From Kitasatospora sp. NBC_00315 (GTDB lineage Bacteria; Actinomycetota; Actinomycetes; Streptomycetales; Streptomycetaceae), in the NCBI RefSeq assembly GCF_041435095.1, contig NZ_CP108025.1:4650001-4714000 (forward strand): a stretch of 64,000 nt of DNA. Direction: 5' to 3'. This document shows, in pieces, positions 1-64,000 of the stretch. The notes beneath the pieces were generated by a model, which saw nothing but the letters and a program-made list of their open reading frames with translations, ran no database searches and had not been told where the DNA came from. A program made the translations under genes and the position numbers. Within the stretch, counting starts at the first letter, position 1. Every line of letters starts with the position of its first letter.

Positions 1-339
1 GCCGAACTCGCCGCCGGCGACGACCCGGCGGGCAGCGCGCTCGCGGCCGAGGGCACCGCCGACGCGCTCGCCCTGATCTCCCGGCTACCGCGCGACCAGG
101 CCGAGGCCGTCCTGCTGCGGGTCGTCCTGCAGCTGGACGCCGAGAGCGCCGCCCGGGTGCTGGGCAAGCGCGCCGGGACGGTGCGGATGGCGGCGCACCG
201 GGGGCTGCGGGCGCTGGCCCGGCTGCTGGAGCAGAGCGGCGCGGCCGAGGCCGGGATACCCCGGCGGGAGCCCGGAAAAAGAAAATCCCCCCAGGGTGTG
301 ACGGAACCCAGGACCGCGACGCTGAAGGACATGAGATGA
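1..339 (+). CDS. RNA polymerase sigma-70-like factor, C-terminal part (5' end outside window)
   Basis: The first 112 codons read without interruption to a TGA at 337-339. They encode the end of a sigma-70 family protein. Residues around ISRLPRDQAEAVLLRVV followed by SAARVLGKRAGTVRMAAHRGL have the layout of sigma region 4.2, the helix-turn-helix that binds the -35 element. After it comes a basic, low-complexity tail (KRKSPQG). The stop overlaps the ATG of the next gene (ATGA at 336-339), so the two are translationally coupled. This arrangement is typical of ECF/SigE-like factors followed by a membrane protein. Region 2 is outside the window, so the subgroup cannot be set. Confidence 0.85.
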   Translation, partial: AELAAGDDPAGSALAAEGTADALALISRLPRDQAEAVLLRVVLQLDAESAARVLGKRAGTVRMAAHRGLRALARLLEQSGAAEAGIPRREPGKRKSPQGVTEPRTATLKDMR

Positions 340-1364
340 GCACCAACCGATCCCGTCGGATCGACCGCGACACCGCCGAGCAGCTGCTCGGCGGTGCGGC
401 GGCCGGTACGCCGGGCGGCCGGGCGCCCCTCACCGGACAGGACGGCACGCCCGGGCGGCAATCGCTCGCCCGGCTGCTGGCCGCCGCGGCTGCCCCCGAA
501 GCCGCGGCCGGCGACCTGCCCGGCGAGGAGGCGGCCCTGGCCGCGTTCCGGGCGGCTGCCCGTCCCGCCACTGTGACCGACCCTGCCCCTGTCCGCGGTC
601 CGCTGACCGCCGCACCACCCCGGAGACGATCGATGGCTACCGCCGGCCTGGCCAGGGCCTTCAGCGCGAAGGCAGCAGCCGTCGCGCTGCTGGCCACCGC
701 GCTGGGCGGGGTCGCGGTCGCGGCCGGCACCGGGAACCTGCCGGCCGCGCTGGGCGGCGGTCCCGGCCCCTCCACGCGGGTCGCCGCACCCGTCACCCAG
801 GCCACGGCGTCGGACCGGGCGCCCGCCGCGGGCTCCGGCACGCCGGGCGCGGTGACGAGGTCGCAGGCGCCCGGCACGACGCCCGGCGCCGGACGGGCCT
901 CCGGCGCGCCCGGTGCCCCCGCCTCCGGAGTGCCGTCGCCGGACGCCACGCCGGACGGCCGCGGGGTACCGGGCGTGAACGGTGCCGGCGGCGGGAGCAC
1001 GGGCGCCGACCCGAGCCGGTCGGCGGCCGCCACCACGTCCGTGCTGCTCACGCTCTGCCAGGGCCTGGCCGAGGGCCAGGGCAAGGACGCCGCACTGCGC
1101 TCGCTGAGCGCCGACCCGCGGTTCGCGCCGCTGGTCAAGGCGGCCGGCGGCCAGGAGAAGGTGACCGCCTTCTGCGCGGCGATCGTCGCCGGCACGGCCG
1201 GCAGCGCCCGCGGCACCGACCCCGCTCCCGCCACCCCCACGGCCGGCACCGGCCAGCGGGGCGGCCAGCCCGGCGCGACCGCTCCGGCGGCCGCCGACCC
1301 GGACCGGACGGCGCGGCTGAGTATGCTGCCCGCCGCGTCCGACGACACCTCCGCCCGGAGGTAA
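336..1364 (+). CDS. Hypothetical single-pass membrane protein coupled to the sigma factor
   Basis: A 342-residue protein whose ATG overlaps the stop of the upstream sigma factor, so it is co-translated with it. Residues 1-75 are soluble and include a DRDTAEQLL stretch and a GEEAALAAFR stretch. A hydrophobic segment near residues 112-132 (AAVALLATALGGVAVAAG) looks like one membrane span. A long Ala/Pro/Gly/Thr-rich region follows, then a conserved-looking helical block at about 235-285 (LLTLCQGLAEGQGKDAALR onwards). The position suggests a partner or modulator of the sigma factor, but no HxxxCxxC anti-sigma zinc motif is visible, so that role is only inferred. I do not recognise a named family. 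Confidence 0.75.
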   Translation: MSTNRSRRIDRDTAEQLLGGAAAGTPGGRAPLTGQDGTPGRQSLARLLAAAAAPEAAAGDLPGEEAALAAFRAAARPATVTDPAPVRGPLTAAPPRRRSMATAGLARAFSAKAAAVALLATALGGVAVAAGTGNLPAALGGGPGPSTRVAAPVTQATASDRAPAAGSGTPGAVTRSQAPGTTPGAGRASGAPGAPASGVPSPDATPDGRGVPGVNGAGGGSTGADPSRSAAATTSVLLTLCQGLAEGQGKDAALRSLSADPRFAPLVKAAGGQEKVTAFCAAIVAGTAGSARGTDPAPATPTAGTGQRGGQPGATAPAAADPDRTARLSMLPAASDDTSARR

Positions 1365-1526
1365 CCCCGATCCCCGGACGGGCGGTGGGTGAATCCCCCC
1401 GGACCCACCGCCTGTCCGGCCCCCTCCCGACCGACCCGCCCGCCTCGACGGGTGGACGGCTATCGTGCACAGGTGCGCGAGGCTGCCGGGACCCCTGGCC
1501 GCCGACGGTGAGGGGAGCGGTTCCAG

Positions 1527-3143
1527 GTGATCGGACGGGCGCTGAACGGGCGTTACGAGCTCGTGGAGATACTCGGCGTCGGAGGCATGGCCACCGTCTG
1601 GCGCGGCCTCGACCGCGTGCTGGGCCGTCAGGTCGCCGTCAAGGTGCTCAACGGCGGCCTCGCCGACGACCCGCGCTTCGCCGAGCGCTTCGGCCGGGAG
1701 GCGCAGCACGCCGCGATGCTGGCCCACCCGCGGATCGCCATGGTCTTCGACTCGGGGGTCGACCAGGGCTCGCCGTACATCGTCATGGAGCTGGTGCACG
1801 GCCGGTCGCTGAGCACCCTGCTGGCCGAGCAGCCGGGCCTGTCGGTGGAGCACGCGGTGGGCATCGGCGCGGCGGTCTGCGAGGCACTGCAGGTGGCGCA
1901 CGCGGCCGGACTGGTGCACCGGGACATCAAGCCCGGCAACATCATGATCACGTACGACGGCGGGGTGAAGGTCGTCGACTTCGGCATCGCCCGCGCCGGG
2001 TCCTCCGGCGCCGGTCTGACCCAGGCCGCCACCGTCCTCGGCACCGCCGCCTACCTCTCGCCCGAGCAGGCCACCGCGAGCGAGGTGGACGGGCGCTCCG
2101 ACCTCTACGCGGTCGGCTGCGTGCTGACGGAGATGCTCACCGGGCAGCCGCCGTTCACCGCCGCCACCCCGGTGGCGATCGCCTTCAAGCACGTCACCGA
2201 GCAACCGCCCGCGCTCCGTGCACTGCGCGCCGACGTGCCGCCGGCGCTGGAGGCGGCGGTCGGGCGCCTGCTCGCCAAGAACCCCGCCGAGCGGCCGCCG
2301 GACGCCGCGTCGGCCCGCGCCGAACTCCTCGCCACCGTCCCGGCCCGGCCGGGCGCCGACCGGACGTCCGAACTGCTCGCCGCGGCGCCGCCGGCCTTCC
2401 CCGCCACGTCGGCCGTCCCGGCCACGTCCGCCGGCCCGGCCGCGGGCGACCAGCAGCACACGACCCTGCTGCCGCCCGTCGCCGCCGGCGGGCACCAGGG
2501 CGGGCCCGCCACCACGCTGATGCCGCCCGTCCCCGCCGGGGCGGGCGCGCCGTACGAGGACGGGCGCCCGGACCGGTACGACGGGCCGGGCCCGCACGCT
2601 CCGGGGCGGCCGGGCAGGCTCAAGCCGGTGCTCATCGGCGCCGTGCTGGTGGCCGCGCTGGCGGGCGCCGCGACGCTGGCCGTCAGCGCCCTCGGCAGCC
2701 CGGACACCCGGGCCGCGTCGCCGGGCCACCTCAGCACCGCGTCCGCCGCCCCGGCGACCGGCCCGAGCGGCTCACCCTCGGCCGTCCGGACGATCCCCCC
2801 GACCACGGGCGCGCCCACGCCGGCGCGCAGCCAGGGGCCGGCCGACGTGCTCACCGCGTTCCGCCAGACCGTCGCGCAGGCCAAGATGCCCAAGGACCAC
2901 GACCGGCAGGGCGACCTCCTGGTGTCGCTGGACGACGCCGCGCAGGCCCTGGCCGACGGCCGGCCGGCCGGCGCCGAGCAGGAGCTGAAGAACTCCCAGC
3001 GGATGGTGCGCGACCTCGTCAAGAGGCACGCCGTGGACGCCGCGACCGGCCAGAACTGGCAGGGCCGGCTCACGGCGCTGATCACCTCGATCCACGGCTC
3101 GGCCCCCAGCGCCGGCGGGGGCGGCAACGACGGCAACGACTGA
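1527..3143 (+). CDS. PknB-type transmembrane Ser/Thr protein kinase
   Basis: A 538-residue eukaryotic-like Ser/Thr kinase. The GTG start is chosen because the kinase domain begins at once (RYELVEILGVGGMATVW). Visible motifs are the Gly-rich loop (GVGGMA, residues 17-22), the ATP-binding Lys39 (VAVKVL), the catalytic loop HRDIKPGNI and the DFG motif (VVDFGIARA), followed by the APE-equivalent LSPEQAT. After about residue 275 comes a Pro/Ala-rich juxtamembrane linker, one membrane span (VLIGAVLVAALAGAATLAV) and an extracellular helical domain of about 110 residues without PASTA repeats. It probably senses something outside the cell and phosphorylates cytoplasmic targets. The substrate is unknown. 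Confidence 0.93.
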   Translation: MIGRALNGRYELVEILGVGGMATVWRGLDRVLGRQVAVKVLNGGLADDPRFAERFGREAQHAAMLAHPRIAMVFDSGVDQGSPYIVMELVHGRSLSTLLAEQPGLSVEHAVGIGAAVCEALQVAHAAGLVHRDIKPGNIMITYDGGVKVVDFGIARAGSSGAGLTQAATVLGTAAYLSPEQATASEVDGRSDLYAVGCVLTEMLTGQPPFTAATPVAIAFKHVTEQPPALRALRADVPPALEAAVGRLLAKNPAERPPDAASARAELLATVPARPGADRTSELLAAAPPAFPATSAVPATSAGPAAGDQQHTTLLPPVAAGGHQGGPATTLMPPVPAGAGAPYEDGRPDRYDGPGPHAPGRPGRLKPVLIGAVLVAALAGAATLAVSALGSPDTRAASPGHLSTASAAPATGPSGSPSAVRTIPPTTGAPTPARSQGPADVLTAFRQTVAQAKMPKDHDRQGDLLVSLDDAAQALADGRPAGAEQELKNSQRMVRDLVKRHAVDAATGQNWQGRLTALITSIHGSAPSAGGGGNDGND

Positions 3144-3144
3144 G

Positions 3145-3164
3145 CCGGGCCGGTCACGGCCCGG
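3145..3164. terminator. Bidirectional terminator between kinase and K+ channel genes
   Basis: CCGGGCCG and CGGCCCGG form a perfect 8-base-pair stem with a 4-base loop. It sits in the 10-base gap between the two convergent genes and overlaps the channel gene's stop. No T-run follows, as is usual in actinomycetes. Confidence 0.55.
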
Positions 3165-3783
3165 GGCGGGGCGGCCGCTCCGGATCCTCGCCGCCGTCGT
3201 CGTCCTGTTCCTGTTCCTGAGCCTGCTCGGGGTTCGGCTCCCCGCGCGGACCGCCGCGCAGACGGCCTTCGCGGGCCCTGGTGCCGAGCTGGCGGCGCAG
3301 ACTGCTGCTGAGGGTGCCGGCCGCGGTGGCCAGGAAGACGAAGTTGTAGAAGATCTGGAGCACCACCAGCAGGCGCGCGACCTGTCCGGCCGGGGTGATG
3401 TCGCCGTACCCGACGGTCGACATGGTGACGACGGTGAAGTAGAGCGAGTCCAGCCGCGTGTTCAGCCCGGCGAACTCCTGCGTCCCGTGGCCCAGCCCGT
3501 AGTAGGTCGCGGCGAAGACGATCAGCGCGAGCCCGATCAGGAAGACCAGCCCCAGACCCGGTCTGCCGCCGGCCCCCGTGAGCACCTGCCACATCTTGCG
3601 CAGCAGCAGCACCGTCAGCAGGGTGAGTGCCAGGCAGAAGAGGGTCCAGCTGAGCACCGGCCGCTCGGTGCCGAGACGGTCCAGCGGCAGGGTGAAGTAG
3701 CAGACCAGCAGGATGGGGAGGCCGACGAGCAGGAGGATCCAGTCGCGGACGGCGCTGGAGCGCAGCTGCTTCAAGGGCACCAT
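3154..3783 (-). CDS. Potassium channel family protein (TVGYGD filter)
   Basis: A 209-residue ion channel subunit. Hydrophobic segments lie at about residues 14-34, 43-63 and 77-97. They are followed by a pore helix with the K+ selectivity filter TMSTVGYGD (about residues 117-125) and a final membrane helix (VARLLVVLQIFYNFVFL). The tail after residue 160 is charged and rich in Arg, Glu and Gln, and lacks a visible RCK/TrkA-N domain. It should assemble as a tetramer and pass K+. The gating signal is not evident. It is convergent with the kinase gene and lies 189 bases downstream of a MerR gene on the same strand. Confidence 0.88.
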   Translation of the reverse strand: MVPLKQLRSSAVRDWILLLVGLPILLVCYFTLPLDRLGTERPVLSWTLFCLALTLLTVLLLRKMWQVLTGAGGRPGLGLVFLIGLALIVFAATYYGLGHGTQEFAGLNTRLDSLYFTVVTMSTVGYGDITPAGQVARLLVVLQIFYNFVFLATAAGTLSSSLRRQLGTRAREGRLRGGPRGEPNPEQAQEQEQDDDGGEDPERPPRPGP

Positions 3784-3972
3784 CCTGCTGGCGGGGCGGG
3801 CTCGGCTCCGGGCCGTGCCGGGCAGCGGGCACGGTCCCCGTCAGCCTGACGCCGTGCGGGCGCCAACGCGCGCCGGGCTGCTCCGTCCGGGTGCCCGTCG
3901 TGCGGGGCTCCGTCGCCCTGGGCGCCGTCCGGGACGCGCCGTTCCGGGCGGGCGCGGCCAGGAGCCGCCGGG

Positions 3973-4632
3973 TCATGCCCCGGTGGGGGCCCCGGCCGGT
4001 ACCCCGGCGGTGAACACCCGCGCGGAGGCGTTCTCGTGCGCCAGCCGGCGCAGCGCGGTGAGCAGGGCCTCGCCGAGCACGGTGCCCAGCACCAGGCCCT
4101 CGACCTGACTGTCCGGGTCGGGACGGCGGCCGACGGCGGCCACCTCCGCGGCGGCGAGCCTCTCGACCGCGTCCGCGTAGGCGTCGATCAGCCCGAGCAT
4201 GTCGTCCTGGCCCAGGTCGCGGTAGGTGAGCACGACCTGGGTCAGCGCGTCCCTGGCCGGCCCGTCGGCCTCGACCAGCCAGCCGCGGTCGGCGATCAGC
4301 CGGTCGGTGAGCCCCCGGGCCTCCAGCAGGGCCGTCGAGTCGGGGTCACCGGCCGCGATCGGGGTGATGGCGTGCTGGGCGGCGCCGAGCACGTCGTGCA
4401 GCGCGGCGCCGGGGGCGTCGATGGAGTCGAGCACCGTGCGGGCGGCGGCGACGGAGAGCTTCCCGACCTCCAGCAGCGCGCGGACCAGCTTGAGCCGGCG
4501 TACGTGGGCGTCGCCGTACTGGGCCTGGTTCGGGCTGGTGAGTTCGCCCGGCGGCAGCAGTCCCTCACGCAGGTAGTACTTGATGGTCGGCACCGGGACG
4601 CCCGTCCGGGTGCTCAGCTCTCCGACGCGCAT
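3973..4632 (-). CDS. MerR family transcriptional regulator
   Basis: A 219-residue regulator. The N-terminus (MRVGELSTRTGVPVPTIKYYLREGLL) is the MerR winged helix-turn-helix, with the YYLREGLLP signature. The dimerisation helix lies around residues 75-110. The C-terminal half (about 110-219) is all-helical and resembles the ligand-binding half of Streptomyces MerR proteins that look TipA/TetR-like. No metal-binding Cys pair is seen, so an organic ligand is more likely than a metal. Start codon ATG with a GGAGAAGGAG ribosome site upstream. A short palindrome at 4659-4669 in its own promoter region suggests autoregulation. Confidence 0.88.
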   Translation of the reverse strand: MRVGELSTRTGVPVPTIKYYLREGLLPPGELTSPNQAQYGDAHVRRLKLVRALLEVGKLSVAAARTVLDSIDAPGAALHDVLGAAQHAITPIAAGDPDSTALLEARGLTDRLIADRGWLVEADGPARDALTQVVLTYRDLGQDDMLGLIDAYADAVERLAAAEVAAVGRRPDPDSQVEGLVLGTVLGEALLTALRRLAHENASARVFTAGVPAGAPTGA

Positions 4633-4658
4633 CGGCTCTCCTTCTCCGGGGCGGTACG

Positions 4659-4669
4659 GATAGCCTATC
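4659..4669. promoter_or_regulatory. Candidate MerR operator
   Basis: GATAGCCTATC is an 11-base palindrome (5-base arms, one central base) 27 bases upstream of the MerR gene's start. Position and symmetry fit a MerR operator between the -35 and -10 boxes; assignment is inferred. Confidence 0.4.
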
Positions 4670-4726
4670 TCTCCACTTTCCGTCCGGAGGAGGCCCTGCG
4701 GCGGCCCGGCGACGTCCCTCCGGGGG

Positions 4727-4769
4727 CCTGCGGCGGAGCGGACCGGCCGACGGTCCGGTCCGCCGCAGG
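4727..4769 (-). terminator. Terminator of the conservon operon
   Basis: Two 19-base arms (starting CCTGCGGCGGA, ending TCCGCCGCAGG) pair with one mismatch around a 5-base loop. The hairpin starts 4 bases after the stop of the last P450 gene, so it probably ends the six-gene transcript. Confidence 0.75.
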
Positions 4770-4773
4770 GGGG

Positions 4774-6042
4774 CTAACCGGCGGCGGGGCGCAGCCGTGC
4801 GGGCAGCGAGAGGTGGCCGTTGGAGATGAACGACTCCACCGGGCGCAGGCCCTCGGCCGGCTCGGCGAGTGCGAGGTCGGGGAAGCGCTCGAACAGCCCG
4901 GGCAGGGCGATGGCCGCCTCCATCCGGGCCAGCGGCGCGCCGAGGCAGAAGTGCACGCCGTGGCCGAACGCCAGGTGCTCCTTGCCGGTGCGGGTCACGT
5001 CGAAGACGTCCGCGTCCGCCCCGTGCACGGCGCGGTCGCGTCCGGCGGCCGCGTACGCGGCGATGATCGCGTCGCCCTTGCGGATCAGCACGTCCCCGGC
5101 CTTGATGTCCTCCACCGCGTAGCGCAGCGGCAGGTTGGCGACGGGGGAGCGCAGCCGCAGCGCCTCCTCGATGACGTCGTTCCAGGAGGCCCGGCCCGCC
5201 CGGACGTGCGCCAGCTGCTCGGGGTGGGTCAGCAGCAGGTGGATGGCGTTGTCGAGCAGGTTCACCGTGGTCTCGTGGCCCGCGCTGATCAGCAGCAGCA
5301 GGGTGTCCACCAGCTCGGTCTCGGTGAGCTGGGCGGCCCCTTCGGCGTCCGGGTCCTCGTCCCGGACGCTGAGCAGCACGCTGGTGAGGTCGTCACCCGG
5401 CTCCCTGCGCTTGAGCGCCACCAGGTCGGTCAGGATGCCGTACACCGCGACGACGTTGGCCTGGGCCTCCTCGGGCGTCGCGTTGGTGTTGAAGATGACG
5501 TCCACGCAGTGCCGCAGCGCCGCGTGCGAGGCCTCCGGGACGCCGAACAGCTCGCAGATGACCTGGATCGGGACGGGGTACGCGTACCCCTCGCGCAGGT
5601 CCACCGGCTCCCCGGCCGGGGCGGCGTCCAGCGCGTCCAGCAGGTCGGCGGTGATCCGCTCGATCCGGGGGCGCATCGCCTCGGTGCGGCGGGCGGTGAA
5701 GGCGGCGGCGACCAGCCGGCGCAGCCGCCGGTGGTCGGTGCCGTACGCGGTGAACATGTTCTCGACGGCGACCCACAGGTTCAGCGACCAGTCGGCCGGG
5801 ATCTCACCGTTGATGTACGCCGGCCAGTGCTGCTTGGCGTCCTTGGAGACCCGGGGGTCGGTCAGCAGCTGCTTGACGAGCTCCTGGCTGCCTATCGACC
5901 ACGCCACCACGCCGCCAGGGAGCTCCACCCGCGCCACCGGCCCGTCCCGGTGGACACGCTCGGCCTCGCCGTGGATGTCGCTGCCGGTCGGGTCGAGCGT
6001 GTAGGGGCAGGTAGCGGCGGATCCGTCTGCAGGGGCTGCCAT
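4774..6042 (-). CDS. Cytochrome P450, CYP154-like (last gene of conservon)
   Basis: A 422-residue soluble bacterial P450 with all catalytic motifs: the I-helix oxygen-activation motif AGHETT, the K-helix ExxR (EEALRLRSP), and the heme loop [16 protein letters not shown] with the axial Cys. The N-terminus ([16 protein letters not shown]) is typical of CYP154/CYP105-type enzymes. The ATG at 6042 has a GGAGAG ribosome site. The gene's first 151 bases lie inside the 3' end of the upstream P450 gene in another reading frame. It ends the cvnABCD-P450-P450 operon, so it probably acts with the membrane-associated conservon complex. The substrate is unknown and redox partners are not encoded here. Confidence 0.93.
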
Positions 6043-7457
6043 GAGGTCTCTCCAGTGGTCTCGGCGGGACGTCCGGGGACGGCACCTGGATCGGTGCCGC
6101 GGGGATCGGTGCTCTGTGGAGCTGCATCGTGGGGAGCACTGCGTGGAGCGGTGGCGCGCGCACCGGCGCCCGGCGTTCCGCCGGCCGGTGCCCCGGCCAC
6201 CGGGACGGCCGGGAAGCGCACCGGCAGCGCCGCCAGGGCCCGGTGGAAGGGCCCGGAACGCCAGGGCAGTTCGCCGACCGGCAGCGCCAGCTCCATGTCC
6301 GGCAGCCGGTCGAGCAGCTTCTCGACCGCGACCGTGGCGATCAGCCGGGCGGGCCCCTGCGCCGGGCAGGCGTGCGGACCGGCGCTCCAGGCCAGGTGGG
6401 CGCGGTTGCCGGCGCGGTGCTCGGCGGCCAGCGCGGGGTCGGTGTTGGCGGCGGAGAAGCTGATCACCACCGGATCGCCCGCCGGCAGTCGCACGCCGCC
6501 GAGATCGACGTCCCGGACCGGGAAGTGCACGGCGTAGTTGGCCATCGGCGGGTCGGCCCACAGCACCTCGTCGAGGGCGTCCTCGACCGGCAGGGACCCG
6601 CCGGCCAGGCTGCCCGCGAAGCGGTCGTCCGAGAGCAGCAGCCGCAGGCCGTTGGTGATCAGGTTGAGCTGCGGCTCGGTGCCGGCGCCCATCAGCAGGA
6701 CGAGCTGGTGCACCATCTCCTCGTCGGTCAGCCGGGCCGAGTGGGCCATCAGCCAGGAGGTGATGTCGGGGCCGGGCCGGGCGCGCTTGTAGGCGACCAG
6801 CTCCAGCATGCACTCGGTGAGCTCCTGGTTGGCGCGCTCGGCGTCGATCCCGTCGAAGATCCCGATCAGCCCGGCGACCAGCCGGTCGCCGAACTCCGCC
6901 GGTGAGCCGAAGAGTTCGTTGAACACGAGTAGCGGAAGGGTGCGCGCGTAGTCGGCCACCAGGTCGGCCTCGCCGCGCTCGGCGAAGCGGTCGATCAGCT
7001 GGTCGGCGCTGCGCTCCACGTAGCCGCGCAACGCGACCGGATCGAGCCGCTCCAGGCTGTCGTCCACGGCGCCGCGCAGCCGGGCGTGCTCGGCGCCGTC
7101 CGTGAGCAGGCAGTTCGGCCGGTACTCCATCATCGGCCGCGCCGGGTTGTCGGGCGCGATCCGGCCGTTGTTCAGGTCGTTCCAGCGCCGGGAGTCCTTG
7201 GAGAAGGTCTCGGGCGTGCGCAGCACGTCCAGCGCGGCGGCGTACGAGGTCACCAGGCTCGCCCGGACGCCGGGGTAGAGCTCGACCGGCGCGGCCGGGC
7301 CGTACTGCCGCAGGTGCTGGTAGAACGCGGCCGGGTCGGCGGCGAACTCCTTGCCGTACATCGGGAATCCGCCCGGCGGCATCCCCTGCTGCGGGATCTC
7401 GGGCGAGCCGCCGCCGGCGTGTGCCGGGCAGCCCGGGGGCGGGACGGGGAGGGTCAC
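5892..7457 (-). CDS. cvnE: Cytochrome P450, CYP157-like, lacking the ExxR arginine, with a long C-terminal tail
   Basis: A 521-residue P450-fold protein, whose ATG overlaps the stop of cvnD. The I helix reads [12 protein letters not shown]. The K helix reads [10 protein letters not shown], so the invariant ExxR arginine is replaced by Trp. The heme loop is [14 protein letters not shown], which keeps the Cys but has Trp in place of Phe. CYP157 proteins of Streptomyces conservons are known for lacking a normal ExxR, and this one fits. The usual P450 end is near residue 410 (LPVRFPAVP). A Pro/Ala/Thr-rich tail of about 110 residues follows and runs 151 bases into the next gene. A conservon partner protein is likely; monooxygenase activity is uncertain. 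Confidence 0.9.
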
Positions 7458-8062
7458 GCTGGCTCCAGTTCGGTGGGGTTCTCGACACGCGCGTACAGGT
7501 ACTCGACCAGCGTCACCAGGGCCCGGGTCGCGGAGGCGGTGTCCCGGGCGTCGCAGCCGACCAGGGGTGTCTCCGGCAGCAGGTCGAGCGCCTCGCGCAG
7601 CTCGGCCTCGGCGAACTCCGGTGCGCCGTCGAAGTGGTTGACGGCCACGGCGTAGGGCAGGCCGTGCTCCTCCAACAGGTCCATCACGGCGAAGGACTGC
7701 TCCAGCCGGCGGGTGTCGGTGAGCACCAGTGCGCCGAGCGCGCCGTAGGCCATGTCCTTCCAGAGCGGGGTGAAGCGCTGCTGTCCGGGTGCGCCGAACA
7801 GGTACAGCACCAGGCTCTCGCTGAGGGTCAGCCGGCCGAAGTCCAGGGCGACGGTGGTGGTGTCCTTGCCGTGCACCCCGGCCAGGTCGTCGACCAGCGC
7901 GCCGGCCTGGGTCATCCGCTCCTCGGTGCGCAGCGGCGGGATCTCGGAGAGGGTCCCGACGAAGGTGGTCTTGCCGACCGCGAAGTGGCCGACCACCAGG
8001 AGTTTCACGGCGGTGCGCACGGTCGGGGCGAGGTAGATGTCAGAGGCGGGCCCGGAGGCCAT
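7454..8062 (-). CDS. cvnD: Conservon small GTP-binding protein CvnD
   Basis: A 202-residue Ras-like/MglA-like GTPase. The P-loop is GHFAVGKTT (about residues 25-33). The switch and DxxG-equivalent region is [12 protein letters not shown] (G3). The base-specificity loop is VAVNHFDG, with N and D as in NKxD. It has no membrane anchor of its own. In Streptomyces conservons the CvnA-D proteins form a membrane-associated complex likened to eukaryotic GPCR/G-protein systems. CvnD is the switch of that complex. The stop overlaps cvnE by 4 bases, and the start overlaps the preceding cvnC gene by 23 bases. Confidence 0.95.
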
Positions 8063-8396
8063 GCAGTACCTCCCGCAGAAGCTGGGATTCGGGGAGCGGG
8101 GTGCGCGGTACGGCAGCCCGGGTGATGATGTGGCCGCTGTCGACGAGGTCGCCGAGCAGCACCTTGGTGACGCTCACCGGCAGGTGCAGGTGGCCGGCCA
8201 CCTCGGCCACCGACAGCGCGCCGAGCAGGCAGAGTTCGACGATCCGGCGGCGTTCCTGGCTGAGCCCGGCGAGTGGGCGGTCCGGCATCGCGCTGACGAG
8301 GGTGACCAGGTCGAAGGTGTTGCGGCTGGGGTGGGAGCGGCCGTCGGTCACCACGTACGGTCGGACCAGGCCCCGGCCGCCGCGCCCGGTGCTCAC
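8040..8396 (-). CDS. cvnC: Conservon protein CvnC (DUF742)
   Basis: A 118-residue DUF742 protein, GTG start. It begins VSTGRGGRGLVRPYVVTDGR, and the RPYxxTxGR pattern is typical of the family. A winged-helix-like fold is suggested by VELCLLGALSVAEVAGHLHL and VTKVLLGDLVDSGHI. The start is set by a GTGA overlap with the stop of cvnB (8393-8396). It overlaps cvnD by 23 bases. It probably bridges the roadblock protein and the GTPase within the conservon complex, though the exact role is not established. Confidence 0.93.
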   Translation of the reverse strand: MSTGRGGRGLVRPYVVTDGRSHPSRNTFDLVTLVSAMPDRPLAGLSQERRRIVELCLLGALSVAEVAGHLHLPVSVTKVLLGDLVDSGHIITRAAVPRTPLPESQLLREVLHGLRARL

Positions 8397-8818
8397 GCCC
8401 GGCTGCCGACGTCGTGCCGCGGCGGGCTGGTGAGTTCCTTGCCGAGCCGGTCGACCAGCTTCTGCATCCGGTAGCTGACCGCCTCCATGTCGACGCTCTC
8501 GCTCGCGGACACCGCGAGGTAGGCACCGGGCCCGGCGGCCACCAGGAACACGTAGCCGTCGGCGAACTCGATCAGGGTCTGCCGCCACGGGGTGCCCTCG
8601 CGGCCGGCGAAGCCGGCGGTGGAGCGGCTGATCGACTGCAGCCCGGAGAGTGCGGCGGCCTGGCGGTCGGCCTCGTCCCGGGAGATGCCGCGCGAGTGCG
8701 CGCGCAGGATGCCGTCCGCGGAGAGCAGGATGGCGTGGCGGGCCTCGGGCACCAGCAGGACGTCGTCGAGCATCCAGCCGAGCTCGTTGTTCAGGTGGCT
8801 GTTGAGCGGGCTGTTCAT
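8393..8818 (-). CDS. cvnB: Conservon roadblock/LC7 protein CvnB
   Basis: A 141-residue roadblock/LC7-domain protein. The core LDDVLLVPEARHAILLSADG, then a central helix and the strand GYVFLVAAGPGAYLAVSA, match the roadblock fold. Such proteins act as GTPase-activating or scaffold partners of MglA-like GTPases such as CvnD. The start MNSPLNSHLNNELGW is chosen because its ATG overlaps the cvnA stop (ATGA, 8815-8818). Longer upstream reading is cvnA sequence in another frame. Second gene of the operon. Confidence 0.94.
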   Translation of the reverse strand: MNSPLNSHLNNELGWMLDDVLLVPEARHAILLSADGILRAHSRGISRDEADRQAAALSGLQSISRSTAGFAGREGTPWRQTLIEFADGYVFLVAAGPGAYLAVSASESVDMEAVSYRMQKLVDRLGKELTSPPRHDVGSRA

Positions 8819-10224
8819 GCCTGCTGGGTCCCTTCGGGGTCGTTGGTGGCGGCGCGCCCCGCCCGGGTGCCGCGGGCGAAGGCGCCCATCCGGCTTGCGG
8901 TGTCCTCGGCGGAGCGTCCCCACGCGGCGTCCCAGTCGTCCTCGGCGCCGAGTTGCCGGGTGTCGGCCGGGTAGGGGCCGGCGGCCGTCGGGGCCGCGGT
9001 GGCGGGCTCGTCCGGCTGACCGGCGGCCGCGTGGCGGCGCCGGCGCTTCGGCAGACCGCCCGCGGTCTGGCCGAGGCCGGTCTGGCCGAGCGCGGTCCGG
9101 CCGAGCGGCCGGGGCGCCGGTGCGGCGTCCTCCGGTGCGGCGGGGGCGGCGGGGCGGACGGGCGAAGCCGGGGCGGTGGTGACGGCGCTCTCCGGCAGGG
9201 TGGCCGGCAGGGAGGCCGGTTCGGTGTCTGGCTCGGGCTGGGTGAGCAGGGCGCTCGGCAGGAACACCACCGCGCGCACGCCCCCGTACGGCGACCGGGT
9301 GTCGACGGAGACACTGAAGCCGTAGCGGGCGGCCAGCACGCCGATCACCGCGAAGCCGAACTGCGGCGGGTCGCCGAGCCGGGTCACGTCCACCGTCTGC
9401 TGTCCGGAGAGCAGTTGGGCGGCCCGCAGCACCTCGCGGCCCTCCATGCCGACCCCCGCGTCGTCGATCACGATGCAGGCGCCGTTGTGCGCGGGCTGGA
9501 GGTTCACCTCGACCGTGGTGTTGGGCTGCGAGTGCCGGGCGGCGTTGTCGAGCAGCTCGGCGACCGCGAGGACGACCGGCTCCACCGCGCGGCTCACCAC
9601 CGCGAGGTCCAGCTGGGTGCGGATCTGCACCCGCCGGTAGTCGCGGATCCGGGACTTCGCGCCGCGGACCACGTCCGAGAGCGGTGAGACCCGGCGCTGA
9701 CGACCCGGCCAGGAGCCGCAGAGCACGGCGATCGCCTGGGCGCGGCGGCCGAACTGCGAGTTGGCGTGGTCGATCTCCAGCAGATCCCGCAGGACGTCGG
9801 GATCGTCGTGCCGGTCCTGCATGTCCGAGATGGAGAGCTGCTGTTCGTTCGCCAGGCCCTGGAGCGAGCGGACGGCGCCCTTGAGCGCGGCCCTGGCGGA
9901 CTGCTCGGCGCGGTCCCTGGCCAGGGCGGCAGCGCCGCCGAACTGCTCCAGCACGCTGTGCAGATGGTCGGCGAACTCCGTTCCGGCCAGGCGGTGGTCG
10001 GGGGGTTCGGCGATGCCGGCGTGCGGTTCGGCGGCGAGGGCCGGTGCCTGGAGCGAGGCCAGCCGCCTGGCCGCCTCGTCCCGCGCGTCCACGGACTCCT
10101 CAAGGAGGCTGATCCGCTCGCCGAGGGAGCCGCTGATCCGTCGTTGGCGGATCAGCAGGGCGGCGGCGACGAGAGCCCCGGCCGCCAGGCACCACGAGGC
10201 GGCGTCCGGTATGTGTGGGGTCAT
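8815..10224 (-). CDS. cvnA: Conservon sensor histidine-kinase-like protein CvnA
   Basis: A 469-residue membrane-anchored protein. One N-terminal span (residues 9-27, ASWCLAAGALVAAALLI) is followed by a coiled coil. The central helical region carries DHANSQFGRRAQ in place of a canonical H-box. A GHKL ATPase domain follows, with N-box ELLDNAARHSQP, G1 box DDAGVGM and G2-like FGFAVIGVLAARYG. The last 130 residues are Pro/Ala/Gly-rich and disordered, with a repeat GRTALGQTGLGQT. It starts the operon and is presumably its sensor. No matching response regulator is encoded, as usual for conservons. Confidence 0.94.
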   Translation of the reverse strand: MTPHIPDAASWCLAAGALVAAALLIRQRRISGSLGERISLLEESVDARDEAARRLASLQAPALAAEPHAGIAEPPDHRLAGTEFADHLHSVLEQFGGAAALARDRAEQSARAALKGAVRSLQGLANEQQLSISDMQDRHDDPDVLRDLLEIDHANSQFGRRAQAIAVLCGSWPGRQRRVSPLSDVVRGAKSRIRDYRRVQIRTQLDLAVVSRAVEPVVLAVAELLDNAARHSQPNTTVEVNLQPAHNGACIVIDDAGVGMEGREVLRAAQLLSGQQTVDVTRLGDPPQFGFAVIGVLAARYGFSVSVDTRSPYGGVRAVVFLPSALLTQPEPDTEPASLPATLPESAVTTAPASPVRPAAPAAPEDAAPAPRPLGRTALGQTGLGQTAGGLPKRRRRHAAAGQPDEPATAAPTAAGPYPADTRQLGAEDDWDAAWGRSAEDTASRMGAFARGTRAGRAATNDPEGTQQA

Positions 10225-10615
10225 CAGATCCTCGTGGCGGATGGGAATCCGCCGATGGGTGACAGGCCTCGGTCATCCTAGACGGATGAGAGAGGCATTG
10301 TCAGAGAGTCATCTCGGATGGTGATCTGACGAACAGTTGAATGATGATAGGTCAATGTTGCTGCTGTAACGGGAATGTGGACGCTCGCCGCCGGACCCGG
10401 GCCGGGTCGACGGCGGCGGGTGTCCGTGGCCGCGCGCGACGGCGCTGGTCCGCTCCCGTCGGCGTCCGCCGTGCCGGTGTCGGCGCCCGGGCCGGGGCCG
10501 GTCCGTTCGGCCGTCGTCCCGTTCGGCGTCGTCGGGCCGCCGGGGTGGAACGCCACGGAGCCCGCGGTCCGTCCTGGGACGGTCCGCGGGCTCCGGGGAA
10601 GAACAGGGTGCCGGG
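10225..10615. other. Intergenic gap between cvnA and tatA
   Basis: This 391-base gap holds the promoter region of the conservon operon (an AT-richer stretch at about 10290-10375) and the tatA terminator. The intervening 180 bases are GC-rich with no convincing gene. Short open frames there have no ribosome site or recognisable product. Confidence 0.6.
10557..10594 (-). terminator. Terminator downstream of tatA
   Basis: Two 14-base arms (GGAGCCCGCGGTCC and GGTCCGCGGGCTCC) pair with one mismatch around a 10-base loop, 21 bases after the tatA stop. Confidence 0.75.
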
Positions 10616-10909
10616 TCAGGCGTTGTTGGCCGACTTGGTGCCCTCGGTCGCCGTGGTGATGTTCACCGGCGTCACGGCGGGGCGCGGCTGCTCCGCGGCC
10701 GGCGAGGCGGTGGACGCGGCGGTCGCGTTCTGCGCCGCGGCGTCGGCCTGCGGGTCGTCCTCGCGCAGGGCCTTCGTCTCGGCCTTCAGGATGCGCATGG
10801 ACTTGCCGAGTCCGCGTGCCATCTCGGGCAGCTTCTTCGATCCGAAAAGCAGGATGATGATAGCCAGCACCACCAGGAGGTGCCAGGGCTCCAGACCGTT
10901 ACGCAGCAT
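10616..10909 (-). CDS. tatA: Twin-arginine translocase subunit TatA
   Basis: A 97-residue TatA. The N-terminal membrane helix (PWHLLVVLAIIILLFGSKKLPE) is followed by the FGSKKLPE hinge and the amphipathic helix MARGLGKSMRILKAET. The tail is acidic then Ala/Thr-rich. TatA oligomers form the passage for folded, cofactor-bearing proteins with twin-Arg signals. It is a single-gene unit with its own terminator; tatC is not adjacent here. Length and sequence are normal for actinomycete TatA. Confidence 0.95.
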   Translation of the reverse strand: MLRNGLEPWHLLVVLAIIILLFGSKKLPEMARGLGKSMRILKAETKALREDDPQADAAAQNATAASTASPAAEQPRPAVTPVNITTATEGTKSANNA

Positions 10910-11245
10910 CCCTGACCACCGGTCCCTTCGATTCTCGCCGTTTGCAATGCCCGGGCAAACCGCCCGACCCGGTCAGTATGCCTGTCGAATGCGTCGAACG
11001 TATACACCGGCCGGGAAACGATGGTCAAAATACCGGGGCCACGCGGGTGGAATCCGTCACCCGGCCCGGGCCTTTCCGCCGGTGCCGCCCGGTCGGTGAA
11101 ACCCCTGCTGAGCTGCGCGGATCGGCTGCCGCGCCCGGCGTTCCGGGAGCGCCGCCGCCGCTCGGTACGCGCCGTTTCGCCCGGCAGGGGGGCGGTCGGC
11201 GGCCCGGTGTTGCCGCCTCCGCCCCGTCGTTCGCCCCGTCGTCCG

Positions 11246-11310
11246 TCCGGGAGGTCGCGTCCGGGAGGTCACACCCGGGAGGTCACACCCGGGAGGTCAC
11301 ACCCGGGCGG
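11246..11310. repeat. 14-base tandem repeat across the 3' end of the MFS gene
   Basis: Four full copies of a 14-base unit (YCCGGGAGGTCACA; first copy differs at two bases) start at 11246, 11260, 11274 and 11288, with a partial fifth. The array covers the end of the MFS gene (stop at 11297). Confidence 0.9.
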
Positions 11311-12853
11311 GCTCCGCCCGGTCCGCGGGCACCGGCGCGGCGTGCGCCGGGAGGTGCTTCAGCAGCCGGTGGGCCGTCGCCGAGGCGGCGACCATGAGGA
11401 CCAGCCCGACCGCCGCCGCGACGTGCAGACCGTCGGTGAAGGCCGACCGCGCGGCGTCCAGGACGTCCGTGCCGATCCGGCCCGGCAGCCGGCCCGCGGC
11501 GGCGACCGCGCCGCCCAGCGTGTCCGACGCCGCCCTGGCGGCGTCGGCCGGCAGGCCGGCCGGGAGTGCGCCGTCGAGCCGGGACCGGTAGACCGCGGCG
11601 CCCGCCGCGCCGAGCAGGGCGATGCCCAGGGAGCTGCCGAGTTCGACCGCGGTCTCCGAGGTGGCGGAGGCGGCGCCGGCCTGCTCGGGCGGGGCGGCGG
11701 AGACCACCATCTCGGCGGTCAGGGTCATGGTCCCGACGCTGCCGGCCGCCAGCACGCCGGCCGCCGTCAGGATCAGCGCGAGCGGGGAGTGCGGGCCGAC
11801 CGCCGTCATCATCGCGAAGCCGGCCGCGCCGATCAGGAAGCCGCCGGCCATCAGGTGCGCGGGGCGGACCCTGCCGGCCAGCGCACCGGAGAGCCCGACG
11901 GCGGCCCCGACCCCGACGCTCGGCACCAGCGCCCAGAGCGACGCGGTGAGCGGGCTCATGCCCTTGACCAGCTGCAGGTACTGCGAGGTGAAGAGGGTGA
12001 AGCCCATCATCGCGAACATCGCCATGGTGTTCACCGTGATCGCCGCACTGAAGGTTCGCAGGCGAAACAGGCCCAGGTCGAGCAGCGGGTGCTCGGCGCT
12101 GCGCTGGCGGCGCAGGAACGCCGCGCCGAGCAGCAGTCCTACCGGCAGTGCCAGGGCGGGCGGCAGGCTCCAGCCGTCCACCGCGAGGGTCTTGACGCCG
12201 TAGACGAGCGGCATGATCGCGGCCAGCGACAGGGCGGCGCCCGGCAGGTCGAAGCTCCCGGCCCGCGGGGTGCGGTGCTCGGGCAGCAGGAAAGGCGCGA
12301 CGACCGGCACCAGGGCCATCACCGGGACCGCGATCAGAAAGGCCGACCCCCACCAGAAGTGGGCCAGCAGCAGGCCGCCCGCGACCGGTCCCAGGGTGGC
12401 CCCGCCGGTGAGCGCCCCGCCCCAGGCGGCGAGCGCGATCCGACGCTGCCCGGGGTCGTGGAACATGGTGCGGATCAGCGCGAGCGTCGAGGGCATCACG
12501 GTGGCACCGGCGACCCCGAGCAGGGCGCGGGCGGCGATCAGCTGGCCGGCGCTGTCCGCGTGGGCGGCGAGCAGCGAGGCCGCGGCGAAGCCGGCCGCGC
12601 CGGTCATCAGCAGTCGGCGGCGGCCGATCCGGTCGCCCAGGGCGCCCATCGTGATCAGGCACCCGGCCAGCAGGAACGAGTACATGTCCATGATCCACAG
12701 CTGCTGGGTGCCGCTCGGCGCCAGGTCGGTGCTGATGAACGGGACGGCGAAGAAGAGAACGCCCATGTCCATGGAGAGGACCAGTACGGGGAGCAGCAGG
12801 ACGGCGAGGCCCGTCCACTCGCGGCGGCCGGCGAGGCCGTGGGATGTGGTCAT
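11297..12853 (-). CDS. MFS drug efflux transporter, DHA2 (EmrB/QacA) type, 14 membrane spans
   Basis: A 518-residue membrane protein. Motif A (GALGDRIGRRRLL, residues 70-82) and motif C in helix 5 (GGALTGGATLGPVAGG) identify a drug:H+ antiporter of the 14-helix DHA2 group. The N-terminus MDMGVLFFAVPFI is typical. It should expel hydrophobic or cationic drugs using the proton gradient. It is divergent from a TetR gene 97 bases away with inverted half-sites between them, a classical efflux/repressor pair. The last codons are affected by a 14-base tandem repeat, which makes the C-terminus variable. Confidence 0.93.
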   Translation of the reverse strand: MTTSHGLAGRREWTGLAVLLLPVLVLSMDMGVLFFAVPFISTDLAPSGTQQLWIMDMYSFLLAGCLITMGALGDRIGRRRLLMTGAAGFAAASLLAAHADSAGQLIAARALLGVAGATVMPSTLALIRTMFHDPGQRRIALAAWGGALTGGATLGPVAGGLLLAHFWWGSAFLIAVPVMALVPVVAPFLLPEHRTPRAGSFDLPGAALSLAAIMPLVYGVKTLAVDGWSLPPALALPVGLLLGAAFLRRQRSAEHPLLDLGLFRLRTFSAAITVNTMAMFAMMGFTLFTSQYLQLVKGMSPLTASLWALVPSVGVGAAVGLSGALAGRVRPAHLMAGGFLIGAAGFAMMTAVGPHSPLALILTAAGVLAAGSVGTMTLTAEMVVSAAPPEQAGAASATSETAVELGSSLGIALLGAAGAAVYRSRLDGALPAGLPADAARAASDTLGGAVAAAGRLPGRIGTDVLDAARSAFTDGLHVAAAVGLVLMVAASATAHRLLKHLPAHAAPVPADRAEPARV

Positions 12854-12876
12854 GGGGAAGACGGTACGAGCGTTTC

Positions 12877-12927
12877 AGACGTGTGTCTAGTACATGCGTC
12901 TCACTCAATCGTCCAAGACATCTGTCC
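12877..12927. promoter_or_regulatory. Candidate TetR operators in the MFS/TetR gap
   Basis: Two copies of an AGAC-N4-GTCt/c palindrome, AGACGTGTGTCT at 12877-12888 and AGACATCTGTCC at 12916-12927, are 39 bases apart between the divergent genes. The shared half-site AGAC/GTC suggests binding by the neighbouring TetR protein; inferred. Confidence 0.5.
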
Positions 12928-12950
12928 ATGTGAGGGCGTAGCATCCGACC

Positions 12951-13547
12951 ATGGGAAATCGAGAGGACCTGCTGTCCGGCGCCAAGCGCTGCCTGTACGA
13001 GAAGGGCTACGGGCGCACCACCGCCCGTGACATCGCGTCCGCCTCGGGGGTCAGCCTGGCGGCGATCGGCTACCACTTCGGCTCGAAGGAGGCGCTGCTC
13101 AACCAGGCCCTGGTCGAGGCGATCGGGGAGTGGGGCGGAGCGCTGGCCACCGCGGTCGAGGCCGCCGAGGCCGGCGCGGACGGCCCGCAGGAGGTGTTCG
13201 CCGCCGTCTGGGACGAGGTGCTGAAGAGCTTCGCCGAGCACCGGGGCCTGTGGGCGGCCCAGTTCGAGGCGATCGCCCAGGTCTCGCACGCGCCGGAGCT
13301 CAGGGAGCAGCTCGGAGCGGCGCAGAAGCGGGGGAGGCTGGGGCTCTCGGCGCTCTTCCAGGGCCTGCCCACGGTTCCCGACACCGAGGACGAGCTGGCC
13401 CGGGGCATCTTCTACCAGGCCCTGCTGGCCGGTCTGGCGGCGCAGTGGATGGCGTCCCCGGAGCAGGCCCCGAGCGGCCGGGACTTCCTGCGCGGCCTTC
13501 AACTGGTCAGCGGGAGCGTGCTGAACCCGCCGCAGCCGACCCCGTAG
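12951..13547 (+). CDS. TetR family repressor of the adjacent efflux gene
   Basis: A 198-residue TetR protein. Residues 1-47 form the DNA-binding domain (TTARDIASASGVSLAAIGYHFGSKEALL), with the recognition helix AAIGYHF. The rest is the helical ligand-binding domain with a hydrophobic pocket region. Divergent from the DHA2 transporter, so it probably represses that gene and itself until the exported drug binds. The start ATG follows a weak GAGGG ribosome site. The ligand is unknown. Confidence 0.92.
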   Translation: MGNREDLLSGAKRCLYEKGYGRTTARDIASASGVSLAAIGYHFGSKEALLNQALVEAIGEWGGALATAVEAAEAGADGPQEVFAAVWDEVLKSFAEHRGLWAAQFEAIAQVSHAPELREQLGAAQKRGRLGLSALFQGLPTVPDTEDELARGIFYQALLAGLAAQWMASPEQAPSGRDFLRGLQLVSGSVLNPPQPTP

Positions 13548-13619
13548 GACCGCGGCGGGCCCGGCGCCGGCCGGCCGGGCCGGGGCAGCGGGTGCCGACC
13601 GCGGAACGGCGCCGGCGGG

Positions 13620-13937
13620 TCAGTTGGTGACGGCGGTCAGCAGCACCACGGAGTCGACGTGCGCCAGCAGCCCGTGCCGCTCCTGCGGGATGGGCTGCAG
13701 TTGCCCCGTGGACAGCTCCTGGCGCCGCCCGGCGATGGTCACCGACACCCGGCCGCGCAGCACCTGCAGGCTCGCGGCGGCCGGTGCGTTGTGCTCGTCC
13801 AGTGAGGTGCCGGCGGTCAGCGCGATCACGGTCTGCCGCAGCACCCCGTCATGGACCACCAGGTGGGCGCTGCGCCCGTGCGGGCTGGCGGCGGCCTTCG
13901 CGGCGTGGTCGTCGGCGAGCTGTACGAGATCGTCCAT
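13620..13937 (-). CDS. Small cupin-domain protein
   Basis: A 105-residue single-domain cupin. The barrel is seen in LTAGTSLDEHNAPAAASLQVLRGRVSVTIAGR, covering strands around motif 1, and RQELSTGQLQPIPQERHGLLAHVDSVVLL for motif 2. Possible metal ligands are the His in DEHNAP and in ERHGLLAH, but the standard HxHxnE set is incomplete. Proteins of this type in actinomycetes are often annotated only as cupins, and the reaction is unknown. It is convergent with the TetR gene. Confidence 0.8.
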   Translation of the reverse strand: MDDLVQLADDHAAKAAASPHGRSAHLVVHDGVLRQTVIALTAGTSLDEHNAPAAASLQVLRGRVSVTIAGRRQELSTGQLQPIPQERHGLLAHVDSVVLLTAVTN

Positions 13938-14124
13938 CGCGTCCTCCTGCAGGGGCCCCCGTCCGCGACCCTAGATCCGACCGGCCCGGATCCGCACGCC
14001 GACCGCGCGCGGCCGGCCGGCCCCCTCCGCCGCCGGCGGGTCGCACGCCACCCGCGGCACGCCCGTACCCCCGTCCGGCCGTACCCCGGGTGCGGGGGCG
14101 GGGCATCGGACCGAAGGTGGCCTC

Positions 14125-14391
14125 ATGGCGAATCAGAATGTCCTCAGTGGATTCCAGGTCAACCGCTCCCTCCTGGCCGGCGGAGCGGTGCTCAGCGGCA
14201 TCGGGGCGGCACTCGGGCTGGCCGGCGCGGCGATGGTCGGCGTGGCCCTCGTCTCGGCCGGGCGTGGGTGGGTGCGGCAGCTGGACACCCCGCCCGCCGA
14301 GCTGGCCAGTCGCACCCTCCGGGGTGCCAGGACGGCTTCGATGGCGGGCTGGGAGGCATGGCGGGCGGAGCAGGGCGCGTCCAGCAACTGA
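14125..14391 (+). CDS. Small membrane protein of unknown function
   Basis: An 88-residue protein, ATG with a GAAGGTGG ribosome site. One long hydrophobic stretch (AGGAVLSGIGAALGLAGAAMVGVALVSA cut by Gly, residues 18-45) forms one or two membrane helices with no signal peptide cleavage site. A charged helical tail with WVRQLD and a final GWEAWRAEQ follows. The short gene stands alone and ends before a strong bidirectional terminator. No family recognised. Confidence 0.75.
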   Translation: MANQNVLSGFQVNRSLLAGGAVLSGIGAALGLAGAAMVGVALVSAGRGWVRQLDTPPAELASRTLRGARTASMAGWEAWRAEQGASSN

Positions 14392-14425
14392 CCGGTCCGC
14401 CGCCGCGGTGGCGGCCCGCACCCCC

Positions 14426-14462
14426 CCGAGCCGCTCCGGCGGGATCCTCCGGAGCGGCTCGG
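14426..14462. terminator. Bidirectional terminator
   Basis: CCGAGCCGCTCCGG and CCGGAGCGGCTCGG form a perfect 14-base-pair stem with a 9-base loop between the convergent small membrane protein and acyl-CoA dehydrogenase genes. Confidence 0.85.
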
Positions 14463-14491
14463 TCGCGCGCCGGCACGGGACGGCGACGGGC

Positions 14492-15649
14492 CTACAGCCC
14501 CAGCGACTTCGCGATGATCGTCCGCATGACCTCGCTGGTGCCGCCGTAGATCCGGAACACCCGGTTGTCGGTGTAGAGCCGGGCGATCGGGTACTCCAGG
14601 ATGTAGCCGTAACCGCCGTGCAGCTGGAGGCACTTGTCGATCACCTCGGAGGCCGACTCGGTGCAGAACAGCTTGGCCGCGGCGGCGTCGGCCACCGTCA
14701 GCCCGCCCTCCTGGTAGAGCTCCAGCGCCCGGTCGATCATCGACTGCTGGGCGACCACCTGGGCCTCGCAGTCGGCCAGCACGAACTTGGTGTTCTGGAA
14801 CTCGGCGACCGCCTTGCCGAACACCTTGCGGTCCTTCACGTACTGGACGGCGAAGCGCACGGCCGCCGCCGCGGAGGCGTACGCGCCCACCGCGATCGCG
14901 AGCCGCTCCTGCACCAGGTTGTGGGTCAGGTAGCTGAAGGCCCGGCCCTCCTCGCCGAGCAGGTCGGCCACCGGCACCCGGACGTCGCTGAAGGCGAGTT
15001 CGGCGGTGTCGGAGGTGCGCAGGCCGATCTTCTGCAGCTTGCGGCCGACCGTGTAGCCCTCCGACGTGGTGTCCACGCACAGGATGGACAGACCCGCCCG
15101 GCGGTCGGCCGGGTCGTGGGGCGAGGTGCGGGCGATCACCAGCACCAGGTCGGCGAGCACGCCGCCGGTGATGAAGGTCTTGGCGCCGTTGAGGACGTAG
15201 TGGGTGCCGTCCTCGGACAGCTTCGCGGAGGTGGTGATGCCCGCGAGGTCCGAGCCCGCACCAGGCTCGGTCATCGCGATGGCCGTCATGATGTCGCCGG
15301 AGACGAAGCCGGGCAGCCAGCGCCGCTTCTGCTCCTCGTTGGCGTACTCCAGCAGGTACGGCAGCACCAGGCCGGTGTGCACGCCGGCCGAGCCGAACGT
15401 CACGCCGGCGCGGGCGCACTCCTCGGTGACGACCGCCTGGTACTTGAAGCCCGTCTCGCCGGCGCCGCCGTACTCCTCGGGGACCTCGATGCCGAAGACG
15501 CCGAGCGCGCCGATCCTGCGGTAGAAGTCGCGCGGCGGGTGGCCCTCGGCCTCCCAGCTCTCGTAGACCGGGGCGACCTCCTTGGAGATGAAGTCCCGGA
15601 CGGTCTCCCGGAAGGCCTCGTGGTCCTCGTTGAACACGGTACGGCGCAC
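14492..15649 (-). CDS. Acyl-CoA dehydrogenase
   Basis: A 385-residue FAD flavoenzyme that forms a 2,3-enoyl-CoA. N-terminal helical domain, then the middle-domain signature AMTEPGAGSDLAG (residues about 128-140) and the C-terminal QLHGGYGYILEYPIARLYTD. At the site where medium-chain enzymes have the catalytic Glu (YEGTS), this protein has IYGGTSEV. The base is therefore probably the Glu in LVQERLAIAVG, as in isovaleryl- and long-chain-type enzymes. GTG start with a GGGAG ribosome site. Divergent from a double TetR regulator, which probably controls it. Likely acts on branched-chain or fatty acyl-CoA. Confidence 0.94.
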   Translation of the reverse strand: MRRTVFNEDHEAFRETVRDFISKEVAPVYESWEAEGHPPRDFYRRIGALGVFGIEVPEEYGGAGETGFKYQAVVTEECARAGVTFGSAGVHTGLVLPYLLEYANEEQKRRWLPGFVSGDIMTAIAMTEPGAGSDLAGITTSAKLSEDGTHYVLNGAKTFITGGVLADLVLVIARTSPHDPADRRAGLSILCVDTTSEGYTVGRKLQKIGLRTSDTAELAFSDVRVPVADLLGEEGRAFSYLTHNLVQERLAIAVGAYASAAAAVRFAVQYVKDRKVFGKAVAEFQNTKFVLADCEAQVVAQQSMIDRALELYQEGGLTVADAAAAKLFCTESASEVIDKCLQLHGGYGYILEYPIARLYTDNRVFRIYGGTSEVMRTIIAKSLGL

Positions 15650-15876
15650 GACGGCGCTCCCTTCGGTGGTGCTCCTGCGGGGGCCTGGCGCGGTCGACGG
15701 CCAGGAGGATCGCGCGACAAGTTAATCGCGGGTAGCTTCTGCTGTCCATAGCGGCCGCCGAGGATCGCGGCCGGCCGAACCGACCGGCTCAGCTGGGAGG
15801 ATCCGGCGGTAAGTGAATCCTTGGTAGCCTGCGGGCGGGCCCGGTGCGCGGGTCGGCGCGGCAGAGGAGCACGACG

Positions 15877-17076
15877 GTGGCGGACGCGGCGCGGGAGCGG
15901 CCCCCGGCGGGCAGGCGCCCGGCCGGGCGCAGGGCGCAGATCGTGCTGCTCGCGGCCGACCGCTTCCACCGCGGCGGCTACCACCAGGTCTCGATGGCCG
16001 ACATCGCCGAGGGCGTCGGGATCACCGCGCCGGCCCTCTACCGGCACTTCCGGGGCAAGCCCGAACTCCTCCACCAGGTGATCCGCTCCGGGACGGACGC
16101 GCTCGCGGCCGGGGTGGGTGCGGCCGGCTCGGTCGACGGGCTCTGCCGGGCACTGGCCGGGGTGGCGATCGACCATCGCGCACTCGGCACGCTCTGGCAG
16201 CGTGACGCCCGCCTGCTGCCGCCCGCCCTGCGGGCCGGCCTGCGCCGGGACCTGCGCGCCGACGTCCGCCTGATGGCCTCGACCCTGCGCGCCGAGCGTC
16301 CCGGACTTCCCTCCTTCGACGCCGAGTTGCTCTGCTGGTCGGCGCTGTCGGTCTACGGCGCCCTCTCCCACCACACCTTCGCGCCGCCGCGCCGGCGGTT
16401 CGAGGGGCTGCTGACCGCCATCGGGTCGGCGCTGCTGGCGGTCTCCTTCGACGGGGCCCGGCCGGAGCCCCCGCTGCCGGCGCCGGCCGCCGTGCCGCGG
16501 CAGCGCAACCGCCGCGAGGAACTCCTCGCGGTCGCCGTCCAGCTCTTCCACGAGCGCGGCTTCGACAACGTGAGCACCGGCGAGCTCGGTGCGGCCGTCG
16601 GTATCGCGGGGCCGAGCGTCTACCGGCACTTCGACACCAAGGCGGCCCTGCTCGCCGCCTCGCTGGTGCGCTGCCGGGAGCGGCTGTGGCACGAGGTGGA
16701 GGCGGCGATCACCGGCGCGGCGGCGGGCGGCGCCGCACCGGACGGCGATCCGGCGGGGGCCCTGGCGGCCGGGCTGCGGGCGTACATCGGCTTCGCCCGC
16801 CGAAACCGCCACTACCTCGGGGCGATGCTGAGCGAGACCGAGCGGCTGGCCCCGGCCGACCGCAGGGCCGCCGTGGACTTCCGCCGGGACTTCCTGCGGA
16901 CCTGGGTCGGGCTCCTGCGGCAGGTACGCCCCGGGTACGACAACGCGGAGGCCCGGATCCGGGTGCACTCGATGTTCGCGCTGGTCAACGACGGGGTGCG
17001 GAACGGTCCGCAGAGTGCGCGGGCGGATCTGGCGGACTGTCTGGAGCGGATGAGCCTGGCCGTCCTCGGCCTGTGA
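15877..17076 (+). CDS. Double-domain TetR regulator (two TetR units in one chain)
   Basis: A 399-residue protein starting at GTG 15877, with a GAGGAG ribosome site 8-9 bases upstream (an earlier in-frame ATG at 15844 has none). It contains two complete TetR units. The first HTH reads SMADIAEGVGITAPALYRHF and the second STGELGAAVGIAGPSVYRHF, about 190 residues apart, each followed by a helical ligand domain. One chain thus resembles a covalent pseudo-dimer. It is divergent from the acyl-CoA dehydrogenase gene, so it probably senses an acyl-CoA and controls that gene. Similar paired arrangements occur in Streptomyces. Confidence 0.9.
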   Translation: MADAARERPPAGRRPAGRRAQIVLLAADRFHRGGYHQVSMADIAEGVGITAPALYRHFRGKPELLHQVIRSGTDALAAGVGAAGSVDGLCRALAGVAIDHRALGTLWQRDARLLPPALRAGLRRDLRADVRLMASTLRAERPGLPSFDAELLCWSALSVYGALSHHTFAPPRRRFEGLLTAIGSALLAVSFDGARPEPPLPAPAAVPRQRNRREELLAVAVQLFHERGFDNVSTGELGAAVGIAGPSVYRHFDTKAALLAASLVRCRERLWHEVEAAITGAAAGGAAPDGDPAGALAAGLRAYIGFARRNRHYLGAMLSETERLAPADRRAAVDFRRDFLRTWVGLLRQVRPGYDNAEARIRVHSMFALVNDGVRNGPQSARADLADCLERMSLAVLGL

Positions 17077-17236
17077 GCGAGCCGGCCCGGGACGGGGACC
17101 GGGACGGGCCGCCCGGCGGGAGCGGGAGCGGCGGTGGACCGCCACCGGGCCCCGTGCGGGCGGTCGGTGGCGGTCCCGGGCAGCGGCCGGGCACGTCGGC
17201 CGGGCGGCCCGGCCACCGGCCGGACCGACGACCGGC

Positions 17237-17554
17237 CTAGTAGAGGACGAACGGGTAGTAGACCTCGTGCGCGACGGCGGTGTTGCCCTGAAGGGCGCCG
17301 ACCCCGCCGGTGTTCCCGGCCACCCCGGTGTTGTTGTTCTGGTTGCCGGCGCCAGAGCCCGTGGCGCCGGCCTGCGAGGCGGCGGCGTTGCCGAGCACAC
17401 CGCCGACGATGTTGCCGGAGCCGGCGCTGCTGACGACGCTGCTGTTGGAGTGGTCGGCGGCTGCGGCGCCGTCGTCGGCCCGGGCGGTGCCGACCCCCAC
17501 GAACAGGAGGGCTCCGAGGGCGGTGACGGCGGCGACTGCGCGAATGCGGGACAC
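17237..17554 (-). CDS. Small secreted Gly/Asn/Ala-rich protein of unknown function
   Basis: A 105-residue protein. The GTG at 17554 is preferred because a GGGAG ribosome site lies 5-9 bases upstream and the signal peptide follows directly (SRIRAVAAVTALGALLFVGV, cleaved after ARA). The mature part of about 80 residues is rich in Gly, Ala, Asn, Ser and Val (SGNIVGGVLGNAAASQ, GSGAGNQNNNTGVAGN) with no Cys and ends EVYYPFVLY. The composition recalls self-assembling surface proteins of Streptomyces such as rodlins and chaplins, but it lacks their conserved motifs. Function unknown. Confidence 0.72.
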   Translation of the reverse strand: MSRIRAVAAVTALGALLFVGVGTARADDGAAAADHSNSSVVSSAGSGNIVGGVLGNAAASQAGATGSGAGNQNNNTGVAGNTGGVGALQGNTAVAHEVYYPFVLY

Positions 17555-17660
17555 GATGGTCTCCCTGAAGGACGGGTGCGAGAGTTGGCGCCCCCGGAGT
17601 GGCCGCCCCGGGAGTGCGCCGTTGCCTGACGTCGCGTGGTCAGCGTTCACCAGGGGGCGG

Positions 17661-17682
17661 GCCCGGTTCCATCGAACCGGGC
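17661..17682. promoter_or_regulatory. Perfect stem-loop upstream of the small secreted protein gene
   Basis: GCCCGGTTC and GAACCGGGC pair perfectly around CATC, 107 bases upstream of the minus-strand gene's start and 163 bases before the HSP90-like gene. It could be an operator or a leader hairpin; no factor can be named. Confidence 0.4.
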
Positions 17683-17844
17683 ACAGTTCGCCCGATGGTG
17701 TCATCCCGGCCGCCCGGCACCGGAACGGGCCGCACCGCACCGGGGCCCGCCGGGACGGTCGGAATCCCCCGGCCGGGGCCCGGACCCGGCCGCGACGATT
17801 AAGGAATGGTCCGCGCAATAGTCGTACTGGCACACTGTGGCCTC

Positions 17845-19758
17845 ATGTCTGAAGGCCACCGCTCCGACCCCGTGCCCGCCGAAGATCTGCGTACGACCGA
17901 GGTCGACCTCGGTGGTCTGGTGAGCGTCCTCGCCACGCACCTCTACTCCACACCGCTGGTCGCGTTGCGCGAACTCGTCCAGAACGCCCACGACTCGCAC
18001 ACCCGGCGCCGGCTGGAGGACCCGGACGGCGGCCACCCGCCGCTGATCCGCGTCCGCGGCGACTCCGCGCGGCGTACCGTCAGCATCGAGGACACCGGCG
18101 CCGGCCTGACCGAGCCGGAGATCCACTCCTACCTGGCCACCGTCGGCACCGGGTACACCCGGCTGCTGCGCGAGGTCACCGGCGACGACGCACTGATCGG
18201 CGCGTTCGGCCTCGGCTTCCTGTCGGCCTTCTCGGTCGCCGACGAGGTCACCGTCACCACCACCTCGCACCGCGAGCCCGCCCTGGGCCACCGCTACCGC
18301 AGCCGCGGCGGCGAGCAGTACAGCGTGGAGGCGACCGCCGCCCGCCCGGGGCCCGGCAGCGTCGTCGAGCTGACCCTCAAGGCCGAGCACGCGCACCTCG
18401 CCGACGAACACGCGCTGCGCGAGGTGCTCGGCCGGTACTGCGTCCTGCTCCCGATCCCGGTGTACGTCGGCGACGACGACCGGCCGGTCAACGACGTGCC
18501 GGTGCCCTGGCGCGAGTCCGTGCCGGGAGACCCGCACGCCGCCCGGATGCGGTTCGCCGCCGCGTTCGGCCGGCGCTTCGAGCCGCTCACCGCCTTTCCC
18601 GTCACCCCGGTCGAGGGCGGCACCGACGCGGTCGGCCTGCTCTGGGTCCAGGACGGCGGTACGTACGGCAGCAGCGACAACCGCGACCTCGCCGTCTACC
18701 TGCGCGGCATGCTGCTCTCCGAGGACGCCCGGGACCTGCTGCCCAGCTGGGCCGGGTTCGTCGGCGGCGTGGTCGAGTCCAGCCGGCTGACGCCGACCGC
18801 CAGCCGGGAGGACCTCCAGCGCGACGATCACTACCGCGCCCTCCAGCAGGCGCTCACCGACGCCATCGTCGACGGCCTCTACGAGACCGCCCGGCTGCAC
18901 CCCGCCGCCTGGCGCCGCATCCTCGCCCGGCACGGTCAGGACCTGCTCGGCGCCGCGCTCTGCGACGACCGGCTGTTCACCCTGCTCGCCGACGACGTCC
19001 CGGTGCCCACCTCGCAGGGCGACCTGACGGCGGGCGCACTGCGGGCCGCCGGCGGTGGCGCGGTGCACGTCGCGCTCGGCAGCAGCGGCGGGTTCGAGGA
19101 GATGCTCTACCGCGCCATGCAGGTGCCGATCGCCCGGGGCGACCGGTACGCGGTGCTGCCGTTCCTGCGCCGCTACGCCCGGCTGCGGGAGTGCCGGATC
19201 GTCGAACTCGGCAGCGAGAACGGCAACCGCGAGCTGTTCCGCGAGCCCGAGCGGCCGCTGCCCGCGGAGGAGCGCGCCTGGCTGGCCGCCGCCCTGGCGG
19301 ACGACGGCGAGCAGCTGGTCCCGGCCCGCTTCGACCCGCCCGGGCTGCCGCTCGTCCTGGTGCCCGACCGGGAGGCCGAGCTCAAGTCCCGGATCGAGGA
19401 CGACCGGGCGGACGGCCGGATCCCGTCCGCCGCGCTGCGGCTCGCCCGGGCCTTCACCGCCCGCACCGGCGGTGAGGTCAGGGCCCGGCTCTACCTCAAC
19501 CTCGCCGCACCCGCCGTCCAGGACCTGCTCACCGCCTACCGCGCCGGGCACACCGGCGCGGCGACGGCGGCCGGGCTGCTCAGCTCGCTCAAGGTGATCA
19601 TGGCCGCCGCGTCCGGGCCGTCCTCGGCCGGCGCACCCGCCGGCGATCTGACCGCCGCGCTGGCCGGCATCGGCACCGCCGTCCGCGCGCTCACCGCGGC
19701 CCGGCCCGCCGGTCTGGCGGCGGTCCCCGACACCCTGCCGGACGAGGACCCGGCGTGA
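17845..19758 (+). CDS. HSP90-like GHKL ATPase (HtpG-related)
   Basis: A 637-residue protein from ATG 17845. An in-frame ATG at 17806 would add 13 residues but has no spaced ribosome site. The Bergerat ATP fold is complete: ELVQNAHDS (Glu43, Asn47, Asp50), EDTGAGLT and GAFGLGFLSAF. The middle domain keeps the HSP90-like YLRGMLLSEDARDLLPSW and the arginine-containing stretch TASREDLQRDD. The C-terminal dimerisation region is short and diverged, and the MEEVD end is absent. This is the actinomycete HSP90-family branch rather than typical HtpG. A TPR protein gene follows after 142 bases, which suggests a chaperone/TPR partner pair. Confidence 0.9.
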   Translation: MSEGHRSDPVPAEDLRTTEVDLGGLVSVLATHLYSTPLVALRELVQNAHDSHTRRRLEDPDGGHPPLIRVRGDSARRTVSIEDTGAGLTEPEIHSYLATVGTGYTRLLREVTGDDALIGAFGLGFLSAFSVADEVTVTTTSHREPALGHRYRSRGGEQYSVEATAARPGPGSVVELTLKAEHAHLADEHALREVLGRYCVLLPIPVYVGDDDRPVNDVPVPWRESVPGDPHAARMRFAAAFGRRFEPLTAFPVTPVEGGTDAVGLLWVQDGGTYGSSDNRDLAVYLRGMLLSEDARDLLPSWAGFVGGVVESSRLTPTASREDLQRDDHYRALQQALTDAIVDGLYETARLHPAAWRRILARHGQDLLGAALCDDRLFTLLADDVPVPTSQGDLTAGALRAAGGGAVHVALGSSGGFEEMLYRAMQVPIARGDRYAVLPFLRRYARLRECRIVELGSENGNRELFREPERPLPAEERAWLAAALADDGEQLVPARFDPPGLPLVLVPDREAELKSRIEDDRADGRIPSAALRLARAFTARTGGEVRARLYLNLAAPAVQDLLTAYRAGHTGAATAAGLLSSLKVIMAAASGPSSAGAPAGDLTAALAGIGTAVRALTAARPAGLAAVPDTLPDEDPA

Positions 19759-19900
19759 GGCCGCGCCGCCCGCGCCCGGCCACGCCGCACCCGGCCCCGG
19801 CCCCGGCCCCGCACCCGGCCACGCCGCACACCGCCGCACCGCACACCGGCGGCGGCCCGGCCGTCGCCACCGCACCGCCCGACCCGCAGGGGGAGACCGC

Positions 19901-22282
19901 ATGAGCAGTGACATCTGGGCCTGGGTCCACGACGCCCACCGGCAGCTGGCCGAGGCCGGCCACCACCGCCTCGCCGAGGCCATCTACGAACTCCCCGGTC
20001 ACGCCAACGAGGGCCGCAACGAGCAGCTCGACGCGGTGTTCCCCGAAGCGCTGGCCACCGCGCGGTCGCTGGACCTGCCCTGGGTCGAGGTCTATCTCAG
20101 GCACTGGCGGATGCAGAACCTGCTCAACAAGCGCCACCAGGGCGAGCTGGCCCTCCCCGAGGCGGTGGACCTGCTGGAGTTCGCCCACCGCGAGCAGACC
20201 GAGAGCTGCCCGCAGTCGGTCTGCGTGGTGCAGGACTTCGCGATCTGCCACGCGCGGGTGGACGGTCCGGGCTACGTCCCGGAGCGGCTCGCCGTCCTCG
20301 GGGAGACGCTGGAGCGGATCGAGCCCGCCCGGGCCTGCTTCGACTGCCTCTCCCGCGAGTACTCCGACGCGCTGGAGGACGACGGGCGGCCGGCGGAGGC
20401 GCTCTCCCACCTCGACACCGCCGCCACCCGGATGCAGGCGGCCGGCCAGCGGCTCTCCCTGCACTTCCACCACGCCCGGGCCGGCACGCTGCACCTGCTG
20501 GGCCGGGACGAGGAGATCCTCACCCTGCTGGACACCGCCGAGCAGGCCGAACGGGCCCGCGGCGCCGAACTCAGCGACAGCGACCGCCGCTGGGGCGCGC
20601 TGCAGCGGGCCCGCGCCCTCGCCCGCCTCGGCCGCACCGACGAGGCCCTCGCCCTGCTGCCGTCGATCGACCAGGCCGAGCAGTACGCGGATCTGCGTCC
20701 CGTCTGGGTCGACACCGTCGAGATCCTGGTCGCCGCCGGCGTACGGGAGAACACCGCCGGGCTCGGCGCCGCCCTCACCGGCTGGGTCGGCTACCTGGAC
20801 TCCACCGGATCCCACCGCCCCTGTGTGGACCTGCTGCTGTCGGCCGGCCGGCTGGCACTGGCTCGCGGCGCCCGGACGGTGGCGCTGACCCTCGCCGCCA
20901 CCGGCGAGCGCAAGCTCGCCCTGCTGCGCCGTACCGAGGGCGTCGCCGAGCTGATCGCCGAGCTGCGGGCCGCGGCCGAAGCGCTGCCGGTTCCGCCGCT
21001 GCCGGTGCCGCCGGCCGAGCTGGTGGCGCTGCTCGACGCCCGGACGCAGGAGGGGGACCAGGAGGCCGACGCGGATCTTCTCGCCGCCGCGCACGCCCGC
21101 CACGAGGAGGGCCCTGAGTCCGCCGAGCACCTGGCCGCGGGCACCGAACTGGCCGTCCGGCTGGCCGGTGCGCTCGGAGCCCTGGGACACACCCGGGCCG
21201 CCACCGACCTGCTCTGGGAGCGGCTCGACCGGGATCCGGGGCACGAGAACCTGGCCGGCCTGCTCGGCTCCGTCCTGATCGACGCCGGGGACGGCGAGGG
21301 GGTCCGCCGGCTGGCCGACCGCCTGCAGGACGTCAGCCCCGCCGACGCGCACTGGACGCGGGCCCGCTGGGCCGCCGCCGAGAGCCGGTGGGCCGACGTC
21401 GGCGAGCACTGCGCCGCGCTGCTGGCCCAGGAGCCCACCCGGATCAACACCCGACGGCTGGCCGCGGCCGCGGCCACCGAACTGGGCGACCACGGGCAGG
21501 CCCAGCGCCTCTACGAGGAGATCCTGCTGCACGCCCTCCCGGCCGAGGGCACTCCACCGCAGGAGCGGCACCGTACCGTCCAGGAGTCCGACCTCTGGCA
21601 GCTGATCACCGCCGCCACCGCGAACCGGGACTGGCAGGCCGTCCGCTCGGCCGGCGCCCGGCTCGGGCTCGCCTTCGACCGGCCGCACGGGCCGGTGGAC
21701 GAGGAGTGGCAGCTGATCACCGTCCGCGCCACCAGGACGGGCGGCGCGAACGTCGACCTCCCGGCGGTGCGGACCGGCCCGGCCACCGCCCGGATCCTGC
21801 CGGTGCTCGGCGACGACGTGCCGCTCAACCACAACGACGTCGTGGTCTTCGCGCCCGCGCTGCTGGAGGCGGCACCGGGTGCGGACGCCCCGCAGCAGGT
21901 CCGCGAGCGCTGGCGGCCGGTCTTCCGGCTGCTCACCCTGCTCGACCCGGCCGGCTACACCACCTACTGGATCGACGGCGGCTGGCCGGGCGACAAGAAG
22001 TGGGCGTCCTTCCGCAAGGAGCTGGCCGAGGCCGGCTACGGGGTCTGGGCCTACAGCGGGGACGAGTACGCGATCACCGATCCGGGCGACGAGGACGGGC
22101 GGCTGCCGGGCGTCTACGCGGCGCTCGGCGTGCCGCCCACCGCCGGGTGCGCCGAGGCGGACGCGTTGCTGCACCGGCTGACCAGGCGGTGGAAGCACCC
22201 GCTCGCCTGGCCCGACCTGGCGAAGGCGGCGGGCGCCGACACGGCCCGGCACGAGGAGACCGTCCGGCGTTACGGCCTCTGA
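19901..22282 (+). CDS. Large TPR-repeat protein following the HSP90-like gene
   Basis: A 793-residue cytoplasmic protein, ATG with a GGGGGAG ribosome site. Residues 1-600 are helix pairs with TPR character (for example EYSDALEDDGRPAEALSHLD, ARALARLGRTDEALALLPSI, ALGALGHTRAATDLLWERL). Six Cys lie within 100 residues, at about 108-150 (ESCPQSVCVVQDFAICHAR, ARACFDCL). The final 150 residues form a distinct globular domain (NHNDVVVFAPALLEAAP, YTTYWIDGGWPGDKKW). TPR domains are standard HSP90 partners in eukaryotes. Here the gene pair suggests a bacterial equivalent, but the client and role are unknown. Same-strand neighbour of the ATPase and probably co-transcribed. Confidence 0.85.
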   Translation: MSSDIWAWVHDAHRQLAEAGHHRLAEAIYELPGHANEGRNEQLDAVFPEALATARSLDLPWVEVYLRHWRMQNLLNKRHQGELALPEAVDLLEFAHREQTESCPQSVCVVQDFAICHARVDGPGYVPERLAVLGETLERIEPARACFDCLSREYSDALEDDGRPAEALSHLDTAATRMQAAGQRLSLHFHHARAGTLHLLGRDEEILTLLDTAEQAERARGAELSDSDRRWGALQRARALARLGRTDEALALLPSIDQAEQYADLRPVWVDTVEILVAAGVRENTAGLGAALTGWVGYLDSTGSHRPCVDLLLSAGRLALARGARTVALTLAATGERKLALLRRTEGVAELIAELRAAAEALPVPPLPVPPAELVALLDARTQEGDQEADADLLAAAHARHEEGPESAEHLAAGTELAVRLAGALGALGHTRAATDLLWERLDRDPGHENLAGLLGSVLIDAGDGEGVRRLADRLQDVSPADAHWTRARWAAAESRWADVGEHCAALLAQEPTRINTRRLAAAAATELGDHGQAQRLYEEILLHALPAEGTPPQERHRTVQESDLWQLITAATANRDWQAVRSAGARLGLAFDRPHGPVDEEWQLITVRATRTGGANVDLPAVRTGPATARILPVLGDDVPLNHNDVVVFAPALLEAAPGADAPQQVRERWRPVFRLLTLLDPAGYTTYWIDGGWPGDKKWASFRKELAEAGYGVWAYSGDEYAITDPGDEDGRLPGVYAALGVPPTAGCAEADALLHRLTRRWKHPLAWPDLAKAAGADTARHEETVRRYGL

Positions 22283-22290
22283 GCCGTTCG

Positions 22291-22321
22291 TCCCCGGGCC
22301 GGTACGTCCTCGGCCCGGGGA
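22291..22321. terminator. Bidirectional terminator
   Basis: TCCCCGGGCC and GGCCCGGGGA form a perfect 10-base-pair stem with an 11-base loop just after the TPR gene and before the convergent TetR gene. Confidence 0.8.
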
Positions 22322-22372
22322 CCGCTGCCGCCGTGCTCCGGACACCGCGCGTCCGCCCGCCCGGACGGTGTG

Positions 22373-22966
22373 TCAGACCACGGCGAGCCGGTCCACCAGC
22401 AGCTCCACCCTCGACTCGGTGTCCTGCGGCAGCAGCCGTCCCGACCGGGTCAGGGTCGCCACCCCGTGCAGGGACGCCCAGAACACCTCGGTGAACAGCC
22501 CCGGGGCGACGCCGTCCCCGGCCACCTCGCCGAGGCACTCCAGCAACGCGGCGAAAGCGTCCTTGAGGGGGGCGGGGGTTTCCTCCTGTGCGTACGCGAG
22601 GCCGCCGTCGAGCTGGAAGATGGCGTCGTAGACCGCCGGGTTGCGTGCGGCGAAGTCGAGGTAGGCGCGGGCGAGGGCGTACACCCGGGCGCGCGGGCCG
22701 TCCGCGGGGGCGGCGGTGACGGCGGTGACGGCGGCCCGCACCGCCGCGGCCAGCTCGGTGGCGCCCTGGAGGGCGACGGCGCCGATGATCTCGCGCTTGC
22801 CGCGGAAGTGGCTGTAGAGGACGGGCTGGCTGTATTCGATGCGCTCGGCGAGCAGGCGGGTGGTGACCGCGTCCCAGCCCTGCTGCTCGGCGAGTTCGCG
22901 GGCCGTCGCCACGATGAGGCGCTCGCGAGCCGCCCGCTCGCGTTCCTTGCGTTCCTGTACCGACAT
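22373..22966 (-). CDS. TetR family repressor
   Basis: A 197-residue TetR protein. DNA-binding domain residues 10-60 (VTTRLLAERIEYSQPVLYSHFRGKREII), recognition helix SQPVLYSHF. The C-terminal ligand domain resembles the WHG/TetR_C_13-like group (FWASLHGVATLTRSGRL). It is divergent from a DUF1772 membrane protein gene, with three copies of one operator in the 89-base gap, so it very probably represses both genes. Ligand unknown. Confidence 0.92.
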   Translation of the reverse strand: MSVQERKERERAARERLIVATARELAEQQGWDAVTTRLLAERIEYSQPVLYSHFRGKREIIGAVALQGATELAAAVRAAVTAVTAAPADGPRARVYALARAYLDFAARNPAVYDAIFQLDGGLAYAQEETPAPLKDAFAALLECLGEVAGDGVAPGLFTEVFWASLHGVATLTRSGRLLPQDTESRVELLVDRLAVV

Positions 22967-22976
22967 GAATTGATCC

Positions 22977-23039
22977 TAGCACCGCTAGACAAGAGAGCGA
23001 TAGCAGTACTAGCGTTGCATCGTCATCTAGCGGCACTAG
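22977..23039. promoter_or_regulatory. Three operator copies TAGC-N4-CTAG between TetR and DUF1772 genes
   Basis: TAGCACCGCTAG (22977-22988), TAGCAGTACTAG (23001-23012) and TAGCGGCACTAG (23028-23039) share TAGC-N4-CTAG, spaced 24 and 27 bases apart start to start. The whole divergent promoter region is covered, so binding would silence both genes. Confidence 0.75.
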
Positions 23040-23055
23040 ATACCAGAGGATCATC

Positions 23056-23502
23056 ATGCTCAACGCACTCGAGGTCGTCACCACCGTGATCGTCGGCGTG
23101 ATGGTGGGGGTGGAATTCTCCGTCGCCTTCGTCATGAACCGGATCCTCAACGCCCTCCCGGAGGACAGCGCCCAGCTGGGCCATGCCCACGGAGGCCGGA
23201 TGCTCGGCGCCGTGATGCCGGTCTGGTACATCGGCTCGCTCGTCCTCGTGGTGGCCTGGGCCGTCGCCGCATGGCACCACCACGGCACCGGCCTGGTCGT
23301 CGCCGCCGGCGCCCTGCTGATCCTCAGCGTGGTCATGTCGGTCCTGCTGCTCGTCCCGATCAACAACCGGAACAGGACGTGGACCCCCGACAACCGGCCC
23401 GCCGACTGGAAGCAGCAGCTCAGCCGCTGGGAGCGCTGGCACTACGCCCGCGTCGCGCTCATCGTCGCCGCCTTCGCCCTGCTGGTCAGCGCCCTCGCCT
23501 GA
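23056..23502 (+). CDS. DUF1772 (anthrone oxygenase-like) membrane protein
   Basis: A 148-residue protein with four membrane segments: ALEVVTTVIVGVMVGVEFSV, SLVLVVAWAVAAWHH, GLVVAAGALLILSVVMSV and VALIVAAFALLVSALA. The conserved DUF1772 features PVWYIGS, LVPINNRNRTW and the RWERWHYAR stretch are present. Relatives include fungal anthrone oxygenases, but most bacterial members are of unknown function. ATG with a GAGGA ribosome site. Controlled by the divergent TetR repressor. Confidence 0.88.
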   Translation: MLNALEVVTTVIVGVMVGVEFSVAFVMNRILNALPEDSAQLGHAHGGRMLGAVMPVWYIGSLVLVVAWAVAAWHHHGTGLVVAAGALLILSVVMSVLLLVPINNRNRTWTPDNRPADWKQQLSRWERWHYARVALIVAAFALLVSALA

Positions 23503-23718
23503 GCCCACGGGCCCACCCGCCCGAAGCGCCGCGCTCCTGTCCGCCTCCCCGCGCCCGCCGGCCACGACCACACCGAGCCGGCCCCGGACCGCTCCCGGTA
23601 GGCACAGGACGTGAGCCCGGCAGGCCGCGACGTACATGTGCATCCGCGAGGCGGATCAGGCAAGGTGTAACGGACGATCGAGGGGTGGCCGGGCCACCAG
23701 GGGAGGCAGGGAGCGGAC

Positions 23719-25545
23719 GTGCCGAAGCGGGGCCGACCGGGCGGCGGCAAGAAGGCCAGGAACAGGTCCACCCGCCCCGCCCCCCGGGTGCACCCCGCGG
23801 ACGCCCCGCCCACCGAGGGGCTGCTCGGGCACCCCGCCCCGCCCGGGAGCGCCGTCCCGCTCGCCCCGACGGCGCCCGCGACCGAGGGCCTGCTGACCCC
23901 TGCCCCCGGCCCGCTCGGGGCGCGGACCGCCGCCGCCGAACTCCGCGCGACGGACCTGCGCACCACCGCGCCCCGCCCGTCCCCGCCCGCCGCCGACTCC
24001 CCCCGGGGGAGCGGCTCCGGCTACCTGCCCGGGCCGGAGGACACCCTCTCCCCCGAGGACTGGCGCGCCGCCGGCTACACCCCGCCGGGCGGAGTCGCCG
24101 TACCGGCCCTGAACCCCGGCGCGCCCGGTGACGCCCCCTGGCCCGACCGGATGCGCACGCTGCTGCGCACGCCGATGTCCGAGCGCCCGGCCTTCGAGCG
24201 GACCCCGCGCGAACTGCACCCCGCCGCCGGCCGCAACGTACCGCGCATCCTCGACCTGACGCTGCGCATCGGCGAACTGCTGCTGGCCAGCGGCGAGGCC
24301 GCGGAGGACGTCGAGGCCGCCATGCTCGGCATCGCCCACGCGTACCGGCTGGACCACTGCGAGCCGCAGGTCACCTTCACCCTGATCGGGATCTCCCACC
24401 AGCCCTCACTGGTCGAGCCGCCGGTCACCGCCGACCGGGTGGTGCGCCGCCGCACCTCCGACTACACCCGGCTCGCCGCGGTCCACCAGCTGGTCGCCGA
24501 CATCACCGCCGAGCAGGTGAGCGCCAACGACGCCTACCGCCGGCTCGCCGAGATCCGCCGCAACCGGCACCCGTACCCGGCCTGGCTGCTCTCGCTCACC
24601 ACCGGCCTGCTGGCCGGCGCGGCGACCTTCCTGGTCGGCGGCAAGATCGACGACAAGGCCTGGCTGGTCTTCGCCAGCGCCTTCGTGGCCGCCATCCTCG
24701 GTGACCGGCTGGCCTCGTTGATCGCCCGGCGGGGGCTGCCCGAGTTCTACCAGTTCGTGGTCGCCGCGATGCCGGCCGCGCTCTCCGGCATCATCCTGTC
24801 CTTCAACGACTTCGGCCTGCGCGGCTCGGTCGTCATCACCGGTGGCCTGTTCGCCCTGCTGCCCGGCCGGGCGATGGTCGCCGCCGTCCAGGACGGTCTG
24901 ACCGGCTTCTACATCACCGCCGCCGCGCGGCTGCTCGAAGTGATCTACCTGGTCGCGGGCATCGTCATCGGCGTGATGCTGATCCTGTACCTGGGCGTCG
25001 GGTTCAACGCCAAGCTCAACCCGGACGAGAGCCTGGTGGGGATCAGCTACCCGCCGGTGCAGTTGGCCGCGGCGATGGTGCTGACGCTGGCCTTCGCGAC
25101 GCTGCTGCAGACCGACCGCCGGAGCCTGCCGCTGGTCACCCTGAACAGCATGGTGGGCTGGTCCAGCTACGGTGTGCTGGTGCACAACGCCGGGGTCTCC
25201 CCGATCGTCGCCACCGGCGTCGCGGCCGGTCTGGTCGGCCTGTTCGGCCAGCTGGTGGCCCGCTACCGGTACGCCTCGGCGCTGCCGTACGTGACGGCGG
25301 CGATCGGCCCGCTGATGCCGGGATCGGCGATCTACCTCGGCATGCTCTCGTTCGCGCAGGGCCACTCCAGTGCCGGGCTGCTGTCGATCAGCCGGGCGGC
25401 GGCCATCGCGATGGCCCTGGCCATCGGGGTGAACCTCGGAGGCGAGATCGCGCGTCTCTTCATGAAGATCCCTGGAGGTCCCGAGCGCCCCGCCCTCCAC
25501 CTGGCCACGCCACGGCGGGCCGCCAAGCGCACCCGGGGGTTCTGA
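23719..25545 (+). CDS. ThrE-type threonine/serine exporter family protein
   Basis: A 608-residue protein, GTG start. About 150 N-terminal residues are Pro/Ala-rich and probably cytoplasmic and disordered. The first ThrE domain (DUF1212) starts near residue 175 (VPRILDLTLRIGELLLASGEAAEDVE), and contains the soluble part. About ten membrane helices then span residues 290-590, including the second domain (DUF3815-like: TLNSMVGWSSYGVLVHN to GSAIYLGMLSFAQG). Family members export threonine and serine using the proton motive force. The long N-terminal extension is unusual for the founding ThrE but common in Streptomyces. Confidence 0.9.
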   Translation: MPKRGRPGGGKKARNRSTRPAPRVHPADAPPTEGLLGHPAPPGSAVPLAPTAPATEGLLTPAPGPLGARTAAAELRATDLRTTAPRPSPPAADSPRGSGSGYLPGPEDTLSPEDWRAAGYTPPGGVAVPALNPGAPGDAPWPDRMRTLLRTPMSERPAFERTPRELHPAAGRNVPRILDLTLRIGELLLASGEAAEDVEAAMLGIAHAYRLDHCEPQVTFTLIGISHQPSLVEPPVTADRVVRRRTSDYTRLAAVHQLVADITAEQVSANDAYRRLAEIRRNRHPYPAWLLSLTTGLLAGAATFLVGGKIDDKAWLVFASAFVAAILGDRLASLIARRGLPEFYQFVVAAMPAALSGIILSFNDFGLRGSVVITGGLFALLPGRAMVAAVQDGLTGFYITAAARLLEVIYLVAGIVIGVMLILYLGVGFNAKLNPDESLVGISYPPVQLAAAMVLTLAFATLLQTDRRSLPLVTLNSMVGWSSYGVLVHNAGVSPIVATGVAAGLVGLFGQLVARYRYASALPYVTAAIGPLMPGSAIYLGMLSFAQGHSSAGLLSISRAAAIAMALAIGVNLGGEIARLFMKIPGGPERPALHLATPRRAAKRTRGF

Positions 25546-25674
25546 GCGGACATCGGGCCGCGGGGCCCGGCCACCGGCGGCAGGGTCCGACGGCAGGGAC
25601 GGCGACGGGCCGGACGGACGGAAAGCGGGCGGCCGATCCCTCCGGCGCAGCACCAGGAACGAAGGTAAGACCGC

Positions 25675-26820
25675 ATGAACCTCGCACAGCTGAGCCTCGA
25701 CCCACTGCTGGACGGCTACCAGCGGCACATCGTCGACGCGCACAAGCAGCCGCTCTTCCTGCTGCTGGTCGGGTTCATCTGCTCCTTCGTCTGCATCCGC
25801 TTCAGCGTCCGGATGATCCGGGCCGAGGTCCGGTGGTGGCCCGGCAACATCACCCCCGGCGGGCTGCACATCCACCACATGGTGTTCGGCCTCGGATTCC
25901 TGCTGGTCGGCGGCATCGGGGTGTTCGCGACCAACGGCGGCCACCCGTGGATCGACTGGTTCGGGTTCAGCTTCGGCATCGGCTGCGGCCTGGTGCTGGA
26001 CGAGTTCGCGCTGATCCTGCACCTGGACGACGTCTACTGGAGCGCGCAGGGCCGCAAGTCGGTGGACGCGGTGATCTTCGGCATCCTGTTCACCGCGCTG
26101 CTGCTCACCGGGTACGTCCCGCTGGGGGTCGTGCCGAGCCAGGGCACCCGCTGGGGGCTGGTGGCGGTGATCGTGGTGAACGCGCTGGTGTCCGTCGTCG
26201 CTCTGCTCAAGGGCAAGGTCTGGACGGGGCTGCTCGGCATCATGGTGCCGGGCCTGTCCTGGATCGGCGCCGTCCGGCTGGCCCGGCCCAGCAGCCCCTG
26301 GGCGCGCTGGCGGTACGCCGGCCGCCCGCGCAGGAGGGCTCGCGCGCTCCGGCGCGAACGCCTGCTGCACCGGCGCGCGGACCGGGCACGAACCTGGCTC
26401 TTCGACCTGATCGCGGGCGCGCCCGACAAGGTCCCCGCGCACCACACCGCCACCCACCGGGTCGCCGAGCGCATGGCCGCCGGTGCCACCGCCCACCTGG
26501 ACGCGCACGAGGCGCGCGCCCTGGCCCGCCGCTCCGCCCGGCTGGCCGACCGCCGCTCGGCGTCGGCGCCCCCCGCCACCCGGGCGCCGGCGGCGGCCGA
26601 CGGCGGCGACACCGACCGGCAGCGCAGGGCCCGCCGGCGCCGCCGCGCCGTCCGGGCCGGCCGCAGCAGGACGTACGCCGTCCGCCCGGGATCGGCCGAA
26701 CCCGCCGCGGGGCCGGTCGCGGGGCCGGTCGCCGGGGGCGCCGTCTCCCCGGTGCGCCCGCCCGGCGGACAGCCTGCGCGCCGTCATCTGCGACCGCGCG
26801 CCCCCCGCGTCCGGCGCTAG
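25675..26820 (+). CDS. Conserved actinobacterial membrane protein of unknown function
   Basis: A 381-residue protein, ATG with an upstream GAAGG site. The N-terminal 200 residues contain about five hydrophobic helices. Polar motifs lie among them: GGLHIHHMVFG (three His), GCGLVLDEFALILHLDDVYW (Asp, Glu and His), which could bind a metal or protons. The C-terminal 180 residues are strongly basic and low-complexity, with many Arg and Ala, so they are cytoplasmic and possibly bind nucleic acid or lipid. It follows the exporter gene on the same strand, 129 bases apart. No function is known to me. Confidence 0.8.
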   Translation: MNLAQLSLDPLLDGYQRHIVDAHKQPLFLLLVGFICSFVCIRFSVRMIRAEVRWWPGNITPGGLHIHHMVFGLGFLLVGGIGVFATNGGHPWIDWFGFSFGIGCGLVLDEFALILHLDDVYWSAQGRKSVDAVIFGILFTALLLTGYVPLGVVPSQGTRWGLVAVIVVNALVSVVALLKGKVWTGLLGIMVPGLSWIGAVRLARPSSPWARWRYAGRPRRRARALRRERLLHRRADRARTWLFDLIAGAPDKVPAHHTATHRVAERMAAGATAHLDAHEARALARRSARLADRRSASAPPATRAPAAADGGDTDRQRRARRRRRAVRAGRSRTYAVRPGSAEPAAGPVAGPVAGGAVSPVRPPGGQPARRHLRPRAPRVRR

Positions 26821-27045
26821 GCCGGGGGCCGGAGCGGCCCGCTCCTTGGATGTTCACCCGGCTGACCAGGCGCAACCGCCAGGTGTGCACGGTCACCCCT
26901 GAGATCATGACGAAGAGTGATCGCTCTGCTACGGAAAGGAAGGTCCCGGCCGGCCGCCGGGCCGAGGCGGCCCTGGGCCGGACGGATCCCCGACCGGACG
27001 GAACGCCTGACCGGACCGTGGCCAGACCTGTGAGAAGGGCTTCTC

Positions 27046-28467
27046 GTGGCACGCAGACTTCTGCCCGTCGTTCTGCTCGCGCTCACCGCCGTCCTGGGGC
27101 TGCTTCCGGCCGCCGGAGCGAGCGCCGCCGCCGTGAGCGCCGGCCCGCCGCCGGTCGATGTGCCGGCGACCGTTGCCACGCCGCCCGATGCCACGCCGCC
27201 CGATGCCCCGCCGGCCGAGGAGGCGGCGGCCCCTCCCTCCACCGACGACATCGCCCGGGCCCGGGCCGATGCCGATCGCCGGGCCGCCGCGACCGCCGCC
27301 GTCGAGGGCCGGCTCACCGAGGCCGCCGCCGAACGGGACCGGGCGATCCGCACGGCCGAGCAGGCGGTCGAGGTCTACAACGGTGCCCAGGCGCGGCTTC
27401 TCCGGGCCCGGGCCGAGGAGAGCGCCGCGCTCCAGAGGGCCGCCGTCGCGGAACTCGCCCGCTACCAGGCCACCGACGACGCCGCCCGGCTGGCGGCCGA
27501 GACCTACCGCCAGGGCGCCACCGCCGAGCTCTCCGCGATCGACGCGCTGTTCGGCGCCCCCGGCCCGCGCGCGGCCGGCGCACAGGCGGCCGTGGTCGGG
27601 GTGGTCAGCGGTCGCATCCGGCAGATCCTGGATGCCGCGACCGGCACGGCGGCCGACGCCGCCCGTGCCTCGGCCACCGCCCGGCAGGCCACCGCGGCGG
27701 CCGAGCGGGCCGCGGCCGCCGTACGGGCGGCCAGAGACGGCGCGCAGGCGCGTACCCAGGAGCGGCAGAGCGTGGTCGCCGAGCTCGGCCTGCGGCGCGA
27801 GCAACTGCTGAGCGAGCTCGCCGCCGCCCGTGACACCACCGTGGATCTGGAACGGCGCCGCCGCGACGCCCTGGAGGAGATCGCCGCCCGCGCGGCCGAG
27901 GCCGCCGCCAGGGCGGCGGCGGAGCGGGTCGCCGCCGAACAGGCCGCGGCGGAGCGGGCGGCCGAGGACAGGGCCGCCGCGGACCGTGCGGCGGGCGAAG
28001 CGGCGGCGAGCGGCTCGGCGGCGAGCGGGTCGGGGCCCGAGCGCCCCGCCGCCGACCGGGGCGCCGTCGCCCCGCAGTCGGGCGGCCCCGGCCGGTGGAG
28101 CGCGCAGGGCGCGGAGTCCGCGATCGCCTACGCCCGCTCCCGGATCGGCCTGCCGTACGTCTGGGGCGGCGAGGGCCCGGCCGGCTACGACTGCTCGGGG
28201 CTCACCATGATGGCCTGGCGCTCCGGTGGCCGGGCCCTCACCCACTTCGCGGCCGACCAGTACGCCGAGTCGACCCCGGTGACCTACCGCCGGCTCCGTC
28301 CGGGCGACCTGGTGTTCTGGAGCGACACCGGCCGTGCCGCCGACATCTTCCACGTGGCGCTCTACATCGGCGACGACCAGATGATCGAGGCCCCCAGGGA
28401 GGGCGCGGCGGTCAAGCAGGCCAGTCTGTGGATCATGGGCACGCCGGACTTCTACGCCCGCCCCTGA
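27046..28467 (+). CDS. Secreted NlpC/P60 peptidoglycan hydrolase with coiled coil
   Basis: A 473-residue secreted protein, GTG start. Signal peptide ARRLLPVVLLALTAVLGLL, cleaved near ASA. A long Ala/Arg/Glu coiled coil spans residues about 65-320. The NlpC/P60 domain occupies the last 125 residues, with catalytic Cys in YDCSGLTMMAW, His in DIFHVALYIGDD, and the third polar residue after it. Such D,L-endopeptidases cut the stem peptide of peptidoglycan (RipA/CwlO type). The coiled coil is probably a regulatory or autoinhibitory domain. No c-di-AMP riboswitch was recognised in the 225 bases upstream. Confidence 0.92.
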   Translation: MARRLLPVVLLALTAVLGLLPAAGASAAAVSAGPPPVDVPATVATPPDATPPDAPPAEEAAAPPSTDDIARARADADRRAAATAAVEGRLTEAAAERDRAIRTAEQAVEVYNGAQARLLRARAEESAALQRAAVAELARYQATDDAARLAAETYRQGATAELSAIDALFGAPGPRAAGAQAAVVGVVSGRIRQILDAATGTAADAARASATARQATAAAERAAAAVRAARDGAQARTQERQSVVAELGLRREQLLSELAAARDTTVDLERRRRDALEEIAARAAEAAARAAAERVAAEQAAAERAAEDRAAADRAAGEAAASGSAASGSGPERPAADRGAVAPQSGGPGRWSAQGAESAIAYARSRIGLPYVWGGEGPAGYDCSGLTMMAWRSGGRALTHFAADQYAESTPVTYRRLRPGDLVFWSDTGRAADIFHVALYIGDDQMIEAPREGAAVKQASLWIMGTPDFYARP

Positions 28468-28760
28468 GTGGCCCGGTCCGGTTCGCGGACGCCACACCGG
28501 CCCGATCCGGGCGCTCCACGGCTGCGGCGCGGCCGGGTTACTCTGCCGGGTTCTCCGTGCGCCCGGGCGGCTTCGTGATCGCCGATTCGGGTGGGAAGGC
28601 GCCGGTTCGCGAGTCGGCGGCCGACGCCGAAGTGCGGGGCCCGGCCGTCGATGCCGCCGTTCCGGATCGTAACTCCCTTTGCTGGGAGCTGACTTGCGGT
28701 CATCTCGGGTACGGGGATCCGGTGGCTCGCGCCCGCTCTGCGCGGTCGCGCCGCTTGCGA

Positions 28761-28803
28761 TTGGTCCAGACCTATTGACTGCCCTCGCCGCCCCTTCTAC
28801 GAT
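28761..28803 (+). promoter_or_regulatory. Chitinase promoter with DasR-type (dre) site overlapping the -35 region
   Basis: TTGGTCCAGACCTA (28761-28774) holds the palindrome GGTC-CA-GACC, and TGGTCCAGACCT is the repeat long known from Streptomyces chitinase promoters, the DasR-responsive element. The -35 box TTGACT (28775-28780) follows at once, then 17 bases and -10 TACGAT (28798-28803). A bound repressor would block the polymerase. The rest of the 440-base gap (28468-28907) shows no gene. Confidence 0.85.
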
Positions 28804-28907
28804 CCGGTCCGGCACAGCCTCACATGTCCCCCACCTCACCCAGAGCCGGGCGTCACGCCCCCACGCGCTGGTCATGTCCATGGCGCTCGGCGGGAAGGGA
28901 GCACAGC

Positions 28908-30671
28908 ATGTTCCGTCGGAGATCACGTACTCCACGTCTGCCCAGCGAGTTCCGTGCCTGTCCGGATCCCGGCCGCCTCGAAGGCGACCGGGCCGGGAGC
29001 GAGCCGCTCCGAGCGCCCCGCCCGCAGCGGGCGGCCGTGGAACGCGCGTCGAAGGTGCACCCGACCGGCCCCGCCAAGCGCGGCCCGAGCGTCCTGACGC
29101 GCTCCCTCGCCGGGGCGAGCGCCGCCGCCGTCATCGGTGCCGGTCTCGTCGTGGCCGGTTCCGTCACGGCCGGGGCCGTCACCACCAACCTGGTGGCCAA
29201 CCCCGGATTCGAGACCGGACTCTCCGGTTGGACCTGCACCGGCGGCTCGGGCGTGGCGGTGAGCAGCCCGGTCCACTCCGGCGCCTCCGCGCTCAAGGCC
29301 ACGCCGACCGGTTCGGACAGCGCCCAGTGCGCCCAGACCATCAGCGTGCAGCCCAACTCCCAGTACACGCTGAGCGCCTACGTCCAGGGCAGCTACGTCT
29401 ACCTGGGTGCCACCGGAACCGGCATTACCACCGCCCCGTCCACCTGGACGCCGAGCAGCCCGTCGTACAGCCAGCTCAGCGTCGGCTTCACCACCGGTGC
29501 GACCACCACCTCGGTGACCGTCTACCTGCACGGCTGGTACGGGCAGCCCGCGTACTACGCGGACGACGTGTCGCTCGCCGGCCCCGGCGGCAGCAGCCCC
29601 ACGCCGACCACGGCGCCCCCGACGACCACGCCCCCGACCACGGCGCCGCCGACGACCGCGCCCCCGACCACGGCGCCGCCGACGACCGCGCCGCCGACCA
29701 CGACTCCGCCGGGCGACACCTGCGCCACGAAGCCCAGGCCGTCCGGCAAGGTCCTGCAGGGCTACTGGGAGAACTGGGACGGCGCCGTGAACGGCGTCCA
29801 CCCCGGCATGGGCTGGACCCCCATCACGGACAGCCGGATCGCCGCGCACGGCTACAACGTCATCAACGCCGCCTTCCCGGTGATCCTCTCGGACGGCACC
29901 GTCCTGTGGCAGGACGGTATGGACAGCAACGTCAAGGTCTCGACCCCCGCCGAGATGTGCCAGGCCAAGGCGGCCGGGGCGACGATCCTGATGTCGATCG
30001 GCGGAGCCGCCGCAGGCATCGACCTGAGCTCCAGCACCGTCGCCGACCGGTTCGTGGCGACCGTCGTCCCGATCCTCAAGAAGTACAACTTCGACGGGAT
30101 CGACATCGACATCGAGACCGGCCTGTCCGGAAGCGGCAGCATCAACACCCTGTCCGCCTCCCAGGCCAACCTGGTGCGCATCATCGACGGCGTGCTGGCC
30201 CAGATGCCCGCCGGTTTCGGTCTGACGATGGCCCCCGAGACCGCGTACGTCACCGGTGGAAGCGTCAGCTACGGTTCGATCTGGGGCTCCTACCTGCCGA
30301 TCATCAAGAAGTACGCCGACAACGGGCGCCTGTGGTGGCTGAACATGCAGTACTACAACGGCAGCATGTACGGCTGCTCCGGTGACTCCTACGAGGCCGG
30401 TACCGTCCAGGGGTTCACCGCGCAGACCACGTGCCTGAACAACGGTCTGGTCATCCAGGGCACCACGATCAAGGTGCCGTACGACAAGCAGGTGCCCGGA
30501 CTGCCGGCCCAGTCCGGCGCGGGCGGCGGCTACATGGCGCCGAGCCTGGTCAGCCAGTCGTGGAACGCCTTCGGTGGCGCGCTGAAGGGGCTCATGACGT
30601 GGTCGGTCAACTGGGACGGCTCGAAGGGCTGGACCTTCGGCGACAACGTCAAGTCCCTCCAGGGCCGTTGA
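28908..30671 (+). CDS. Secreted GH18 chitinase with N-terminal carbohydrate-binding domain
   Basis: A 587-residue exochitinase/endochitinase from ATG 28908 (GGAAGGGAG site upstream; earlier ATGs have none). A long charged leader of about 65 residues precedes the hydrophobic core (SLAGASAAAVIGAGLVVAG), so a later GTG at 29037 is possible. Next comes a CBM4/9-like domain (NLVANPGFETGLSGW, residues about 90-220), a Pro-Thr linker, and the GH18 barrel. The catalytic motif is FDGIDIDIETG (DxxDxDxE; Glu is the acid). It hydrolyses chitin by substrate-assisted catalysis outside the cell. The DasR-type promoter ties it to N-acetylglucosamine control. Confidence 0.93.
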   Translation: MFRRRSRTPRLPSEFRACPDPGRLEGDRAGSEPLRAPRPQRAAVERASKVHPTGPAKRGPSVLTRSLAGASAAAVIGAGLVVAGSVTAGAVTTNLVANPGFETGLSGWTCTGGSGVAVSSPVHSGASALKATPTGSDSAQCAQTISVQPNSQYTLSAYVQGSYVYLGATGTGITTAPSTWTPSSPSYSQLSVGFTTGATTTSVTVYLHGWYGQPAYYADDVSLAGPGGSSPTPTTAPPTTTPPTTAPPTTAPPTTAPPTTAPPTTTPPGDTCATKPRPSGKVLQGYWENWDGAVNGVHPGMGWTPITDSRIAAHGYNVINAAFPVILSDGTVLWQDGMDSNVKVSTPAEMCQAKAAGATILMSIGGAAAGIDLSSSTVADRFVATVVPILKKYNFDGIDIDIETGLSGSGSINTLSASQANLVRIIDGVLAQMPAGFGLTMAPETAYVTGGSVSYGSIWGSYLPIIKKYADNGRLWWLNMQYYNGSMYGCSGDSYEAGTVQGFTAQTTCLNNGLVIQGTTIKVPYDKQVPGLPAQSGAGGGYMAPSLVSQSWNAFGGALKGLMTWSVNWDGSKGWTFGDNVKSLQGR

Positions 30672-30736
30672 TGTCCCGCTGAGTTCCCGCGCCCCGGTGC
30701 GCCGGCTCGCTATGGGTCGATCACCGACCGGAACCA

Positions 30737-30774
30737 CCTCGGTGGGCGGCCCGAGCCCGGGCCGCCCACCGAGG
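30737..30774 (+). terminator. Terminator of the chitinase gene
   Basis: Perfect 16-base-pair stem (arms CCTCGGTGGGCGGCCC and its complement) with a 6-base loop, 65 bases after the stop. Confidence 0.85.
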
Positions 30775-30880
30775 CGCGGGCGGGGGAGGGACGGGGCCCT
30801 CGGAGCGCTGGACGTTCCGGGGCCCTGCCTTCCTGCGGGAGGGAGCCGGCGGCACCTGGGCCCGGAGTGCTCTGCTTCGG

Positions 30881-30912
30881 CCGTAGCCGTAGCCGTAGCC
30901 GTAGCCATAGCC
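30881..30912. repeat. Hexanucleotide microsatellite CCGTAG
   Basis: Four copies of CCGTAG followed by CCATAG and CC, in the 351-base gap between the chitinase and Eis-like genes. Besides this and the terminator the gap holds only a strong AGGAGG sequence (30983-30988) too far from the next start. Confidence 0.85.
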
Positions 30913-31022
30913 GGGGCTGTTGCGGGTCAGGAGCCGCTGCCGGGATCGCTGTCCGGACGGCCCCGTGGCGGCCCCGGCGAAAAGGAGGTGCTGACGCCCA
31001 CCCCCGGTCGTACGGTGGAGCG

Positions 31023-32318
31023 ATGGGCAACGACGCACAGGACGAGACCCGCGATCCGGGATCCGGCCGACAGCAGGACGGCACCGTGATCCGTGCGATC
31101 ACCGAGAACGACATCACGGCGTGGGACCGGGCACTGGTCCACGGGTTCCTGCGGCCGTACGTCGAGGACGGCAGTGAGTACCGGCTGCTGACCCTCGAAC
31201 CCGGGCGCACCCTCGGCGCCTTCGACGCCGGCCGGTGCGTGGCGACCTTCCGCAGCTTCGACACCGAACTGACGGTGCCCGGCGGCGCGACCGTCGAAGC
31301 CGACGCGGTCACGGCCGTGACGGTCAGCGCCACCCACCGCCGACGGGGGCTGCTCAGCTCGATGATGACCCGCGACCTCGCCGCCGCACACGAGCGCGGC
31401 ACGCCCGTGGCCATCCTGATCGCCGCCGAGTACAACATCTACGGCCGGTTCGGCTTCGGCCCGGCGACCCGCGGGCACGGCTGGAACATCGACCTGTTGC
31501 GCGCGGGCGGCCTGCGTCAGGGCCTCGCGGTCCCGCACGGCGGCCGGATCGACTTCGCCACCATGGACGAGGTCCGCAGGATCGGCCCCGACCTGCACGA
31601 CCGCTGGCGGCGCGCCCGGCCCGGCGCGATCGACCGCTCCGAGCTCTGGTGGCGGCTCACGACCGGAGACCTCAAGGCGCCCGGCAGGGAGTGGAAGCAG
31701 CCCTTCGTGGCCGTCCACCGGGATGCCGACGGCGCCGTGACCGGTCTGGTCACCTACCGGGTCGACGACCACTGGGACGGCGGCTACCCCGACTGCACCC
31801 TCACCGTCGGCGACTTCCTGGCCCTCGACGGCGCCACCGCCGTGGCCCTGTGGCGGTTCGTGTTCTCGGTCGACTGGGTCCGCAGAGTCGTCGTCGGGAA
31901 CATCGGCGTGGACGACCCGTTGCCGCTGCTCCTCGCCGAACCGCGCGCCGCCACCCCGGGCCCCGACAACGTCGACTTCACCTGGCTGCGGGTGCTCGAC
32001 GTGGAGGCCGCCTTCGCGGCTCGCACGTACGGGGCGCCCGGCCGCGTGGTGCTGGACGTCACCGACCCGGCCGGCTACGCGGACGGCCGCTGGGCCCTGG
32101 AGGTCGCCGCCGACGGCACCGGCCGGTGCACCGCGACCACCGACGAACCGGACCTCGCGCTCGGCGCGTCGCAACTCGGGTCGCTCTACCTCGGCGGCGA
32201 GACCGTGCCGAGGCTGGCCGCCGCCTCACTGGTGACCGAGCTGCGCCCGGGCGCAGCCGCGGCGGCCGACCTGCTGCTGCGCACGCCGCTGGCGGCCTGG
32301 AACCCGGACGGCTTCTGA
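31023..32318 (+). CDS. Eis-like GNAT N-acetyltransferase
   Basis: A 431-residue acetyltransferase of the Eis type. The first GNAT domain has the acetyl-CoA loop VSATHRRRGLLSSMMTRDL (R/QxxGxG/A-like). The second, non-catalytic GNAT half and a C-terminal SCP-like domain follow (ATTDEPDLALGASQLGSLYLGG). The protein ends with a hydrophobic then charged stretch, near the C-terminal carboxylate that acts in Eis enzymes. Eis of mycobacteria acetylates aminoglycosides at several amines and also protein lysines. The substrate here is unknown. Start ATG 31023 is chosen by the match of the domain's beginning (VIRAITENDITAWDR). Confidence 0.9.
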   Translation: MGNDAQDETRDPGSGRQQDGTVIRAITENDITAWDRALVHGFLRPYVEDGSEYRLLTLEPGRTLGAFDAGRCVATFRSFDTELTVPGGATVEADAVTAVTVSATHRRRGLLSSMMTRDLAAAHERGTPVAILIAAEYNIYGRFGFGPATRGHGWNIDLLRAGGLRQGLAVPHGGRIDFATMDEVRRIGPDLHDRWRRARPGAIDRSELWWRLTTGDLKAPGREWKQPFVAVHRDADGAVTGLVTYRVDDHWDGGYPDCTLTVGDFLALDGATAVALWRFVFSVDWVRRVVVGNIGVDDPLPLLLAEPRAATPGPDNVDFTWLRVLDVEAAFAARTYGAPGRVVLDVTDPAGYADGRWALEVAADGTGRCTATTDEPDLALGASQLGSLYLGGETVPRLAAASLVTELRPGAAAAADLLLRTPLAAWNPDGF

Positions 32319-32362
32319 CGGTCTTCCGGCCGACGGTGCTCCGGCCGACGGGCGCCGACCGC

Positions 32363-32418
32363 CCGGGTCGGAGTGGCCGGGTCGGAGCGCCCGGGTCGGA
32401 GCGCCCGGGTCGGAGCGG
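32363..32418. repeat. Four tandem copies of a 14-base unit
   Basis: CCGGGTCGGAGNGN is repeated four times without gaps (32363, 32377, 32391, 32405) in the gap between the Eis-like and TetR genes, which are convergent. Confidence 0.92.
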
Positions 32419-32502
32419 CCGTCGGCCGGGGCGGCCGGGCGCGGGCGGGCGCCGGCCTGTTCGGGTCCGGCAACTGCTCGTCCACCGTCCCGCGCCGTTC
32501 TT

Positions 32503-33375
32503 TCACGGCTTCGCGGTGCGTCCGATGGTCGGCAGGATGAAGTCCTGGATCAGTTCCTTGGCGTCGCGGACGATCGGCCGGAACACCCGGTAGCGGGAGA
32601 GGTTGATGACGCGCGCTGCCATGGGAGTCGACCGCCGGACGAATTCCCGCGTCCGCTCGGTGTCGGGCGTGCGGTCGAAGACCCAGTAGAGCACCACGAT
32701 CATGAGGTGCAGCCACAGGACGTCGGGCAGCAGCTCCACCAGTTCCGCGTCCAGCTTGGGGGCCAGCTCCGAACCCTCCAGCACCTCCCGGAACAGTGCC
32801 ACGGCGGTGGCCCGGGCCGGGTGGGACTCGTTGGAGAACGGGCTCAGCGAGCTGGTCGGGTCGGCGGCGGTGCGGAAGAACTGCGCCGCGAACTCGTGAT
32901 ACGGCGCGGCCGTGTCGAGCCAGGAGTTCAGTGTGATCTCCAGCCGCTCCGCGAATTCCCGGGTATCGGCCATGCGATTTCTGGTGTCGATCGCATGGGC
33001 GTACGTCATTCGGTCGTAGAATCCCTGGATCAGGAATTCCTTGGCCGAGAAATAGTAGTAGGCATTTCCGACCGAGACGCCCGCCTCGGTGGCAATGGCC
33101 CGCATGGTGGTCTTCTCGTAACCGCGTTCCTGGAACAGCCGCATGGCCGTCTCCAGGATCAGGGCCCGGGTCTGCTCGCTCTTGTCCGTCTTCGGTTGGG
33201 CCCGGCTGCCGGGGAGTTCGGACCCGGCGGGGGCGCCGGTCGCGAGACCGTCGTCGTCGCCCGACCTGTCCACCGGGGCCGACTTCACCCGGCCGCGGCC
33301 GAGTCGCCGCTTACGGCCGGTGCCCTCGAAGCCGTCGGTGCTGTCCGCGCCGTTCGTCGGCGTCACGTCGTCCAC
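32503..33375 (-). CDS. TetR family regulator with long charged N-terminal extension
   Basis: A 290-residue TetR protein. The first 65 residues are a polar extension (basic KRRLGRGRVK, then Gly/Asp/Pro-rich), unusual for the family. The HTH follows (TTMRAIATEAGVSVGNAYYYF, residues about 95-115). The ligand domain contains ELLPDVLWLHLMIVVLYWVFD. A start at a later codon near residue 60 is possible, because upstream residues are outside the TetR fold. The gene is convergent with the Eis-like gene and divergent from a GNAT gene. Targets are unknown. Confidence 0.88.
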   Translation of the reverse strand: MDDVTPTNGADSTDGFEGTGRKRRLGRGRVKSAPVDRSGDDDGLATGAPAGSELPGSRAQPKTDKSEQTRALILETAMRLFQERGYEKTTMRAIATEAGVSVGNAYYYFSAKEFLIQGFYDRMTYAHAIDTRNRMADTREFAERLEITLNSWLDTAAPYHEFAAQFFRTAADPTSSLSPFSNESHPARATAVALFREVLEGSELAPKLDAELVELLPDVLWLHLMIVVLYWVFDRTPDTERTREFVRRSTPMAARVINLSRYRVFRPIVRDAKELIQDFILPTIGRTAKP

Positions 33376-33542
33376 GGTGGTCGAGCCTAGCCCGCCGACG
33401 GGCGGGTCAGGCCGCGCGAGCGGACGGCCGGTGTGCTGCGCGGGCCACCGGCGGCGCGCGGGCCCGCGTGTCCGAGGTCGCGCGGGCCCGTCGTGACCGG
33501 CCGCCGGAACAGCTCGGGTGAAGGGTGTGGGACGCTCCTGGC

Positions 33543-34094
33543 ATGACCCGCGAGACCAGTCCGGACACCACCGGCGTGACCATCAGGCCCGGTACCGCCG
33601 AGGACGCCGGGAGCGTGGCGGCCCTGCACGCCGAGAGCTGGCGCACCACCTATGCCGGAATCGTCGCCACCCACGCCCTCGGTGACGGTCTGGCCGCCGA
33701 GCGGCGCGAGCTCTGGGAGCTGCGCCTGACCGTCGACTACGGCGAGCCCGCCAACACGCCCGCCCTGCTGATCGCCGAGAGCGCGGGTGAGACGGTCGGT
33801 TTCGCGTACCTCGTCCCGCAACCCGACGGCCGGGTCCTGCTGGACAACCTGCACGTCCGCCCCGGCCGCACCGGCGCCGGTACCGGCGGGATGCTGATGG
33901 CCGCCGCCCGCGCCCACCTGGCCCGGCGGCATCCCGGCGCGGTGCTCTACCTGGAGGTGCTCCGGGACAACACCCGTGCGGTGGCCTTCTACGAGCGGCA
34001 GGGTGGTGTGCGAACCGCCGAGCAGGAGGGCGTCTTCCCCGGCGGTCAGGTGCTCCCCGAGTACGAGTACAGCTGGCCCGCCCGGGAGGGCTGA
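33543..34094 (+). CDS. GNAT family N-acetyltransferase
   Basis: A 183-residue protein starting at ATG 33543. GNAT motifs: TIRPGTAEDAGSVAALHAESW at the N-terminus, LDNLHVRPGRTGAGTGGMLM (acetyl-CoA loop with GxGxGG-like GAGTGG), and YLEVLRDNTRAVAFYERQGG (motif B, with Asn and the Tyr general acid). Ends SWPAREG. Substrate not known. Its last 21 bases are part of a 27-base inverted repeat shared with the end of the next gene region. Confidence 0.9.
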   Translation: MTRETSPDTTGVTIRPGTAEDAGSVAALHAESWRTTYAGIVATHALGDGLAAERRELWELRLTVDYGEPANTPALLIAESAGETVGFAYLVPQPDGRVLLDNLHVRPGRTGAGTGGMLMAAARAHLARRHPGAVLYLEVLRDNTRAVAFYERQGGVRTAEQEGVFPGGQVLPEYEYSWPAREG

Positions 34095-34192
34095 CCGCCG
34101 GGCCGCAGCCGATCCGGGGCATGTGCACGGAGGCCCCGAACACCGCCGCATGAGGGCGCCCCGTTCGGCGCTCAGCCCTCCCGGACGGGCCA
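34074..34192. repeat. 27-base inverted repeat at the end of the GNAT gene
   Basis: Bases 34074-34100 (TGGCCCG, then the GNAT stop region) recur inverted at 34166-34192 with 25 of 27 matching and a 65-base spacer. The inverted copy, read on the minus strand, would end WPVREG-stop as the GNAT does (WPAREG-stop). It lies between convergent genes and could serve as a terminator or be a relic of an inverted duplication. Confidence 0.85.
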
Positions 34193-34204
34193 GGCGTCAT
34201 TCGT

Positions 34205-35491
34205 TCAGCTGCCGTCCGGGGCCGGGGCCGGGGCAGGAGCCGGGGCCGGGTGCGGGGCCGGGTGCGTGGGGGCCGGGTGGGCCGCCCCCGCGCCTCCTGT
34301 GTGCAGGGTGCGCCGCCCGGCCAGGGCGATCAGCAGGGCCGTCGAGGCGGCGCCGGCCGTGAGCCAGTAGCCGGTGCCCGGCGCCGCGTGCTGGGCGATC
34401 ACACCGCCGGCCGCCGCACCGGCCGAGATGCCGATGACGATGCCGGACACGGCGACCGCCATGCCCTCGTTCAGCTGCCGCTGCGGCAGCAGTTCCTGGA
34501 TCATCGTCATGCCGGTCACCATGGTCGGCGCGGTGCCGGTGCCGGCCACGAAGAGGACGGCGGCGAGCACGCCGAGCCCGGCGCCGGTCAGCGCGGCGGT
34601 CAGCGGCATCAGCAGCAGGAGCGCCATCGCGGCCGTCCCGAGCAGGAAGCGGACCACCGGCGGGCGGCGGGGCCTGAGCACCCCGAGGGTCAGCCCGGCG
34701 GCGCAGGAGCCGCCCGCGACCAGGGCCAGCATGCCGCCCGCGAGGGCCTTGTGGCCGAGCGCGTCGGCGTACGCGAGGGTGGTGACCTCCATCGAGCCGA
34801 ACACCACGCCGGTGGCGAGGAAGGCCGAGGCCGTCACCCGCAGGCCGGGAATGCGCAGTGGTGAACCGGCGCTGCCGCCGTCCGACGCGGCCGGCTGGAC
34901 GGGTGGCTCGGTGCGGCGCTGGGCGGCGAACAGCAGCGCGCCGGTGCTGCCGCAGGCGCCGGCCACGATCAGCCCGGCCTCGGGGAACAGCGCGGTGCAG
35001 AGCAGCATCGCCAGTACCGGGCCCGCCATGAAGCAGAGTTCGTCCAGTGCCTGCTCCAGCGAGTTGGCGACGTGCCGGGCCTCGGGGTCGTCGCGGTGCA
35101 CGTGGGCCCAGCGGGCCCTGGCCATGCCGCCGAGGTTCGGTGCGAAGGAGGCGGCGGCCCAGCAGACGTACAGCGTCCAGTCCGGGGCGCCGTAGTGGAC
35201 GCAGAGCAGCAGCGCGCCGGCCGGCAACAGATTGAGGACGGTGGCCGGGACGGTCACCCGGGCCTGCCCGAAGCGGTCCACCAGCCTTCCGACCAGGGGC
35301 ATCCCGATGGCCGCGGTCACGAGCCCGGCGGCGGAGACCGTACCGGCCAGGGCGTACGAGTCGCGACGCGTGGCGATCATCACCACGATGGAGACGCCCG
35401 TCATGGAGAAGGTCATCCGGCCGAGCAGCCCGGCCAGGGTGAAGGCGACGGTGCCCGGGGCGGCGAAGATGCGGCGGTAGGAGGTGAACAC
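34205..35491 (-). CDS. MFS transporter
   Basis: A 428-residue transporter from GTG 35491, preceded by GGAG. An in-frame GTG at 35599 would add 36 residues, but it falls inside the palindrome of the shared promoter region, so it is less likely. Twelve hydrophobic helices are seen, with a motif-A-like GMPLVGRLVDRFGQARV between helices 2 and 3. A central charged loop, and a Pro/Ala-rich cytoplasmic tail ending in PAPAPAPAPDGS. Divergent from a LysR regulator, so it is probably that regulator's target. Substrate unknown, probably a drug or metabolite exported by proton antiport. Confidence 0.86.
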   Translation of the reverse strand: MFTSYRRIFAAPGTVAFTLAGLLGRMTFSMTGVSIVVMIATRRDSYALAGTVSAAGLVTAAIGMPLVGRLVDRFGQARVTVPATVLNLLPAGALLLCVHYGAPDWTLYVCWAAASFAPNLGGMARARWAHVHRDDPEARHVANSLEQALDELCFMAGPVLAMLLCTALFPEAGLIVAGACGSTGALLFAAQRRTEPPVQPAASDGGSAGSPLRIPGLRVTASAFLATGVVFGSMEVTTLAYADALGHKALAGGMLALVAGGSCAAGLTLGVLRPRRPPVVRFLLGTAAMALLLLMPLTAALTGAGLGVLAAVLFVAGTGTAPTMVTGMTMIQELLPQRQLNEGMAVAVSGIVIGISAGAAAGGVIAQHAAPGTGYWLTAGAASTALLIALAGRRTLHTGGAGAAHPAPTHPAPHPAPAPAPAPAPDGS

Positions 35492-35597
35492 GTGACTCCA
35501 GGGCAGGGCGCACCGGTTCTCCGGTGCCGGGCGATGGGGGAGCCACCAGCCTCGCGGAGCAGTGGCGTCGCGGTCCAACACCTGTTTCGCCGTACTC

Positions 35598-35612
35598 ACA
35601 ACGATCTGTTGT
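35598..35612. promoter_or_regulatory. Candidate LysR operator between MFS and LysR genes
   Basis: ACAAC-GATCT-GTTGT is a perfect palindrome of 5-base arms, 13 bases upstream of the LysR start, in an AT-rich stretch also containing TTAATAT. This fits a LysR-type site controlling both divergent genes. Confidence 0.6.
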
Positions 35613-35625
35613 TAATATCCCCGGC

Positions 35626-36726
35626 ATGTCCCGTGACCTGCACCCGCGCCTGCTCCGCGGCTTCGTCGCCACCGCCGAGACCCTTCACTTCGGCCGCGGC
35701 GCCGAGCGGCTGCACATCGCCCAGCAGGCGCTCAGCCGGGACATCCGCTCGCTGGAGCGGGCACTCGGCGCCACGCTGTTCACCCGCACCACCCGCAGTG
35801 TGGAACTCACCGCGGCGGGAGCCCGGTTGCTGCCCCGTGCGCGGCGCCTGCTGGTCCTGCACGACGAGATCCTCACCGCCCTCGTGGACGACGGGAACCG
35901 CCCGCTGCTGCTGGATCTCAACAGCGACGTGACCGGGGACGACCTGACGGCCGACCGCCTGCTGGCGTACGTCCGGGAGGCGTGGCCGGACGGCGAGCTG
36001 CTCGCCCGCTTCCACGGTGGACTGGCCGCTGCCGCGGTCGAGTTGGTGGACCACCGGCTCGACGTGTCGCTCGGCCGGTTCGCCGGGCTCCCGCCCCGGC
36101 TCAGATCCCAACTCGTCCACGTCCCTGTGCGGTTCGAGCCGATGGCGGTGATGATGCCGGACACCCACCCGCTGGCCGGGCGTGCCGTGCTGCCGATCGC
36201 CGCGCTGGCCGGGCACCCGGTGGACATCTGTGCCGGAAACCCGGCGACCACCGAGTGGGCCGATCTGGGCGCCCAACTCCTCGGTGAGCACGGCCTGGAG
36301 GCGGCGCCGGCTCATCTGCCGCCGGTCGGCGTGGTCGAGACGGCGCGCTACCTCGCGCGGCACCGTGAGCCGATGCTGACCACGACCGGCGGTCCGCAGA
36401 TCCCGGGTGTGGTCACCCTTGCGCTGGTCGACCCGGTGCCGCTCAGCCTGGTGGGGCTGGTGCACCGGCCCGACCTGCGGCACCCGGGGCTCGACGCGCT
36501 GATCGCGGCTGCCGAGGAACTCGGCCGGGAGGAAGGGTGGTTGGTGCGCCCGGCGGGCAGCTGGCTGCCGGCCTCGGACACCGCACTGTTGGGCCTGCGC
36601 CGAGCCGTGCGGGGTCGGCGTGACGCGCAGGGCGCGCAGGGCGCGCAGGACGCGCAGGACGCGCAGGGTGCGCGGGATGGACGGTGCGGCGTGGGGCGTC
36701 CGGGCATGGCCCCGCCCCTGCCGTAG
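35626..36726 (+). CDS. LysR family transcriptional regulator
   Basis: A 366-residue LysR protein from ATG 35626. HTH residues 6-64 (LRGFVATAETLHFGRGAERLHIAQQALSRD cut at the turn), a linker helix, then the periplasmic-binding-like effector domain from about residue 90. The last 30 residues are encoded by six tandem 9-base units (DAQGAQ type), so the C-terminal tail is variable. Divergent from the MFS transporter. The palindrome in the gap suggests it controls that gene and itself. Effector unknown. Confidence 0.9.
   Translation: MSRDLHPRLLRGFVATAETLHFGRGAERLHIAQQALSRDIRSLERALGATLFTRTTRSVELTAAGARLLPRARRLLVLHDEILTALVDDGNRPLLLDLNSDVTGDDLTADRLLAYVREAWPDGELLARFHGGLAAAAVELVDHRLDVSLGRFAGLPPRLRSQLVHVPVRFEPMAVMMPDTHPLAGRAVLPIAALAGHPVDICAGNPATTEWADLGAQLLGEHGLEAAPAHLPPVGVVETARYLARHREPMLTTTGGPQIPGVVTLALVDPVPLSLVGLVHRPDLRHPGLDALIAAAEELGREEGWLVRPAGSWLPASDTALLGLRRAVRGRRDAQGAQGAQDAQDAQGARDGRCGVGRPGMAPPLP
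36622..36675. repeat. Six 9-base tandem units in the LysR gene
   Basis: Units of the form GRCGCGCAG run from 36622 to 36675 in frame, giving repeated (D/G)AQ residues. Length changes would keep the reading frame. Confidence 0.9.
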
Positions 36727-36771
36727 GGGGGCGGCGGGGGCGGGGAGTGGGTGCCGTCGTGAGTGGCCGGG

Positions 36772-37410
36772 TCAGGCCGCCTTGACCGCGGAGATGTCGA
36801 AGCTGAGCTTGATCTTCTCGCCGATCAGCACGCCACCGGTCTCCAGCGCGGCGTTGTAGCTCAGGCCCCAGTCGGTGCGGTCGATGGTGGCCGCACCCTC
36901 GAACCCGACCCGCTCGGCGCCGTAGGCGTCGGTCGCGCTGCCGGTGTAGTCCAGGTCGAGGACGACCTGGCGGGTGGTGCCCTTGATGGTCAGGTCGCCG
37001 GTCATCCGGTAGGAGTCGCCGCGCAGGCGCTCCGCGGAGGTGCTCCGGAAGGTGATCTCGGGGTGGGTCTCGGCGGCGAAGAAGTCCCCGGTGCGCAGGT
37101 GCTCGTCGCGCTGGGCCTGGTTGGTGTCGATGCTGGCGACCTTGATCACCAGTTCGGCGGAGGAGTTGCCGGGGTTGCCGCCGTCGAGGTGCAGCTTGCC
37201 GTCGTACTCGGCGAAGGAGCCGCGGACGTTGGTGACCATCGCGTGTCGGACCGCGAAGCCGACCTGACTGTGGGTGGTGTCGATGGCCCAGTCGCCGGTC
37301 AGGTGGGCGAGGTCGGGGCCCGTGGGGGCCTGAGTCACAACCGTGCCGGTCGCGCCGGTGGCGTCGGCGGTGGTGGCGTCGGCGGTCTTGGTGCGGTTGA
37401 AAAGGCCCAT
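36772..37410 (-). CDS. YceI-family lipid-binding protein
   Basis: A 212-residue protein, ATG with an AAGGAGGAG ribosome site. The YceI lipocalin-like barrel starts at residue 38 (LTGDWAIDTTHSQVGFAVRH) and includes ATIDRTDWGLSYNAALETGG and IKLSFDISAVKA. Family members bind polyisoprenoids. No signal peptide is present; the first 35 residues are Thr/Ala-rich, so it is probably cytoplasmic, as in other Streptomyces copies. Its promoter region contains GAAGCC/GGCTTC inverted repeats, suggesting repressor control, possibly of the MarR type. Confidence 0.92.
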   Translation of the reverse strand: MGLFNRTKTADATTADATGATGTVVTQAPTGPDLAHLTGDWAIDTTHSQVGFAVRHAMVTNVRGSFAEYDGKLHLDGGNPGNSSAELVIKVASIDTNQAQRDEHLRTGDFFAAETHPEITFRSTSAERLRGDSYRMTGDLTIKGTTRQVVLDLDYTGSATDAYGAERVGFEGAATIDRTDWGLSYNAALETGGVLIGEKIKLSFDISAVKAA

Positions 37411-37427
37411 GGCTCCTCCTTCGGTTC

Positions 37428-37462
37428 GAAGCCATTTGTTTAGGCTTCAACTTGATGGCTTC
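37428..37462. promoter_or_regulatory. Inverted repeats in the YceI promoter
   Basis: GAAGCC (37428-37433) and GGCTTC (37443-37448) are a perfect inverted pair. A second GGCTTC lies at 37457-37462, and TCAACTTGA between them is a 9-base palindrome. The compact symmetry suggests repressor binding; the factor is unknown. Confidence 0.55.
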
Positions 37463-37602
37463 ACCCTAGGGCAGTTTCGTTCAAAGTTCAACCATGCGGA
37501 GAGGGTCGCTTCCCGAGCGCCGTCGGGCACCCCGGGAAACGGCCCTTCGGGCAGGCCGCCCGAGCCGCGCGTCGAGCCGGTCGGGCCGCCCGTGGAGCGG
37601 CT

Positions 37603-37692
37603 TCAGGACCGCGCGCGTTCCTCGTCCGTCAGGACGGACGCCGTCCGGCCGTCGATCGACTCGCGCACGATGTCCGCGTGTCCGGCGTGCCG
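37603..37692 (-). pseudogene. C-terminal remnant of a DinB/DUF664 gene
   Basis: Read on the minus strand, 37692 to 37603 encodes RHAGHADIVRESIDGRTA, then a short tail and a TGA. RHxGHADxxRExIDG is the conserved end of DinB/DUF664 (mini-circle) proteins of actinomycetes. Upstream of the Arg the frame passes into a GGGCGTTC tandem repeat and no N-terminal four-helix part or start is present. Only about 29 codons survive, so this is a deleted gene end. It sits in the 416-base gap before the helicase. Confidence 0.65.
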
Positions 37693-37707
37693 GACAGCGG
37701 GACGGCC

Positions 37708-37740
37708 GGGCGTTCGGGCGTTCGGGCGTTCGGGCGTTCG
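37708..37740. repeat. Four 8-base tandem units GGGCGTTC
   Basis: Four exact copies starting at 37708, 37716, 37724 and 37732, directly at the break point of the DinB remnant. Confidence 0.92.
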
Positions 37741-37826
37741 ACGCCACGCGGCTCGTTCGCCCGTTCGGCCGTCGGTGGCTCCGGATACGCTTCGAGGACC
37801 GTCCCAGTAGACCGGAAGGCCCGCCC

Positions 37827-40800
37827 ATGTACGCCCTGCACGCGCTCTGGCGGGCGGACGGGCGGCTGGCCCTGTGGGCGGAGGATGCCCGCGCCCATCC
37901 GCCCGAGCAGCGCTCCGTACCCGATACCGCCGTGGGTCCGCGCGCCGTCAGGGCCCACCCTTTTGCCTGCCCGGCCGCCGCCGTCGCCGGGTTGCTCACC
38001 GGCATCGGCCCGGGGCTCGGCTGGCTCGCCGACCAGGCCCCCGAACGCTGGGCCACGCTGCGACTGCCCACCCTCGGCGGTGCGCCCACGCCGTCCCCCG
38101 AGCTGGCCGTGCCGTCCACCGGGAGCGGGGCGTCGCTGACCCCGTGGCGGGTGCCCGCGCTGCTCTTCGACGCCGCCGCGGCCGCCCAACTGCTCGGGGA
38201 GCTCTTCGACCCGCGCTGGGCGGTGAGCACCGCCGACCTCCCGGCGGACGGGCGGGTCGAGGTCGACCACGGTGCCTCACTGCGCTGGCTGACCGGCGTG
38301 CACGACCTCGCCTGGCGGCTCGTCCGGCAGGGACGCACCCTGCCGGCGCCCACCCGGGAAGGCGCGTCGGTCCACGCGCGCTGGCGCCCGGCGCCGGACG
38401 CGGCCGCCCGCCGGGAGGCCGCCGCGCTGGCCGCCGGCTGCCCGCCGGTCTGCCGCGGCGAGTGGCCGAGCGGTCCCGCCGGGCGCAGCGGCACCGAACT
38501 GGTCGCCGACCTGCTGGACGCGCTGGTCGACGCCGAGGCCCGGTCCGCCCTCGCGGACGGCCCCCCGCTGCTGCGCACGGTGGCCGGCCGGCCGGCTCCC
38601 ACCACCTTCGCCGAACGCTGGCTCCTCGCCCTCGGCACGGCCGACGGTGCGCTCCCGGAGATGCCGGAGACGCCGGATCTGCCGGAGACGCCGGAGACGA
38701 CCGAGGCGACCGAGACGCCCCGGCAGTCCGGCGAGCACGGCGAGCACGGCCGTTCCGGATCGTCCGGACCGCCCGGTCCCCCGGAGCGGGACGGGCAGGA
38801 CGACCGCGCCGCTCTCGCCGAGCTGGAGCACCGCCTCGCCGCCTGGTATGCCCCGCCGGCCCCGGCCGAGGCCCCGCTGCGCCTCTGCTTCCGGCTGGCC
38901 GAACCCAGCGGCCCCGACCCGGCGGATCCCGAGGGCATGCCGTCGGACGACCACTGGCAGGTCGAGTTCCTGCTCCAGGCCGCCGACGAGCCCTCGCTGC
39001 TCGTCCCCGCCGCCGAGTTCCGGCTCGGTGGCGGGGCGCTCGCGGCGCTGGGCCAGAAGGCCGACGACCCGCTGGAGGTCTACGCCGCCGAGTTCGACCG
39101 GGCGATCCCGCACTGGCCCGCCCTGCGCCAGGCCCTGCGGACCCGCCACCCGGCCGCGCTGCGCCTCGACCGGGACGGCGCGCTGGACTTCCTGCGCACC
39201 GCCGCTCCCGAGCTGACCGCCGCCGGTTTCGGCGTCCTGCTGCCGACCTGGTGGCGCCGCCGGCCGGTGCTCGGGCTCACCCTGAACGTCCGCACCCCCG
39301 CCCTCGCGCCGGTCGAGACGCCCGGCCAGGTCGACCGGGACGCCATCGTCGACTTCCGCTGGCAGGCCGCCCTCGGCGGCCGCACCCTCAGCCGGCAGGA
39401 GCTCCTCGACCTCGCCGCCGCCAAACAGGGCCTGGTCCGGATCCGTGGTCAGTGGATCGAGGTCGACGCCGACCAGATCGCCGCCGCGCTGGCCTTCCTC
39501 ACCGGCCGGGGTGGCAGCGGCACGATGACGACGACCCAGGTGCTGCGGACGGCGTTCGACCCCGGGGCGAGCGTGGCCGCACTGCCCGTCGTCGCGGTCC
39601 ACGCGGACGGGGCACTGGGCGACCTGCTGGCCGGCCGGGTGCCCGCCGCCCCGGTCACCGCGCTGCCCGCCGACTTCCACGCCACCCTGCGCCCCTACCA
39701 GGAGCGCGGCCTCGCCTGGCTGCGCTCGCTGGCCTCGCTCGGCCTCGGCGCCGTGCTCGCCGACGACATGGGGCTGGGCAAGACCGTCCAGACACTGGCG
39801 CTGCTCGCGGTCGAGCGGGCGGAGGGGAACACCGCGCCGACGCTGCTGGTCTGCCCGATGTCCCTGGTCGGCAACTGGCAGCGGGAGGCCGCGCGGTTCG
39901 CCCCCGCGCTGCGTCTGCACGTCCACCACGGCCCCGACCGGCCCACCGGGGAGGAGCTGCGCCGGGCCGTCCGGCGGGCCGACCTGGTCATCACGACGTA
40001 CGGGCTGGCGCAGCGCGACGCCGACGAGCTGGGTGCGATCCGCTGGCGGCGGGTGGTGGCGGACGAGGCGCAGTCCATCAAGAACTCCGCGACCGCACAG
40101 GCCAGGGCGGTCCGCTCGCTACCGGTGACCGTGCACCGGATCGCCCTGACCGGTACCCCGGTCGAGAATCGCCTGGCCGAGCTGCACGCCGTGCTGGACT
40201 TCGCCAATCCGGGCCTGTTCGGCTCGGCCTCCCGTTTCAAGGAGCGCTACGCGATCCCGGTCGAGCAGCACGGCAACGCCGCGGTCGCGGCCGAACTCCA
40301 GCGCCGGACGGCGCCGTTCGTCCTGCGCCGGGTCAAGACCGACCCGGCGATCGCGGCCGAGCTCCCCGCGAAGCAGGAGATGACCGTGTGGTGCAACCTC
40401 ACGACCGAGCAGGCCGGGCTCTACCAGGCGGTCGTCGCCGAGCTGCTGCACCGCGTGCACGGGATCCGCGGGGTGGAGCGGCGCGGAACCGTTCTGGCCG
40501 CCATCGGCCGGCTCAAGCAGGTCTGCAATCACCCGGCCCAACTCCTGCACGACGGGTCGGAGTTGGCTGACCGATCGGGCAAGGTGGCCAGGCTGACGGA
40601 GATCCTGACGGAGGCGGTGGCCGAGGGCGACCGGACTCTGGTCTTCACCCAGTACGCCGAGTTCGGCACTCTGCTGCAGCCCTACCTGGCCGCGCGGCTC
40701 GGCCGGGAGGTGCTGTTCCTGCACGGGGCCCTCCCCAAGCGCCGCCGGGAGGAGCTGGTCGCCCGCTTCCAGAGCCCGGACGGGCCGCCGGTCTTCCTGC

Positions 40801-41114
40801 TCTCGCTGAAGGCCGGCGGGACCGGCCTCAATCTCACCGCCGCCAATCAGGTGGTCCACCTGGACCGTTGGTGGAATCCGGCGGTGGAGGAGCAGGCCAC
40901 CGACCGGGCCTTCCGGATCGGCCAGCGCCGGGATGTCCAGGTGCGGCGGTTCGTCTGCGTCGGCACGGTCGAGGAACGGATCGCCGAGATGATCGAGTCC
41001 AAGCGGGCCCTCGCCGACGCGGTGGTCGGGGAGGGCGAGCACTGGCTGACCGAGCTGTCCGCCGACGCGTTGCGCGAGCTGGTGGCGTTGTCCGCCGACG
41101 CGGTGGGGGAGTGA
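37827..41114 (+). CDS. SNF2-family helicase-like ATPase
   Basis: A 1095-residue protein from ATG 37827 (GGAAGG site). N-terminal 560 residues include the SNF2-associated DUF3670-like region and an acidic linker around residues 272-320 (PETPETTEATETP). ATPase motifs: Walker A DDMGLGKTVQT (about residue 646), DEAQSIKN box (about 746), ITTYG and LTGTPVENRL. C-terminal lobe: VFTQYAEF, GTGLNLTAANQV, DRWWNPAVEEQATDRAFRIGQ. Such proteins translocate on double-stranded DNA and remodel bound proteins. The Streptomyces enzymes often sit beside a SWIM zinc-finger gene. Here only a short protein follows. Confidence 0.94.
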   Translation: MYALHALWRADGRLALWAEDARAHPPEQRSVPDTAVGPRAVRAHPFACPAAAVAGLLTGIGPGLGWLADQAPERWATLRLPTLGGAPTPSPELAVPSTGSGASLTPWRVPALLFDAAAAAQLLGELFDPRWAVSTADLPADGRVEVDHGASLRWLTGVHDLAWRLVRQGRTLPAPTREGASVHARWRPAPDAAARREAAALAAGCPPVCRGEWPSGPAGRSGTELVADLLDALVDAEARSALADGPPLLRTVAGRPAPTTFAERWLLALGTADGALPEMPETPDLPETPETTEATETPRQSGEHGEHGRSGSSGPPGPPERDGQDDRAALAELEHRLAAWYAPPAPAEAPLRLCFRLAEPSGPDPADPEGMPSDDHWQVEFLLQAADEPSLLVPAAEFRLGGGALAALGQKADDPLEVYAAEFDRAIPHWPALRQALRTRHPAALRLDRDGALDFLRTAAPELTAAGFGVLLPTWWRRRPVLGLTLNVRTPALAPVETPGQVDRDAIVDFRWQAALGGRTLSRQELLDLAAAKQGLVRIRGQWIEVDADQIAAALAFLTGRGGSGTMTTTQVLRTAFDPGASVAALPVVAVHADGALGDLLAGRVPAAPVTALPADFHATLRPYQERGLAWLRSLASLGLGAVLADDMGLGKTVQTLALLAVERAEGNTAPTLLVCPMSLVGNWQREAARFAPALRLHVHHGPDRPTGEELRRAVRRADLVITTYGLAQRDADELGAIRWRRVVADEAQSIKNSATAQARAVRSLPVTVHRIALTGTPVENRLAELHAVLDFANPGLFGSASRFKERYAIPVEQHGNAAVAAELQRRTAPFVLRRVKTDPAIAAELPAKQEMTVWCNLTTEQAGLYQAVVAELLHRVHGIRGVERRGTVLAAIGRLKQVCNHPAQLLHDGSELADRSGKVARLTEILTEAVAEGDRTLVFTQYAEFGTLLQPYLAARLGREVLFLHGALPKRRREELVARFQSPDGPPVFLLSLKAGGTGLNLTAANQVVHLDRWWNPAVEEQATDRAFRIGQRRDVQVRRFVCVGTVEERIAEMIESKRALADAVVGEGEHWLTELSADALRELVALSADAVGE

Positions 41115-41123
41115 AGGGACGCG

Positions 41124-41417
41124 ATGAACGAGAACCCGAGGGACACCGGCCTGGTGGACGAACGGCCGCTGGAGGACTGCCTGCCGGACTACTGGCGCGG
41201 CACCTTCACCCTCCGCGACGAGTCGGCGCCGGAGCCGAAGTCGCTGTCGGAGTCGGACCCGGAGTCGGACCCGGCGTCGGACCCGGAGCCGGTGCCCGGC
41301 GGGCCGGACGGTGCGCGCGGGAGCGCCCTCGCCGCCCTCGGCCCGTCCGGCATCACCGTACGCGGCCGGGATCTCGCGACGCTGCTGGAACCCGCCTACC
41401 GCGCGTTCACCGCCTGA
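41124..41417 (+). CDS. Short acidic protein next to the SNF2 helicase
   Basis: A 97-residue protein, ATG with an AGGGA site, 9 bases after the helicase stop, so co-transcribed. It begins DERPLEDCLPDYWRG, has 12-base repeats giving SDPESDPASDPEP, and ends GPSGITVRGRDLATLLEPAYRAF. The last part resembles the tail of the SWIM zinc-finger proteins found beside such helicases, as far as I recall. The Cys/His zinc motif itself (CxCxnCxH) is absent. It may be a shortened partner or a degenerate remnant. Confidence 0.65.
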   Translation: MNENPRDTGLVDERPLEDCLPDYWRGTFTLRDESAPEPKSLSESDPESDPASDPEPVPGGPDGARGSALAALGPSGITVRGRDLATLLEPAYRAFTA

Positions 41418-41529
41418 CCGGATCCACCGCGCCGACGGTGCGCCGAAGCGGATCGGCGGGCCCTGGCGCCGACGTTTACGGCCGGACCGGACGGGGCGCC
41501 GCCGAGTCCGTTGCGCTAGCGTCGGTGGT

Positions 41530-42501
41530 GTGACCGAGCCCAGCCTGCCCGCCCCGTCCGATCCGGTGTCCCGGCCGGAGTCGCCGCCGGCGGCGAGGGC
41601 GGCGGCCTCGGGGCCCGGGCCGTCGTCGGCGGCCCTCGTGGCGTTCGAGGAGCACCGCCGGATGCTGTTCGGCATCGCCTACCGGATGCTCGGCAGTGTC
41701 GCGGACGCCGAGGACATGGTCCAGGACACCTGGCTGCGCTGGAGCGAGGTCACCGTCCCGGTTACCAACCCGGCCGGCTACCTGGCCCGCACGGTCACCA
41801 ACCTCGCGCTGAACCGGCTGGGTTCGGCGGCCGTCCGGCGGGAGGCGTACGTCGGGCCCTGGCTGCCCGAGCCGCTGGTGACCGTGCCGGACTCGACCCG
41901 GGAGGCCGAGACCGCCGAGTCGGTCTCGCTCGCCGTGCTCGTCGTGCTGGAGAGCCTCTCGCCGCTGGAACGCGCGGTGTTCGTGCTCAAGGAGGTCTTC
42001 GCCTTCTCGTACCGGGAGATCGCCGAGGTACTGGAGCGCAGCGAGGCGTCCGTGCGGCAGGTCGGCCACCGCGCGCGGTCGCACGTCCGCTCCGGGCAGC
42101 CGCGCTACGACGCGCCGGCCGAGCTCCGCCGACGGGTGACCGACGAGTTCCTGGCCGCCTGCGTCGGCGGGGACCTCAACCGGATGCTGGAGCTGCTCGC
42201 GCCCTCGGTCACCGTCTGGAGCGACGGCGGCGGCCGGGTCAAGGCGGCCCTGCGGCCGATCGAGGGCGCCGACAAGGTGGCCCGCTTCCTGCTGGCGATC
42301 CTCGCCTCCCTGCCGTCGGCCGAGCTGGAGATCCTGCCCGTCGACGTCAACGGACAACCGGGCCTGCTGGTCAACACGGCCGGCCGCACCGACTCGGTGA
42401 CGGTCTTCGAGTTCGAGGACGGCCGGGTCAGCGAGCTGCGGATCGTGCGCAATCCCGAGAAGCTGCGACACCTGGGTGCCGGCGGCCCCGGGCAGCTCTG
42501 A
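41530..42501 (+). CDS. ECF41-type sigma factor (SigJ-like) with SnoaL-like C-terminal domain
   Basis: A 323-residue sigma factor from GTG 41530. A -10-like TAGCGT ends 9 bases before the start, so the mRNA may be leaderless. Region 2: RRMLFGIAYRMLGSVADAEDMVQDTWLRW. Region 4: SPLERAVFVLKEVFAFSYREIAEVL and SEASVRQVGHRA. The C-terminal half is a SnoaL/NTF2-like fold. The ECF41 marks WLPEPL and RNPEKLRHL are both present. In this group the extra domain acts in place of an anti-sigma factor. The usual carboxymuconolactone-decarboxylase or oxidoreductase target gene is not adjacent. Confidence 0.93.
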   Translation: MTEPSLPAPSDPVSRPESPPAARAAASGPGPSSAALVAFEEHRRMLFGIAYRMLGSVADAEDMVQDTWLRWSEVTVPVTNPAGYLARTVTNLALNRLGSAAVRREAYVGPWLPEPLVTVPDSTREAETAESVSLAVLVVLESLSPLERAVFVLKEVFAFSYREIAEVLERSEASVRQVGHRARSHVRSGQPRYDAPAELRRRVTDEFLAACVGGDLNRMLELLAPSVTVWSDGGGRVKAALRPIEGADKVARFLLAILASLPSAELEILPVDVNGQPGLLVNTAGRTDSVTVFEFEDGRVSELRIVRNPEKLRHLGAGGPGQL

Positions 42502-42565
42502 ACCCGGGGCCGGCCCCTCAGACGCCCCGCCGTCCCCCGGCGCGGCCTCCGGGTGGCCCCTCGTC

Positions 42566-42596
42566 TTGACCCTCGACCAGGTCGAGCCCCCAGAGT
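42566..42596 (+). promoter_or_regulatory. MerR-type promoter with 19-base spacer and palindrome
   Basis: TTGACC (42566-42571), a 19-base spacer containing the perfect 15-base palindrome CTCGACCAGGTCGAG (42572-42586), then CAGAGT (42591-42596). A 19-base spacer with an operator inside is the mark of promoters activated by MerR proteins through DNA twisting. The MerR-clamp gene starts 7 bases on, so autoregulation is likely. Confidence 0.7.
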
Positions 42597-42603
42597 CCTC
42601 GAC

Positions 42604-43815
42604 ATGGAGAGCGACATGCGCAGCATCGGCGAGACGGCCCGTGACAGCGGCCTGACCGTGAGCGCACTGCGCTTCTACGACGGCGCCGACGTGCTCGGCC
42701 CGGCCTGGGTGGACCCGCAGACCGGCTACCGCTGGTACGACGAACGCCAGCTGGCAGACGCCCGACTGCTCGCCCGGTTGCGGCGAGTGGGCCTGCCGCT
42801 GGCGGAGATCCGCATCGTCCTCGGCGCCCGACCGGGGGCCGCCGGCGAAGCGCACCGGGTTCTCGATGCGCACCTGTGCCGGCTCCAGGACGGTCTGGCC
42901 GATGCCCGGCGTGAGCTCTCCGCCGTTCGATCACTTCTCGACCAGAGGGAGCACCCCATGGGCCTGACCCGTACCGCCACCCGGATCACCGTCGACGCAG
43001 CCGAGCTGGCGGCCGCACTGGACGCCGTCCGCTTCGCCGTCGGCTCGGATCCCGAACTGCCCGTGCTGGCCGGAGTGCTGTTCGACATCGACGGGCAGGT
43101 GCTGCGTCTGGTCGCCACCGACCGCTACCGGATGGCCCTCTCCGAGACCCCGGTCACCCGGCTGGAGGGCGAGCCGGCCGGGGCACTCGTGCCGACCGCC
43201 CTGGCCGACGGCATCCGCGCGCTGCTCGCGGGCGCCGAGCGGGCCGAACTGGTCCTGGAGGACGGTCGGATCGTGCTGACGGCCGACGCTCACCGGATCG
43301 AGGGCGCCGCCCTGGACCACGACTACCCCGACTACCGCCGGCTGGTTCGGCTGGAGCCCGCCCGCCGGGTCGAGATCGCGGCGGCCACCCTGCGCGAGGC
43401 GGTGGCCGGGGCCGCCACCCGGCGACTGCGGCGCGAGACGGACGGGGTGGACTGCGAGATCCTGGTACTCACCGTCGGCCCGGACGGCGCACTGAGCACT
43501 TCGGACGGCGCACCGAGCACTTCGGACGGCGCACCGAGCGCCTCGGACAGCGCATCGAGCGTCTCGGACGGCCTTGGCGCTGAGGCCGTTCGGTCGGAGG
43601 GCGCGGGCGGCACCGGGCGCGCGGTGGCCGAGGCGGTGGCCGAGGCGGCGGCCTTCCGGATCGCGGTCAACCGGGAGTTCCTCCTCGACGCGGTCCGGGC
43701 CGGCGGTCCGGACCAGCTGGTGCTCGAACTCGGCGGTCCGATCGCACCGCTGGCGATCCGCACGCCGGGGCGCGAGGGCACCTTCTCGATGCTGATGCCG
43801 TTCCGGCTCTCCTAG
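42604..43815 (+). CDS. MerR regulator fused to DNA polymerase III sliding-clamp domains 2 and 3
   Basis: A 403-residue fusion. Residues 1-75 are a MerR HTH (IGETARDSGLTVSALRFYDG, TGYRWYDERQL); residues 80-115 form the dimer coiled coil. From residue 119 it matches DnaN: ELPVLAGVLFDIDGQVLRLV with ATDRYRMALSE (domain 2), then HDYPDYRRLV, then FRIAVNREFLLDAVRAGG and FSMLMPFRLS (domain 3). Clamp domain 1 is missing and the MerR part stands in its place. A Ser/Asp repeat (DGAPSTS units, 21-base repeats, 43495-43575) interrupts domain 3. An internal ATG at 42958 with AGGGAG upstream could produce the clamp part alone. Known role none; perhaps a DNA-state or ligand sensor. Confidence 0.9.
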   Translation: MESDMRSIGETARDSGLTVSALRFYDGADVLGPAWVDPQTGYRWYDERQLADARLLARLRRVGLPLAEIRIVLGARPGAAGEAHRVLDAHLCRLQDGLADARRELSAVRSLLDQREHPMGLTRTATRITVDAAELAAALDAVRFAVGSDPELPVLAGVLFDIDGQVLRLVATDRYRMALSETPVTRLEGEPAGALVPTALADGIRALLAGAERAELVLEDGRIVLTADAHRIEGAALDHDYPDYRRLVRLEPARRVEIAAATLREAVAGAATRRLRRETDGVDCEILVLTVGPDGALSTSDGAPSTSDGAPSASDSASSVSDGLGAEAVRSEGAGGTGRAVAEAVAEAAAFRIAVNREFLLDAVRAGGPDQLVLELGGPIAPLAIRTPGREGTFSMLMPFRLS

Positions 43816-43971
43816 CTCCTCTCCGGGGCCGGTTCAGGAGCCGGTTCAGGAGCAGGGGCGGCTGGGGATCCCGTGGTGGAGCCGGTGGAGCTCGGCCTCG
43901 GGCCGGTCCGGGGCGGCCGGGTCGGCCCGGACGTGCTCGGCGCGGGACACGTGGTTGCTGCTGCTAGCGAT

Positions 43972-43991
43972 GTGCTTGCAATTGCAAGCAC
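43972..43991. promoter_or_regulatory. Perfect 20-base palindrome upstream of the XRE regulator
   Basis: GTGCTTGCAATTGCAAGCAC is a perfect palindrome 19 bases before the start of the XRE gene. Its two TTGCA/TGCAA halves look like an operator of the HTH protein itself, which would block its own transcription. Confidence 0.75.
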
Positions 43992-44010
43992 GGTCGGGCA
44001 GGCTGGCGCC

Positions 44011-44475
44011 ATGGCCTCCTTGAACGTCGGCTCGCTGGGCGAGTACATCCGCGAGCAGCGGCGCTCCGCGCAGTACTCGCTGCGGCAGCTGGCGGAGGCC
44101 GCCGGCGTGTCCAACCCCTACCTCAGCCAGATCGAGCGCGGGTTGCGCAAGCCGAGTGCGGAGATCCTGCAGCAGATCGCCAGAGCGCTGCGGATCTCGG
44201 CGGAGACGCTCTACGTCCAGGCCGGGATTCTGGAGGAGCGGCGGGGAGAGGGCCTGGAACTGCGGGCCGCGATCCTGGCCGATCCGCTGATCAACGAGCA
44301 GCAGAAGCAGGCGCTGCTCGCGGTCTACGACACCTTTCTGAGGGAGAACACGGCTCCGAGGGGTCCGGCCCGCCAGGGCGGGGCCCCGAAGCAGGAACCG
44401 GCCGCCGGCGGGCAGAGTGACGCCCCGGTGACCGAGCGGCCGACTGCCACGGCCGGCCACGACCGAGAGACCTAG
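44011..44475 (+). CDS. XRE-family helix-turn-helix regulator
   Basis: A 154-residue protein from ATG 44011. HTH_3 domain residues 6-65: LGEYIREQRRSAQYSLRQLA, GVSNPYLSQIERGLRKPS (recognition helix NPYLSQIE) and EILQQIARALRIS. The rest is a helical segment then a Pro/Ala/Gly-rich tail. It is first in a conserved row with the HbhA-like gene and DUF2516. The palindrome just upstream suggests autoregulation. Physiological role unknown. Confidence 0.92.
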   Translation: MASLNVGSLGEYIREQRRSAQYSLRQLAEAAGVSNPYLSQIERGLRKPSAEILQQIARALRISAETLYVQAGILEERRGEGLELRAAILADPLINEQQKQALLAVYDTFLRENTAPRGPARQGGAPKQEPAAGGQSDAPVTERPTATAGHDRET

Positions 44476-44493
44476 ACGCCAGGAGAACCCGTC

Positions 44494-45039
44494 ATGCCGA
44501 TCACGGACGAGATCAAGAAGACCCTCAACGACCCGACCCCGCTCTACGCCATCGCCGGCGCCGGTGACCTGGCGTACGAGAAGCTGCGGGAGGTGCCCGG
44601 CAAGGTCGAGGCGCTCGCCGCGGACCGCAGGGGTACGCAGGAGAAGGCCACCGCCCGTCTGCAGGAGGCCCAGGCCAGGCTGGTCGAGGCGCAGGCCAAG
44701 GTGGCCGGGTCGGTGACCACGCTCCCGACCGACCTGAAGGTGCTGCAGGAGAAGGCGCAGACCTTCGCGCTTCAGCAGGTGGGCCGGGCAGTCGAACTCG
44801 CGGTGAAGGCCAAGGAGGCCTACGACGACCTGGCCGTTCGCGGCAAGGGCGTGGTGGAGAAGGGCCGCGGCGAGACCACCGGGGTCGTCGCGCCGCAGTG
44901 GGCCGGGCCGGAGCAGGACGCGCCGGAGGTCGTCGAGGCGGAGGTGGTCGAGGACGACGAGGCCGCAGCGGCGGACGCCGCCGCGCCGACCGCCGCGAAG
45001 AAGACCCCGCGGGCCAGGAAGACCGACGGCGCCAAGTAG
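44494..45039 (+). CDS. HbhA-like coiled-coil protein
   Basis: A 181-residue protein 18 bases after the XRE gene. Residues 1-125 are a long amphipathic helix region (ALAADRRGTQEKATARLQEA, QARLVEAQAKV). The tail is acidic (EVVEAEVVEDDEAAAA) then Lys/Ala-rich (TAAKKTPRARKTDGAK). This order resembles mycobacterial heparin-binding haemagglutinin HbhA, whose Lys/Ala tail binds sulfated sugars. In Streptomyces it is more likely involved in membrane or surface structure. No signal peptide. Confidence 0.85.
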   Translation: MPITDEIKKTLNDPTPLYAIAGAGDLAYEKLREVPGKVEALAADRRGTQEKATARLQEAQARLVEAQAKVAGSVTTLPTDLKVLQEKAQTFALQQVGRAVELAVKAKEAYDDLAVRGKGVVEKGRGETTGVVAPQWAGPEQDAPEVVEAEVVEDDEAAAADAAAPTAAKKTPRARKTDGAK

Positions 45040-45283
45040 TACGTTCCCCCGGCGGGTGAGCTCCTGGTCCGGCGGGTAGGCCGGAGGGTGCGGCGGTCCG
45101 TACGGCTCCGGCGGGCGCGGCCACGACGGCGCGGACGCGGTCGCCCGGGTGCGGTGGGCGCGGGCCGGGTCGGTCGGCCGGGGCACATCCGGACGGCCCG
45201 GGACGTTGTTCCCGACACGGCTGGACCGCCGTGCCAGGATGAGCGGCACCGCTGCGACGGCGGGCCTGAGTGAGGAGACGGTA

Positions 45284-45634
45284 GTGGGCGGAATGGGCCA
45301 AGTCCTGGCCTTGGACTTCCTGAATCCCTTCTGGTGGTTGGCCATCGGAATCCTGGGGTTCAAGCTGGTCGCGCTGGTCGACGCGGCGAGCCGCCGGGAC
45401 GAGGCCTACCGGGCGGCGGACAAGAAGAGCAAGCCGTTCTGGCTGGTCCTTCTCGGTATCGCGTTCGGGTTGGACTTCCTCTTCGGGGCCAACTTCCTGA
45501 CCAGCTTCCTGACCCTCGGCGGCCTGGTGGCCGCGATCGTCTACATGGTGGACGTGCGGCCGGCGATCAAACAGCTGACGGACGGCCGGGGCGGCAAGAA
45601 CTCGCGGAACACCGGGCCCTACGGCCCCTGGTGA
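45284..45634 (+). CDS. DUF2516 membrane protein
   Basis: A 116-residue protein. The GTG at 45284 is chosen for its GAGGAGA site. Two or three membrane helices: FWWLAIGILGFKLVALVDAA, FWLVLLGIAFGLDFLFG and FLTLGGLVAAIVYMVDV, followed by a cytoplasmic RPAIKQL tail. DUF2516 is an actinobacterial family without known function. It regularly follows the XRE and HbhA-like genes, so a shared membrane role is likely but unproven. Confidence 0.85.
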   Translation: MGGMGQVLALDFLNPFWWLAIGILGFKLVALVDAASRRDEAYRAADKKSKPFWLVLLGIAFGLDFLFGANFLTSFLTLGGLVAAIVYMVDVRPAIKQLTDGRGGKNSRNTGPYGPW

Positions 45635-45648
45635 CCGGCGGTCCGAAC

Positions 45649-45688
45649 CGACGGTGGGCCGGGTGCGCAAGCGCCCGGCCCACCGTCG
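45649..45688. terminator. Bidirectional terminator
   Basis: Perfect 15-base-pair stem (CGACGGTGGGCCGGG with its complement) and a 10-base loop between convergent DUF2516 and PP2C genes. Confidence 0.88.
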
Positions 45689-45704
45689 TGCACGCGGGTT
45701 CGGC

Positions 45705-47408
45705 TCAGCCGAGTATCACCGGGGCCGGGTTGCGTTCGAGCAGGATCACCGCGACGTCGTCGGTCAACGCCCCGCCGTTGAGCTCCTCCACTTCGGCGAT
45801 CGCGCTGTCGACCAGCCGCCCCCGGGTGAGACCGGCCGCCTGGTGGTCGCCGATCAGATCGGCCAGACCGGTCTGCCCCAGGCGCCGGGAGCCCGCTCCG
45901 ACCCGGCCCTCGATCAGGCCGTCGGTGTAGAGCATCAGGCGCCAGCCGGGACGCAGCTCCAGCCGCTGCGCGGGCCAGACCGCCTGTCCGTCGTCGCAGG
46001 GCAGCAGCCCGAGGGCGGGACCGGCATGCTCGGCCGGGAGCAGCTCGGGGCGGTGGTCGGCTCCCAGCAGCAGGGGAGCCGGGTGCCCGGCGAGGTAGAG
46101 CCGGGCATGTTCGACCCGTGCCGCTGCGACGGACCCGCGGCCGGCGTCGGGAGCCGCCGTGGACGGGGTCCGCTGCTCGGTGGCCTCCGGGCCGGCTTCG
46201 ATCACCAGCATGCAGAGCGTCGCGAAGATCTCGTCACTGCGGCGCTCGTGCTCCAGTACGTGCTGGAGCGTCGTCAGCAGGGCCTCCCCGGTCAGGCCGG
46301 CGAAGACCAGGGTGCGCCACGCTATCCGCAGGGCCACGCCGAGGGCGGCCTCGTCGGGGCCGTGGCCGCAGACGTCGCCGATCACCACGTGGACCGTGCC
46401 GTTGTCGGTGCGGACGGCGTCGTAGAAGTCGCCGCCGAGCAGCGCGCGACGGCGACCCGGGCGGTAGCGCCGGGTGAAGGCGAGCCCGGCGCCGTCGAGC
46501 AGGGGGGTGGGGAGCAGATGGCGCTGGAGGCGGGCGTTCTCCTGGCCGCGCAGCTCGGCCTCGACCAGTCGGCGCTGCGACTCGTCGGCCCGCTTGCGCT
46601 CCACGGCGTAGCGCAGGGCGCGGGCGAGCAGCGGGCCGTTGGTCTCCTGTTTGATCAGGAAGTCCTGCGCGCCGGCGGCGACGGCGGCGGCGCCCAGCTC
46701 GGCCCCGGCGGTGTCGGTGAGGACCACCACGGCGGTCTGCGGGGCACGCCGGAGCAGTTCGCGCAGCCCGTCCAGGTCGTTGGCGGAGCCCTGACCGCCG
46801 TCCCGGCCCCGGGGCGGGAGGTCCGGCCGGTGGATCCAGCCGAGGGCGTCCGGGGCGGCCACGTCGGCCCGGGTACCTGTAGCGGCACCCGCACCCGCAC
46901 CCGCACCTGCAGCGGCCGGTGCCGCGCCGGTGCCCGGTGCGGCGAGATCGAGCAGGACGCAGCCGAAGTCGGGGCCGCGCGGGCGGTTGCGGCGCGTCCA
47001 GGGCGGTGCAGGGGCGAGCAGCTCGACGGCGTGGTCCAGGCCGCGGGCCCAGTGCACCTCGATGGAGGCACCGCTCTCGGCCACCGCCGAGGCGATCAGC
47101 CGGGCGTCCGAGGCGTTGTCCTCGATCACGAGCACCTTGAGCGGCGCGGTCTCGACCGAGCTGGTGGCCGATCCGGAGGCGGGCGCACCGGCTGACGTGG
47201 CGGCGGTGCTCCGGGGATGAGGTATCGGGGCGGGTGCCACCGCGCTGGGCGCGCTTCCCTCCCGGCGGCCGGGCCTGCTGCGCGCGTGGCTGGCCGCGGC
47301 GTGCTTGCTGGGGGCGCGGCCGTCAGCGGCGCGGCCCTCGGGGGCACCGGCCAGGGCGCTCGGTGCTTCACCGGCGCCAGGTGCCCGCCCGTCTCCCGTT
47401 GCGGGCAT
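45705..47408 (-). CDS. Response-regulator receiver fused to PP2C (SpoIIE/RsbU) phosphatase
   Basis: A 567-residue protein from ATG 47408 (GGGAGGA site). The first 85 residues are low-complexity Ala/Pro. The receiver follows: KVLVIEDNASDARL, phospho-acceptor Asp in CVLLDLAAPG, VVVLTDT, and Lys in DFLIKQE. An insertion of about 55 residues after LLDLAAP (Ala/Gly repeats, Asp/Pro region) interrupts it. The PP2C domain has GGDFYDAV, GDVCGHGPDEAAL, LYTDGLIEGR and DDVAVILLER. It dephosphorylates anti-anti-sigma factors in known family members. Output therefore probably feeds a stress sigma factor. The cognate kinase is not nearby. Confidence 0.92.
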   Translation of the reverse strand: MPATGDGRAPGAGEAPSALAGAPEGRAADGRAPSKHAAASHARSRPGRREGSAPSAVAPAPIPHPRSTAATSAGAPASGSATSSVETAPLKVLVIEDNASDARLIASAVAESGASIEVHWARGLDHAVELLAPAPPWTRRNRPRGPDFGCVLLDLAAPGTGAAPAAAGAGAGAGAATGTRADVAAPDALGWIHRPDLPPRGRDGGQGSANDLDGLRELLRRAPQTAVVVLTDTAGAELGAAAVAAGAQDFLIKQETNGPLLARALRYAVERKRADESQRRLVEAELRGQENARLQRHLLPTPLLDGAGLAFTRRYRPGRRRALLGGDFYDAVRTDNGTVHVVIGDVCGHGPDEAALGVALRIAWRTLVFAGLTGEALLTTLQHVLEHERRSDEIFATLCMLVIEAGPEATEQRTPSTAAPDAGRGSVAAARVEHARLYLAGHPAPLLLGADHRPELLPAEHAGPALGLLPCDDGQAVWPAQRLELRPGWRLMLYTDGLIEGRVGAGSRRLGQTGLADLIGDHQAAGLTRGRLVDSAIAEVEELNGGALTDDVAVILLERNPAPVILG

Positions 47409-47635
47409 CGGTCGATCCTCCCTTTCCCCGACTGGGCAACGGTCGGCGTCCGTGCGCAGTGCCCGCCTGGCACCGCGTGTCGGGGAACTTCTCGCGACCA
47501 TAACGTGATCTCCGGGTATTTCCGTGACCTGTCGGCACGGCTGTGGTTATTGCCACGCCGCCACCGGCTCGTCCGGGTAGCGTGCGGAGCGTGGACGGCC
47601 CGGCAACACGGCTGCCGGAACTGGAGGTTGTGGTG

Positions 47636-48202
47636 GTGACGCGGATCACGCTGGTCGAGGGTGACATCACGGAGCAGCAGGTGGACGTGGTGGTGAACGC
47701 CGCGAACTCGTCACTCCTGGGTGGTGGTGGTGTCGACGGCGCGATCCACCGCAAGGGTGGCCCCGAGATCCTGGCGGACTGTCGCAGGCTCCGGGCCTCG
47801 CACTACGGCAAGGGGCTGGGGACCGGCCAGGCGGTCGCCACCACGGGCGGCCGGCTGGCGGCTCGCTGGGTGGTGCACACGGTGGGTCCGGTGTACCTGG
47901 CAGAGGACTACGAACGGCGTGCTGAGCTGCTGGCCTCCTGCTATCGGGAGTCACTCCGGGTCGCGGCCGGGCTGGGGGCGAGAACGGTGGCGTTCCCGGC
48001 CGTGTCGGCCGGGGTGTACGGATGGCCGCTGGACGACGCGGCCAGGATCGCACTCACCACCGTCTCGGAGTCGGAACCCGGCCCGGTGAAAGGGGAGCGG
48101 GCGTCCGATCGGGTGCTGGAGGAGATCCGGTTCGTGCTGTTCGGGGCGGAGTCGTACGGTGCGTTCGAGCGGGCATGGCAGGAGCTGGAGCGGCGGGACT
48201 GA
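47636..48202 (+). CDS. Macrodomain protein (O-acetyl-ADP-ribose deacetylase type)
   Basis: A 188-residue protein. Three consecutive in-frame GTGs (47630, 47633, 47636) follow GGAGG at 47623; the third gives the best spacing. Macrodomain motifs: VVNAANSSLLGGGGVDGAIH (nucleotide loop with catalytic-type Asn and Asp), HTVGPVY and AVSAGVYGWPLDDAARIAL. Such proteins remove acetyl from O-acetyl-ADP-ribose or reverse mono-ADP-ribosylation. The gene stands alone. Its position next to the divergent PP2C gene gives no clear pathway. Confidence 0.94.
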   Translation: MTRITLVEGDITEQQVDVVVNAANSSLLGGGGVDGAIHRKGGPEILADCRRLRASHYGKGLGTGQAVATTGGRLAARWVVHTVGPVYLAEDYERRAELLASCYRESLRVAAGLGARTVAFPAVSAGVYGWPLDDAARIALTTVSESEPGPVKGERASDRVLEEIRFVLFGAESYGAFERAWQELERRD

Positions 48203-48230
48203 GGCCGGGCGGTTGCCGGCCCCGGCTGTT

Positions 48231-48278
48231 GACCGGCCCGTGGACCGGGCTGAGGACCGGGCTGCGGACCGGCTCGCG
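48231..48278. repeat. Four 12-base units GACCGG(G/C)CTGNG
   Basis: Units start at 48231, 48243, 48255 and 48267, differing at two to four positions. Confidence 0.82.
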
Positions 48279-48364
48279 GCCCGGGCGGGACCCGGAGTTA
48301 CGGGGTGGGGCGGGATGCGGGTGGGAACAGGGGTGTGCCGGGCGTCGGCGTGTGCCACCCATGG

Positions 48365-48382
48365 TGACGTGACGACACGTCA
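48365..48382. promoter_or_regulatory. Perfect palindrome TGACGTG-ACGA-CACGTCA
   Basis: 7-base arms around 4 bases. It resembles a dimeric repressor site, but both flanking genes (macrodomain and methyltransferase) end here, so any target would be a short unrecognised transcript. Confidence 0.45.
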
Positions 48383-48622
48383 ACACGCCAGAGGTATTCG
48401 ATAACTCGTTCGAGTGAATCCCCGGAGTCGCTCACCAGCACCCCGCCGACGACCGACGGCGCGGCCCCACGGCCCCGTCCGGCCCCACCTTCCGCGCGCT
48501 GCTCGCCGGTCCGGCCGCGAGCCGGTCGGTCCGCCGCCGCTCGTCAGCTCACTGTTCGGGCCGCCCGCCGTTCGTCCGGCCGCCGGGGCCCGCCGGCCGG
48601 TCCGGCGCTCGGCACCCGTCCG

Positions 48623-49453
48623 CTACGGCGCCAGCGCCGTCCAGGGCACGGTGGCCTCGCCCTGCCGCCAGCGTCCCCTGGCGTCCAGCAGCGGCCAGCT
48701 CCCGGCCATCGACGTGCACGCCGCCACCCAGCGCTGTCGGGCGCCGAACGCCCCGTACGGCGCGGCCGCCGCCCAGGCGCGGTCGAAGTCGGCCAGGAAG
48801 GCGTGCACCGCCCGGCCCGGAACGTTGTGGTGGATCAGCGCCTTCGGCAGCCGTTCGGCCAGGTCGGAGGGCTGCCCGAGGCCCCCCAGCCGGGCGGCGA
48901 AGGTGACCGTCCGAGGGCCCTCGGGTCCGATCGCGACCCAGACGTGCCGCCGCCCGATCTCGTCGCAGGTGCCCTCGACCAGCAGCCCGTCCGGCGCCAG
49001 CCGTCCGCGCAGCCGGTCCCAGACGCCGGCCACCGCCGCCTCGTCGTACTGCCGCAGCACGTTGGCCGCCCGGATCAGCTGGGCCGGCGCCCCGCCGTCC
49101 AGCGGTACCTCGAACCCGCCCCGCCGGAAGGTCAGCAGGGGCGGCCGGGTGTAGGGCAGGGCCGCCGTGACGCGCTCCGGCTCGATCTCGATCCCGACCA
49201 CCCTGACGTCCGCCCGCACGGCCCGCAGTCGGGTCGACAGCTCGACCGCCGTCCAGGGCGCGGCCCCGTAGCCGAGGTCCACCGCGACCGGCGGCCGTGC
49301 GCACGAGCGCAGCGCCGGGCCGAGCGAGTGGGCGATCCAGCGGTCCATCCGTCGCAGCCGGTTGGTGTTCGTGGTGCCGCGGGTGACCGTACCCACCGGC
49401 CGGGCCGTCCGGCCGCGGGCAGCCGGGAGTGCGGGGTCGAAGGAGGCGGCCAT
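48623..49453 (-). CDS. Class I SAM-dependent methyltransferase-like protein
   Basis: A 276-residue protein from ATG 49453. The SAM-binding motif I is [17 protein letters not shown], an altered GxGxG, and motif II ends in [11 protein letters not shown]. Motif IV-like [18 protein letters not shown] follows. It is divergent from mshA, which is the usual place for this gene in Streptomyces. Substrate unknown; the neighbour does not prove a role in mycothiol synthesis. No membrane segment. Confidence 0.85.
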
Positions 49454-49592
49454 CCCAGCAGGGTACGCGCCGTGACCGGGCCCCTCGCCGGTCGCGCCCG
49501 TCGCTGCCGTTCCCTTGTCGGCCCCAGGCCCCAGGCCCAAGGCCCGAGGCCCGAGGCCCGGGCGAGGCCCGAGCCCATACCGACCGCTGCCG

Positions 49593-49648
49593 CCCCGGCT
49601 CCGCCCGCTGCGCCCGCCCGCCCCGGCTCCGCCCGCTGCGCCCGCCCG
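49593..49648. repeat. Two tandem copies of a 28-base unit upstream of mshA
   Basis: An exact 28-base unit starting CCCCGGCTCCG at 49593-49620 repeats at 49621-49648. The 492-base gap (49454-49945) between the methyltransferase and mshA genes also has 7-base repeats near 49520-49570. No gene is seen there. Confidence 0.92.
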
Positions 49649-49945
49649 CCCCGGCGGGATCCGGTCGGCATGATCTCGTCGGCCGGAACGGGAATGCCGA
49701 CCGATGGGCCGGTGGTTGGCACACTGGTGGCGGAGTCCGCCCGGCCGGCCCTCGGGCCCGGCGGGTGGTGGGCGACGCCCCTCGGTGTGGGCAGCGCAGG
49801 CCGTGCCGGTGCGGGTGATGCGGTTCGGGCGATGCCGTGCGGTACGGGCGGTTCGGCCGGGCAACTGCCGAGCGACCCGGGCAGTGGCGCAGTGCCGGCA
49901 AGCAGCAGCAGGAATGTTGGGGAGCACAGAGGAGGGTTCAGCCAG

Positions 49946-51310
49946 GTGATCCAGCACCCCGTCCGTCCGGCTCGTCGTGCCCAGGGCCAGCCCGGCCGCG
50001 GCCGGCTGCAGACCCTGGTCTCGGGCCGGTCCCGGCGCCCCCGCCGGATAGCCATGCTGAGCGTGCACACCTCGCCGCTGCACCAGCCCGGGACGGGTGA
50101 CGCGGGCGGCATGAACGTCTACATCGTCGAGCTGGCGAAGCGGCTGGCCGAGCTCAACATCGAGGTCGAGGTGTTCACCCGGGCCATCTGCTCGAACGAC
50201 GCGCCCACCGTCGAGCTCGCGCCCGGGGTGCTGGTGCGGCACGTCACCGCCGGCCCGTACGAGGGCCTGCTCAAGGAGGATCTGCCGGCCCAGCTGTGCG
50301 CCTTCACGCACGCCGTGCTGCGCACCGAGGCCGGCCACCGCCCGGGCTACTACGACCTGGTCCACTCGCACTACTGGCTCTCCGGTCAGGTCGGCTGGCT
50401 GGCCGCCCAGCGCTGGGGCGTGCCGCTGGTGCACACCATGCACACCATGGCCAAGGTCAAGAACGCCGCGCTGGCCGAGGGCGACTCGCCCGAGCCGCCG
50501 GCCCGGGTGATCGGCGAGACCCAGGTGGTCGAGGCCGCCGACCGGCTGATCGCCAACACCGCCGAGGAGGCCGCCGAGCTCTCGCTGCACTACGCGGCCC
50601 GGCCCGACCAGCTCGCCGTGGTCCACCCCGGTGTCAACCTCGACGTCTTCCGCCCGGGCGACCAGCGGGCCGCGCGGGCCGCGCTCGGCCTTCCGCAGGA
50701 CGCCGCCGTCCTGCTCTTCGCCGGGCGGATACAGCCGCTCAAGGCACCCGACGTGCTCCTGCGGGCCGTGGCCGTCCTGCTGGAGCGCGAGCCCCGACTG
50801 CGCGAGCGCCTGGTCGTCCCGGTGGTCGGCGGGCCGTCCGGCAGCGGGCTCGCCAAGCCCGAGAGCCTGCACAAGCTGGCCGCCCAGCTGGGCATCGGTG
50901 ACGTGGTGCGGTTCCACCCGCCGGTCGGGCAGCAACGGCTCGCGGACTGGTACCGCGCCGCGACCGCCCTGGTGATGCCCTCGTACAGCGAGTCCTTCGG
51001 CCTGGTCGCGCTGGAGGCCCAGGCCTGCGGCACGCCGGTGGTCGCCGCGGCGGTCGGCGGTCTGCCGGTGGCCGTCCGGCACGGTGTGACGGGCACCCTG
51101 GTGAGCGGCCACGACCCGCAGGACTGGGCCCGGGCACTGAAGCCGTACGCCACCGATCCCGCCCTGGTCACCCGGCAGGGCGCCGGGGCGGCCCGGCACG
51201 CGGCCGGTTTCGGCTGGGGAGCGGCCGCCGCTAGCACCGCCGAGGTGTACGCAGGCACCCTGGTCCGCCCGGCCGGCCGGCTCACGACTCCCCGGCTGCG
51301 CCTGGCCTGA
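49946..51310 (+). CDS. mshA: D-inositol-3-phosphate glycosyltransferase MshA
   Basis: A 454-residue GT4-family enzyme, GTG start with GGAGGG 9-10 bases upstream. It joins UDP-GlcNAc to 1L-myo-inositol-3-phosphate, the first step of mycothiol synthesis. N-domain: [20 protein letters not shown] and [15 protein letters not shown]-domain: [21 protein letters not shown], and the UDP-ribose Glu motif [20 protein letters not shown] with its two Glu. The leader of about 30 basic residues varies in the family. The other mycothiol genes lie elsewhere. Sequence blocks match Streptomyces MshA closely. Confidence 0.96.
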
Positions 51311-51488
51311 CCGGAGCGTCCATCGGCCGGGAGCGTCCATCGGCCCGGAGCGGCGCCCGTCCGGCACCCCGGCCCGACCGGCGACCCCACCGGCCGGGGT
51401 CGGATCGGGGACACCCGGGCAGGCCGGCGCGATCCCCCGGGCCCCGCCCGGCTGCGCGCCACCGATACCGCCGAGTAACGTCAGCCCC

Positions 51489-52034
51489 ATGGCTATCCGT
51501 ACCAAGGACGAGGCACTGGCCCTCCTGCGCACCGCCCTGGACACCGCCGAGGTGGCCTGGGAGCCGGCCGCCACCGACCCGTTCACGCTGGTCGCGACCT
51601 TGCCGGGGGTGCGCAGGCTGAGCACCGCCTGCGCCCTGCGGGTCGGCGACCACACGCTGTCCGTGAACGCCTTCGTGATCCGCCGTCCGGACGAGAACCA
51701 CGAGGCCTTCCACCGGTGGCTGCTGGAGCGCAACACCCGGATGTACGGCGTCGCGTACGCGATCGACGCGCTCGGGGACGTGTACCTCGCAGGCCGGCTG
51801 CCGCTGGAGGCGGTGGGCGCCGACGCGGTGGACCGGCTGCTGGGGACCGTGCTGCAGAACGCGGACGAGCCGTTCAACACTCTGCTCGAACTCGGTTTCG
51901 CCTCCGCGATCCGCCGCGAGTGGCAGTGGCGCACGAAGCGCGGCGAGTCGACCCGCAACCTGGCGGCCTTCGCGCACCTGGCGGGTCCGGTCACCCCCTC
52001 CGCCGGGACGGACGAGTCCGCCGGGCCGGTCTGA
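51489..52034 (+). CDS. YbjN-domain protein
   Basis: A 181-residue protein, ATG start, with the YbjN/type III chaperone-like fold: LVATLPGVRRLSTACALRVGD, FHRWLLERNTRMYGVAYAID and LGTVLQNADEPFNTLLELGF. Proteins of this type are chaperone-like and found next to mshA and gpmA in Streptomyces. In E. coli YbjN overproduction lowers motility, but here the function is unknown. The tail after LAAFAHLAGPV is short and disordered. Confidence 0.9.
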   Translation: MAIRTKDEALALLRTALDTAEVAWEPAATDPFTLVATLPGVRRLSTACALRVGDHTLSVNAFVIRRPDENHEAFHRWLLERNTRMYGVAYAIDALGDVYLAGRLPLEAVGADAVDRLLGTVLQNADEPFNTLLELGFASAIRREWQWRTKRGESTRNLAAFAHLAGPVTPSAGTDESAGPV

Positions 52035-52039
52035 GCCTT

Positions 52040-53362
52040 CTAGGCCCGGGCGCCGGCGGCCCGGCCGTTCTCCGCCGTCGGCCCGGGCTCCTGTTCCGAC
52101 ACGGCCCTCGGCGCCCGTACCGGAACCTGCCCCGCTAGCGCCGCCGCTGCGGCCCCGGCGGCCGCGGTGTGCCGTCCGAGGAGCAGGTAGCCCGCCGCGG
52201 CGAGCGTCCCGAGCGCCGCGCAGGCGCCCCAGACGGCGCCGCCGCCCGCGTACTGGAGCAGCAGGCCGCCCACCGCCGGGCCGAGGAACGAGGCGAGGGA
52301 CCAGGAGAGCGAGTAGACGCCCTGGTAGCGCCCGCGTGCGTGGGCCGGGGCGAGCTCGGCCACCAGGCCCATCATGGTCGGCGCGTTCATGATCTCGCCG
52401 ATCGTCCAGACCGCCACGGTGACCGCGAACAGCGCCGCGGAGGAGCCGGCCAGCGCGGTCAGACCGAAGCCCCAGCCGGTCAGCAGCGCACTGGCGACGA
52501 GCAGGGCGGTCCGGCTGCGGCCCTCCATCAGCCGGGTCACCGGAATCTGCAGCAGCACGATGAGCAGGCCGTTCAGTCCGATCACCAGCCCGTACCGGGT
52601 GGCCGAGATGCCGGCCTGCCCCATGTCGACGGCGAGGGTGGTGCTGCCCTGCTGGGCGACCAGCGCGAGCAGCAGGTTGAGCGCCACCACGATCACGAAG
52701 CGGGTGTCCCGGAACACCGCGGCGAGGCCGACGGCGGGCTCGTCGAGCCGGGCGGCCGGGGCGTCGGGCCTGGTCTCCGGGATCTTCACGAAGACGACCA
52801 CCGCGCAGACCAGGGTGGAGAGCGCGTCGAGCAGGAACAGCGTCAGGTAGCCGTGGGTGGCGATCAGTCCGGCGGCAGCGGCGGACACTCCGAAGCCGAT
52901 GTTGATGGCCCAGTAGTTCAGCGAGTAGGCGCGGACCCGGTCGGCCGCGGGCACGAGGTCCGCGATCATCGCTGAGACGGCGGGGCGGGAGGCGTTGTTG
53001 CAGAGCCCCACCAGGAACGCCACCACGGCGATGGCCGCCTGGCCGTCCGAGAAGCCGAGCATCGCCGTGAACAGGGCCGTGCCGAGCTGGGCGGCGACCA
53101 GGGTCGGACGCCGGCCGATCCGGTCGGTCAGCACCCCGGCGCCCACCGCCGCGACGGCCGAGCCGAGCCCGAAGAGAGAGGCGACCAGACCGGCGTACGA
53201 GGCGGAGTAGCCGCGGTCCGCCGTCAGGTAGAGCGCCAGGAACGTCACCACGAAGCCGCCCAGCCGGTTCACCAGGGTCGATGTCCAGAGCCACCAGAAG
53301 CGGCGCGGCAACCCGCCCACGGTCTCCGTCACGAGCTGTTGGAACCGGCTGGGGACGGGCAT
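52040..53362 (-). CDS. MFS transporter, DHA1-type (12 spans)
   Basis: A 440-residue transporter, ATG start. Motif [17 protein letters not shown] lies after helix 2, and twelve hydrophobic helices follow. The C-terminal loop ([17 protein letters not shown]) is cytoplasmic. It resembles MdtH/YfcJ-like multidrug efflux proteins. It is convergent with YbjN, with only 5 bases between the stops. No dedicated regulator is adjacent; divergent gpmA begins 149 bases away. Substrate unknown. Confidence 0.9.
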
Positions 53363-53511
53363 GGCGCGACTCCGGGGCGGCAGGTATCCCGATGAGCGGT
53401 GCGGGGTGGACCGGACAACGAGACAGTAAGTGGCTCAAGCGATGTGCACACATTACACAGCCTCCCCGGGTGCCTGCCAGCGGTCAATCCGCCTCCACTA
53501 AGCTGGGGGTC

Positions 53512-54270
53512 ATGGCTGATACGACCTACCGACTGATCCTGCTCCGTCACGGCGAGAGCCAGTGGAACCAGAAGAACCTGTTCACGGGTTGGGTCGACGT
53601 CGACCTCAACGAGAAGGGCGAGAAGGAGGCCGCACGCGGTGGCGAGCTGCTCGCCGCCGAGGGCTACCTCCCGGACGTCCTGCACACCTCCCTGCTGCGC
53701 CGCGCCATCCGCACCTCGCAGATCGCGCTCGACAAGGCCGACCGGCACTGGATCCCGGTCAGCCGCAGCTGGCGGCTGAACGAGCGCCACTACGGCGCCC
53801 TGCAGGGCAAGGACAAGGCCCAGACCCTCGCCGAGTTCGGCGAGGAGCAGTTCCAGCTCTGGCGTCGTTCGTACGACACCCCGCCGCCGGTGCTGGCCGA
53901 CGACAACGAGTACTCACAGGCCGCCGACCCGCGGTACGGGGACATCCCGAGCGAGCTGCGTCCGGCCACCGAGTGCCTCAAGGACGTCGTCGAGCGGATG
54001 CTCCCGTACTGGTACGACGCGATCGTCCCGGACCTCGTGGCCGGCCGCACCGTGCTGGTCACCGCGCACGGCAACAGCCTGCGCGCGCTGGTCAAGCACC
54101 TCGACGGCATCTCGGACGAGGACATCGCGGGCCTGAACATCCCGACCGGCATCCCGCTGGTGTACGAGCTCGACGCCGACTTCAAGCCGGTCACCAAGGG
54201 TGGCCGCTACCTGGACGCCGACGCCGCCGCGGCCGCCATCGAGGCCGTCAAGAACCAGGGCAAGAAGTAA
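53512..54270 (+). CDS. gpmA: 2,3-bisphosphoglycerate-dependent phosphoglycerate mutase
   Basis: A 252-residue glycolytic enzyme that interconverts 3- and 2-phosphoglycerate. Catalytic His13 lies in [18 protein letters not shown], the second His in [11 protein letters not shown]. The substrate loop [14 protein letters not shown] and the lid [15 protein letters not shown] are complete. Start ATG 53512. Full length, no signal peptide. Stand-alone gene with its own terminator. It is part of the core chromosome next to mshA. Confidence 0.97.
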
Positions 54271-54301
54271 CCGCCACCGCCCAGGCGTTCCGCAGGCCGA
54301 T

Positions 54302-54337
54302 CCGGCCCCGCCCCTCGACGAGGAGGGTCGGGGCCGG
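54302..54337 (+). terminator. gpmA terminator
   Basis: CCGGCCCCG and CGGGGCCGG pair, with further pairing of CCC/GGG inside the loop, 32 bases after the stop, followed by TTCCGTTG. Confidence 0.75.
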
Positions 54338-54418
54338 TTCCGTTGCCGGGCCGATGCGTCCTCACATCCGTTGTGCGGCAGTGCGGTTGCCCGCGCGCCG
54401 GGGTCGCGGGCCCGTTAA

Positions 54419-54462
54419 AATGGTTCAGACCATTGACGCCCGCACCCTTCGCCTTCTAGCGT
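54419..54462 (+). promoter_or_regulatory. LPMO promoter with a DasR-type (dre) site overlapping the -35 box
   Basis: AATGGTTCAGACCATT (54419-54434) fits the dre pattern TGGT-N4-ACCA and is palindromic at its ends. It overlaps -35 TTGACG (54433-54438). Then come 18 bases and -10 TAGCGT (54457-54462). Same arrangement as at the chitinase gene (28761). The other bases of the 306-base gap show no gene. Confidence 0.8.
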
Positions 54463-54576
54463 GGGGGCAGTTGCCTGGCGCAGACATGCCAATGACTGCC
54501 GTCGGCCGCTCCCCACAAGCGGCCCGTGTCCGTGGCCTGTGTCCGGCGTGTTCATCCACCCCCACGGAGGAGCACC

Positions 54577-55164
54577 ATGCGCAAGCGTCATGTTCTCGCC
54601 GCGGCCCTGGCCGCCGCCGCCGTCCCGCTGGGCCTCGCGTTCCCCGCCCAGTCGCACGGCTACATCTCCACCCCGCCCAGTCGCGCCGCACTGTGCGCGG
54701 CGGGGACGGTCGCCAACTGCGGTGACATCCAGTGGGAGCCGCAGAGCGTGGAGGGCCCCAAGGGCTTCCCGGCGCTCGGCCCCTCGGACGGCACCATCTG
54801 CGCGGGCGGCAACGCCCGGTTCGCCGAGCTGGACGACCCGCGCGGCGGCAACTGGCCCGCCACCAAGGTGACGGCCGGACAGAAGCTCACCTTCACCTGG
54901 AAGTTCACCGCGCGGCACGCCACCACGTCGTTCCGGTACTTCCTCACCAAGGCCGGTTACAACGCCGGCCAGCCCGTCACCAGGGCCTCGCTGGACACCA
55001 CGCCGTTCCTCACCGTCCCCTACAACGGGGCCCAGCCGCCGACCACGCTGAGCCACACCGCGACCCTCCCGACCGGGCGGACCGGGCACCAGGTGGTCGT
55101 CGCGGTGTGGGAGATCGCCGACACCGGCAACGCGTTCTACTCCTGCACCGACCTCACGTTCTGA
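54577..55164 (+). CDS. AA10 lytic polysaccharide monooxygenase (chitin-active type)
   Basis: A 195-residue secreted copper enzyme, ATG with GGAGGAG. Signal peptide MRKRHVLAAALAAAAVPLG, cleaved after residue 26 so that His27 becomes residue 1 (HGYISTPPSRAAL). The second histidine of the copper brace is in FTARHATTSFRYFL. The axial aromatic is in NAFYSCTDLTF. Four Cys form the usual disulfides. It cuts crystalline chitin oxidatively and so helps the GH18 chitinase. No carbohydrate-binding domain is attached. A dre-type operator precedes it, so it probably belongs to the DasR regulon. Confidence 0.95.
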   Translation: MRKRHVLAAALAAAAVPLGLAFPAQSHGYISTPPSRAALCAAGTVANCGDIQWEPQSVEGPKGFPALGPSDGTICAGGNARFAELDDPRGGNWPATKVTAGQKLTFTWKFTARHATTSFRYFLTKAGYNAGQPVTRASLDTTPFLTVPYNGAQPPTTLSHTATLPTGRTGHQVVVAVWEIADTGNAFYSCTDLTF

Positions 55165-55225
55165 ACGCCGAACCCGTTCTGAACCCCGAACCCGTCCCGG
55201 CCGCGTCCTGAGCCGGCCGGGACGG

Positions 55226-55282
55226 ACCGTCGGCCGACCGGGTGCCACCGCTTCGAGCGGGAGCACCCGGCCGGCCGACGGT
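55226..55282 (+). terminator. Terminator of the LPMO gene
   Basis: Two 20-base arms (ACCGTCGGCC... and ...GGCCGACGGT) pair with one mismatch around a 17-base loop, followed by CTTTTCGG. Clear Rho-independent terminator. Confidence 0.88.
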
Positions 55283-55344
55283 CTTTTCGGGCGGCTCAGG
55301 ACGCGGCCGGGACGGGTTCGGCCGACCCGGCCGCGAACGCCGCT

Positions 55345-55524
55345 TCAGTGACCGCCGCAGCAGCCTCCGGCGACGCCGCCGCACTGGCACGGCGCGCCGT
55401 TCTGGCAGCCGCAGCCGCACCCCGGACCGCACCCGCAGCCGGCGGCGAGGACGGGCAGCGACTTCGGGGCGGGGGATTCGGTCGACCTGGCCGGTGACGC
55501 GGGCCGGGTGGGGGTTGCCTTCAT
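55345..55524 (-). CDS. Cys-rich mini-protein, metallothionein-like
   Basis: A 59-residue protein from ATG 55524, with AGGAGGG 9 bases upstream. Residues 1-28 are polar (MKATPTRPASPARSTESPAP). Residues 29-59 contain nine Cys in the pattern CxCxxxCxCxC...CxC...CC and end in GGH. No signal peptide or membrane segment. The composition is that of a metal-thiolate peptide such as a metallothionein. It does not match the known cyanobacterial or mycobacterial families I can recall. It lies between the LPMO terminator and phoU. A good ribosome site and the Cys order support a real gene. Confidence 0.7.
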   Translation of the reverse strand: MKATPTRPASPARSTESPAPKSLPVLAAGCGCGPGCGCGCQNGAPCQCGGVAGGCCGGH

Positions 55525-55683
55525 GGCGCTGGACCCTCCTCGTGACGGGCACACCTCGGTGCCTTGCACCTTGAGTGAAGCGTCGCACCGAAGGAGCGTC
55601 AACGGGCGCGAAGGTGTGGGGAGCCCGGGGCACCGTGCGCCCCCACCACCCGGTTCAGAGGTTTGGACCGCGTCCGGCCGGCA

Positions 55684-55728
55684 GGCCCCTCATGCGAAGG
55701 CCCCTCATGCGGAGGCCCCTTATTCGGC
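55684..55728. repeat. Three 15-base units at the end of phoU
   Basis: GGCCCCTCATGCGRA occurs at 55684 and 55699 and in altered form at 55714, which covers the phoU stop (55720). Confidence 0.85.
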
Positions 55729-56400
55729 GGCCGCGCCCTCGGTGGAGGCGATGAACTCCTCCACGTGCTCGCCGGTCACCAGATAGACGACCCGCTTGGC
55801 CACCGAGACCGCGTGGTCGGCGAAGCGCTCGTAGTACCGGCCGACCAGCGTGACGTCCACGCCCGTCTCGATCCCGTGCTGCCAGCGGTCGTCGATCAGG
55901 TGGGTGAACAGTTCGCGGTGCAGGGCGTCGATCGCGTCGTCGTCCCGCTCCAGCTCCAGTGCCGCGTCCACGTCCTTGGTCGCGATCACCAGGCCGGCCT
56001 TGGCCACCAGGCGCTGGGCGAGCTGCCCCATCTCCAGCACGATCGGGTGCAGGTCGATCGGGACGGCCGACTGCGGGTAGCGCAGCCGGGCGACCTTGGC
56101 CACGTGCCGGGCCAGATCGCCGCAGCGCTCCAGGTCGGCGCTCATCCGCAGTGAGGTGACCACGATCCGCAGGTCGGTGGCGACCGGCTGCTGGCGGGCG
56201 AGCAGGTCGATCGCCCGGTTCTCCAGTTCGTGGTGGAGGGCGTTGACCTTCTCGTCCGCCGCGATGACGCTCTCGGCCAGGACGAGGTCCGCGTCGAGCA
56301 GCGCGGTGGTGGCCCGGCCCATCGCGGAGCCGACCAGCCGGGCCATCTCGACCAGGCTGTCGCCGATCGAGTCGAGTTCCTCGTGGTACGCGTCGCGCAT
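55720..56400 (-). CDS. phoU: Phosphate transport regulator PhoU
   Basis: A 226-residue protein with two three-helix PhoU units, ATG with GAGGAGAG. Metal-binding E/D-x-x-x-D motifs lie in EVKVNALHHELENRAIDLL-like helices (ADEKVNALHHELE) and in SADLERCGDLARHVAKVA and RYYERFADHAVSVAKRV. PhoU links the Pst phosphate transporter with the PhoR kinase and keeps the regulon off when phosphate is plentiful. It is divergent from phoR-phoP, with a PHO box in the shared gap. Confidence 0.96.
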   Translation of the reverse strand: MRDAYHEELDSIGDSLVEMARLVGSAMGRATTALLDADLVLAESVIAADEKVNALHHELENRAIDLLARQQPVATDLRIVVTSLRMSADLERCGDLARHVAKVARLRYPQSAVPIDLHPIVLEMGQLAQRLVAKAGLVIATKDVDAALELERDDDAIDALHRELFTHLIDDRWQHGIETGVDVTLVGRYYERFADHAVSVAKRVVYLVTGEHVEEFIASTEGAAAE

Positions 56401-56597
56401 GCTCTCTCCTCAGAAGCTGTGTCGGTGGCGGTGCCGACCGGTCGCCCCGGGGTCCGTGAACCGGCGGGGCGGCCGCTGCTGGTGCGCGCATCGTACGCGC
56501 GTACCAGGGACGGCCGGCGGCTCTCCCGCCGTCGCCGTCCCGTCCCACACGGGCCGCGCCACCCAGACTGGTCCGTCCGGGCGACCACGCACGACCC

Positions 56598-56630
56598 CCG
56601 CGGTGAACCGGCAGCTACTTGAAGGTGAAT
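56598..56630. promoter_or_regulatory. PHO box between phoU and phoRP
   Basis: On the minus strand, 11-base units ATTCACCTTCA, a weaker middle unit, and GTTCACCGCGG follow each other, giving TTCACC at exactly 22-base spacing. This is the PhoP direct-repeat pattern of Streptomyces. It lies in the 303-base gap and can serve both divergent operons. Confidence 0.75.
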
Positions 56631-56703
56631 TCTCGGCAACGTACGGCCGATCCCTTGATCCGACCCCGGGGGAGCTCGCTCGGGATGCGCTTACGCTGGC
56701 CCC

Positions 56704-57987
56704 ATGGACGTGAATGTGGCCGCCGCCGCAGCCTGCGCCATAGCCGGGCTCGGCGTCGGTCTCACGGCCGCCATCGCCTTTCGATGGAGCGAGCGCGAAC
56801 AGGCCAGGGACAGGCGCGGCAGCGGCGGGAAGAACGCGGGTACCGGGACGGGTGCCCAGGAATCGCCGCTGCCCCCCGGGGTGGACACGGTGCTCTCGGT
56901 GCTGCGCTCCTGCGCGATCGTGCTCGGCGACGGCGACGAGGTGGTGAAGGCCAGCTCCGCCGCCTATGCGATGGGCCTGGTCAGGGGTGGTGCGATGGCC
57001 ATCGACCAGATGCTGGCGTTGGCCCGGGCGACCCGCCGCGACGGCGAGATCCGCCAGGCCGAGCTCGAACTGCCCCGGCCGGGGGTGGCCCGGGCGATCG
57101 ATCCGCTGGCGGTCTCCGTCCGGGTGGCGCCGTTGGGCTCGCGCCTGGTGCTCGTCCTGGTGGAGGACCTCACCGAGCGACGCCGGGTGGAGGCGGTCCG
57201 CCGGGACTTCGTCGCGAACGTCAGCCACGAACTCAAGACGCCGGTCGGCGCGCTGTCGCTGCTCTCCGAGGCCGTCGCCGACGCGTCCGACGACCCGGAG
57301 GCCGTCCAGCGGTTCGCCGGGCGGATGCAGATCGAGGCCACCAGGCTGGCCAGCCTGGTGCAGGAGATCATCGACCTCTCCCGGGTCCAGGACGACCGCC
57401 TGATGGTCGACCCCGAGCCGGTCGCGGTGGACGAACTGATCGCGGAGGCGATCGACCGCTGCCGCCAGCAGGCGGCGGCCAAGCAGATCCACATCGCGGC
57501 CGGCGGCATCGCGGGCCTCTATCTGCACGGCAACCGCGGCCAGCTGGCCGCCGCGCTCGGAAATCTGGTCGAGAACGCGGTCAACTACAGCCCGCCCCGT
57601 ACCCGGGTGGCCATCGCGACCCGCCGCATCTCCAGCGCCGCCGCGCTCGGCGAGGCGGACGGCGAACTGATCGAGATCTCGGTGACCGACCAGGGCATCG
57701 GCATCTCCGAGAAGGACCGCGAGCGGGTCTTCGAACGCTTCTACCGGGTGGACCCGGCCCGCTCCCGACTGACCGGTGGCACGGGCCTCGGCCTCTCCAT
57801 CGTCAAGCACGTGGCCGCCTCGCACGGCGGCAACGTCTCGGTCTGGAGCATCGAGGGCCAGGGCTCCACCTTCACCGTACGACTGCCCGCCGGGCAGGCC
57901 CCCACGGACGAGCCGCTCGCCGGCACGACGTCCGCCCAGTCCCTGTCAACCACATCTCCCCAGCTTGCCCCGGAGGCCCGAAAGTGA
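56704..57987 (+). CDS. phoR: Phosphate-sensing histidine kinase PhoR
   Basis: A 427-residue sensor kinase. One N-terminal membrane helix (VAAAAACAIAGLGVGLTAAI), then a PAS-like region. H box FVANVSHELKTPVGAL carries the phospho-His, followed by the N box NLVENAVNYSP, G1 DQGIGI, F box and G2 GGTGLGLSIVKH. It phosphorylates PhoP when phosphate is scarce. ATG start. It overlaps phoP by 4 bases (GTGA), so the pair is co-translated. SenX3 is the mycobacterial counterpart of this pair. Confidence 0.95.
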   Translation: MDVNVAAAAACAIAGLGVGLTAAIAFRWSEREQARDRRGSGGKNAGTGTGAQESPLPPGVDTVLSVLRSCAIVLGDGDEVVKASSAAYAMGLVRGGAMAIDQMLALARATRRDGEIRQAELELPRPGVARAIDPLAVSVRVAPLGSRLVLVLVEDLTERRRVEAVRRDFVANVSHELKTPVGALSLLSEAVADASDDPEAVQRFAGRMQIEATRLASLVQEIIDLSRVQDDRLMVDPEPVAVDELIAEAIDRCRQQAAAKQIHIAAGGIAGLYLHGNRGQLAAALGNLVENAVNYSPPRTRVAIATRRISSAAALGEADGELIEISVTDQGIGISEKDRERVFERFYRVDPARSRLTGGTGLGLSIVKHVAASHGGNVSVWSIEGQGSTFTVRLPAGQAPTDEPLAGTTSAQSLSTTSPQLAPEARK

Positions 57988-58679
57988 CCCGAGTACTGGT
58001 GGTCGAGGACGAGGAGTCGTTCAGCGACGCCCTCTCGTACATGCTCCGCAAGGAGGGCTTCGAGGTGGCCATCGCCGCCACCGGCCCGGACGCCCTGGAG
58101 CAGTTCGAACGCAACGGCGCCGACCTCGTGCTGCTCGACCTGATGCTCCCGGGCCTGCCCGGCACCGAGGTCTGCCGCCAGCTGCGGGTGCGTTCCAACG
58201 TGCCGGTGATCATGGTGACGGCCAAGGACAGCGAGATCGACAAGGTCGTCGGCCTCGAGATAGGGGCCGACGACTACGTCACCAAGCCCTACTCCACCCG
58301 CGAGCTGGTCGCCCGGATCCGCGCGGTGCTCCGCCGCCGCGGCGAGGACGGGGGCCAGGGCGTGGACGGTGGCGGCCCCGGCGCGCTGGAGGCCGGCCCG
58401 GTCCGGATGGACGTGGACCGCCACGTGGTGACGGTGGACGGCGCGAAGGTCGACCTGCCGCTCAAGGAGTTCGACCTGCTGGAGATGCTGCTGCGCAACG
58501 CGGGCCGGGTGCTGACCCGGATGCAGCTGATCGACCGGGTCTGGGGCGCGGACTACGTCGGCGACACCAAGACGCTGGACGTGCACGTCAAGCGGCTCCG
58601 GGCCAAGATCGAGCCCGACCCGGGCGCGCCGCGCTACCTGGTCACGGTGCGCGGCCTGGGCTACAAGTTCGAGCCGTAG
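57984..58679 (+). CDS. phoP: Phosphate response regulator PhoP
   Basis: A 231-residue OmpR/PhoB-type regulator, GTG overlapping the phoR stop. Receiver: VLVVEDEESFSDALSYM, phospho-acceptor in LVLLDLMLPG, Lys in YVTKPYS. The winged helix (FDLLEMLLRNAGRVLTRMQL, TLDVHVKRLRAKIE, VRGLGYKFEP) binds PHO boxes. Close to the Streptomyces PhoP sequence throughout. PhoP controls phosphate uptake genes and, in Streptomyces, represses antibiotic genes. RegX3 is the mycobacterial name. Confidence 0.96.
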   Translation: MTRVLVVEDEESFSDALSYMLRKEGFEVAIAATGPDALEQFERNGADLVLLDLMLPGLPGTEVCRQLRVRSNVPVIMVTAKDSEIDKVVGLEIGADDYVTKPYSTRELVARIRAVLRRRGEDGGQGVDGGGPGALEAGPVRMDVDRHVVTVDGAKVDLPLKEFDLLEMLLRNAGRVLTRMQLIDRVWGADYVGDTKTLDVHVKRLRAKIEPDPGAPRYLVTVRGLGYKFEP

Positions 58680-58724
58680 ACCGCCCCGGAGGTCTTGGCC
58701 GCGCGAGCCGGGACGTCCTGCGGA

Positions 58725-58764
58725 CACGAGGAGGGGCCCTCCCGCCGGGAGGCCCCTCCTCGTG
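58725..58764. terminator. Bidirectional terminator after phoP
   Basis: Stem of 18 base pairs (CACGAGGAGGGGCC...CCCCTCCTCGTG) with one bulged C and a 3-base loop, between convergent phoP and lipoprotein genes. Confidence 0.88.
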
Positions 58765-58800
58765 CGCCCGTGCGTGGCGCTCGTGCGCTGCCGGGACCGG

Positions 58801-59478
58801 TCAGTGCCCCGCGGCCAGCGGGCTGCCGGAGGCGCTGGGCGAGCCGGTGGCCGCGGCGCCCGCCGTGGCGGGCGTCGTCGCGGTCGGCGAGACGCCGGCC
58901 GCAGGCGAGGCGGTGGCGGAGGACGCGGCGGCGGAGGGGGACACCGAGGCCGTGGGCGCCGCGGCGGGCTGCGGACCGTAGCCCTTGTAGTAGCCGAGGT
59001 TCGGGTACACGGCCGCCTGGGTCTCCACGGTGCCGGCCTCGGTGAAGCCGAACGCCGTCGGGGCGAAGCCGCCGACCTGCAGGGTGGCGGAGGCGACGTG
59101 GGCGGAGGGCGCACCCTCCGCGCCGATCAGCAGGGCGCCGCCGGCCGGGATGACGACCTGGCCCAGGCTCGCGCCGGCCGGGTCGGTGAAGGTCGCCGCG
59201 CCGCCGGCCACGGTGATGGACTTGAGCGTCGCCGGGGCGGAGCCGGTGTTGCTGATGTTGACCGTGACGTTGGCGGGGCCGGTGTGCTGGCCCGAGGACT
59301 CGTCGCCGGTGACGACCACGATGTTGTTCAGCGTGAGGGTGTCGCCGAGGGACACCGAGGCGTTGTCCGGCTTCACCTCGAGCGTTTCGGCGTTGTTCCC
59401 GGTCGCACAGGCGGACAACGAGGCGATGGCGAGGGCGGCGACGGCGGCGAGGCTGCCGCGTCGAAGGCTGCGGCTCAC
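58801..59478 (-). CDS. Putative lipoprotein with C-terminal Ala/Ser/Thr-rich stalk
   Basis: A 225-residue protein, GTG 59478 with AAGGAG upstream. Signal peptide [20 protein letters not shown] followed by the lipobox LSAC, so Cys is lipidated. The mature domain (about 110 residues) is beta-rich: [38 protein letters not shown]. It resembles a DUF461-like or copper-chaperone-like immunoglobulin-type fold, which I cannot confirm. The last 50 residues are Pro/Ala/Ser/Thr-rich. Convergent with phoP. Confidence 0.78.
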
Positions 59479-59549
59479 GGCGGCGGCTTCTCCTTGGTCA
59501 CGTTTCGGATGGTCAGAGCCCAGGTTACCGACCGTTGTTATCCGCCCAT

Positions 59550-59566
59550 CACGGGGTGGCCCCGTG
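59550..59566. other. Short perfect hairpin upstream of the lipoprotein gene
   Basis: CACGGGG-TGG-CCCCGTG, 72 bases before the start codon of the minus-strand gene. May be an operator or leader hairpin. Confidence 0.4.
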
Positions 59567-59694
59567 TCGCGGACCGAGTGCGCGGGGGACACCGGACCGG
59601 GAGCGCGGCCGGCCCGGCCGGGGCGGACGGTCCGCGCGCCCGGCCCGCCGGCTCCTCGTGCCGCCGCGTACCCGCGCGCCACGCCGGGCCGCCC

Positions 59695-59750
59695 GACGTC
59701 CACGAAATGTCCACAGGAACGCGCACGCACCGCCCAGGGACGTCCACGAA
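59695..59750. repeat. Two copies of GACGTCCACGAA
   Basis: Exact 12-base direct repeats, 44 bases apart start to start, in the lipoprotein-carD gap. A related GTGGACGTCGG occurs at 59881 in inverted form. Confidence 0.75.
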
Positions 59751-59994
59751 CCTCCGTGGGCCCGGGGAGGGACGGTGTCACCGCCCGGGACCAAGATCGG
59801 ATCACGATCGGGAAACGGCGCGATAAATGCCGAAAACCCAAGATCCAATCATGGTTTCGTGAGTGTTGCATCAGGTTTCCGTGGACGTCGGAACCGCCTC
59901 CGACCTGCGGGAAGCCGTCCCCGAACGGCGGTCGCAGCACGTCATGGGGGTGCTTGTCAAGCCCCGAGACCGGCCCTGACCTGCGAAAACGCCC

Positions 59995-60023
59995 TTCGGG
60001 TGCGCCGAAAAGCGTGTTATTCT
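59995..60023 (+). promoter_or_regulatory. Candidate carD promoter
   Basis: TTCGGG (59995-60000), 17 bases, TATTCT (60018-60023). The -10 box is good, the -35 weak. Transcription would start about 20 bases before the carD ATG, with a GGAAGGGG ribosome site in the leader. Confidence 0.45.
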
Positions 60024-60050
60024 GGAAAGCCACGGAAGGGGTCCTGTCAC

Positions 60051-60533
60051 ATGACGTTCAAGGTTGGCGACACGGTGGTCTACCCCCATCACGGGGCTGC
60101 GCTGATCGAGGCCATTGAAATTCGCCAGATCAAGGGTGTGGACAAGACCTACCTGGTGCTGAAGGTGCAGCAGGGTGACCTGACGCTGCGCGTGCCCGCC
60201 GAGAACGCTGAGTTCGTCGGTGTGCGCGATGTGGTCGGCCAGGAGGGTCTGGACCGGGTCTTCGAGGTGCTTCGCGCACCGTACACCGAAGAGCCGACCA
60301 ACTGGTCCCGCCGCTACAAGGCGAACCTCGAAAAGCTTGCTTCGGGTGACGTTATCAAGGTCGCCGAGGTTGTGCGCGACCTCTGGCGTCGCGAGCGCGA
60401 ACGCGGTCTGTCCGCGGGCGAGAAGCGGATGCTCGCCAAGGCGCGCCAGATCCTGGTCAGCGAGCTCGCGCTGGCCGAGAACACCAACGAGGACAAGGCG
60501 GAAACGCTGCTCGACGAGGTGCTCGCCTCGTAG
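60051..60533 (+). CDS. carD: CarD-family RNA polymerase-binding regulator
   Basis: A 160-residue protein, ATG with GGAAGGGG. N-terminal Tudor-like RNA polymerase-interaction domain ([20 protein letters not shown]). C-terminal helical DNA-binding domain with the conserved Trp in [21 protein letters not shown], which wedges at the upstream edge of the transcription bubble, and [20 protein letters not shown]. CarD stabilises open complexes at housekeeping promoters and is essential in mycobacteria. It is first in the carD-ispD-ispF row. Confidence 0.97.
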
Positions 60534-60694
60534 TTCCGCGCTCCACGCTCACAGCGCCCGATGCCGGCGCGCCGCTGCGGAAGCCCATGCTTCCGAGGTG
60601 GTGCAGTGGCACTTCGGGCGCTGAGGCGTGTCCGGAAGGGGTCGCGTCCGTCGTGCACGCCATGGCCATACCCACTTCGCCGAAGGAGTGAAAC

Positions 60695-61447
60695 CTGAAC
60701 GCCGCAGGAGCAGTCGCAGCAGCAGTGGTGCCCGCCGCGGGACGCGGGGAGCGGCTGGGGCCCGGCGCCCCGAAAGCCCTGCGAGAGCTGGGCGGGGTGC
60801 CGTTGCTGGTCCATGCCGTCCGGGCGCTCGCGCGCAGCCGGTCGGTCGGGCTGGTGGTGGTGGCAGCGCCGCCGGACGGCGTGGCCGAGGTCGTCTCCCT
60901 GCTCGCCGGCCACGGCCTGGACCGCACGGACGTCCGGGTGGTGGCCGGCGGGGCGACCCGCCAGGAGTCGGTGCGGCTGGGGCTGGCCGCCGTCCCGGTC
61001 GGGGTCGAGGTCGTGCTGGTGCACGACGCCGCCCGTCCGCTGGTACCGGTGGAGGTGGTGGACGCGGTGACGGCGGCCGTCCGGGCCGGGGCCGAGGCCG
61101 TGGTGCCCGCGGTGCCACTGGCCGACACCGTCAAGCGGGTGGAGCCGCAGCCGGGGGGCGGGCCGGAGCCGGTGCTCGACACGCCCGACCGCGCCACGCT
61201 TCGCGCGGTGCAGACCCCGCAGGGGTTCCGTCGGGACGTGCTCCAGGAGGTGCACGCCAAATCGCTGGCCGAGGAGGCCGAGGGCGGCCTGCCGCCGGTG
61301 ACCGACGACGCCGGCCTGGTCGAGCGCTACGGCGGCCGGGTGGTCGTGGTGCCCGGCCACGAGGAGGCGTTCAAGGTGACCCGTCCGCTGGACCTCGTGC
61401 TCGCCGAGGCCGTACTCGCCCGGCGGAGGGCCTCCGATGGCTTCTGA
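60695..61447 (+). CDS. ispD: 2-C-methyl-D-erythritol 4-phosphate cytidylyltransferase IspD
   Basis: A 250-residue enzyme of the MEP isoprenoid pathway; couples MEP to CTP. Nucleotide loop [19 protein letters not shown], then [19 protein letters not shown] and VTDDAGLVE. The start is uncertain. A CTG at 60695 lies 6 bases after AAGGAG (60683-60688) and gives the usual N-terminus of about eight residues before AVVPAAG. The next GTG (60725) would lack a ribosome site and truncate the first strand. No ATG or GTG lies in frame between the stop at 60689 and 60725. It overlaps ispF by 11 bases. Confidence 0.93.
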
Positions 61448-62015
61448 GTCGCACGGCGCGCCGGAGGCCCCCGGCGTTCAGGCCGTACCGAAGGCCGCCG
61501 AGCCGCGTGGCGCATCGCGACCGGTGATTCCCCGGGTCGGCATCGGCACCGACGTGCACGCCTTCGAGGCGGGCCGCCCGCTGCGGGTGGCCGGTCTGGA
61601 CTGGCCGGACGCCGGGGACGGCCTGGCCGGGCACTCGGACGCGGACGTCGCCGCGCACGCGGCCTGCGACGCGCTGTTCTCGGCCGCCGGGATCGGCGAC
61701 CTGGGCGCGCACTTCGGCACCGACCGGCCCGAGTGGTCCGGGGCGTCCGGGGTGAAGCTGCTCGGCGAGGCCGCCAGGCTGGTCCGGGCGGCCGGTTTCG
61801 AGATCGGCAACGTGTCGGTCCAGGTGATCGGCGTCCGCCCGAAGATCGGCAAGCGCCGCACCGAGGCCCAGGAGGTGCTGTCGGCGGCCGTCGGCGCGCC
61901 GGTCTCGGTGTCCGGGACGACGACCGACGGTCTCGGGCTGACCGGTCGGGCCGAGGGGCTCGCTGCGCTCGCCACGGCGCTGGTGTACGAGACGGACGCG
62001 GCCGTCGGGGAATGA
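61437..62015 (+). CDS. ispF: 2-C-methyl-D-erythritol 2,4-cyclodiphosphate synthase IspF
   Basis: A 192-residue enzyme, trimeric, forming MEcPP. The metal-binding motif [10 protein letters not shown] (Asp and His) and the third ligand His in [12 protein letters not shown] are intact. [12 protein letters not shown] and [14 protein letters not shown] complete the active site. The first 30 residues are a Pro/Ala-rich extension. It starts inside the end of ispD (11-base overlap), so IspD and IspF are translationally coupled in the pathway order. Confidence 0.96.
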
Positions 62016-62122
62016 GCCGCGGCTGACGCGTGTTCAGCGGTGGAGACAGGGAGCGGGTCTCTACCGTTGACACGGTCCGTCAACCCTCGACCCCGCTGTC
62101 GAGCGAACGAGAAGAGGTCCCC

Positions 62123-62518
62123 GTGTCCGTGCAGCTCTCCGACACCGCCAAGGCGCTGATCGACGGGAAGTCCTTCGCGGTGGTCGCCACCGTGCAGGAG
62201 GACGGCAGCCCGCAGTCCTCGGTGGTCTGGGTCCGGCGGGAGGGCGACGATCTGCTGTTCTCCACGGTGGAGGGGCGCCGCAAGCACCTCAACATGGTTC
62301 GCGACCCCCGTGTCTCGGTGGTCATCAACCCGCCGGAGAGTCCGTACACGTACCTGGAGTTCCGCGGTGAGGTCTCGCTCACCCGGGAGGGTGGCAAGGA
62401 CCTGATCGACGAGCTCGCCCGCAAGTACCGCGGCGAGAGCGAATACCGCTACGACGGCCCCGATGACGTGCGCGTGGTCGTCCGGCTCACCCCCCGCAAG
62501 GTGGTCGGGAACGCCTGA
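62123..62518 (+). CDS. PPOX-class split-barrel flavin/F420-dependent protein
   Basis: A 131-residue split-barrel protein from GTG 62123 (GAAGAGG site). The fold is seen in LIDGKSFAVVATVQEDG, SPQSSVVWVRREGDDLLFST and RKHLNMVRDPRVSVVINP. Members of this group in actinomycetes often bind F420 or FMN and reduce small electrophiles. The cofactor is not determinable here. It sits alone between ispF and cysS. Confidence 0.9.
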   Translation: MSVQLSDTAKALIDGKSFAVVATVQEDGSPQSSVVWVRREGDDLLFSTVEGRRKHLNMVRDPRVSVVINPPESPYTYLEFRGEVSLTREGGKDLIDELARKYRGESEYRYDGPDDVRVVVRLTPRKVVGNA

Positions 62519-62523
62519 GCGGA

Positions 62524-62549
62524 GCGTGTCGCTCCGGTTGGCGACACGC
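62524..62549 (+). terminator. Terminator before cysS
   Basis: GCGTGTCGC and GCGACACGC form a perfect 9-base-pair stem with an 8-base loop just after the PPOX stop. Confidence 0.78.
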
Positions 62550-62625
62550 CTGTCATGACCCTGCGACGGGATTGACATCCCGGATTGTCGTGGGGCACCC
62601 CTTGCTGCCCACTACGCTTGACGCT

Positions 62626-64000
62626 GTGAGCATTCGTCTGTACGACACCGACGCCCGCCAGGTACGCGACTTCGTCCCGCTTGTACCGGGTTGTGTCTCG
62701 ATCTACCTGTGCGGCGCCACCGTCCAGGCACCACCGCACATCGGGCACATCCGGTCCGGCCTCAACTTCGACGTCATGCAGCGGTGGTTCGCCTACCGCG
62801 GCTACCAGGTGACGTTCGTGCGCAACGTCACGGACATCGACGACAAGGTGATCGCCAAGGAGCGCGAGCTCGGCACGCCCTGGTGGCAGATCGCCTACGC
62901 CAACGAGCGCGCCTTCAACGACGGCTACTCGGCGCTCGGCTGCCTGCCGCCGAGCGTGGAGCCGCGGGCCACCGGCCACGTCCCCGAGATGATCGAGATG
63001 ATGCAGGCGCTCATCGCCAAGGGGCACGCCTACGAGGCCCACGGCAACGTCTACTTCGACGTCAAGTCCTTCCCCGGCTATCTCGGGCTCTCCAACCAGA
63101 AGATCGACAGCCTCCGCCAGCCGGCGGGCGAGGGCGAGACCGGCAAGCGCGACCACCGCGACTTCGCGATGTGGAAGTCCGTGAAGCCGGGTGAGCCGAG
63201 CTGGCACACCCCCTGGGGCAGCGGCCGGCCCGGCTGGCACCTGGAGTGCTCCGCCATGGCGCACAAGTACCTCGGCGGGGCCTTCGACATCCACGGCGGC
63301 GGGATCGACCTGATCTTCCCGCACCACGAGAACGAGATCGCCCAGTCGAAGGCGTTCGGCGACGACTTCGCCAACTTCTGGGTGCACAACGCCTGGGTCA
63401 CCATGAGCGGCGAGAAGATGAGCAAGTCGCTCGGCAACTCGGTGCTGGTCTCGGAGATGGTCGCCCGCTGGCGCCCGATCGTGCTCCGGTACTACCTGGC
63501 GGCCCCGCACTACCGCTCGACCATCGAGTACAGCGAGGAGTCGCTGCGCGAGGCCGAGGCCGGCTTCGGTCGGATCGAGGGCTTCGTCCAGCGGGTCGTG
63601 GAACGCTGCGGGCCCGTCGAGGCGGCGCCCGAGGTGCCGCCGGCCTTCGCCGAGGCGATGGACGACGACCTGGGCGTTCCGCAGGCGCTCGCCATCGTGC
63701 ACACCGCCGTCCGGCAGGGGAACAGCGCGCTGACGGCGGACGACAAGGAGAACGCGGTAGCACGTTTGGCCGAGGTCCGTGCGATGCTCGGAGTGCTGGG
63801 TCTCGACCCGCTCGACCCGCACTGGGCCGGCGCGGAGCGCGGCGAGGACCTCCACGGCGTGGTCGACTCGCTGGTCCGGCTGGTCCTGGACCAGCGGCAG
63901 GCGGCCCGGGCGCGCAAGGACTTCGCCACCGCGGACGCCATCCGCGACCAGCTCGGCCTGGCCGGGCTGGTGATCGAGGACACCCCGTCCGGCCCGCGCT
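62626..64000 (+). CDS. cysS: Cysteinyl-tRNA synthetase CysS (3' end outside window)
   Basis: At least 458 codons, open at the window end. GTG start 62626. A TACGCT -10-like box ends 7 bases before it, so the mRNA may be leaderless. Class I signatures: zinc Cys in YLCGATVQAPPHIGHIRSG (with HIGH), WHLECSAMA, FPHHENEIAQSKA and KMSKSLGNS. Activates Cys and charges tRNA-Cys. The length already exceeds MshC (about 410), the related mycothiol ligase, and the helical C-terminal domain (FATADAIRDQLGLAG) is that of CysS. Confidence 0.96.
   Translation, partial: MSIRLYDTDARQVRDFVPLVPGCVSIYLCGATVQAPPHIGHIRSGLNFDVMQRWFAYRGYQVTFVRNVTDIDDKVIAKERELGTPWWQIAYANERAFNDGYSALGCLPPSVEPRATGHVPEMIEMMQALIAKGHAYEAHGNVYFDVKSFPGYLGLSNQKIDSLRQPAGEGETGKRDHRDFAMWKSVKPGEPSWHTPWGSGRPGWHLECSAMAHKYLGGAFDIHGGGIDLIFPHHENEIAQSKAFGDDFANFWVHNAWVTMSGEKMSKSLGNSVLVSEMVARWRPIVLRYYLAAPHYRSTIEYSEESLREAEAGFGRIEGFVQRVVERCGPVEAAPEVPPAFAEAMDDDLGVPQALAIVHTAVRQGNSALTADDKENAVARLAEVRAMLGVLGLDPLDPHWAGAERGEDLHGVVDSLVRLVLDQRQAARARKDFATADAIRDQLGLAGLVIEDTPSGPR

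Follow-up and report, generated by a model that had tools for sequence, protein, structure and literature searches.

Introduction

In the stretch of DNA analysed here (64,000 nt of Kitasatospora sp. NBC_00315, contig NZ_CP108025.1, hereafter called the window), a single open reading frame at 42604–43815 joins a MerR-type DNA-binding domain to part of a DNA polymerase III beta clamp, raising the question of what a transcription regulator would use a piece of the replication clamp for. A database copy of the protein is annotated only as 'MerR family transcriptional regulator', and our literature search returned no paper on a MerR-clamp fusion and no described function, in agreement with a preliminary description of the locus made from its sequence. 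That description had put forward three guesses, namely a decoy clamp, a loader-dependent regulator and a clamp fold serving as ligand pocket. We herein examine the locus by domain searches, structure prediction, comparison of homologs and operator scans. The promoter elements and the parts of the fusion gene given below all lie on the forward strand.

Results

The reading frame of the fusion is already open from 42553, and operator spacing and homologs led us to place the start at 42604, yielding a long product of 403 aa. Pfam MerR_1 matches residues 7–73 over the cut-off (5e-11), corresponding to a winged helix-turn-helix at residues 6–73 (42619–42822), and the AlphaFold2 model continues with a coiled-coil helix at residues 82–116 (42847–42951), so that both N-terminal elements of a MerR-family protein stand where clamp domain I would be, as had been proposed. 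Clamp domain II follows at residues 126–249 (42979–43350) and is matched by DNA_pol3_beta_2 over residues 130–243 (6e-17, over the cut-off), while domain III at residues 254–403 (43363–43812), assigned from Pfam, the model and alignment to E. coli DnaN, is eroded, its DNA_pol3_beta_3 match at residues 347–401 (1.3e-3) remaining below the cut-off. The NCBIfam dnaN model TIGR00663 scored 91 bits (7e-26, residues 125–268) and did not reach its equivalog cut-off of 137.65. In a phmmer search against the PDB, the C-terminal part led to beta clamps (2e-14) and the N-terminal part to BmrR-type MerR proteins. Domain comparison thereby confirms a fusion of a MerR DNA-binding domain with sliding-clamp domains II and III, without domain I; the two clamp domains per chain of the preliminary description stand, with the refinement that the second is eroded.

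The AlphaFold2 model of the fusion, built with 57 homologs, reached a mean pLDDT of 84, with most of the clamp part above 85 and a disordered region at residues 304–339, and its best Foldseek matches were E. coli beta clamps (E 5e-18). Modelled alone, the clamp part gave a pLDDT of 85 and a pTM of 0.80 and again retrieved E. coli beta clamps (E 2e-17, TM 0.69). The clamp fold supposed for residues 119–403 is therefore also the predicted one. The segments ATDRYRMALSE, HDYPDYRRLV and FSMLMPFRLS, correctly recognised beforehand as pieces of DnaN domains 2 and 3, line up with E. coli DnaN starting at its residues 171, 239 and 358. They contain three blocks of the peptide-binding groove between domains II and III, which by this alignment is present in the fusion: TDRYRM (residues 172–177, 43117–43134), PDYRRL (residues 242–247, 43327–43344) and MLMPFR (residues 396–401, equal to E. 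coli 360–365, 43789–43806).

For scoring, we took 22 positions of E. coli DnaN as the groove. The fusion is identical to the host's own DnaN at 16 of these 22 positions, compared with 42 of 217 elsewhere (p 6e-7), and conservation is higher in the groove columns than in the others (0.84 vs 0.66, p 1e-4). The check on groove residues that the preliminary description had asked for thus found the groove kept. Griselimycin and mycoplanecin bind this groove, in which Met362 acts as gate and Arg365 as contact (PMC10817943); both residues, confirmed by the same work as groove residues of E. coli DnaN, are kept in the fusion as M398 and R401. This conservation does not single out a drug as ligand, since the cell's own clamp-binding proteins use these residues too, and some of them may be conserved because the fold needs them as well.

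The ring interface fared differently from the groove. DnaN has three clamp domains per chain and the fusion two; moreover, the strand of domain III matching E. coli 300–306, which forms the subunit-joining edge of the ring, is missing in most of 85 homologs and replaced by a loop varying in length among them, and the hydrophobic pair I272/L273 of E. coli DnaN is replaced by T/R. In the window, this loop is of low complexity, is encoded by a 21-bp tandem repeat of 4.4 copies (43481–43572) and is disordered in the model. With the groove conserved, the interface strand missing and I272/L273 replaced, the clamp pocket has probably been kept and the ring lost in the window's subfamily. A ring or loader-dependent device accordingly loses support, and with it the loader-dependent regulator among the three initial guesses.

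Upstream of the gene, a −35 element TTGACC (42566–42571) and a −10 element CAGAGT (42591–42596) enclose a 19-nt spacer (42572–42590) carrying the perfect dyad CTCGACC-A-GGTCGAG (42572–42586). Across genera, essentially every homolog is preceded by TTGACC and a CAGAGT-like −10 element, with CTCGACC-N-GGTCGAG in the 19 nt between them. A dyad within an over-long −35/−10 spacer is the classical MerR arrangement, and the fusion gene, with its spacer of about 19 nt, shows it. The start codon lies 7 nt downstream of the −10 element, a distance found in 69 of 76 homologs, from which a leaderless mRNA is predicted. A sigma-70 scan did not flag this promoter, because it accepts spacers of 16–18 nt only.

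The operator at the fusion gene is the sole such site within the window, and the composite operator-promoter occurs once in the organism's own genome, even at up to 3 mismatches. At 2 mismatches it is present in 68 of 70 genomes of the genus, nearly always as a single copy, while the reversed operator used as control gave zero matches in these 70 genomes. We considered a wider regulon and rejected it: taken by itself, the dyad has about 145 matches in the genome at one mismatch or fewer, but the full operator-promoter is unique. Since it is found only at its own promoter, the gene appears to control only itself, as a one-gene regulon under autoregulation.

A further conserved feature lies inside the gene. 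The clamp part begins at codon 119, which is ATG in 73, GTG in 8 and TTG in 1 of 85 distinct homologs, hence a start codon in 82. In 2 more the start is shifted one codon further, and AGGGAG or an equivalent stands just upstream in 83 of the 85. In the window, this Shine-Dalgarno sequence AGGGAG (42946–42951) covers codons 115–116 and includes the rare Arg codon AGG, which encodes Arg115 in 75 of 77 cases, compared with 61 of about 3,130 Arg codons elsewhere (1.9%). Where residue 115 is changed to Lys or Glu, the DNA reads AAGGAG or GAGGAG, and the ribosome site is therefore kept while the protein changes. The Shine-Dalgarno 5-mer precedes 83/83 internal starts as opposed to 3/321 other in-frame ATG and 41/1,117 other GTG codons; these counts come from related homologs and are not independent, yet the difference seen inside these very genes is very large. 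Given the conserved start, its Shine-Dalgarno sequence and this contrast, the gene probably also makes a clamp-only protein, here of 285 aa from the internal ATG 42958 (42958–43815), with a predicted clamp fold. Stop codons that seemed to interrupt some homologs proved to be their terminal stops.

As had been suggested, we searched genomes for MerR-DnaN fusions and their neighbours. Each of the 61 genomes sampled from the window's genus carried the fusion, which is patchy in the rest of the family and class; named relatives come mostly from Kitasatospora and Streptomyces, and further from Streptacidiphilus, Actinacidiphila, Micromonospora and Plantactinospora. A second, divergent subfamily in other Actinomycetes has the same MerR-clamp layout and carries a related operator (TTGACCTTCRAG...) directly before its start codon. 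The two subfamilies cluster away from DnaN, at a modest support of 0.66. The internal start is absent from this second subfamily and from a few other homologs, so that a sponge isoform would not be universal. Three loci represent a deeper branch of the second subfamily, with an altered C-terminus and a related operator. Some copies of the fusion in Streptomyces have decayed, and decayed copies (internal deletion, frameshift) stand behind an operator in two genomes of the same family.

The gene is flanked by a helicase, a sigma factor and an HTH protein. As fixed partners these were rejected, the helicase and HTH neighbours being conserved in only part of the genus and the setting changing elsewhere, and with neighbours this inconstant we read the fusion as a stand-alone gene. 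The helicase (37494–41114, 1206 aa) is SNF2-type, of the SCO1167/SCO6262 kind, and falls below its family's full-length cut-off. A SigJ/ECF41-type sigma factor with a SnoaL-like domain (41311–42501) ends about 65 bp before the operator and is not a constant neighbour in relatives. Downstream lie an HTH_3 regulator (43873–44475), conserved in part of the genus, and two frames (44494–45039 and 45654–47195) of the same partial conservation, which matched nothing in Pfam or NCBIfam. Beside the fusion gene, we saw no cluster for a clamp antibiotic.

A second operator site was found in only two of the 70 genus genomes (G041 and G010), in both before a second full dnaN (dnaN2). In G010 it lies 104 nt upstream of dnaN2, and in G041 a MerR-less two-domain clamp gene sits between the two. 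The dnaN2 orthologs share 79% identity with each other and about 50% with the normal dnaN, and within the 70 genomes they are confined to these two. Their groove matches that of the normal clamp at 19 of 22 positions, and being nearly that of the normal clamp, it gives no clear sign in sequence that dnaN2 is a drug-resistant target. An antibiotic cluster near the MerR-less copy of G041 was considered and rejected: no biosynthetic megasynthase was recognised within 60 kb, and a 2,974-aa frame there looks repeat-protein-like by eye.

Scanning the wider family for the operator gave further extra sites at a duplicate fusion in one genome and at an MFS transporter in another. The transporter (474–1861 of locus L287) follows an operator-like site with 1 mismatch in a single genome; it may be a regulon member that pumps drugs, or the site may be due to chance. 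A further full-length DnaN gene, roughly half identical to its chromosomal counterpart, is located in the organism's own genome on a small contig of plasmid-like appearance (C2, 61.7 kb, 19282–20514); no operator of the fusion type was found there.

Discussion

TipA proteins are minimal autoregulated resistance systems, in which one gene with two alternative starts yields an activator as its long product and a drug-binding protein as its short one (PMC7762955). The gene described here resembles this class (TipAL/TipAS, AlbA, SkgA) in joining a MerR HTH and a ligand domain in one gene that, judging from the unique operator at its own promoter, would be autoregulated. Likewise, a second product consisting of the ligand domain alone, as in TipA and AlbA, is predicted for the fusion from its two candidate start codons. 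Unlike in the TipA class, the ligand domain does not have the TipAS fold (no Pfam match to PF07739 in the fusion) and consists of sliding-clamp domains II–III. From MerR drug sensors such as BmrR, with which it shares the N-terminal HTH and the dyad in an over-long spacer, the fusion differs in its effector domain and in an apparent regulon made up of the gene itself. It resembles DnaN in the groove and in the predicted fold of domains II and III, as opposed to its missing domain I, lost ring-closing strand, attached DNA-binding domain and score below the dnaN equivalog cut-off. Second dnaN genes named griR and mypR confer self-resistance within the griselimycin and mycoplanecin clusters (PMC10817943). 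They too are clamp homologs beside a normal dnaN, and the operator of the fusion would drive such a second dnaN in two genomes; the fusion itself, with two clamp domains in place of a full-length second clamp, is no replicative clamp, occurs genus-wide and lies outside an antibiotic cluster.

MerR-family regulators are dimers that distort DNA and activate upon ligand binding. We propose a model in which a dimer of the long form, comprising MerR HTH, coiled coil and clamp domains II–III, would bind the dyad in its own 19-nt-spacer promoter and switch to activation once a ligand occupies the groove where domains II and III meet. The leaderless mRNA would then give more long form together with the clamp-only form from codon 119, which would occupy ligand but form no ring. 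A DnaN-targeting antibiotic of the griselimycin/mycoplanecin type, as made by actinomycetes, would be the likeliest ligand, and in a few strains the same operator would also drive a second full DnaN, the kind of gene that serves as self-resistance in producers. The fusion, its predicted fold, the groove, the operator, the one-gene regulon, the internal start and the dnaN2 targets of this model come from the sequence, while dimerisation, DNA binding, ligand, induction and sequestration are inferred. Such a TipA-like, self-contained sensor and sponge, directed at ligands of the clamp groove and most likely at antibiotics of this type, is the reading that we favour by some degree, since the gene follows the TipA scheme with a clamp standing in for the TipAS domain and since its extra operator targets in the genus are second dnaN genes, like griR and mypR. 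More tentatively, and with the balance leaning slightly against it, the gene may belong to a dedicated clamp-antibiotic resistance circuit, in which a copy of the target acts as sensor (long form) and sponge (short form) and a replacement clamp stands under the same operator in some strains. The ligand may also be endogenous rather than a drug, because the gene is present in every sampled genome of the genus and has no clamp-antibiotic cluster beside it.

The main rival reading involves the cell's own clamp-binding proteins. In a sensor of clamp supply or replication stress, the groove would bind free clamp-binding proteins (polymerase, loader and repair subunits) when DnaN is scarce or blocked, inducing the clamp-like protein and, where present, dnaN2. 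One groove serves all clamp clients, the fusion is universal in the genus and control of clamp supply would agree with a dnaN2 target. A groove decoy lacking ring function would, however, worsen the shortage of clients at the real clamps, and the sponge isoform is a closer copy of drug-binding TipA, so that we consider this reading rather unlikely. If the short form instead titrated replication and repair proteins off DnaN, with the MerR half only setting its level by autoregulation, the clamp-only product with retained groove and lost interface would be accounted for. The preliminary idea of a decoy gains from the encoded isoform just as that of a ligand pocket does from the conserved groove. 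Titration as the function of the gene is nevertheless improbable, as it leaves unexplained both dnaN2 under the same operator and the retention of a sensor half fused to the same groove.

Two domains per chain and a predicted clamp fold would also suit a PCNA-like trimer closing into a six-domain ring, acting on DNA alone or with DnaN. The absence of the strand at E. coli 300–306 in most homologs, the exchange of I272/L273 for T/R and the variable loop in this place make such a ring very improbable. A chance or degenerate fusion without function, for which the decayed copies in Streptomyces could be cited, is scarcely credible, being contradicted by 61/61 genomes, by invariant motifs and by an operator and Shine-Dalgarno sequence under selection. 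Four findings go beyond the preliminary description: the operator, a regulon of one gene, an internal start, and the second-dnaN targets, which hint at a function.

Conclusions

If the proposed model holds, the fusion would regulate transcription with a sensor that imitates the replication clamp, an essential drug target, and resistance to griselimycin-type anti-tuberculosis leads would gain an inducible layer. The promoter of the fusion gene would offer a simple reporter for screening new clamp inhibitors. Should the ligand be endogenous, the gene would report the occupancy of the clamp directly to transcription; should it be an antibiotic, the genus-wide presence of the fusion would suggest that clamp-targeting molecules are common in soil.
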